A stretch of DNA of 34,650 bases from Candidatus Peregrinibacteria bacterium (GTDB lineage Bacteria; Patescibacteriota; Gracilibacteria; UBA1369; LOWO2-01-FULL-3). Location: contig WJKE01000061.1 in assembly GCA_014729275.1 (NCBI GenBank), positions 1-34,650 of the forward strand, written 5' to 3'. The position numbers and the translations under genes are program-made. The notes beneath the pieces were generated by a model that worked only from the letters and a program-made list of their open reading frames with translations, was not told the DNA's origin and did no database searches. Position 1 is the first letter of the stretch; each line of letters starts with the position of its first letter. Shown here piece after piece: positions 1-34,650 of the stretch.

Positions 1-78
1 GCAGAAATTCCTTAAGATTGTGCTCATAGCATATTGGTGCTATTTTGTGCTAGGAAAATATTTGATAATTTAAATTTT

Positions 79-720
79 ATGTCTTTGGAGAAAGAAATTG
101 CTGAAAATTTACTAAACAAAGAGGCTGTGAAGGTGAGTATTGAACCGCCTTTTACATGGGTGAGTGGTATAAAGTCGCCGGTTTATTGTGATAATAGGAA
201 AATGATTTCTTTTCCGGAAGAGAGGAAGGCTGTTGTTGAAGGATTTAAAACTTTGCTTGAAGAGAAGGGCTTAAAGCCGGATGTGCTTGGAGGAACTGCA
301 ACTGCGGCTATTCCGTGGGCTGCGTTTTTGGCTTATGAACTGGATCTTCCAATGATATATATTCGTCCGGAGAAAAAAGAGCATGGAGCAGGTAAACAAA
401 TTGAAGGTCATTTAGAGGAAGGGCAAAACGTTTTGATAATTGAGGATTTGATTTCTACAGGGGGATCAAGCGTGAAAGCTGCAGAAGCAGTACGCGAAGC
501 GGGAGCAAAAGTTGATGATATTTTTGCGATTGTGACTTGGGAAATTCCAAAATCCATATCAAGATTTGAGGAAGCGAATCTTTCTCTTAGTACTTTGACC
601 GATTACACAAACATTATAGGGCTGGCATCTGAAAAAGGTGTTATTCCTTCAGATCAGTTGGATGCTATTTTGCAATTCAAGGAGGATCCGGCTTCCTGGG
701 GAGAAAAAATGGGGTTTTAA
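79..720 (+). CDS. pyrE: Orotate phosphoribosyltransferase (start re-assigned from 34 to the ATG at 79)
   Basis: Translation MSLEKEIAENLL...; PRPP-binding motif VLIIEDLISTGGSS; adjacent to pyrF. Confidence 0.93.
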   Translation: MSLEKEIAENLLNKEAVKVSIEPPFTWVSGIKSPVYCDNRKMISFPEERKAVVEGFKTLLEEKGLKPDVLGGTATAAIPWAAFLAYELDLPMIYIRPEKKEHGAGKQIEGHLEEGQNVLIIEDLISTGGSSVKAAEAVREAGAKVDDIFAIVTWEIPKSISRFEEANLSLSTLTDYTNIIGLASEKGVIPSDQLDAILQFKEDPASWGEKMGF

Positions 721-738
721 ATTTTAACAATAATAATT

Positions 739-1683
739 ATGAAGAAAACATTTGCAGATAGACTGGTGGAAGCTGTTAAGGCTAAGGGGAATCCAATTTG
801 TGTTGGGCTTGATCCCAGGCTTAATCAGATTCCATCCTATATAAAAAGAAAAGCGCTTGAAGGGAAGGATGTGTCTCCAATGGCGGCTGCAGCTGATAGT
901 ATTTTGGAATTTAATAAAGGAATTATTGATGCGGTCGCAGATATTGTGCCTGTGGTGAAACCGCAAATAGCTTTTTATGAGATTTTTGGGTATGAAGGTG
1001 TGCGCGCTTACGAAGAAACTTTGAAATACGCAAAAGAAAAAGGACTTATAACAATTGCGGACGCAAAAAGAAATGATATTGGTTCAACTGCGACCGCCTA
1101 CGCCCAAGCTTTTTTAGGTGAAGTTGAAATGTTTGAAGATGAAAATGAAGTTATTTCTCCAATTTTTGACGCGGATAGCATTACCCTAAACGCTTATCTT
1201 GGAATTGATGGCATTAAGCCTTTTATTACAGAGGCTCAAAATTATGATAAAGGAATGTTTATTCTGGTAAAAACTTCAAATCCTTCGAGCGGTGATCTTC
1301 AGGATTTGGAAATGAAAGATGATTCAAAGATTTATGAAATAATGGGCTACTTGGTAGATAGTTGGGGCGCAAATGAAATAAGTGATAGCGGATACAGTAG
1401 TGTAGGCGCGGTTGTGGGTGCAACTTATCCGGAACAGGCTGCTACGCTTCGAAAAATTATGCCAAATTCAATCTTTTTAGTTCCCGGCTATGGAGCTCAA
1501 GGCGGGGGAGCAAAAGATGTAGCGCCTTGCTTTAATGATGATGGACTTGGTGCGGTGGTAAATAGCAGTCGTGGAATCATTTTTGCTTACGAAAAACTGG
1601 ATGGATTTGATGAAACCAGTTATGCAGAGGCTGCGGCACAAGCTGCAAAAAATATGCGTGATGATTTGGCTTCAATATTTTAG
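739..1683 (+). CDS. pyrF: Orotidine 5'-phosphate decarboxylase, long (type 2) form
   Basis: ICVGLDPRL, ITIADAKRNDIGSTA and LVPGYGAQGG motifs; 314 aa. Confidence 0.93.
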   Translation: MKKTFADRLVEAVKAKGNPICVGLDPRLNQIPSYIKRKALEGKDVSPMAAAADSILEFNKGIIDAVADIVPVVKPQIAFYEIFGYEGVRAYEETLKYAKEKGLITIADAKRNDIGSTATAYAQAFLGEVEMFEDENEVISPIFDADSITLNAYLGIDGIKPFITEAQNYDKGMFILVKTSNPSSGDLQDLEMKDDSKIYEIMGYLVDSWGANEISDSGYSSVGAVVGATYPEQAATLRKIMPNSIFLVPGYGAQGGGAKDVAPCFNDDGLGAVVNSSRGIIFAYEKLDGFDETSYAEAAAQAAKNMRDDLASIF

Positions 1684-3752
1684 GCAACCCGAGAGATTTT
1701 TTTAACGGATCTATATTTTGATCCGGGCTGAAGTAATGAAGGATTGTTAGTAACCTTAATAGTTACTATTCTTGGAGGATTATTGTTGTAGTTTGGGTAG
1801 CTGATTGTCTGCACAAGAGAATATCGACCTTTATTTTGCACACCCATTACAATTGTTGAGTGATTAAATTTTTTGTTTCCGGGCGCGTGTGTATAAATCC
1901 AATCTCCTTTCTTAAGTAAATCGGGGGAAGCATTACCTCTTGTATCATCAAAACGAGTTCCTTTTGAGTAACGGAAGATTGTGTGTTTACTGTAGTAGCC
2001 CACGGCAAATTCATATACCGCCATGGCCCAGGAATAACAGTGATATCCTTTAACTTTGTATTCCATAAAGGTAACTGCGGTTTCTATAATTTTTTGAGCC
2101 GGATCGAGTCCCTGTATTCTTTTGTGTAATGCAGCAAGCTTTTCTGGTGGAATCTTTTCACTAATTTCCCTTGCTTGTCTTATTGCTAACCGACTTCTTT
2201 TTGATGAAGGATTTTTCTTTATTTTACGGTCAATTCTGGTTTCAGTTTTTCTAAATGGATTAATTCTTAAATTTTTATAGTCCATGAGCGACCTTTTACT
2301 CATTACAGCATAATTCCTACTTTCATCATTTTTATCGCGGTAGTCTTCATATTGAAAACAAGAATTTGAGTTCATGCAGTCGGTTGAAGTCCTTTCAAAA
2401 ATTTTGGATTTTTTGATATTTGAAGTTTTGGGAGCAAAAAGTTTATCTATAAGCGCGTTAACAGAAATTGGATCTGAAGATGATTCAAGTTCGCGAAGTA
2501 TTTTTTTGAATTTTTGAGGATATAATTCTGTGAGTCTGTGAAAGGTTCGGAGATGATATAGTTTTAAGTGGTAAGTTTCGGAAATATTAAAATGATACAT
2601 TTTTCCTAGAAATTCAAAATTTTCAGTTTTCTCTATTGCGCGTAAAAAGTTTATCAAATTATTAGGTTTAAGATCTTTTTTTAAAATTTCATTCAAATTA
2701 GCTTCGCCTTTTATAAGTTTTTCTTGCATTTTTTTTGTGAATCCCAACATTTCCGGTCCTGAAAGTGAAGATCTGCTCAAATTTAAAACAACCCGTCCAC
2801 CATCAATTTCGTTTCTTGTATGCAGCTTGATTCCGTAAAAAGCGAAAATGGATTTCATTATTTCCCAGTCGCTTTTTACTTTTTCGGTTTCTTTAGATTC
2901 TGGTACTGATTCTTCCAAAGAACTTAATGACCTTATGCGACTGTTTTCTCCACCAGTTTCGTCATTATATTCTATGTTTTGATAATCCTGTGCTTGCTCT
3001 TTAATATTTTTAAAGAATTCAGTTTCTTCTGTAACTTGCTTTTCATATAGATCGCTTTGTTCGCTAATTGTTTCTTCCGGGATAATTAGGTAGTTATTGT
3101 AAATTTCCATGTAACCTTTGGCATCAAAATATCCGTAAACTCCGTTTCGTTCCTGGCGGATACCTGTTCTTTTGTTTCCCTGAGTGTCAACTATAGAGAC
3201 TTTAGTATAACTTGGGGGAATAACATGGGCTGCGCCAATTACATATTTTGTATTATCCCTTAAATTTTGAACTTTAAATCCGTTTTCTGTTTTTTTGAGG
3301 TAAACTTGAGCACGCCTTTGGTAAATATCCAGATTGTCGGGATTTTTTAGTTTGGAAAGGTAATATCCTCCCTGTAAATCAATCATAGAGGCGTGGTCGG
3401 CAACTTTAAGGTGATTACTTAATTCTTCCCCGGAAGGTAATTTTTCGAAACTCTTTAGATAATTTTTGGTGTCCGGGTTTTCAAAAAGGCTTTCTCCTAC
3501 AGCCTCCTGTGCATTTGCGGTTGAGGGGGTAAGCATTTCTTTAACACTTTCTTTTTCGCTTTTTTTTCTTTCTTTAAGTGCTTGTAGTCGAGTTTCCAGA
3601 GCTTTAACTTCTTTTTCTTTATTGGCTTCACGCGCTTGTTTAAGCGCTAGCCTAATTTCTTTTTCTTCTTCATTAAAGTTTTCGGGATTCTTAAAAATCA
3701 GGCGTGAGGCCTTAAAATTTTCTTTCAAATTTTTGAGTAATTTTAGTAACAT
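1680..3752 (-). CDS. Uncharacterised 690-aa protein with N-terminal coiled-coil and C-terminal cysteine-peptidase-like (NlpC/P60- or CHAP-like) region
   Basis: Long ORF. C-terminal YHCYSWAMAVYEFA ... LLKKGDWIYTHAPGNKKFNHSTIVMGV resembles the Cys/His arrangement of NlpC/P60/CHAP folds. Lys/Glu-rich heptad-like N-terminus. Confidence 0.7.
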   Translation of the reverse strand: MLLKLLKNLKENFKASRLIFKNPENFNEEEKEIRLALKQAREANKEKEVKALETRLQALKERKKSEKESVKEMLTPSTANAQEAVGESLFENPDTKNYLKSFEKLPSGEELSNHLKVADHASMIDLQGGYYLSKLKNPDNLDIYQRRAQVYLKKTENGFKVQNLRDNTKYVIGAAHVIPPSYTKVSIVDTQGNKRTGIRQERNGVYGYFDAKGYMEIYNNYLIIPEETISEQSDLYEKQVTEETEFFKNIKEQAQDYQNIEYNDETGGENSRIRSLSSLEESVPESKETEKVKSDWEIMKSIFAFYGIKLHTRNEIDGGRVVLNLSRSSLSGPEMLGFTKKMQEKLIKGEANLNEILKKDLKPNNLINFLRAIEKTENFEFLGKMYHFNISETYHLKLYHLRTFHRLTELYPQKFKKILRELESSSDPISVNALIDKLFAPKTSNIKKSKIFERTSTDCMNSNSCFQYEDYRDKNDESRNYAVMSKRSLMDYKNLRINPFRKTETRIDRKIKKNPSSKRSRLAIRQAREISEKIPPEKLAALHKRIQGLDPAQKIIETAVTFMEYKVKGYHCYSWAMAVYEFAVGYYSKHTIFRYSKGTRFDDTRGNASPDLLKKGDWIYTHAPGNKKFNHSTIVMGVQNKGRYSLVQTISYPNYNNNPPRIVTIKVTNNPSLLQPGSKYRSVKKISRVA

Positions 3753-3794
3753 TCAAAAATCAGGTTCGGTTATATCCAAGTATTATAACATGAT

Positions 3795-4568
3795 TTAGCC
3801 TTTTATGCCAGAAATTGCTTTAGATAAAGCGTTATAATCTTCTATACTTAAATTCTGAGGGCGAATGTTTTGTGGAAGGTTTAAAGTTTCAAAAATTGTT
3901 TCAAGCTTTGAAAGAGGCAAGTCTAAATTTTTTGCCAGTGTTCGAATAAGTTTTTTTCTTTTTTGTGAGAAGGCTGTTTTAATTATTTTTTCAATTTTTT
4001 CGGCTTCTTCACTACTGAATCGATTAATTGTTTTTATATGGATAATTGCTGAATCTACCTTAGGTCTTGGATAAAAAGCCGTATTTTTAACCTTTTTTAT
4101 GTATGTGGCATCTCCGTATAATTTTACCTGAAGATTTAATACGCTACTTTGCTCCTTGTCGCAGATTTTTTTAGCAACTTCGTATTGAATTAAGAGCGTT
4201 AAGGAGTCGGGTTTATTGGCATTTTTTAGAAAGAAATTTATAAGTGGAGAAGTTATGTTGTAGGGGATATTCGCTACAACTTTATATTTTATTTGAGGAA
4301 TGTGATATTCAAGCGCATCGATATTTATTAATTTAAAACCAGGCTTTTTAAAAAATTTTTCTTCCAGAATAGGTATAAGGTCTCGATCTTTTTCCAGGCA
4401 GACAACTTTTTTTGCTTCTTGTAATAAATGCTCTGTTAAAGCGCCTTTGCCGGGTCCAACTTCAATTATTGTTTCTTCTGGTGAAATATCTGCAGTGCTA
4501 ATAATTGTGCGTAAAATATTTTTATCTTTTAAAAAATTTTGTCCGAATCTTTTTTTTGCTTTAAACAT
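3795..4568 (-). CDS. rsmA: 16S rRNA (adenine(1518)-N6/adenine(1519)-N6)-dimethyltransferase RsmA/KsgA
   Basis: KKRFGQNFLKD, IIEVGPGKGALTEHLL, VVANIPYNITSPLI motifs. Confidence 0.95.
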   Translation of the reverse strand: MFKAKKRFGQNFLKDKNILRTIISTADISPEETIIEVGPGKGALTEHLLQEAKKVVCLEKDRDLIPILEEKFFKKPGFKLINIDALEYHIPQIKYKVVANIPYNITSPLINFFLKNANKPDSLTLLIQYEVAKKICDKEQSSVLNLQVKLYGDATYIKKVKNTAFYPRPKVDSAIIHIKTINRFSSEEAEKIEKIIKTAFSQKRKKLIRTLAKNLDLPLSKLETIFETLNLPQNIRPQNLSIEDYNALSKAISGIKG

Positions 4569-4812
4569 CCTCGATTTTTATTAATTTTAACTTTTCAGTC
4601 CTGCCGCTTAAAATTTTTATCCGTTCTGTTCCAATTTTAAGTTCTTTTGCCAAGAATTTTATAAGTTCCTTATTTGCTTTGTTTTTTTCCGGTGGTGCAG
4701 CAATTCGAATTTTTATGGTTTCATCAGCCATAATTTCGCTTATACAGGTTTTTGGACTGCCTGGAATAACTTTAATCCTCAGATACCCGGTTTTTGGTAA
4801 TTTTAAGTGCAT
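4561..4812 (-). CDS. YggU/DUF167 family protein
   Basis: 83 aa; IKVIPGSPKT, IRIAAPPEKNKANKELIKFLAKEL, I..SG..E..K typical of the family; overlaps rsmA start and the upstream gene end. Confidence 0.85.
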   Translation of the reverse strand: MHLKLPKTGYLRIKVIPGSPKTCISEIMADETIKIRIAAPPEKNKANKELIKFLAKELKIGTERIKILSGRTEKLKLIKIEDV

Positions 4813-6520
4813 TTTTAATCAAAAATTTGATGATAATATAGCTCACAAAAATATATGCAATTATTTCCCATTCAATTTTTCTTAATTCCGTAAGATTGAA
4901 GATGTTTTGGAAGAGTTGAATGCTTGTTAGGCTGTAAGCAAGTAGGAGAGAAATTATTCCGGTGAAAATTAAATAGATGTTTTTAAGTTTATACTTAATT
5001 GTTTCAAAGGCTTTGTTAGTTTGAAAAATTATAAAGAGGACTAAAATTAAGCTGACTGAGCTTAAACTTATCATTTCTTGTGGGGGAAGAGCTTCTCCGG
5101 GTTCCCAGCCGAGGCGTAAAGAGTTCCAGGTAAGAAGGCAGAGGCCTATTAGGCCCAATGTAACCCCATGTATTAAGGTGTTTTTAATGAATGGACGTGA
5201 GAAGATTTTTTTATTAAGGTCAGCGTTTGAAATTTCTTTAGATTCGGTTTCGCGAAGTGCAATTTCGTTTAACAGATTTATTACCAGGTCTATTATTAAT
5301 ATAGAGCTTATGGTAAATGGTAGAGGGGCTTTTAAGATAAGGGCAAATGCAATAAGTATTATTTGTGCAATTTTGCATGAAAGCGAATGGAAAAATATTT
5401 TTTCAAAGTTTGATATTACGGATCTGGCTCTGAAAATTCCTTCAATTAAATTTATTAAACTTTGGGGATTCCTTTTTTTAATTGTTACTACGTTTTCTTC
5501 CATATCCCTTAAAACCTCTTCCAATAGAGCTTTATCTTTTTGTTGTAATTCGGCAAAAAGAAAATCTTTTTCAGTATTTTGAAGCATTTTTTCAATCTTT
5601 TGCTTGGATAAAGTACGCAAATATTTACCTGTTATGACTTCAAAATATTGGGGGTTTATGAGGTTAAACTCTTTGGCAATTGCAACAGCATTCCGTTCTT
5701 TAATTTTTGTGGCGACATTAATTTTTATGCCTTTATCTTTTAATTCCTGAATATGTTTTTTTGCTTTTAAGTTTAGGGGAGTGGCGGTTCCAATCAGGCC
5801 CAGAAAAATTAGATCCTGTTCAGTAAAATTTTCAGTGTATTTGTCCAGTATTTTGTAGGGCAGCCCTTTATAGGCAAATGCTGTAATTTTTTGGCCTTTT
5901 TGATTTAAAACTTTAATTCTTTTTCGAAGTTTTCTTTTAATTTTTTCAGTAAGTTCAACTTTTTCATTATTAATTATAATTCTGGTGCATTTTTCCAGTA
6001 TTTTTTTGGGATGTCCTTTTGAAAGTGCAAACACCTCTTTTGTGTCGATTTTTTTTACGACAGATGTCGAGAGCTTTTTTTCAATTGTTGTAGGGATTTT
6101 TGCAATTAGTTTGTAATCGTTTTTAAATTTTTGGATTCCGAGCCTTAGTCCGTTAAAAAAATTCTTAATTACCGACTCTGTTTTTTCGGCTTTGGAAAAA
6201 TTTGTGTAAAGAGTTATCACCGAGATCAATTTTAATATTTGGTCTTTTCTTAAATGGTCTTTATCTACTGACATTATTTCGTTGTTGTCGTAGTTAAGAA
6301 TATCAACCATTTTTTTGTTTTCTTTGAGGCTTATTTTATATTTATCAAGAAGAATACTTTTAACAATACCGTAATCTTTGGTAAGGACATTTCGAATGCT
6401 TGTTAAAATTCTTGTGGTATAAGCGAGTTTTAAATTTTGTGATGAAAAAACTTTAATTATTATTAAACTTAAAGGAAGGAAAGCGAGAGCTATAATAATT
6501 GCTAAACTTAAAAGATCCAT
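4772..6520 (-). CDS. Degenerate P-type ATPase-like membrane protein (pseudoenzyme candidate), truncated N-terminus
   Basis: By-eye colinear alignment with the 857-aa ATPase in this window: KGHPKKILEKCT~KGAYEEVLKKCT, ITAFAYKG~VLAFAYKE, FLGLIG~FVGLVG, then a C-terminal block of about 6 TM helices. DKTGTLT reads DKYKISL and TGDGVND is absent. Confidence 0.75.
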   Translation of the reverse strand: MDLLSLAIIIALAFLPLSLIIIKVFSSQNLKLAYTTRILTSIRNVLTKDYGIVKSILLDKYKISLKENKKMVDILNYDNNEIMSVDKDHLRKDQILKLISVITLYTNFSKAEKTESVIKNFFNGLRLGIQKFKNDYKLIAKIPTTIEKKLSTSVVKKIDTKEVFALSKGHPKKILEKCTRIIINNEKVELTEKIKRKLRKRIKVLNQKGQKITAFAYKGLPYKILDKYTENFTEQDLIFLGLIGTATPLNLKAKKHIQELKDKGIKINVATKIKERNAVAIAKEFNLINPQYFEVITGKYLRTLSKQKIEKMLQNTEKDFLFAELQQKDKALLEEVLRDMEENVVTIKKRNPQSLINLIEGIFRARSVISNFEKIFFHSLSCKIAQIILIAFALILKAPLPFTISSILIIDLVINLLNEIALRETESKEISNADLNKKIFSRPFIKNTLIHGVTLGLIGLCLLTWNSLRLGWEPGEALPPQEMISLSSVSLILVLFIIFQTNKAFETIKYKLKNIYLIFTGIISLLLAYSLTSIQLFQNIFNLTELRKIEWEIIAYIFVSYIIIKFLIKNALKITKNRVSED

Positions 6521-6526
6521 TGAGTT

Positions 6527-7171
6527 TTATTTTAAATTTTTTCTGCGCCAGGTTTCAATTTTTTTGTGATTTCCGGATAATAGAACTTCCGGCACTTTTT
6601 TCCCCATAAAATCAGCAGGCCGAGTGTATTGCGGATATTCTTTTTTTCTTTTTAGGTTTTTTGAGAAGGATTCTTCATTTAAAGATTCTTTTTCACCCAA
6701 AACGCCCGGTACAAGCCTTGATATTGCGTCTACCATTACCATTGCCGGTATCTCTCCTCCGGTTAGAATGTAATTTCCTATTGATATTTCATGGTCAACC
6801 AGCATATCGCGTATTCTTTGATCGATTCCTTCATATCTTCCACAGAGCAGTATTAATTCGTCGAATTTTGCGAATTTTTCAACTTTGGTTTGAGTTAAAG
6901 TTTGTCCCTGAGGAGTCATAAAAATTACCGGCCCTTTGTTTTTCTTTTTAATTTTAGTGATTGAATCGTAAAGAGGTTGTGGTGTCATAAGCATTCCGGG
7001 GCCTCCACCAAAAGGTAAATCGTCAACTTTTTTATGCCTGTTTTTTGAGTATTCGCGGATATTGTGAACTTTGATATTTATTAGATTTTCATCAAGAGCA
7101 CGTGCCATTATGCTCTCCCGAAAATAAGATTCAAATATATCCGGAAAAATTGTAAGTATATCGAAGCGCAT
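6527..7171 (-). CDS. trmD: tRNA (guanine-N1)-methyltransferase TrmD
   Basis: MRFDILTIFPDIFESY, DLPFGGGPGML, LCGRYEGIDQR, SIGNYILTGGE motifs. Confidence 0.96.
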   Translation of the reverse strand: MRFDILTIFPDIFESYFRESIMARALDENLINIKVHNIREYSKNRHKKVDDLPFGGGPGMLMTPQPLYDSITKIKKKNKGPVIFMTPQGQTLTQTKVEKFAKFDELILLCGRYEGIDQRIRDMLVDHEISIGNYILTGGEIPAMVMVDAISRLVPGVLGEKESLNEESFSKNLKRKKEYPQYTRPADFMGKKVPEVLLSGNHKKIETWRRKNLK

Positions 7172-7192
7172 AAATTAAGTTTACTATAAGTT

Positions 7193-9766
7193 TCAAAATT
7201 TTTGTAAAAGTTTTTTGAAAAAGGTAGTTGCTTTTGGAACAAGTAAGGCGGGACTTGCAAGTACAAATAGTAACACCCATTCTGTGAAACTTAATGGAAC
7301 TGTTTTAAATACCGATTGCATGAACGGAGAGTAGATCATGAATAACTGTAGTATGAATGAAATAAATACAGCTCCAATCAGAAATTTATTTGAGAATAGT
7401 GATTTTATTGTGACAGATTTTTCTTCTTTACATACAAAGGCAAAAAGTAATTCGAATACTACAATTTCAGTGAAAACCAATGTTCGGGCATGTGAAGCTA
7501 AATCCATGTTGCGGACGTTTGTTCCTAAAGATAAATCCAGATTTAAGCCGTAAAAATATACTGCTATGTTTGCAATTATCTGGAAGAAAACTGCAATTGA
7601 AATAAATAAAAAGAATTTTTTGAAAATTTTTTCATTTTTTGGATGGGGAGATTCTTTCATAATTCCTTTGTCTGCTTTGGATTTTCCCAGTGCAAGTGCG
7701 GGCAAGGAGTCTGTTGCAATATTAATCCATAAAATTTGAAGGGGAAGGATTGGTAAAGGGAAACCCAGAATTGTCAGAATTCCTACGGACATTATGGTGT
7801 CGTAATTGGCGGATAGCATGTACTTAGTGAATGAAAGAATGTTTTTATATACTCTACGCCCTTCTTTTATTGTGTTTACTATAGTGGTGAAATTGTCGTC
7901 TTTCAAAATTATATCGGCAACTTCTTTGGTTGCTTCTGTTCCTTTTATCCCCATGGCGATTCCAACTTCAGCATGTTTGAGCGCGGGAGCATCGTTTACG
8001 CCGTCTCCAGTAACTGCTGTAACCTCTCCGGTAGATTGAAGAAGGTCAACTATCCTATATTTATGTTGCGGCGATGTACGAGCAAATATTGCGGTCTCGT
8101 TAAGTACTTCTTTAAGTTTTTTGTCATCCATTTTATCGATTTCTTGTCCGGTTACAACTTTATCTTCCGCTACACCAATTTTTTTTCCGATAGCCAGTGC
8201 AGTTACCGGATTATCACCCGTGATTATTTTTACTTTAATTCCCGCATCGTATGCTGCTTTTATAGAGCTTTTTACAGTCCTTCTTGGAGGATCCTGCATA
8301 CCAACCAGTCCCACAAATGTAAGAGCTTTTTCTTCAAATTTTCCTTTATGTTCTTTATATGCAAATGCCAACACACGAAGTGCTTCCTTTGAATATGAAA
8401 TTGCAATGCGTTCGATTTCTTTTTTGTCTTTTGCGGTTAATTTTTTAACTTTGCCGGCTTTAAGTATATGCGTACATTTTTTCAAAACTTCCTCGTATGC
8501 TCCTTTAGTATAGATTTCTTTCTTTTTACCGGTATCAACCAAAACACTCATCATTTTTCTTTCGGATGTGAATACTTTTTCATCAAGTTCTTTATATTTT
8601 TTAGACTTGGATACTTTTCGATTTAGAATTTTTAAAGCAATTTCAGTGGGATCACCAATAATATTTTTTTCTACAAATGAGTTGTTGCAGTTTTCGCATA
8701 TTTCAAAAAGCTTGTCTTCTATTCCTTTTTTTGGTTTTATTTTTTTTCTGATGCGATATCCTTCTCCGCTTATTGTTTGTTCAGTAAATCCTGTATTAAT
8801 TTTGGTTACTGTCATTTCGTTTAGCGTCAGGGTCCCGGTTTTATCTGAACAAATAACAGTTGTGGCGCCAAGGGTCTCGATTGCATTCATTTTTCTTACA
8901 ATTGCTTTTTTTCGCGCAATTATTTGAACACCCATTGCCAGAGTGAGGGTAACTATTATGGGCATTCCTTCCGGAATCGCGGAGACTCCCAGGGCTACAG
9001 CTGTAATGAACATGTTGAAAATGGGAACCCCACGCAATAAGCCCAATATGAAAATAATTAATACCAATCCCAATACTATGAGTGCAATTTTTTTCCCCAA
9101 TTGGTTCATCTGCCTTGTTAGGGGAGAGGCGGTTTCTGTTTGTTTGGAAACCAGATTTACAATTTTTCCAAATTCAGTTTCCATACCAATTGATTGAACT
9201 TTACACTTTGCTCTTCCGGTAGATACAATTGTTCCTTTAAATAGCTGTCCGCTTTTGTCTTTGGCTCCCGCTTTTTTATCAACGGGTACGCTTTCTCCGG
9301 TTAAAACAGCTTCTTCTACTTTTAGTGAAAAGGCTTCTAAGATTTCCAAATCTGCCGGTATTTTGTCTCCTTCATTTATTAAAACTATGTCGTCGGGTAC
9401 CAATTCACGTACTGGTAGTTCTTTTTTTTCTCCATTTCTGATTACAACTGTTTTCGGAACTATCATTTTTTTTAATGCTTTGACTGCATTTTCCGCCTTG
9501 TATTCCTGAGAAAATCCAATTGCAGCATTAATTAAAATGATTACAAATATTGCCAGGCCATCGGTAATTTCGCCAAGTAATAAGGAAATACTTCCGGCAA
9601 CAATTAGTACAATCACCAAAAAAGACGTGAATTGTGAGAATAGAATTTTTAGTATTCGGAATTCTTTAGCTGTCTTAAACTCGTTATATCCAAATTTTGC
9701 ACGCTGGGTTGAAACTTGTTTAGTGGAAAGTCCAAAGTTTTTGTACTCTTTAGAAGTTTTTGGCAT
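7193..9766 (-). CDS. Cation-translocating P-type ATPase, SERCA/PMCA-like (probable Ca2+)
   Basis: TGES, PEGMP in M4, DKTGTLTLNE, KGAYE, TGDGVNDAPALK, NIATDSLPALALG in M6. Confidence 0.94.
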   Translation of the reverse strand: MPKTSKEYKNFGLSTKQVSTQRAKFGYNEFKTAKEFRILKILFSQFTSFLVIVLIVAGSISLLLGEITDGLAIFVIILINAAIGFSQEYKAENAVKALKKMIVPKTVVIRNGEKKELPVRELVPDDIVLINEGDKIPADLEILEAFSLKVEEAVLTGESVPVDKKAGAKDKSGQLFKGTIVSTGRAKCKVQSIGMETEFGKIVNLVSKQTETASPLTRQMNQLGKKIALIVLGLVLIIFILGLLRGVPIFNMFITAVALGVSAIPEGMPIIVTLTLAMGVQIIARKKAIVRKMNAIETLGATTVICSDKTGTLTLNEMTVTKINTGFTEQTISGEGYRIRKKIKPKKGIEDKLFEICENCNNSFVEKNIIGDPTEIALKILNRKVSKSKKYKELDEKVFTSERKMMSVLVDTGKKKEIYTKGAYEEVLKKCTHILKAGKVKKLTAKDKKEIERIAISYSKEALRVLAFAYKEHKGKFEEKALTFVGLVGMQDPPRRTVKSSIKAAYDAGIKVKIITGDNPVTALAIGKKIGVAEDKVVTGQEIDKMDDKKLKEVLNETAIFARTSPQHKYRIVDLLQSTGEVTAVTGDGVNDAPALKHAEVGIAMGIKGTEATKEVADIILKDDNFTTIVNTIKEGRRVYKNILSFTKYMLSANYDTIMSVGILTILGFPLPILPLQILWINIATDSLPALALGKSKADKGIMKESPHPKNEKIFKKFFLFISIAVFFQIIANIAVYFYGLNLDLSLGTNVRNMDLASHARTLVFTEIVVFELLFAFVCKEEKSVTIKSLFSNKFLIGAVFISFILQLFMIYSPFMQSVFKTVPLSFTEWVLLFVLASPALLVPKATTFFKKLLQKF

Positions 9767-9779
9767 AGGAAAAAGAGGC

Positions 9780-9814
9780 TAATATTTTCTTTTAATATAT
9801 TAGCAAAATCCATT
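9780..9814 (-). terminator. Possible intrinsic terminator after rpsI
   Basis: Minus strand GCTAATAT-N11-ATATTAGC then CTCTTTTTCC; T-run offset by three bases. Confidence 0.4.
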
Positions 9815-9838
9815 TTTAAAAGGAATACTCTTTTACTA

Positions 9839-10294
9839 TTAACGTTTCGAGAATTGTGGCCCTCTTCTAGCTCTTTTAAGACCAAACTTCTTTCTTTCCT
9901 TTGTTCTAGAGTCTCTTGTTAAGAATCCTCCTTTCTTTAAAATTACTTTGTTTGTAGGGTCAGCTTCGGTTAGTGCTCTGGCAATACCGTGTTTAATTGC
10001 ATCTGCCTGTGAGTGCACACCTCCGCCTTCTACTTTTACAGTAACATCATAAGTTTTGTCAGTTCCTGTAAGTTTAAGGGGGGATTTAATTAATCCAATA
10101 TATTCTTTTACTGAGCAGAATTCCTTTATTGTTTTGTCGTTGATAGTAATTTCTCCTGAACCTTTATATAGTCTTACTCTTGCAATTGAATTTTTTCTAT
10201 TACCTTTACTATAAAAATATTTTCCACTTGGTGACGCTTTAGTAGGTTTAGCCTCAGTATCAGTTTTTTTAGTTTTCTTTTTTGCTACTGGCAT
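9839..10294 (-). CDS. rpsI: 30S ribosomal protein S9 (uS9) with Lys-rich N-terminal extension
   Basis: GNRKNSIARVRLYKGSGEITIN...; C-terminal RRGPQFSKR; follows rplM. Confidence 0.95.
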   Translation of the reverse strand: MPVAKKKTKKTDTEAKPTKASPSGKYFYSKGNRKNSIARVRLYKGSGEITINDKTIKEFCSVKEYIGLIKSPLKLTGTDKTYDVTVKVEGGGVHSQADAIKHGIARALTEADPTNKVILKKGGFLTRDSRTKERKKFGLKRARRGPQFSKR

Positions 10295-10304
10295 TTTAAA
10301 TTAA

Positions 10305-10736
10305 TTAAATATCTAGTTTTTCAGGGTTTTGAGCAGTGTGTGGGTGCTCCTCTGTTGGGTATATTTTTAGCTTTTTCATGAATACATCCCTTAATCTGTT
10401 TTTTGGAAGCATTCCTCTTACAGCCAATTCAACTACTTTATTGGGTTTTCTCTCCATTAGATCTCGTGCGCTGATTTTTTTAAGTCCTCCGGGAAATCCC
10501 GAGTGTCTGTGGTAAAGTTTTTTATCCATTTTTTCTCCACTTAATGAAACTTTGGTTGCGTTTGTAATAATTACAAAATCGCCGGTATCCATGTGGGGAG
10601 AAAAGGTAGGCTTATCTTTACCTCTCAATTTATCAGCAACTTTAGTTGCCAATTTTCCAAGAGTTAGATCTTTGGCATCAACTATATACCACTTTTTTTC
10701 TATGTCTTTGGGGTTTACTATTGTAGTTTTATTCAT
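10305..10736 (-). CDS. rplM: 50S ribosomal protein L13 (uL13)
   Basis: WYIVDAKDLTLGKLAT, DFVIITNA, YHRHSGFPGGLK. Confidence 0.96.
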   Translation of the reverse strand: MNKTTIVNPKDIEKKWYIVDAKDLTLGKLATKVADKLRGKDKPTFSPHMDTGDFVIITNATKVSLSGEKMDKKLYHRHSGFPGGLKKISARDLMERKPNKVVELAVRGMLPKNRLRDVFMKKLKIYPTEEHPHTAQNPEKLDI

Positions 10737-10737
10737 T

Positions 10738-11091
10738 TTAAGTTAGTTCAATTTGTACATAAGGAGCATTGTCACCTTTTCGGTTTCCCAGTTTTGTTAT
10801 TCTGGTGTAACCGCTAGTTCGGTCTTTATATCTATCGAGCAATACTTCCAGTATTTTTTTTGAGCTGCTGGTATGTTGTAATAAATCGTTGATTCTTCTA
10901 ATTGCTTCTCTTTTTTCTTTTCTTTTTGCGATTGATATAAGGTTTTCAACGAAAGGTTGAACAGCTTTTGCTCTGTGAGCAGTGGTTTTTATTTTTTCGT
11001 GAATGATTAATGACATAGCCAGATTTCGCATTACTGCGGTTGTGTGGTCTTTATCTGAACCTAATTTTACTTTTTTAACTTTGTGTCTCAT
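10738..11091 (-). CDS. rplQ: 50S ribosomal protein L17 (bL17)
   Basis: MRHKVKKVKLGSDKDHTTAVMRNLAMSLI, GYTRITKLGNRKGDNAP. Confidence 0.96.
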   Translation of the reverse strand: MRHKVKKVKLGSDKDHTTAVMRNLAMSLIIHEKIKTTAHRAKAVQPFVENLISIAKRKEKREAIRRINDLLQHTSSSKKILEVLLDRYKDRTSGYTRITKLGNRKGDNAPYVQIELT

Positions 11092-11115
11092 AAGGCGCTT
11101 ATCTTATATTTAATT

Positions 11116-12090
11116 TTATTCTTCCGCAAGTGAAAGTCCTTTTTTCTCTAATGCGTTTCTTACTTCGGTTAAAGCCTTTTTACCAAATCCACGCAGGTTG
11201 GATAATTTGCTTTCCGTACATTTAGATAGTTGTTCAATTGATCCAATACCTCCGTTAATAAGAGCGTTAAGTGTTCTTGGAGAGAATCCCAGAATTTCAA
11301 TCGGTGTGTAAGATTCCTGAGTAGGTTTAGCTGCTTCCTGTTCTTTTTCTTTTTCAATGATAGATTTAATGTCTGCCATGAATTCTTCTTCTACCATAAT
11401 ATTTTCAACATTAAATAGATTGAAATATGATTGAAGAATGTTGGATGCGAATTTAAGCGCATCTTCAGGTGTAATTGTTCCATTGGTCAGAATTTCCAGT
11501 GTAAGCTTATCAAGATTTGTCATTTGTCCTACACGAGTATCCTCCACGTCGAATCGAATCTTTTTGATAGGCGAGTAAAAGGCATCAACCAGAATCATGT
11601 TTGAATCAGTTTCCTGCTTTTCCATTTGTGCTACTGTTGTATAACCTACTCCTTTTTCAACTCTGATTTCCATTTTAAGCTTTGCTGCTTTAGTTAGAGT
11701 TGCAATGTATTGCTCCTTATTCAGGATCTCAACATCTGACGGGCATTTGATGTTTTTACCGGTTACTTCCCCCTTAGAATTTGCTTCGAGTGTAATTACC
11801 GATGGTTCCAGTGTTTCCTTCTTGATATGTAGTAATTTCAGATTCAGGATAATATCCAGAATGCTTTCTTTAACCCCCTCAATAGTAGAGTATTCGTGAC
11901 TAACCCCATCTATCTTTACACCGGTAATTGCTGCACCGGGTAAGGAAGATAAAAGAATTCTTCGTAAGGAATTTCCAATAGTAACACCATAGCCTGTAGG
12001 AAGAGGGCTAATTGTGAATGATGCATGGTGGTCGGCATGCTTTTCCGTTTTGATTTTGGGTATGCCGATTTCCGCTTGAATAATATGCAT
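11116..12090 (-). CDS. rpoA: RNA polymerase subunit alpha
   Basis: ISPLPTGYGVTIGNSLRRILLSSLPGAAIT; C-terminal domain EILGFSPRTLNALINGGI. Confidence 0.97.
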   Translation of the reverse strand: MHIIQAEIGIPKIKTEKHADHHASFTISPLPTGYGVTIGNSLRRILLSSLPGAAITGVKIDGVSHEYSTIEGVKESILDIILNLKLLHIKKETLEPSVITLEANSKGEVTGKNIKCPSDVEILNKEQYIATLTKAAKLKMEIRVEKGVGYTTVAQMEKQETDSNMILVDAFYSPIKKIRFDVEDTRVGQMTNLDKLTLEILTNGTITPEDALKFASNILQSYFNLFNVENIMVEEEFMADIKSIIEKEKEQEAAKPTQESYTPIEILGFSPRTLNALINGGIGSIEQLSKCTESKLSNLRGFGKKALTEVRNALEKKGLSLAEE

Positions 12091-12101
12091 AGTTGTGGTG
12101 T

Positions 12102-12719
12102 TTATTTAGAATAAAATTCAGTGATAAGTTGGTGGTCGATAACATTTTCAATGTCACCTCCTTCAGGTAGGGTAGTTATCTGCCCTTTAAGCCCTTTTGG
12201 ATCAAAGCTAATCCAGCGGGGAGTGCGAACTTTTGCTTTTTTAATTTCATCAAACATCGGTGATTTCTTATTTTTTTCTCTTACTTCAAAATTATCTCCT
12301 TCTTTAACCTGTATTGATGGTGTTTTTACTACTTTACCGTTTAAGGTTATTAATCCGTGGCTCACCATTTGTCTTGATTGTTGTCTTGAGTTAGCCATTC
12401 CAGCTCTGAAAACAACGTTATCCAGTCTTCTTTCAAGGAGAATAAGGTAGTTTACACCTGTAATACCTTGTTTATTTCTGCTTGCTTTATCGAAATATTT
12501 TTTTGATTGTTTTTCGTTTATTCCGTATAGAACTCTTGCTTTTTGTTTTTCTCTTAACTGCTTGTTGTATTCCGATAATTGAGAAAATCTTTTTTGGCCG
12601 TGCTCTCCGGGTTTATAGTTTTTCTTTTGATATGCTTTTAATTTACTTTGACCATTTGCAAATAATATAACTCCAAGTCTTCTGGATAGTTTTGTTATTG
12701 GTCCTCGATATCGTGACAT
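12102..12719 (-). CDS. rpsD: 30S ribosomal protein S4 (uS4)
   Basis: MSRYRGPITKLSRRLG, YLILLERRLDNVVFRAGMA S4 domain. Confidence 0.97.
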   Translation of the reverse strand: MSRYRGPITKLSRRLGVILFANGQSKLKAYQKKNYKPGEHGQKRFSQLSEYNKQLREKQKARVLYGINEKQSKKYFDKASRNKQGITGVNYLILLERRLDNVVFRAGMANSRQQSRQMVSHGLITLNGKVVKTPSIQVKEGDNFEVREKNKKSPMFDEIKKAKVRTPRWISFDPKGLKGQITTLPEGGDIENVIDHQLITEFYSK

Positions 12720-12744
12720 AGTAAAGTTAAATTAATTAATAATA

Positions 12745-13137
12745 TTAAACGCGTCGTTGTTTTTTCTTCCTGCATCCATTGTGGGGGATTGGAGTAACAT
12801 CGCTAATAGATATTAAATCCAGTCCGTTTCCAGTTAGCCCTCTGATTGCTTGATCTCTTCCCGCTCCTATTCCTTTCACATAAACATTAATTTTTTCCAG
12901 TCCGAATGCTTTTGCTTTTTCTGCCGCAGCTTCAGCAGCAACTTGTGCCGCATATGGAGTTGCCTGACGTGCTCCTTTAAATCCGGAAGCACCTGCAGAT
13001 CCCCATGCAATAACATTACCGTTTGCTTCAGTTAAAGTAACTATAGTATTGTTGTAGGAAGCTTTAATATATGCATTGCCTATAGGTACGTGCTTTCTTT
13101 TAATTTTTTTGCCAGTGCGTTTTTTTTCTTTAACCAT
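12745..13137 (-). CDS. rpsK: 30S ribosomal protein S11 (uS11)
   Basis: ASYNNTIVTLTEANGNVIAWGSAGASGFKGARQATPYAAQ. Confidence 0.97.
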   Translation of the reverse strand: MVKEKKRTGKKIKRKHVPIGNAYIKASYNNTIVTLTEANGNVIAWGSAGASGFKGARQATPYAAQVAAEAAAEKAKAFGLEKINVYVKGIGAGRDQAIRGLTGNGLDLISISDVTPIPHNGCRKKKQRRV

Positions 13138-13139
13138 TA

Positions 13140-13514
13140 TTATTTAGTTACTGTTTTTTTATTAGCAATTGTCTTCTTTTTACCTTTTCGTGTTCGGCAG
13201 TTGTATCTTGTTCTTTGTCCTCTAACGGGTAGTTTTTTTTTGTGTCTAAATCCTCTGTAGCATCCAATTTCCTGGAGCCTTTTTACATCAAGAGCCATTT
13301 TTCTTTTAAGGTCTCCTTCGGTTGTCATTTTTGAAATAATTTCACGAAGAACAGTGATGTCTTTTTCAGTCAAATTACTTACTTTAGTATCTTTATCGAT
13401 TTTTGCTTCTTTTAAGATTCGTGCACTTAAGCTTCTGCCAATGCCATAAATTGCAGTTAATGCTGCTTCGATTCGTTTTTCTTTAGGTAGGTTTATCCCG
13501 GCTATACGTGCCAT
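13140..13514 (-). CDS. rpsM: 30S ribosomal protein S13 (uS13)
   Basis: MARIAGINLPKEKRIEAALTAIYGIGRS, GCYRGFRHKKKLPVRGQRT. Confidence 0.97.
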   Translation of the reverse strand: MARIAGINLPKEKRIEAALTAIYGIGRSLSARILKEAKIDKDTKVSNLTEKDITVLREIISKMTTEGDLKRKMALDVKRLQEIGCYRGFRHKKKLPVRGQRTRYNCRTRKGKKKTIANKKTVTK

Positions 13515-13542
13515 AATATTTAAATAGTTAATTAATTTATTA

Positions 13543-13604
13543 GATTAAGCTCAGAGTAGCCAGCATCCTTGGGGGGATGAATACTGACTACTCAGAACTT
13601 AATC
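13543..13604 (-). promoter_or_regulatory. Long bulged RNA stem-loop in the rpmJ-rpsM spacer
   Basis: Minus strand GATTAAGTTCTGAGTAGTCAGTATTCATCCCCCCAAGGATGCTGGCTACTCTGAGCTTAATC: 25 pairs (2 G-U), one mismatch, 4-nt bulge, 6-nt loop; no U-tract follows. Confidence 0.8.
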
Positions 13605-13716
13605 AGCCCTGACGTTGTTTATGACGTGGGTTTTCACAAATAATTCGCAAAACACCTTTTCTACGAATTCTTTTACATTTATCACATCTTTTTTTTATTG
13701 ATGGTCTTACTTTCAT
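13603..13716 (-). CDS. rpmJ: 50S ribosomal protein L36 (bL36); below the ORF-track size cutoff
   Basis: Hand translation [37 protein letters not shown], stop TGA. Confidence 0.96.
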
Positions 13717-13718
13717 AA

Positions 13719-13937
13719 TTATTTATGTCTATAGGTTATTCGTCCTTTTTTAAGTTCGTAAACGCTTAATTCCACTGTAACTTTATCACCCGGAAGAATT
13801 TTAATGTAGTGCATTCGCATTTTTCCGGATAAATGGGCATCAATTATACTTCCATTTTCCAATTCGACTTTAAATACGCCGTTTGGCAGAGGTTCTATTA
13901 CTGTTCCTTCTGTTTCAATAGTGTCCTCTTTTCCCAT
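13719..13937 (-). CDS. infA: Translation initiation factor IF-1
   Basis: [23 protein letters not shown]...[21 protein letters not shown]. Confidence 0.97.
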
Positions 13938-13979
13938 AGTTATGCCTTTTTTTATAGTTATCTAGGTATAAGCGGTTGG

Positions 13980-14008
13980 ATTTTACATTAGATATTGCTC
14001 TGATGCAA
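13980..14008 (-). promoter_or_regulatory. Candidate internal promoter upstream of infA
   Basis: Minus strand TTGCAT-17 nt-TAAAAT in the map-infA spacer; -35 overlaps the dyad TATTGC/GCAATA. Confidence 0.4.
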
Positions 14009-14041
14009 TAGATTTTTTGCTTTTCAATTAATCAAATCGTT

Positions 14042-14797
14042 TTATGCTTTTGTGAGCGTTTCGTTTCCTGTTTTTGTTATAAGAATGGTGTTTTCTACTT
14101 GTATTGCATCTGAGTCGTCTGCGGTTACCAATGTCCAATTATCTTTTTGGGTAATCATTTTGTCTGTTCCTACTGCAAATATTGGTTCAATTGCCAATGT
14201 CATGCCCGGAGTTAGTTTTGCCCCCTCATTTCCATCGAAATAATTATTGATGATAGGTGCTTCATGTAATTTTTTTCCCACTCCATGTCCTGTTAAATCG
14301 CGTATTACATGGTATCCTTTATTTTCTACAATACTTTGTATTGCTTTGCTGATGTCGGAGACTCTGTTGCCGGAAATTGCAACCGCAGTTGCTGCGTTTA
14401 ATGCTTTTTCAGCAGTTTTTAGTAGCTCATGTCTATTGTTTGGGCCTTTACCGCCAACTATGCATGATCTGGCAGCATCAGTGTGCAGCCCCTCAAAATA
14501 AACACCACAATCAATTGTAAATAGATCCCCTTTTTTTAAAATGTCTTCTTTTTTGGGAATGCCGTGAACAATGCCGGAATTAATCGCAGTGCAGATTGTT
14601 CCCGGGAATCCCTGATACCCTTTAAAAGAGGGGAGTGCGCTATGATCTTTAATGAATTTTTCAGCAAATTGGTCTAAATCGTAAACACATGTCCCCGGAT
14701 TAGCTTTATTAATTAATGCTTCAAGTAATTTTCCCAAAATTTGCCCCCCCTGGCGCATGGTATTAATTTCTTCTTCGTTTTTAATAATAATTGTCAT
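14042..14797 (-). CDS. map: Type I methionine aminopeptidase
   Basis: GFPGTICTAINSGIVHGIP, TIDCGVYFEGLHTDAAR, GHGVGKKLHEAP. Confidence 0.97.
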   Translation of the reverse strand: MTIIIKNEEEINTMRQGGQILGKLLEALINKANPGTCVYDLDQFAEKFIKDHSALPSFKGYQGFPGTICTAINSGIVHGIPKKEDILKKGDLFTIDCGVYFEGLHTDAARSCIVGGKGPNNRHELLKTAEKALNAATAVAISGNRVSDISKAIQSIVENKGYHVIRDLTGHGVGKKLHEAPIINNYFDGNEGAKLTPGMTLAIEPIFAVGTDKMITQKDNWTLVTADDSDAIQVENTILITKTGNETLTKA

Positions 14798-15433
14798 TTA
14801 TGTTTCCATTATTGGTGCCAAAGTTTTATATGCGATTTTACGAACTTCGTCGATACTCGGTTCGCCGTCTATTTCAATTAATTTATCTTTATAAATTTCC
14901 ATTGCAGGAATTGTTTCCTTTTTGAAAGCTTTTAGTCTGGTTTTTATTGCCGTGGGATTGTCGTCCGCGCGGGTAAATAATTCTCCCCCACATTTTTCAC
15001 ATTCTTCTTTTTTATAATAAGCAGGATAAACTTCTTTGCAGTCTTTACATATTTTTCTGGTTGTTAATCTTTTAAGCGCTGTTTCTTCAACAATTTTTAG
15101 TAGTACCGCTTTGTAATCGCGATCGTATTTATCGAGTAGAGCATTTAAAGTTTTAGCTTGTTCAACGGATCTTGGAATACCATCGAAAATAATTGCTTTG
15201 TTTTCTTCAGTATTTTTCATAAAATCTTCAACAATTTCCATAACAACTTCGTTTGATACAAGATGTCCGGCTTCAATAATTGATTTTACTTTTTGTCCCA
15301 GTTCACTGTCCTGATTTGCCAGTCGCCTTAGGACCGCTCCTGTTTCAAAATATTCCGTGTTGAATTTTTCAGCCAATGCTTTACCTACAGTTCCCTTTCC
15401 AGAGCCCTGCATACCAAATAATATCAAATCCAT
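14798..15433 (-). CDS. adk: Adenylate kinase with Cys4-type LID
   Basis: LILFGMQGSGKGTVGKALAEKF, IFDGIPRSVEQ, CKDC...CEKCGG. Confidence 0.95.
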   Translation of the reverse strand: MDLILFGMQGSGKGTVGKALAEKFNTEYFETGAVLRRLANQDSELGQKVKSIIEAGHLVSNEVVMEIVEDFMKNTEENKAIIFDGIPRSVEQAKTLNALLDKYDRDYKAVLLKIVEETALKRLTTRKICKDCKEVYPAYYKKEECEKCGGELFTRADDNPTAIKTRLKAFKKETIPAMEIYKDKLIEIDGEPSIDEVRKIAYKTLAPIMET

Positions 15434-15450
15434 ATTAATTAAAGTTATTT

Positions 15451-16752
15451 TTAGTAGAATTTACTGTAATCGTGCATTATCAATTGCGCATTAATTTGTC
15501 GGATAAGTTCCAGCACAACTCCCACGATAATGATGATTCCGGCTCCGGAAATTAATAAAGGCACTGAACCAATAGCTGCGCTTTGGAAGATAATTTGAAT
15601 TGCCATTGGTGAGATTGCAATAAATGCAAGGAAAAGTGCTCCAAATAAAGTAAGCCTTTTTGAAACTTTTCCAAGATATTCGCTTGTTTGTTTTCCCGGC
15701 CTGATTCCAGGAATGTACCCACCTCTTTTTTGAATATTTTCAGCTACCTGCACGGGATTGAATGTAATTGAAACATAGAAGTATGTGAAACCGATTACGA
15801 GCAGGAAATAGAATAAAAGATAAAGGGTTGTTCCTGCCTGGAAAAGTGCAGTAACTGTTGAGCCAAAGGTTTGAAGGCTTTCAGATTTTGCGGATGCGAG
15901 GAAGGAGCCAAGAATTCCGGGGAAGCTTATTAAAGCGACCGCAAAGATAATGGGAATCATTCCCGCCTGGTTTATTTTCATTGGCAAATATGCCTGTTCG
16001 GTTTTTGCTTTAACGCCTCTGCCTGCATAAGTTAATGGTATTCGTCTTTCCGCTTCAGTAAATAGAACCACAATCACCAGTAGTATTAGAGTAACAAGTA
16101 CCATTAATATAAAAGGCATGAGCTTGGTTTCGTCGTCTTGCGCAAGATATAGGCTTTTTCCAACCATAGTTGGAACACGTGCTAAAATACTCGCAAAAAT
16201 TATAAGTGAAATTCCGTTTCCAATTCCTTTTTCAGTTATTTGTTCTCCAAGCCATACAAGAAGAATAGTTCCCGCGGTAATTGTGAGCATTGCGGGTAAA
16301 ATTACTCCGGGATTATTGATATCGGCGATGATTGGAATTTGTGCCTGTGAATTCAGAAGTAAAATCATTCCATATGATTGTAGGAATGCAAGCGGCAATG
16401 TAAGCCATCTTGTGTATGAGTTGATTTTTTTTCTTCCTTGTTCTCCTTCTTTGGAAAGATTCTCCAATCTCGGGATTACAACCGTTAATAATTGGATGAT
16501 GATTGAAGCGTTGATGTATGGAGATATCCCCATTAATACAATTGAGAAGTTTTCGGTTCCGCCACCGGTTAGAAGGCTGAACATATCGAGTAGGTCAGAG
16601 CTTTGTTGCGACATTGCCTGAAGTGCTTCTATGTCAGCTCCGGGTACTGTTATGTGCGCCAAAAATCTATAAATAATTAGAATTGCTAAAGTGAAAAGAA
16701 TTTTTTTTCTTAAGTCCGGAGAATTCCAGATCTGGGTTAAATATTTTAACAT
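15451..16752 (-). CDS. secY: Preprotein translocase subunit SecY
   Basis: Multi-TM; MGISPYINASIIIQLL, QPGMIP-like NQAGMIPIIFA, GGYIPGIRPGKQTSEYL. Confidence 0.97.
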   Translation of the reverse strand: MLKYLTQIWNSPDLRKKILFTLAILIIYRFLAHITVPGADIEALQAMSQQSSDLLDMFSLLTGGGTENFSIVLMGISPYINASIIIQLLTVVIPRLENLSKEGEQGRKKINSYTRWLTLPLAFLQSYGMILLLNSQAQIPIIADINNPGVILPAMLTITAGTILLVWLGEQITEKGIGNGISLIIFASILARVPTMVGKSLYLAQDDETKLMPFILMVLVTLILLVIVVLFTEAERRIPLTYAGRGVKAKTEQAYLPMKINQAGMIPIIFAVALISFPGILGSFLASAKSESLQTFGSTVTALFQAGTTLYLLFYFLLVIGFTYFYVSITFNPVQVAENIQKRGGYIPGIRPGKQTSEYLGKVSKRLTLFGALFLAFIAISPMAIQIIFQSAAIGSVPLLISGAGIIIIVGVVLELIRQINAQLIMHDYSKFY

Positions 16753-16754
16753 TT

Positions 16755-17243
16755 TTAATCTTTTTTAGGATTTTTTGGTTTTTCAGTTTTTTCTTTTTTT
16801 ACTGAGGGGAGAATAACTTTGCCTTTAGCCTTTTCTACTTGTTTAATTGCAGAAGCTGAAGCTCGATCAACGCTAATGGTTATGGATTTTTTTAATTCTC
16901 CTTTTCCACCTAATAATTTAACAGGTTTATCTTTTTTGGATACCAGGTTTTTTTCCAATAATTCTTTGATTGTTACTTCCGCTTTATCGTCGAAAATTTC
17001 AAGATCTCCAACATTTACCACTTGATAATCAACATAATTTGGATTTTTAAATCCTTTTAGTTTAGGCATTTTTCTTAAAAAAGGTGTTTGACCTCCTTCG
17101 AATCCCGGTCGTCTTTTTCCGCCTGTTCTTGCTGTTTGTCCTTTCATTCCTTTACAACTGTATGTTCCCATTTTAGAACCGTTTCCTCTCCCGATTCTTT
17201 TCTTCTTTTGGGTAACTTTAGATTTTAGATTGTGTAATGTCAT
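16755..17243 (-). CDS. rplO: 50S ribosomal protein L15 (uL15)
   Basis: KKRIGRGNGSKMGTYSCKGMKGQTARTGG, GFEGGQTPFLRKMPKLKGF. Confidence 0.96.
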   Translation of the reverse strand: MTLHNLKSKVTQKKKRIGRGNGSKMGTYSCKGMKGQTARTGGKRRPGFEGGQTPFLRKMPKLKGFKNPNYVDYQVVNVGDLEIFDDKAEVTIKELLEKNLVSKKDKPVKLLGGKGELKKSITISVDRASASAIKQVEKAKGKVILPSVKKEKTEKPKNPKKD

Positions 17244-17248
17244 CTTAT

Positions 17249-17926
17249 TTAGGATTTACTGTTAGTAGTTTTTTTGTGTGCTGTTTTTTTAGAAGCGGCT
17301 TTTTTTGGAGCAGATTTTTTAGGAGTGTTTTTTTTGGAAGCGGCTTTTTTATTTGCTGCTTTGGGGTTAGCTCCTTTATTATGTTCTGTCGCTTTTTTTT
17401 GTGCCGCAGATGCTTTTTTTGCTTCAGCCTTTTTTCTTTTTACCATTACCGGCGTTTCTCTTAATAATTTCAGAGCTTCGTATGTTGCCCGGCTATTGTT
17501 TAATTTATTATTGGTTCCGAATGATTTACTTAAAATATCTTTAATTCCTGCAAGTTCCAGTACTTTTCTGATTGGGCCTCCAGCTATAATACCAGTACCA
17601 GGTCCTGCCGGAAGGAAAACGATTTTTGCAGATTTATATTTAATTTTAAGATCGTGGGGGATAGTGGATCCATCAAGTGGAACCTTGATTAGCTCTTTTT
17701 TTGCTGAAGCGATTGCTTTTTTGATAGCTCCGGTAACTTCGTGCGATTTACCTACACCAATACTTACTTTATTTTTTTTATTCCCAATTGCCACAGTAGC
17801 TCTAAACCTAAGTTTTCGTCCACCTTTCACCACTCTTGTAACTCTATCAATTTGAATTACTTCTTCTTCGAACTCTTTAGGTTCTCTTTTGTGAAATTTA
17901 GATTTACGGTGTGCTCTTTTAGCCAT
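17249..17926 (-). CDS. rpsE: 30S ribosomal protein S5 (uS5) with a Lys/Ala-rich C-terminal tail of about 60 aa
   Basis: DRVTRVVKGGRKLRFRATVAIGN core; tail KKAASKKNTPKKSAPKKAASKKTAHKKTTNSKS. Confidence 0.95.
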   Translation of the reverse strand: MAKRAHRKSKFHKREPKEFEEEVIQIDRVTRVVKGGRKLRFRATVAIGNKKNKVSIGVGKSHEVTGAIKKAIASAKKELIKVPLDGSTIPHDLKIKYKSAKIVFLPAGPGTGIIAGGPIRKVLELAGIKDILSKSFGTNNKLNNSRATYEALKLLRETPVMVKRKKAEAKKASAAQKKATEHNKGANPKAANKKAASKKNTPKKSAPKKAASKKTAHKKTTNSKS

Positions 17927-17939
17927 AATTAGTTATATA

Positions 17940-18287
17940 TTATATTTTTAGTCCTCCTTCACGAGCTGCCTCTGCCAAGGCTTTTACGCGACCGTGATAT
18001 TTATATCCATTTCTATCAAATGATACGGATTCAATTTTAAGTTCTTTTGCTTTTGAAGCAATTTCTTTTCCGACTTCTACCGCTTTTTCAGTTTTAGTTC
18101 CTTTTTTCTTTGACTTTAGGCCTGAAGCCTGGGCCAAAGTTTTTCCCGTTTTATCATCAATAATTTGCGCATAAATGTTTTTAAGGCTTCTGAATACAAC
18201 CAGTCGTGGACGAGTTGGATTAGCCAGAATTTTTTTTCTGGTGCGAGTGTGTCTTCTACTTCTTTTTAATTCTTTTACTTTAGACAT
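17940..18287 (-). CDS. rplR: 50S ribosomal protein L18 (uL18)
   Basis: [43 protein letters not shown]. Confidence 0.96.
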
Positions 18288-18308
18288 TTTGTAGTTAATT
18301 TATTATAT

Positions 18309-18863
18309 TTACGCAGCCTTTGCCGCCGCAGCTTTACCTGCTTTTCTGATGATTCTCTCATCAATGTATTTAATACCTTTTCCTTTATAGGGTTCAGGTT
18401 TTCTGTATGATCGGATTTGTGCCGCTACTTCTCCAACAAGTTCTTTGTCATATCCTTCAATAATTAGGATGTTCTTATTTTCTTCATCAAATTTTATTTC
18501 GATTCCCTCGGGTAGTATGTATTCAATAGGGTGAGAGTAGCCAAGAGACAAAGTTAATTTTTTACCTCCTACATTTGCTCTGTATCCAACTCCAACAATT
18601 TCCAGTTTTTTTGTGAATCCGTTTGAAACTCCTTCCACCATATTCGCTATTAAAGATCTTGTTAATCCATGTAGGGATTTGTTTAGTTTAGAATCGTCCG
18701 ATCTGCTTACCAGGATTTCGTTTTCTTTTATTTCCACTTTCATATTTGGGTGAAGCTCTCTTTTAAGTTCTCCCTTAGAACCTTTTACACTTATATTATG
18801 TCCGTTTAGTTCTACGGTTACTCCTGATGGTATACTAATTGGCAATTTTCCTATTCGTGACAT
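18309..18863 (-). CDS. rplF: 50S ribosomal protein L6 (uL6)
   Basis: [47 protein letters not shown]. Confidence 0.97.
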
Positions 18864-18875
18864 TTTTTTACGTTA

Positions 18876-19259
18876 TTAATATATTTCACAGATTATTTCT
18901 CCTCCGAGACGCAGTTTTGAAGCTTCAACATTGGACATTACACCTTTATGTGTAGAAATTATTCTTATTCCAAGTCCGCTTTTAATTGGTTTTAAGTCTT
19001 TAGATGCGGTAAACAGTCTTTGTCCGGGTTTTGATATTCTTTTAAGTGTGAGGTCTTTTCGCTTTTCATTAAGGCTTATTGTTATAACTTTTTTCTTATT
19101 GTTTTCAGTTACTTTGTAGTCATCAATGAATCCATATTGTTTAAGAACTCCGGTAATACCTTCTTTAATATTTGAATGTGGGACGCGGACTTCCTGGTGG
19201 GAAGCTCTAAGTCCGTTTCTTATTCTTGTCAGTAAATCTGATATTGTGTCTGTGTACAT
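18876..19259 (-). CDS. rpsH: 30S ribosomal protein S8 (uS8)
   Basis: DTISDLLTRIRNGL, KSGLGIRIISTHKGVM, GGEIICEIY. Confidence 0.97.
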   Translation of the reverse strand: MYTDTISDLLTRIRNGLRASHQEVRVPHSNIKEGITGVLKQYGFIDDYKVTENNKKKVITISLNEKRKDLTLKRISKPGQRLFTASKDLKPIKSGLGIRIISTHKGVMSNVEASKLRLGGEIICEIY

Positions 19260-19286
19260 TGTTTAGTTGTTATATTTAAGTGAATC

Positions 19287-19511
19287 TTACCAGCTGCTTT
19301 TTTTAACTCCCATTATTTTTCCTTGAGACGCCAGTTCTCTGAAACAGATTCTGCAAATTTTAAACCTTCTCATGTATCCTCCGATTTTTCCGCATTCTCT
19401 GCATCTATTGTAAAGTCGTGTCGGTTTTGTGATTTTTTTACCGGCTTTGAACTCTGATAGAGCTTTCTTGTGGTTTTTTCTGTTTTTTACGAGAAGTGCT
19501 GTTCTAGCCAT
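19287..19511 (-). CDS. rpsN: 30S ribosomal protein S14, zinc-binding form, 74 aa
   Basis: [13 protein letters not shown]... [38 protein letters not shown]. Confidence 0.95.
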
Positions 19512-19523
19512 ATTAAATTAAGA

Positions 19524-20084
19524 TTATTTTTCTTTTTTAAACGGGAATCCCATTGCTGCAAGCAGTTTATATGCATGTTCGTTATCTTCAGCCGTAGTAC
19601 AGATATTTACCTGCACACCGTGTAGCTTTATTACATCATCCGGGCTGATTTCAGGGAATACAATGTGTTCTCTGAACCCAACCGAATAATTTCCACTTCC
19701 ATCAAACGCTTTGCGCGATAATCCTCGGAAGTCCCTTACACGGGGGAATACAATGTTAATCAATTTATTTAAGAAGTCATACATTCTTTTTCCTCTTAAT
19801 GTTACTGATAATCCTACAGGATCTCCAACTCTGATTTTAAAGTTTGATATTGCTTTTTTTGCTTTGTTGACTACGGGTTTCTGGCCGGTAATAGCTGCCA
19901 TGTTTTCTACAATATTCGAGAAATCTTTATTTCCTTGTGCTTTTGTATAGCTTCCTATTCCGACATTCACAACTATTTTCTTAAGTGCGGGCACAGCCAT
20001 AACATTGCTTACTTTAAGATCTTTTTTGAGTTTGGGATGGATCTCTTTTTTTACTCTGGTTTGTAAATCTACTGGATTAGCCAT
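19524..20084 (-). CDS. rplE: 50S ribosomal protein L5 (uL5)
   Basis: VPALKKIVVNVGIGSY, NKAKKAISNFKIRVGDPVG, VFPRVRDFRGLS. Confidence 0.97.
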   Translation of the reverse strand: MANPVDLQTRVKKEIHPKLKKDLKVSNVMAVPALKKIVVNVGIGSYTKAQGNKDFSNIVENMAAITGQKPVVNKAKKAISNFKIRVGDPVGLSVTLRGKRMYDFLNKLINIVFPRVRDFRGLSRKAFDGSGNYSVGFREHIVFPEISPDDVIKLHGVQVNICTTAEDNEHAYKLLAAMGFPFKKEK

Positions 20085-20086
20085 AT

Positions 20087-20392
20087 TTATAGTGATTCGT
20101 TACATTTTTTACAGATTCTTAACTTTTTACCTTTGTCGGTTTTTTTGTATCCTACGCGTGCCGCTTTGGAGCAATTTGGACAGATAACCATTACGTTTGA
20201 GCTGTTTAATGCCGCTTCGTAGGTTATTCTTTCTCCCGGGCGTTGTGTAGTAGCTTTAATATGTTTTGTTCGCATATTAACTTTTTCTACCACTACGCGG
20301 TTTTTATTTTTTAAAGTTTTAAGAATTTTTCCTTTTTTACCTTTATCTTTTCCGGTTGTGACGACAACTGTGTCGTTAACTTTTACTTTCAT
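20087..20392 (-). CDS. rplX: 50S ribosomal protein L24 (uL24)
   Basis: MKVKVNDTVVVTTGKDKGKKGKIL, VEKVNMRTKHIK. Confidence 0.96.
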   Translation of the reverse strand: MKVKVNDTVVVTTGKDKGKKGKILKTLKNKNRVVVEKVNMRTKHIKATTQRPGERITYEAALNSSNVMVICPNCSKAARVGYKKTDKGKKLRICKKCNESL

Positions 20393-20395
20393 AAT

Positions 20396-20764
20396 TTATA
20401 ATACTTCAGATGCTAATGATATAATTTTTTGGAAGCCCCGGTCTCTTAATTCTCTTGCAACCGGCCCAAATACACGAGTTCCTTTTGGCTGCTTATCTTT
20501 ATCTACAATTACAATTGCGTTTTCATCGAAACGAATGTAGCTTCCGTCTTTTCTTCCGAACTCTTTTACCTGTCTAACAACAACCGCTTGTACCACTGTT
20601 TTTTTCTTAATAAGTCCTCTCGGTGCAGCTTCTTTAATTGAAACTACGATAGTGTCGCCAATACGTGCATATCTTCTTTTAGACCCACCCAGCACTTTAA
20701 TACATTGCGCGGTTTTTGCTCCGGTGTTGTCAGCTACTTTTAATTTACTTTCAGGTTGTATCAT
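20396..20764 (-). CDS. rplN: 50S ribosomal protein L14 (uL14)
   Basis: [41 protein letters not shown]. Confidence 0.97.
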
Positions 20765-20767
20765 GAT

Positions 20768-21016
20768 TTATTTGGTTGCTTCTTTATTTTTTGGACTTTC
20801 AACTGTCCATTTTTTTAGCTTACTTATGGGACGCGTTTCGTAGAATGTTACTTCGTCTCCAATTTCATACTTTTTTCCTTCAGGATTATGTACATGAAAT
20901 TTCTTGGAAATTCTATACCTTTTTTTATATTTTGGATGTGACACGTACCTGTGTACGGTAACAACCAGTGTTTTCTCTTGCTTATTTGATGTAACTGTTC
21001 CTTTTTTTTGTCTCAT
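20768..21016 (-). CDS. rpsQ: 30S ribosomal protein S17 (uS17)
   Basis: KGTVTSNKQEKTLVVTVHRYVSHPKYKKR, ETRPISKLKKW. Confidence 0.96.
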   Translation of the reverse strand: MRQKKGTVTSNKQEKTLVVTVHRYVSHPKYKKRYRISKKFHVHNPEGKKYEIGDEVTFYETRPISKLKKWTVESPKNKEATK

Positions 21017-21228
21017 ACAGCTTGATTGTTAGGAGCTAATAATTCTCTCTCTTTTTTAAGTGTGTGAACTCTTGCAATTTGTTTTTTTAAGAGTCCGATT
21101 TTGTGAATATTCTTAGATTGTCCGTTATCTACTTCAAATTTTACTTTAAATAGGTCTTTTATAAGACTTTTAAGTTCGTCTGTAAGTTTCTGGTCGTCCA
21201 GTTTTTTTAGCTCTTCAAGTGTTTTCAT
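21013..21228 (-). CDS. rpmC: 50S ribosomal protein L29 (uL29)
   Basis: ELKKLDDQKLTDELKSLIKDLFKVKFE...; overlaps rpsQ by 4 nt. Confidence 0.93.
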   Translation of the reverse strand: MKTLEELKKLDDQKLTDELKSLIKDLFKVKFEVDNGQSKNIHKIGLLKKQIARVHTLKKERELLAPNNQAV

Positions 21229-21230
21229 AA

Positions 21231-21650
21231 TTATTTCTCAAGAGTGTTAATGAATTTACATTTTACGGGAAGCTTGTGGGCAGCCAATCTCATAGCTTCT
21301 TTTGCGGTATTGGGGTCAACTCCTTCCATTTCAAATATTACTCTTCCCGGTTTTATTGTTGCTACGAAATGATCCGGTGCACCTTTACCACTACCCATAG
21401 GTACTTCTGATGATTTTCTGGTAACGGGTTTGTGGGGGAATATAGTAATCCAGATTTTTCCTCCTCTTTTTGTATATCTTGTCATTGCTCGTCTTGCCGC
21501 TTCAATTTGTCGTGAAGTAATTTCACCTCTGCTAACGGCTTTTAGACCGAATGTTCCGAATGATATTTTAGTTCCTCTTGTCGCAATCCCTTTGGTTGCG
21601 CTTCTTCCCCGGAATACCTTTCTATGCTTTTGCTTTTTAGGTTGTAACAT
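21231..21650 (-). CDS. rplP: 50S ribosomal protein L16 (uL16)
   Basis: [47 protein letters not shown]. Confidence 0.97.
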
Positions 21651-21653
21651 ATT

Positions 21654-22334
21654 TTAAGATTCTTTAATTTCTTCAATTTGTTGTTGTAATTTTACTTTCA
21701 GGTCTTTTTCGAATACTTCTCTTTTGTAAATCCAGACTTTTATACCAATTTTTCCGTATGTAGTGTTAGCCGGTAATTTAGCAAAATCTATGTCAGCTCT
21801 GAAAGTATGTAAAGGTATTTTACCTTTTGAAAAGAATTCTCCTCTTGAAATTTCAACTCCGTTTAATCGTCCTCCCAAATAAATTTTTACTCCTTGCGCT
21901 CCCGATTCCATAACTTTGTCTATTGCCACTTTTGCAGCTCTTCGGTATGAAATTCTTTTTTCTATCTGCCTAGCGATGCTTTCTGCGACAACCATTGCAT
22001 CAAGCATAGGCTTTTTAATTTCTTTAATATTAATCGCGAATGTTTGGTTGAATTTTTTTGAAAGCGTATCTTTTAGCTTTTCAATGACCTCTCCACCTCT
22101 ACCAATTATTAATCCGGGTTTTGCAGTGTTGATATTGATTAAAATTTTTCCTTGGGTTCTTAATATTTCGATTTTTGAGATTCCTTCTGTTGGTAGCGAG
22201 CTTCTAATTGCTCTTTCAATGTCCAGGTCCTGACCGAAAAGTTTTGCATAATCACCTTTTCCCGCGTACCATTTTGCATCCCAGTCTTCTGTGATTCCTA
22301 TTCTAATACCTTTTGGATGTACTTTTTGTCCCAT
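21654..22334 (-). CDS. rpsC: 30S ribosomal protein S3 (uS3)
   Basis: MGQKVHPKGIRIGITEDWDAKWYA, KPGLIIGRGGEVIEKL KH domain. Confidence 0.97.
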   Translation of the reverse strand: MGQKVHPKGIRIGITEDWDAKWYAGKGDYAKLFGQDLDIERAIRSSLPTEGISKIEILRTQGKILININTAKPGLIIGRGGEVIEKLKDTLSKKFNQTFAINIKEIKKPMLDAMVVAESIARQIEKRISYRRAAKVAIDKVMESGAQGVKIYLGGRLNGVEISRGEFFSKGKIPLHTFRADIDFAKLPANTTYGKIGIKVWIYKREVFEKDLKVKLQQQIEEIKES

Positions 22335-22356
22335 TTTAACTTAATTGGTTAGATAC

Positions 22357-22824
22357 TTATTCTTTCTTGGCTTTTTTAGTGGCAGTTTTTTTAGCTGCCG
22401 GCGCTTTTGTTTTTACTTTTGCTTCGGATTTTGTCGCGGACTTTTTTTCGTCGCTTTTTTCAGATTTTGTCGATGTAGATCCTACCGCTTTTGCTTCATC
22501 TTTTAAAGCCAATGATACTGTAATATGTGATGTTCTTTTCAGAAGCGGGTGAACCCGTCCTCTTGATACCGGAATTCCTCTTTTGTATGTGGGGCCTTGA
22601 GTTACGATAATTTCTTTAATATATAGATCGTCTTTATTCTGTTGAAAATTGTTTTCCGCGTTTGCGGCAGCTGATTCGATAAGCTTTTTTAATACCGGTG
22701 CGGGTTTTTTATTGGTAAATTTTAATATGTCAACTGCTTCATTTATGCTTTTGGTTCTGACTAAAGCTGCAATGAGATTCGCTTTTTTTGGTGATATTCT
22801 AACTTGTCTTAGTATTGCTTTCAT
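22357..22824 (-). CDS. rplV: 50S ribosomal protein L22 (uL22) with Lys-rich C-terminal tail
   Basis: RISPKKANLIAALVRTKS core; tail KSEKSDEKKSATKSEAKVKTKAPAAKKTATKKAKKE. Confidence 0.95.
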   Translation of the reverse strand: MKAILRQVRISPKKANLIAALVRTKSINEAVDILKFTNKKPAPVLKKLIESAAANAENNFQQNKDDLYIKEIIVTQGPTYKRGIPVSRGRVHPLLKRTSHITVSLALKDEAKAVGSTSTKSEKSDEKKSATKSEAKVKTKAPAAKKTATKKAKKE

Positions 22825-22841
22825 AATTTGTCAGTTGATTA

Positions 22842-23114
22842 TTATGTTTTAGCCAACTTACCTCCGTGGCCTTTAAATAGTTTAGTAGGGGAGAATTCTC
22901 CGAATTTATGACCAACCATGTTTTCGTTTACGAATACAGGGATGAACTGCTTTCCGTTGTGAACCGCGAAGGTATGTCCAACGAATTCAGGTGCAATATC
23001 TGATTGTCTTGACCATGTTTTTATTGGCCTTTTTTCTCCTTTTTCATTCAGAGCTGCAACTTTTTTTAGCAGTTTCGGGTCTACGTATGGTCCTTTTTTT
23101 GAGCTTCTACCCAT
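22842..23114 (-). CDS. rpsS: 30S ribosomal protein S19 (uS19)
   Basis: [40 protein letters not shown]. Confidence 0.97.
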
Positions 23115-23130
23115 GGTTAATTATAAGTTA

Positions 23131-23964
23131 TTATTTTCTTCTTCGATCTTTTACGATCATTTTATTAGTATAGTGTCGTTTGCGTGTTTTAAATCCCAGT
23201 GCCGGAAGTCCCCAAGGTGTTTTTGGATTTTTGAGTCCGATGGGGCTTCCTCCTTCACCACCCCCATGTGGGTGATCTACCGGGTTCATGGCTTTACCTC
23301 TTACTTGTGGTCTTCGTCCCAAATATTTTTTTCTTCCCGCTTTACCAATTTTAACATTATCGTGTTCAATGTTGCTTACTATTCCGATAGTAGCGTAACA
23401 TTCTTTGTTTACAAGTCTAATTTCTCCGGATGGCATTTGAATTTGTGCGTGATCTCCTTCAAGAGAAATTAATTTTATGGCAGATCCGGCGCTTCTTCCC
23501 ATTTGTCCGCCTTTTCCTTTGTGCAGTTCAACATTGTAGATGTTGTATCCAACGGGAATATTTTTAATTAATAACCTGTTACCATTTTTGATTCTGGTTT
23601 TTTCTCTTGTTTCAACCGTGTCGCCAACTTTAATTCCTTCAGGAGCAATATGATATCTCTTTTCTCCGTCAGAATAATTCACAAGTATGATGTAAGCAGT
23701 TCTGTATGGATCATATTCAATTGCTTTTACTTTTCCAACTACATTTAGTTTATCAGTTCGTTTAAAATCCATAACTCTGTATTTTCTTTTTACGCCTCCA
23801 CCTCTGTGGCGAACCGTAATTCTTCCCGAGTTGTTTCTACCTGTTACTTTTTTTACTTTTTTAAGTAGTGATTTTTCGGGTTTCGTTTTTGTTACTTCAT
23901 CAAATGAAGCGATTGTCATTTGTCTTCGTCCCGGTGTAACTGGTTTAAACTTTTTTACTGCCAT
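23131..23964 (-). CDS. rplB: 50S ribosomal protein L2 (uL2)
   Basis: [40 protein letters not shown]. Confidence 0.97.
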
Positions 23965-23969
23965 TTTAT

Positions 23970-24305
23970 TTACTTCTTAGATTTAGATTTAGTCTTTGCT
24001 TTAGCGGATTTGCCATCTTTTAAAGCATTTGGGTCAATAGTTTTATTATCTTTAAGTGTGACTATTGCTTTTTTGTGAACCGGTCTCTTTGTAAATTCGT
24101 GTCCGCGTCCGATTATTCGTGTTTTTTTAGGTACTACCATTGTTTTTACTGTTGCTACTTCTACCCCGTATAGGGTTTTTACAGCATTTTTGATGTCAAT
24201 TTTAGTGCTATCTTTCTTAACAAGAAAGGTGTATTGACCGGAAGCTTGCTGATCAGAGCTTTTTTCAGTTATTATTGATTGTATTATTGTTGAGTAATCT
24301 TTCAT
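23970..24305 (-). CDS. rplW: 50S ribosomal protein L23 (uL23)
   Basis: [40 protein letters not shown]; Lys-rich tail. Confidence 0.95.
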
Positions 24306-24315
24306 TGTTCTTTAT

Positions 24316-24942
24316 TTACTTTAGAAAAGTTTCTTTTAGTTTATCGACTGCGTCTTTAAAAATAACTATTGTTCGATATTTTTGTAGATCGTGAATGTTT
24401 AGGTAGGGAGCTAAAATTGTTTTAGCGTTAGGTAGGTTGCTGCTTGATTTTTGAATTACCGCGTTTTTTTCAGGAATAACTATTAGTGTGTTTCTTTCTA
24501 TTGGTAGCTTTTTTAGCATTTCGTTGAACTCTTTTGTCTTTGGCGCGTCGGCATTGAATCCTTCGAGCCCGATTATTGCATTGTTTTTAGCTTTATATGA
24601 TAGGGCAGAGAATAATGCTGCTCTTCGTTGCTTTTTTGGCATGTTTTTACAGAAGTTTCTGTCATTTCGAGGACCAAATGTTACTCCACCGCCTTTCATG
24701 TGTGGAGATCTGATTGATCCCTGGCGCGCTCTACCTGTTCCTTTTTGTCTGAATGGTTTTCTTCCTCCACCTCTTACTTCGCCTTTTGTTTTAGTATGGG
24801 CAATTGCTACTCTTTTGTTTGCAAGTTGCCTAATTAAAGCCTGATGTATTAAATCTTCATTGTATTTAACTTCAAAAATTTCTTTCGGTAGGGTAAGGCT
24901 ACCATTTTTTTCACCTGATTGTGTGTATAGATCTACTTTCAT
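24316..24942 (-). CDS. rplD: 50S ribosomal protein L4 (uL4)
   Basis: GGGRKPFRQKGTGRARQGSIRSPHMKGGGVTFGP. Confidence 0.97.
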   Translation of the reverse strand: MKVDLYTQSGEKNGSLTLPKEIFEVKYNEDLIHQALIRQLANKRVAIAHTKTKGEVRGGGRKPFRQKGTGRARQGSIRSPHMKGGGVTFGPRNDRNFCKNMPKKQRRAALFSALSYKAKNNAIIGLEGFNADAPKTKEFNEMLKKLPIERNTLIVIPEKNAVIQKSSSNLPNAKTILAPYLNIHDLQKYRTIVIFKDAVDKLKETFLK

Positions 24943-24943
24943 T

Positions 24944-25528
24944 TTAATATTTTCTTATGGTGATAAGTCCTCCGTTTGGGCCCGGAACCGGTCCTTTAAG
25001 GCAAATAATGTTCTTTTTTTTATCTATTAATATTACTTGTTTGTTTAGTGTGACTGTTGCGTTCCCCATTCTTCCGGGGAGTTTTTTTCCTTTGTGGATT
25101 CTTCCGGGTTTTGTACATGCTCCTATTGCTCCGGGTTCTCTGTGATGGTGTGAACCATGAGATTCGGGACCTCTAGAGAAATTGTATTTTTTGATTACCC
25201 CCTGGAATCCTTTACCCTTTGAGGTCGCGCTAATTTTTACCTTTTCATTTTCTTCCAGTGCGTCCAGAGTAACTTTTTCTCCTTTTTTATAGCTTTCGAG
25301 TTCTTCTTCCGCAACTTTGAATTCTTTAATATATTGGAATTTTTGAGTCTTTTTTTGCTTTTTTAGCTCTTTTAGACCCAAAACAACAGCACAGTAGCCG
25401 TCTTTTTCAGAATTTTTGACCTGTGTAATTTCGTTTGGTTCACAAAGTACTACAGTAACGGGGACAGCCATCCCATCGTCCTGTATTAATCTGGTCATTC
25501 CTACTTTTTTTCCTAAAATTCCTGACAT
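24944..25528 (-). CDS. rplC: 50S ribosomal protein L3 (uL3)
   Basis: GILGKKVGMTRLIQDDGMAVPVTVV, GSHHHREPGAIGACTKPGRIHKGKKLPGRMG. Confidence 0.97.
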   Translation of the reverse strand: MSGILGKKVGMTRLIQDDGMAVPVTVVLCEPNEITQVKNSEKDGYCAVVLGLKELKKQKKTQKFQYIKEFKVAEEELESYKKGEKVTLDALEENEKVKISATSKGKGFQGVIKKYNFSRGPESHGSHHHREPGAIGACTKPGRIHKGKKLPGRMGNATVTLNKQVILIDKKKNIICLKGPVPGPNGGLITIRKY

Positions 25529-25561
25529 GTGTTTTAGAGGTTAATCGCTTTAAATTGCGAG

Positions 25562-25593
25562 CTCTGTGAAGATTCTTTTGAACCCGAACAGAG
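25562..25593 (-). promoter_or_regulatory. Leader stem-loop of the rplC operon
   Basis: Minus strand CTCTGT-TC-GGGTTC-AAAA-GAATCT-TC-ACAGAG: 12 pairs flanking a 2x2 internal loop; two G-U pairs only on the minus strand. Confidence 0.6.
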
Positions 25594-25627
25594 AATTTAA
25601 CTTAAATCTAACTAATTTTGCCGTTAG

Positions 25628-25656
25628 ACTATACAAATCCAAATTTGCTTAGTCAA
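25628..25656 (-). promoter_or_regulatory. Sigma70-type promoter for the rplC operon
   Basis: Minus strand TTGACT - 17 nt - TATAGT, about 100 nt upstream of the rplC ATG. Confidence 0.7.
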
Positions 25657-25706
25657 TAGTAAATTTGAAAAAAATGCCTTTTAAATGGAAAAATTATGTG
25701 CAAATA

Positions 25707-25735
25707 TTGGATTCCTAAAAATAACTATTTATATT
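25707..25735 (+). promoter_or_regulatory. Candidate promoter of the sigma factor gene
   Basis: TTGGAT - 17 nt - TATATT; lies downstream of the first ORF-track ATG, supporting a later start. Confidence 0.5.
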
Positions 25736-25807
25736 TTGGAGATAAATACTGAAAGGAATGATGGCGAAACCGGCTATACCTTGCCAAATGACAGGTGTGG
25801 TCTTGTT

Positions 25808-26536
25808 ATGAGTGCCGAATCTATCGTTGAATATCATGCGAAGAGGGTTTGGCAGAAAAATAGAGGCTTTGATTTAGATGATATTATGCAAGAGGCCAGG
25901 ATGGGAGCTATTAGGGCAGCAATAAAATTTGATCCGGATAAGTCTTCTTCTTTTAACACTTACGTTTCTTATTGGGTAATAAATATGATTTCCAGATGGA
26001 TCAGATCCAACCTTTCCGTATTAACAGTGCCTGATCATTTAATGGCAAGAGCAGGTATATATAGGCGTGAAGTTTTTAAGGAAGAATCTCCATCTGTTGA
26101 TGAATTAATTGAAATGTTTGGAGTTTCAAAAGTGACTGCTGAAAAAGTTAAGCAGATAATTGACAATGTTGGTTTTGAAACTTCGATAGATGCTCCGATT
26201 AAATTAGATGAAAATATGTCTTTGAAGGATGTTATTGGAGAGGATTGTGTAGTTTTGGATAAAACTGAAGAAGTAAGGGATAGGGGAAGATTGTTAAATT
26301 TAATAAGGGAAAAGTATTTTACTAATTATAAAAAGAAATTTTTGGAGCGAGATTGGGATATTTTTATAAATCGTTTTGGTTTTAATGAAGATCAAGAAGT
26401 GTTGACTCTTGAGCTTTTGTCTGAAAAACATGGCTTGTCACGTCAAGGGGTTCAATATATTGAAAAGAAAATATTAGCTAAAATATCATCAGATTCTGAG
26501 ATAGTTGAAATGTTGAAAGATTTAGTTGGCCATTAG
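25808..26536 (+). CDS. RNA polymerase sigma-70 family (alternative) factor; start re-assigned from 25685 to 25808
   Basis: Region 2: FDLDDIMQEARMGAIRAAIKFDPDKSSSFNTYVSYWVINMISRWIRSN; region 4: LSEKHGLSRQGVQYIEKKILAKI. Confidence 0.87.
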   Translation: MSAESIVEYHAKRVWQKNRGFDLDDIMQEARMGAIRAAIKFDPDKSSSFNTYVSYWVINMISRWIRSNLSVLTVPDHLMARAGIYRREVFKEESPSVDELIEMFGVSKVTAEKVKQIIDNVGFETSIDAPIKLDENMSLKDVIGEDCVVLDKTEEVRDRGRLLNLIREKYFTNYKKKFLERDWDIFINRFGFNEDQEVLTLELLSEKHGLSRQGVQYIEKKILAKISSDSEIVEMLKDLVGH

Positions 26537-27498
26537 ATTAGGTGGAAGGTTTTTCCAATGAAGGCTGCGTAAAGTAGAAGTAGGGTCATGCCTTCCCATT
26601 TTGAAATTTCTTTATCCATAGTCACAAACACATAGAGGATTGTGATGAATACCAATGCCGGAATGGTGAAGGTGATGAATTCTTCAGGGATTGTGAGCGT
26701 TCCGAAGAAAGCGGGAATTCCCATTACTCCCAGCGCATTAAAGATATTGGATCCCGTAATGTTTCCTATTGCGATTCCTGCGTTACCTTTTCTGGCAGCC
26801 ACTACAGAGGTTACCAATTCGGGCAGGGATGTTCCGATTGCGACAGCAGTAACTGCGATTATTTCTTTACCAATGTTTAAAATTTCCGATAAGCGAATTA
26901 CTGAAGTGATTGTGAAATCGGCAGAAAGTATGATTGCGATTCCGGATATAATTAAAATTGCGGGGTATTTTATTCCTATGCGGTTTCGTTTTTTTTCTTC
27001 CTTCCTTTCTTTTTTTATGTCCTTTAAATCCTTGGCTTCAACTTTACGTTCGGATTTGATGTTGTAGAGAACGTATGTGAGTAAGGCCAGGAGGCAAAGA
27101 ATTCCGTCAATGTATGTGAAGATACCGTCTAAAGTGGTCAGGAACAAAAGTATTACTGAACCCATTAAAATTGGAAGGTCGATTTTAATTATGTCCTTGT
27201 CTACGTTTAGAGTTTTTCCTACAATGGCGGCAATCGCTAATACTAATAGGATGTTGGCCAGATTTGATCCGGTTACGTTTGCGATAACGATTTCTGAGTT
27301 CCCGGCAAGTACAGCGCTTACAGATGTTGCGATTTCGGGGAGTGAGGTTCCTACAGCTACTATTGTAACCCCGATAATGAAGGAGGGAATCTTAAATATT
27401 AAACCGATTTTTTCCGCTGTATCTGTAAAGTAGTCTGCGGCTTTTATTAATATGGCTAATGAAGCTACAAAGGCTACTGTCCAAAGTAAAATATCCAT
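26533..27498 (-). CDS. Ca2+/cation:Na+ antiporter, CaCA family (YrbG-like)
   Basis: Two inverted alpha-repeats: GTSLPEIATSVSAVLAGNSEIVIANVTGSNLANI and GTSLPELVTSVVAARKGNAGIAIGNITGSNIFNA. Confidence 0.93.
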   Translation of the reverse strand: MDILLWTVAFVASLAILIKAADYFTDTAEKIGLIFKIPSFIIGVTIVAVGTSLPEIATSVSAVLAGNSEIVIANVTGSNLANILLVLAIAAIVGKTLNVDKDIIKIDLPILMGSVILLFLTTLDGIFTYIDGILCLLALLTYVLYNIKSERKVEAKDLKDIKKERKEEKKRNRIGIKYPAILIISGIAIILSADFTITSVIRLSEILNIGKEIIAVTAVAIGTSLPELVTSVVAARKGNAGIAIGNITGSNIFNALGVMGIPAFFGTLTIPEEFITFTIPALVFITILYVFVTMDKEISKWEGMTLLLLYAAFIGKTFHLI

Positions 27499-27551
27499 TT
27501 TGTTTTTGTTAGTTTGATGTGGTTATTATAAATTTTAGTGTTGGGGATGTC

Positions 27552-27582
27552 AAAAAAGCATGCCGGGGGACGACATGCTTTT
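27552..27582 (-). terminator. Intrinsic terminator downstream of rpsJ
   Basis: Minus strand AAAAGCATG-TCGTCCCCCGG-CATGCTTTTTTG. Confidence 0.8.
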
Positions 27583-27604
27583 AATATGTGAATGTGTACA
27601 AGAA

Positions 27605-27931
27605 TTAAACTTCCTGCAACATTTTGATTTCGATTTCTACTCCGGCAGGCAGGCTTAGGTTTGAAAGTGATTCGATTGTTTTTGGAGTTGTTTCACTGAT
27701 GTCGATAAGTCGTGCGTGTGTTCGCATTTCAAACTGTTCACGTGAAGTTTTGTGAACGAATGTTGATTTATTTACTGTAAATTTTTCGATTTTAGTTGGA
27801 AGGGGGATTGGTCCGGCAACGATTGCTCCGGTTCTTTCTGCTGTATCGATAATTAGTTTTGAAGTTTCGTCGATTACTTTGTGATCAAAAGATCGAATTT
27901 TGATTCTGATTTTTTGTTTAGCTTGTGCCAT
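27605..27931 (-). CDS. rpsJ: 30S ribosomal protein S10 (uS10)
   Basis: [51 protein letters not shown]. Confidence 0.97.
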
Positions 27932-27946
27932 ATACGGTAGGGGGTT

Positions 27947-27975
27947 AAAAAAATACCGAGTGGGAAGCTCGGTAT
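27947..27975 (-). terminator. Intrinsic terminator in the rpsJ leader (attenuator)
   Basis: Minus strand ATACCGAG-CTTCCCA-CTCGGTAT-TTTTTT, ending 15 nt before the rpsJ ATG. Confidence 0.85.
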
Positions 27976-28019
27976 AAATATCGATTGAAAAATTGCGATT
28001 TGCATTTTCGAGCTGTCCC
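27962..28019 (-). promoter_or_regulatory. Antiterminator helix of the rpsJ leader
   Basis: Minus strand GGGACAGCTCG (28019-28009) pairs with CGAGCTTCCC (27971-27962): 10 bp with one bulged C, mutually exclusive with the terminator. Confidence 0.65.
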
Positions 28020-28067
28020 GTTGTTACGAGTAATTTCCTAAAAGCAGGAAACTAATTTTGTACTAGG

Positions 28068-28096
28068 TTTATAGCGGGGATTAGCGGGAAAGTCAA
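28068..28096 (-). promoter_or_regulatory. Sigma70-type promoter for rpsJ
   Basis: Minus strand TTGACT - 17 nt - TATAAA. Confidence 0.75.
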
Positions 28097-28099
28097 GAA

Positions 28100-28115
28100 T
28101 TTTCTGCGCAGAAAA
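28100..28115. promoter_or_regulatory. Perfect 16-bp palindrome adjacent to the rpsJ -35 element
   Basis: TTTTCTGCGCAGAAAA, 3 bp upstream of TTGACT. Confidence 0.5.
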
Positions 28116-28238
28116 ATTTTAGTTGTCGTTTTTTTGATGATTATGTGAAATTTTGTTCAGCTATAATAGCATTTCGGCCCGGGCCGGCGGGGGGCGTAAG
28201 ATTTTTTGTTGATGGTGTAGTTCGGTAATTTTTTGCGT

Positions 28239-28265
28239 AAAAAAACCACCTGATTGCTCAGGCGG
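28239..28265 (-). terminator. Intrinsic terminator downstream of tuf
   Basis: Minus strand CCGCCTGA-GCAA-TCAGGTGG-TTTTTTT. Confidence 0.88.
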
Positions 28266-28296
28266 CTTTTTAAGCTTAACATTTTCTGCGAAATAA

Positions 28297-29490
28297 TTAC
28301 TTAATGATCTTTGTCACAATTCCTGCTCCTACTGTTCGTCCTCCTTCACGGATAGCGAATCTTGTTCCTTCGTCCAGAGCGATTGGGCATCCAAGACGTG
28401 CAACCAGATTTACTTTATCTCCGGGCATAACCATTTCTACGTCAGCCGGAAGTTCAACCTCACCAGTTACGTCAGTTGTTCTAATGTAGAATTGAGGTTT
28501 GTATCCTTTGAAGAAAGGAGTGTGTCGTCCACCTTCTTCTTTATTTAATACGTATACTTCACATTCAAATTCTGTATGTGGAGTAATTGATCCAGGTTTA
28601 GCCAAAACTTGTCCTCTTTCAATTTCTTCTCTCTCAATACCTCTAAGTAGAAGACCAACATTGTCTCCGGCTTCACCTCTATCCAGAGTCTTTTTGAACA
28701 TTTCAACTCCTGTGACTACAACTTTTCTTGTGTCATTAATACCAACAATTTCAACTTCATCGTTTGAGTTAATTACACCCTGCTCGATTCTTCCCGTAGC
28801 AACAGTTCCTCTACCTTTAATTGAGAATATATCCTCAACAGGCATTAGGAATGGTTTATCAAGGTCTCTTTTTGGCTCGGGAATGTACGAATCAAGAGTT
28901 TCAAGAAGTTCAACGATTGGCTTGGTAGCTTCTTCGTCATCAGGATTTTCGAGGGCTTTAAGCGCAGATCCTTTAATAATTGGAGTGTCATCTCCAGGGA
29001 ATTCATATTTGTTAAGAAGGTCGCGTACTTCCATTTCTGAGAGTTCAGCGATTTCAGGGTCTGCCATGTCCATTTTATTGAGAAATACAATAATGTGTGG
29101 AACGTTAACCTGTCTTGCAAGTAGAATGTGTTCACGAGTTTGTGGCATTGGTCCGTCAGCAGCAGATACCACTAAAATAGCACCGTCCATTTGCGCCGCA
29201 CCTGTAATCATGTTCTTTACATAGTCGGCATGCCCCGGACAGTCAACATGGGCATAGTGTCGGTTTGCAGTTTCGTACTCCTGGTGAGAGGTTGCAATTG
29301 TAATACCTCTTTCTTTTTCTTCAGGTGCGTTGTCAATTTGATCAAAGGCAACTCCCTTGTTTGTTCCACCGAATTTTTTTGCCGCAACAGTTGTTATTGC
29401 AGCTGTAAGAGTAGTTTTACCGTGGTCTACGTGACCGATGGTACCCACATTTAAGTGTGGTTTACTCCTATCAAATACTCCGTCAGCCAT
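28297..29490 (-). CDS. tuf: Elongation factor Tu
   Basis: [52 protein letters not shown]. Confidence 0.98.
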
Positions 29491-29597
29491 AATAAATTTT
29501 GTTTAAAATTTAGATAAGTTTATATTATGCTTGATTTTTGTCAAAGCGGGTCGAATACTATATCAATTTTTTATTTTACGCAAGCAATTTTTATTGC

Positions 29598-31688
29598 TTA
29601 GCCTGCACGGTTTGCAGCAATTTCTTCAGCAATATTGCCGGGTACTTTTTGATAGTAACCAAATTCCATTGAATAGTTACCACGTCCCTGGGTCATTGAT
29701 CTTAGGTCGGTTGCGTATCCGAACATTTCGGATAGAGGAATATCCGCTTTAATGAATTTAATCATTCCGCGATCACCACTTTCCTGGATTTGACCTCTTC
29801 TTGAACTGATATTTCCCATAACGTCTCCGAAGTAATCTTCGGGAACGGTAACTTCAACTTTCATTACAGGTTCCAGTAAAACTGCAGAAGCTCTTTTACA
29901 TGCATTCTGAAAACAGATAGAAGCTGCAATTTTGAATGCCATTTCAGATGAATCAACATCGTGATATGAACCATCATAAAGTTCAGCTTTTATATCTACC
30001 ATTGGGTATCCGGCAATAATACCTTTGCTCATTGCTTCCTGAATACCTTTATCAACGGCCGGAATATATTCTTTTGGTATTTTACCTCCCACAATAGAGT
30101 TTACAAATTCGTAGCCTTCTCCCGGTTCTTGAGGAGTAAGGCGTAGATATACATGCCCGAATTGTCCACGTCCACCGGATTGTTTTGCATATTTTTCTTC
30201 CATTTCGATTGGAGTTGTAATTGTTTCCCTGTATGCAACCTGGGGAGCACCAATATTCGCTTCAACTTTAAATTCGCGTTTCATACGATCAACAATAATG
30301 TCGAGGTGAAGCTCACCCATACCTGCGATAATTGTTTGACCTGTTTCTTCATCTGTATTTACTCTGAATGTTGGATCTTCCTGAGCAAGTTTTTGTAGAG
30401 CAAGTCCCATTTTTTCCTGATCAGCTTTGGTTTTTGGTTCAACCGCAATTCTGATTACAGGTTCAGGGAAAATGATTGATTCGAGTAGTACAGGGTGATT
30501 TACATCTGTAAGGGTGTTTCCCGTAGTAGTGTTTTTTAGTCCAACGATTGCCGCAATATCTCCGGCTTTTACAGATTTGATTTCTTCACGAGAATTTGCG
30601 TGCATTTGAATTAAACGTCCAACTCTTTCTTTATTTCCCGTTGATGCGTTTAATACATAGGATCCTGAATCGAGTGATCCCGAATATACCCGGAAATAAC
30701 ATAAATTTCCTACAAATGGATCAGTAGCGATTTTAAATGCCAAAGCTGAGAATGGTTCTGAGTCTTCTGATTTTCGAGTAATTTCTTCTTCGGTTTTTAT
30801 ATCAATTCCTTTTACGGGAGGGATGTCCTTTGGGCTGGGAAGATACCAACAAATCGCATCCAAAACTAATTGAACACCTGTGTTTTGTAGGGCTGAGCCT
30901 GCCATAACAGGATAAATTTGATTTGCGATTGTAGCATCACGGATTCCTTTTTTTAATTCAGGAACTGAAATTTCTTGCTCTTCTAAAAATTTTTCCATTA
31001 ATTCTTCGGAATTTTCCGCAACTTTTTCAACCAATAATGCTCTGTATTCTTCAACCTTGTCTTTCATGTCTTCAGGAATATCGATTTCTTCAATCGTGTT
31101 ACCCATAGTTCCTGTGAACTTGTAAGCTTTTTTTTCAATAAGATCAATAACTCCGCTTAATTCGCTTTCTGAACCGATTGGGAGTTGGATTGCGATGGCA
31201 TTTGGATTTAATCTCTCATGGATGCTGCTTAAGCTTTTGTAAAAGTCCGCACCCATTTTGTCCATTTTATTGATGAAGGCGATTCGCGGTACTTTGTATT
31301 TGTCCGCCTGGTGCCATACTGTTTCGGATTGAGGCTCCACTCCCATAGCACCATCGAAAACAACAACACCTCCGTCAAGTATACGAAGTGAACGTTCTAC
31401 TTCTACTGTGAAGTCTACGTGTCCGGGAGTGTCGATGATGTTGAATCTGTATTGAGTATCCGGTTCGCTTTTTGTTTTCCAAAAACAAGTTGTTGCCGCT
31501 GAAGTGATTGTAATACCTCTTTCACGTTCTTGATCCATCCAGTCCATTTGAGATTCTCCGTGATGTGTTTCACCAATTTTATGTGTTTTTCCCGTGTAAT
31601 ATAGTACACGTTCGGTAACTGTGGTTTTTCCCGCATCAATATGTGCGATGATTCCGATATTTCGTAAATTTGATAAATCTTCTGCCAT
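29598..31688 (-). CDS. fusA: Elongation factor G
   Basis: [54 protein letters not shown]. Confidence 0.98.
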
Positions 31689-31718
31689 TTTTAAATATTA
31701 TTTATTTGAAATAAAAGT

Positions 31719-32189
31719 CTAGTATTTTGCAAAATGAGCAAATGCTTTGTTTGCTTGCGCCATCCTGTGTGTTTCTTCTTTTTTCTTGAAAGCGTTACCT
31801 TGTTTGTTTGCGGCTTCAATAAATTCGTTTGCAAGTTTTTGTGCCATTGGTGCACCTTTTCCGTTTCTTGCTGAAGTAATAATCCATCTAAAAGCGAGGG
31901 ATAGTTGTCTATCCGGTTTTACTTCTCTTGGAACCTGATAAACCGCACCACCAATTCTTTTGGCTTTTACTTCCATGTTGGGTTTTACGTTGTCTATCGC
32001 TTGTTTGAAAACTTTTTCAGGGTCGGAAGCCATTTTTTTGCTAACTATTTTTAGAGTTTCATTGAAAATTTTTCTGGCAGTGGTTTTTTTACCATCAACC
32101 ATCAGATAATTTATAAATTTTTCATTTACGGGAGAAGATTCTTCCGGAATGAATTTTTTAAATTTTTTGAATCTCATTTTTCGTTTCAT
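31719..32189 (-). CDS. rpsG: 30S ribosomal protein S7 (uS7)
   Basis: INYLMVDGKKTTARKIFNETL, VGGAVYQVP-like RIGGAVYQVPREV. Confidence 0.97.
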   Translation of the reverse strand: MKRKMRFKKFKKFIPEESSPVNEKFINYLMVDGKKTTARKIFNETLKIVSKKMASDPEKVFKQAIDNVKPNMEVKAKRIGGAVYQVPREVKPDRQLSLAFRWIITSARNGKGAPMAQKLANEFIEAANKQGNAFKKKEETHRMAQANKAFAHFAKY

Positions 32190-32201
32190 AGTCTATTTAG
32201 A

Positions 32202-32615
32202 TTATTTAGGTTTCTTGGCTCCGTATTTTGATCGCCCTTGTTTGCGGTCCTGAACACCCTGGGTATCCATATTTCCACGAACAATGTGATATCGCACACC
32301 GGGTAGATCTTTAACTCTTCCGCCTCTAATTAATACAACCGAGTGTTCTTGCAGATTGTGGCCTTCACCGGGAATGTAAGCGTTAACTTCAATTCCGTTT
32401 GTAAGCCTTACTCTTGCAACTTTTCGTAGTGCTGAGTTGGGTTTTTTGGGTGTCATGGTCGTAACTCTTGTACAAACACCTCTTTTTTGAGGACATTTGA
32501 TTTTAACAGGAATGTTATTTAAGGTGTTAAAGCTATATTCCATTGCAGGGGATTTGCTCTTTTTCTTGGGAGTTCTTCGACCTTTTCCTTTAATTAATTG
32601 ATTAATTGTTGGCAT
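32202..32615 (-). CDS. rpsL: 30S ribosomal protein S12 (uS12)
   Basis: [57 protein letters not shown]. Confidence 0.98.
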
Positions 32616-32683
32616 ATGTTTTTAATTCATTAAATTGTGCTTGCCTAATTTATATTAACTTCCTCGCAATTGCAAGGGGTAAA

Positions 32684-34650
32684 TTAAATCATGGGGAGCA
32701 TATTTTCGTATGCAGATTCTTCTTCAACTTTTTCTTCTTCCGGCTTTTCTTTAATCTCAACTCCCAATTCGGGATGTTTTTTGATGTATGTGTCGCCGGC
32801 TGGGATTAATTTACCAATGATAACGTTTTCTTTAAGTCCCTCAAGTTGATCGAGCTTATTTGTTGTTGAGGCTTCGACAAGAACTCTTATTGTTTCCTGG
32901 AATGATGCAGCAGATAGCCAAGAGTTTGTTTGAAGTGCGATTCTTGTTAGTCCAAGAAGTAGTCTTTCACCGCTTGCGGTTTTTTTCTTAGCTGCAGTAA
33001 GCTCTTCATTTACATTGTTGAAGTGAATGAAATCTACAACTTCGCCAGGTAGGAAATTTGAATCACCGTTATCTATGATTCTGATTTTTGAAAGCATTTG
33101 TTTTGCTATAATTTCAACATGCTTGTCATTGATGCTTTGACCTTGAGACACATAAATAGTTTGCACTTCGTTAACTATGTATTTTTCCACAGTGTAAATG
33201 TCCGTGAGACTCATTAATTCTTTAAGATCCAGATGACCTGTTGTTAATGGTTGACCTTTTGTAACTTTGTCTTTGCTTTTTATTAAGAGTGATTTTCCTT
33301 GTGGAACTTTGTATTCTTTCGTGATTGGGCCTGAACTTATAACTGTAATTTCTTCGTCGCTTACAGCTGTAACTTTTCCTTCTTCAACAGCTTTGATTGC
33401 TCCTTTTTGAGTTTCACCTTTGGCAATTGTCATTTTTGGTTTTACTTTGTCTCCTTTTTTTACAACCGGATTTACTTCGCCGTGTAAGGTATAAACTGTT
33501 TGGATGGGTTCGTCGGAAGTTACAGAGAGTTCAGCGGTTTTTCCTTTTTGATGAACTTTAACCGTGCCGTCAATTTCTGAAATGATAGCGGGTGATTTTG
33601 GAGTTCTTGCTTCGAAAAGCTCTTCTACTCTGGTTAGACCTTGGGTAATATCTCCGCCTTCCGCAACACCACCCATATGGAAGGTACGCATGGTAAGCTG
33701 AGTACCAGGTTCACCGATTGATTGCGCAGCAATAATTCCCACTGCGGTTCCAAGGCGAACTTTTTTGTTTGTTCCAAGATCTTTACCGTAACATTTTACA
33801 CAAATCCCATTTTCTACTTTACAAGTCATAACTGATCTTAGTGTAACCTCGTTAACCTCGTGTTGGTTTATTAGGTTGATAGTCTCTTTTTCGATAAGTC
33901 TATCTTTCTTTTCAACGATTTCTCCTGTTTTGGGATCAACAACATCTTCTGCAAGAGTTCGTCCGTAAATTCTATTTTCGAATTTTTCACCAAGTTCTTC
34001 AGATTCTTCTCTGGTGATACGGTGGAATGCTTTTGTTCCGCAATCTTCTTCTTTAATAACAATATCCTGACATGCGTCCACAAGCCTTCGGGTAAGATAA
34101 CCTGCTTCCGCGGTTTTAAGGGCTGTATCTGATTTACCTTTACGTCCGCCATGTGTCGCAATGAAGTACTCAAGAATGGTGAACCCTTCCTTAAGGTTTG
34201 ATTTAATTGGAAGTTCAATTGTTTTACCCGCCGGATTTGCAACCAGTCCTTTCATTCCGCATAATTGAGTGATTTGTCCCCAATTACCACGAGCACCCGA
34301 GTCGATCATGTAGTATATATTGTTGTCATCTCCAATGGAGTTAACCATAATATTTGTAATTTCGGATTTTGTGTTACTCCAGATGTTGATTGTGTGCATG
34401 TATCTTTCTTCGTCTGTTATAAGGCCTTTCCAGAATTGGTTGTTAATTTTTTTGACAACTTCGCTGGCTTCTTCGATGATTTCTTCTTTCTTTTTTGGAA
34501 TAGCCATATCTGCCTGTGAGAAGGATATTCCTGATTTTGTAGCAAAACGGAATCCGATTTCTTTGAAATTATCTGAAAGGATTGCAGTTTGCGCGGACCC
34601 AACTTTTTCGAAACATTCTTTAACGATTTTTGATAGATCTTTTTTCCCGA
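32684..34650 (-). CDS. rpoC: RNA polymerase subunit beta', C-terminal part; runs off the right edge of the window
   Basis: GARGNWGQITQLCGMKGLVANPAG, GIIAAQSIGEPGTQLTMRTFHMGG. Frame stays open upstream of 34507 to the window end (...FRFATKSGISFSQADMAIPKKKEEII), so M at 34507 is internal. Confidence 0.97.
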   Translation of the reverse strand, partial: GKKDLSKIVKECFEKVGSAQTAILSDNFKEIGFRFATKSGISFSQADMAIPKKKEEIIEEASEVVKKINNQFWKGLITDEERYMHTINIWSNTKSEITNIMVNSIGDDNNIYYMIDSGARGNWGQITQLCGMKGLVANPAGKTIELPIKSNLKEGFTILEYFIATHGGRKGKSDTALKTAEAGYLTRRLVDACQDIVIKEEDCGTKAFHRITREESEELGEKFENRIYGRTLAEDVVDPKTGEIVEKKDRLIEKETINLINQHEVNEVTLRSVMTCKVENGICVKCYGKDLGTNKKVRLGTAVGIIAAQSIGEPGTQLTMRTFHMGGVAEGGDITQGLTRVEELFEARTPKSPAIISEIDGTVKVHQKGKTAELSVTSDEPIQTVYTLHGEVNPVVKKGDKVKPKMTIAKGETQKGAIKAVEEGKVTAVSDEEITVISSGPITKEYKVPQGKSLLIKSKDKVTKGQPLTTGHLDLKELMSLTDIYTVEKYIVNEVQTIYVSQGQSINDKHVEIIAKQMLSKIRIIDNGDSNFLPGEVVDFIHFNNVNEELTAAKKKTASGERLLLGLTRIALQTNSWLSAASFQETIRVLVEASTTNKLDQLEGLKENVIIGKLIPAGDTYIKKHPELGVEIKEKPEEEKVEEESAYENMLPMI

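Follow-up and report, generated by a model that had tools for sequence, protein, structure and literature searches.

Work on P-type ATPases treats them as pumps, and clear pseudoenzymes have seldom been recorded in this family. The locus described here raises the question of what becomes of such a protein when the parts needed for pumping are gone. It lies in a window (the whole 34,650-nt stretch of DNA analysed) that is part of contig C32 in the 1.44 Mb genome of a Candidatus Peregrinibacteria bacterium; relatives at the family level were mostly deposited under the same name. Peregrinibacteria are very small bacteria, so far uncultured. Genomes of this kind are streamlined, at about 1 Mb, and unneeded genes are expected to disappear from them. 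An initial annotation described an intact open reading frame at 4772-6520 as encoding a P-type ATPase pseudoenzyme of 582 aa. We confirm this frame, on the minus strand, and consider it very probable that its product is a maintained, non-pumping pseudoenzyme.

Genomic context

The pseudoenzyme gene and its neighbours are arranged as follows.

4772..6520, minus strand: pseudo-P-type ATPase, 582 aa (M4, P- and N-domain remnants, M5-M10), as seen by ORF, Pfam, BLASTP, AlphaFold and Foldseek analysis
6527..7171, minus strand: trmD, the upstream neighbour, kept beside the pseudoenzyme wherever the contig reaches
4561..4812, minus strand: yggU (DUF167), overlapping the pseudoenzyme gene by 41 nt
3795..4568, minus strand: rsmA, the next conserved gene downstream of yggU, by which it is overlapped
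7193..9766, minus strand: intact P2-type Ca2+-ATPase (PMR1-like), a paralogue but not the parent, sometimes absent where the pseudoenzyme is present

The gap between trmD and the pseudoenzyme gene measures 6 nt, which leaves no room for an A domain upstream. Between rsmA and pyrF, a 690-aa protein without any Pfam match is encoded (1680-3752, minus strand). It is fast-evolving, because the proteins in its slot in relatives vary widely in length (443-929 aa) and resemble it weakly or not at all. The window that holds the Ca2+ pump also encodes a sodium/calcium exchanger family protein (26533-27498, minus strand; PF01699, 4.4e-64). A sigma-70-type factor (25685-26536, plus strand; region 2 at 6.6e-12, region 4 weak) adjoins the ribosomal protein cluster.

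Homology and predicted fold

Pfam matches above the cut-off were obtained for Cation_ATPase_C (PF00689, 1.2e-12) and for the N domain Cation_ATPase (PF13246, 2.7e-8). The proposed colinearity with the ATPase of 7193-9766 is borne out by BLASTP (E 1e-18, 24% identity over 454 columns), and a profile of the pseudoenzyme family finds P2-type pumps of the PDB by sequence alone (LMCA1, 1.9e-36). The initial annotation had also reported that the first transmembrane pair and the actuator domain are missing. The actuator part stands, as no Pfam match to E1-E2_ATPase (PF00122) is found in the 582-aa protein and the A domain is absent from all 22 homologues, but the loss is larger than described: M1-M3 are gone altogether.

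The proposed check by structure prediction agrees with a P2-type ATPase fold. An AlphaFold2 model built from the 22 pseudoenzyme sequences only, without templates, reached a mean pLDDT of 86.6 and a pTM of 0.69. Seven helices are modelled, namely M4 (broken at Pro16), M5, M6, M7, M8, M9 and M10; M4 and M5 are separated by the N domain and a shortened P domain. Foldseek matched the model to P2-type ATPases in the PDB (E about 1e-26). Normalised to query length, the TM-score was about 0.65-0.70 against most structures in E2-type states and about 0.45 against those in E1 states. Since AlphaFold was trained on such pumps, the fold match is not independent of the sequence homology; taken together, homology and predicted fold are strong evidence for derivation from a P-type ATPase. 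The remaining parts are listed below. The first-pass MAFFT alignment was unreliable in M4 around the lost PEGL, and M4 was therefore read by eye.

6419..6520, minus strand: M4 remnant, residues 1-34; the helix-breaking Pro16 of PEGL is kept in 22/22, and the next Glu is replaced by L/I/V/M in 22/22
6377..6409, minus strand: former phosphorylation loop DKTGTLT, residues 38-48, here ILTSIRNVLTK
5816..6340, minus strand: N domain, residues 61-235; E115, K168-G169 and G209-Q210-K211 invariant
5471..5815, minus strand: second half of the P domain, truncated, residues 236-350; TGD is lost, and GDGxND is deleted together with the last strands
4778..5467, minus strand: M5-M10, residues 352-581; cation site altered (N768 to K383, N796 to D411, D800 to N415)

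Loss of catalytic motifs

In a family alignment with intact pumps, the old DKTGTLT corresponds to residues 41-47 (SIRNVLT), within a loop that reads ILTSIRNVLTK in the window protein, ICTNITGVLTK in the family consensus and ICSDKTGTLTL in the pump. DKYKISL (residues 59-65), which had been taken for the dead phosphorylation motif, lies 18 residues downstream of the true loop and was discarded. The phosphorylated Asp is lost in 19 of the 22 homologues, the window protein included, most commonly by a change to Asn; three retain it, and the rest of the motif is found in none. TGES, TGD and GDGxND are absent from all 22. The hinge motif TGDGVND had been described as replaced. It is indeed gone, but by more than substitution: a deletion of about 36 residues begins at the hinge and takes in the final strands of the P domain. 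In all 22 homologues GDGxND and about 30 residues after it are deleted. Homologues with intact motifs do exist, but they are full-length ATPases of other lineages, and the members of the pseudoenzyme clade are equally dead.

P-type ATPases work by an established mechanism, the Post-Albers cycle. Given the loss of the motifs, of M1-M3 and of the A domain, we infer that this cycle is impossible by known chemistry. Judged by homology and predicted fold the window protein is a P-type ATPase, and judged by its motifs it is not a functional pump.

A split pump, with the A domain and M1-M3 encoded by a separate gene, was also considered. It is ruled out by the absence of a stand-alone actuator gene from the 14 genomes tested, in which PF00122 matches lie in full-length frames, except for one frame of 166 aa (G028).

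Nucleotide pocket and cation site

The N domain was compared with the ATP-binding residues of SERCA, in which Phe487 stacks on adenine. The equivalents of Glu442, Lys515 and Gly516 are invariant (22/22) and that of Lys492 is Lys or Arg, while the Phe487 equivalent is lost and the Arg560 equivalent is Lys in every homologue. With the adenine-stacking Phe lost and Arg560 changed to Lys, ATP binding may be gone. The pseudoenzymes have also fixed residues of their own (GQK, S151 and D319), and 23 residues are invariant across the 22 homologues.

In the membrane, the equivalent of N768 is Lys in 20/22 (K383 in the window protein), that of N796 is Asp or Glu in 21/22 (D411) and that of D800 is Asn in 22/22 (N415). 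The E771 equivalent is Glu in 18/22 and Gln in the window protein, and the M4 Glu (E309) is hydrophobic in all 22 beside the retained Pro. On these alignments, a P2-type cation-binding site of the SERCA type is not preserved.

Distribution and origin

The suggested survey for the same degenerate family and its co-occurrence with trmD and rsmA found the pseudoenzyme in 27 of the 30 genomes of the window's Peregrinibacteria family, in the conserved order trmD-X-yggU-rsmA on every contig that extends far enough (in the two g16 genomes the short yggU went undetected). In two further genomes, G001 and G019, a full-length ATPase occupies the trmD-yggU slot in place of the pseudoenzyme; the remaining one (G011, 76% complete) yielded neither. 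Six genomes from other families of the order have an intact-type ATPase in this slot (L061-L067; the copy of G071 is cut by contig ends). Outside the family, searches of the order and of 287 genomes of the phylum yielded no pseudoenzyme of this kind. One contig titled Nitrospirota bacterium (L072, JAUVQE010000015.1) has the gene order of family member G026 and is probably mislabelled.

A tree built on the shared columns groups the pseudoenzymes in a single clade, which joins beside the slot ATPases of G001 and G019; the Ca2+ pump of the window falls in a clade of its own. The two slot pumps show an average identity of 0.28 and 0.27 to the pseudoenzymes, compared with 0.21 for the Ca2+ pumps. 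Y228, G471-W472, Q500 and a two-residue insertion before KG are common to pseudoenzymes and slot pumps and are not found in the Ca2+ pump. The tree, the shared markers and the same slot indicate that the pseudoenzyme descends from the original slot pump and not from the neighbouring one. Long branches are a caveat for the gene tree, but not for the shared genomic position. The initial annotation was thus right that an intact paralogue lies nearby (the Ca2+ pump of 7193-9766), but slot, tree and markers show that it is not the parent gene. Tandem duplication of the adjacent Ca2+ pump was rejected as the source, being contradicted by synteny, tree, marker residues and identities.

A species tree with G001 and G019 outside the rest of the family, which fits a single truncation event, was not rejected and had the higher likelihood (p-AU 0.573); a free search placed the two genomes elsewhere with weak support.

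Proposed function

Conservation differs by region between the two proteins of the same genomes. In the Ca2+ pump it is 79% for M4, 80% for M5-M6 and 57% for the N domain, whereas the pseudoenzyme shows 43% for N, 44% for P, 41% for M5-M6, 31% for M4 and 30% for M7-M10. This reversed profile indicates a shift of selection away from the transport core and towards the cytoplasmic remnant. The best explanation overall, which we hold at about even confidence, is a lineage-specific pseudoenzyme that arose from the slot pump and now acts as a membrane-anchored sensor or scaffold. The mechanism taken by itself, a sensor or scaffold and not a transporter, is given slightly less than even weight.

In the ancestor of most of the family, the slot pump would have lost M1-M3, the A domain and the end of the P domain, and with them the ability to phosphorylate and to cycle. 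The predicted remainder is a membrane anchor of seven helices (M4-M10), on which a truncated P domain bears the N domain. The N/P remnant would bind a ligand or a partner, and the membrane part would be frozen, with Lys383 where a cation would otherwise be coordinated. A more specific version, which we regard as tentative and rather improbable in all its details, is a pump turned non-transporting sensor in which the N domain senses some ligand that is not ATP, the signal passes through a membrane part that the cation-site lysine locks in one state, and the protein works independently of any P2-type pump; the ligand part is suggested by the lost adenine-stacking Phe beside a retained Lys/Glu pocket. 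The earlier idea of a repurposed nucleotide-binding membrane protein survives in part: repurposing with use of the N domain is favoured, but with the Phe lost in 22/22 nucleotide binding may have gone.

A passive channel, an exchanger or a lipid-handling protein, whose membrane half moves a substrate without an ATP cycle, is the first alternative. Polar residues conserved in the membrane core (S18, H378, K383, E386, D411 and N415) would suit it. We nevertheless consider it unlikely, since M4-M6, which forms the transport core and is the best-conserved part of real pumps, has lost that rank here, the cation-site Lys argues against cation passage, and the access path lacks M1-M3, which normally line it.

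Relation to the adjacent Ca2+ pump

A further possibility is that the protein, as a subunit, helps to regulate or assemble a P-type ATPase, most obviously the adjacent Ca2+ pump. Heteromeric P-type pumps exist, and in most genomes of the family the two genes flank trmD in one gene run. Against this stand seven genomes in which the pseudoenzyme is present and a Ca2+ pump of the neighbouring type was not found, namely G027, four g3 genomes (G002, G020, G025 and G028) and two g16 genomes (G015 and G024). Some of these are incomplete, but G027 is 99% complete, and the same purifying selection acts on the pseudoenzyme in all three sets. It is thus not an obligate subunit of that pump. The role as regulatory or scaffolding partner put forward initially is unsupported as an obligate one: an obligate partnership is unlikely, a looser one possible, and the subunit reading as a whole appears improbable. 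Three of the four g3 genomes and G015 carry other, distant P2-type pumps, and G028 a fragment of one. In G027 (contig C25, L040) no P2-type ATPase was found, and the only A-domain protein is of the CPC-motif heavy-metal type; other genomes of its genus carry the Ca2+ pump beside trmD.

Maintenance under selection

The pseudoenzyme could finally be a functionless, decaying remnant, kept by chance or for translational coupling to yggU and rsmA. The yggU overlap would be in line with this, as would its faster divergence (about 35% identity against 60-70% for the neighbours) and frame breaks around M5 in three genomes (G018, L045 6600-8347; G012, L046 7616-9233; G008, L058 3-1050). All three are incomplete MAGs, in which decay, a two-gene split or sequence error may underlie the breaks. 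About 580 codons are open in most genera of the family, however, and the invariant residues noted above also speak against decay. Pairwise dN/dS of the pseudoenzyme, a check proposed at the outset, is 0.09-0.11 in g3, 0.04-0.05 in g14, 0.06 in g16 and 0.13 in g12; several dS values exceed 1 and are rough estimates, and no value was obtained for three saturated g14 pairs that include G029. The unsaturated pair G002/G025 (dS 0.37) yields 0.093. These values lie in the range that the same pairs give for trmD, rsmA and pyrF, also in genomes without the Ca2+ pump. Loss of the motifs throughout the family, the predicted fold and dN/dS of 0.04-0.13 together uphold the claim that the pseudoenzyme is maintained rather than decaying, and a decaying remnant is very unlikely. 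Such strict conservation despite the loss of pumping implies that a new job was probably acquired. A sequencing or assembly artefact was excluded for the family as a whole by 22 independent long frames and the low dN/dS.

Equally hard to sustain is a protein that would still act as an ATPase or phosphotransferase by other chemistry, through the N domain (KG and the equivalents of E442 and K492 are retained) and the newly fixed GQK, S151 and D319, as the catalytic Asp, TGD and the Mg2+-binding GDGxND are all absent and no alternative active site was recognised.

Comparison with known systems

The intact ancestral form in the same slot of relatives, together with 27 genomes carrying the derived form, provides a clean natural experiment that shows what persists of a pump once pumping is gone. 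The closest counterparts are the Peregrinibacteria slot ATPases (L047, L048, L063-L067), which share the trmD-X-yggU-rsmA position, the marker residues and the highest sequence similarity, but are full-length (864-925 aa) with TGES, DKTGT and GDGxND intact. Among pumps of known structure, the pseudoenzyme matches LMCA1 of Listeria (PDB 6zhf/6zhh), a P2-type, PMR1/SERCA-like pump, over the N domain, part of the P domain and M4-M10. It differs from LMCA1-like pumps in lacking the A domain, M1-M3, the phosphorylated Asp and GDGxND, and in a cation site rebuilt around Lys.

Searches of the open-licence literature gave no bacterial pseudo-P-type ATPase. The nearest published case of an inactive P-type-like protein is human TMEM94/ERMA, reported to be without detectable ATPase activity and without TGES and proposed to be non-cycling (PMC12134183); its class is disputed, as a second report argues that it is a Mg2+ ATPase (PMC13322241). 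TMEM94 is eukaryotic and keeps an A-like domain and ten helices, and its loss is independent. KdpB of KdpFABC, in which a conserved Lys and an acidic residue (D583/K586) act at the cation site (PMC8385062), is a possible parallel to the built-in Lys of the pseudoenzyme; it is, however, a full, active ATPase that works with KdpA. The P4-ATPase domain fused to an apicomplexan guanylyl cyclase is likewise a P-type ATPase unit in a non-classical role, but it keeps DKTGT and appears to be catalytically required (PMC7858053), and it differs from the pseudoenzyme in its retained catalytic Asp.
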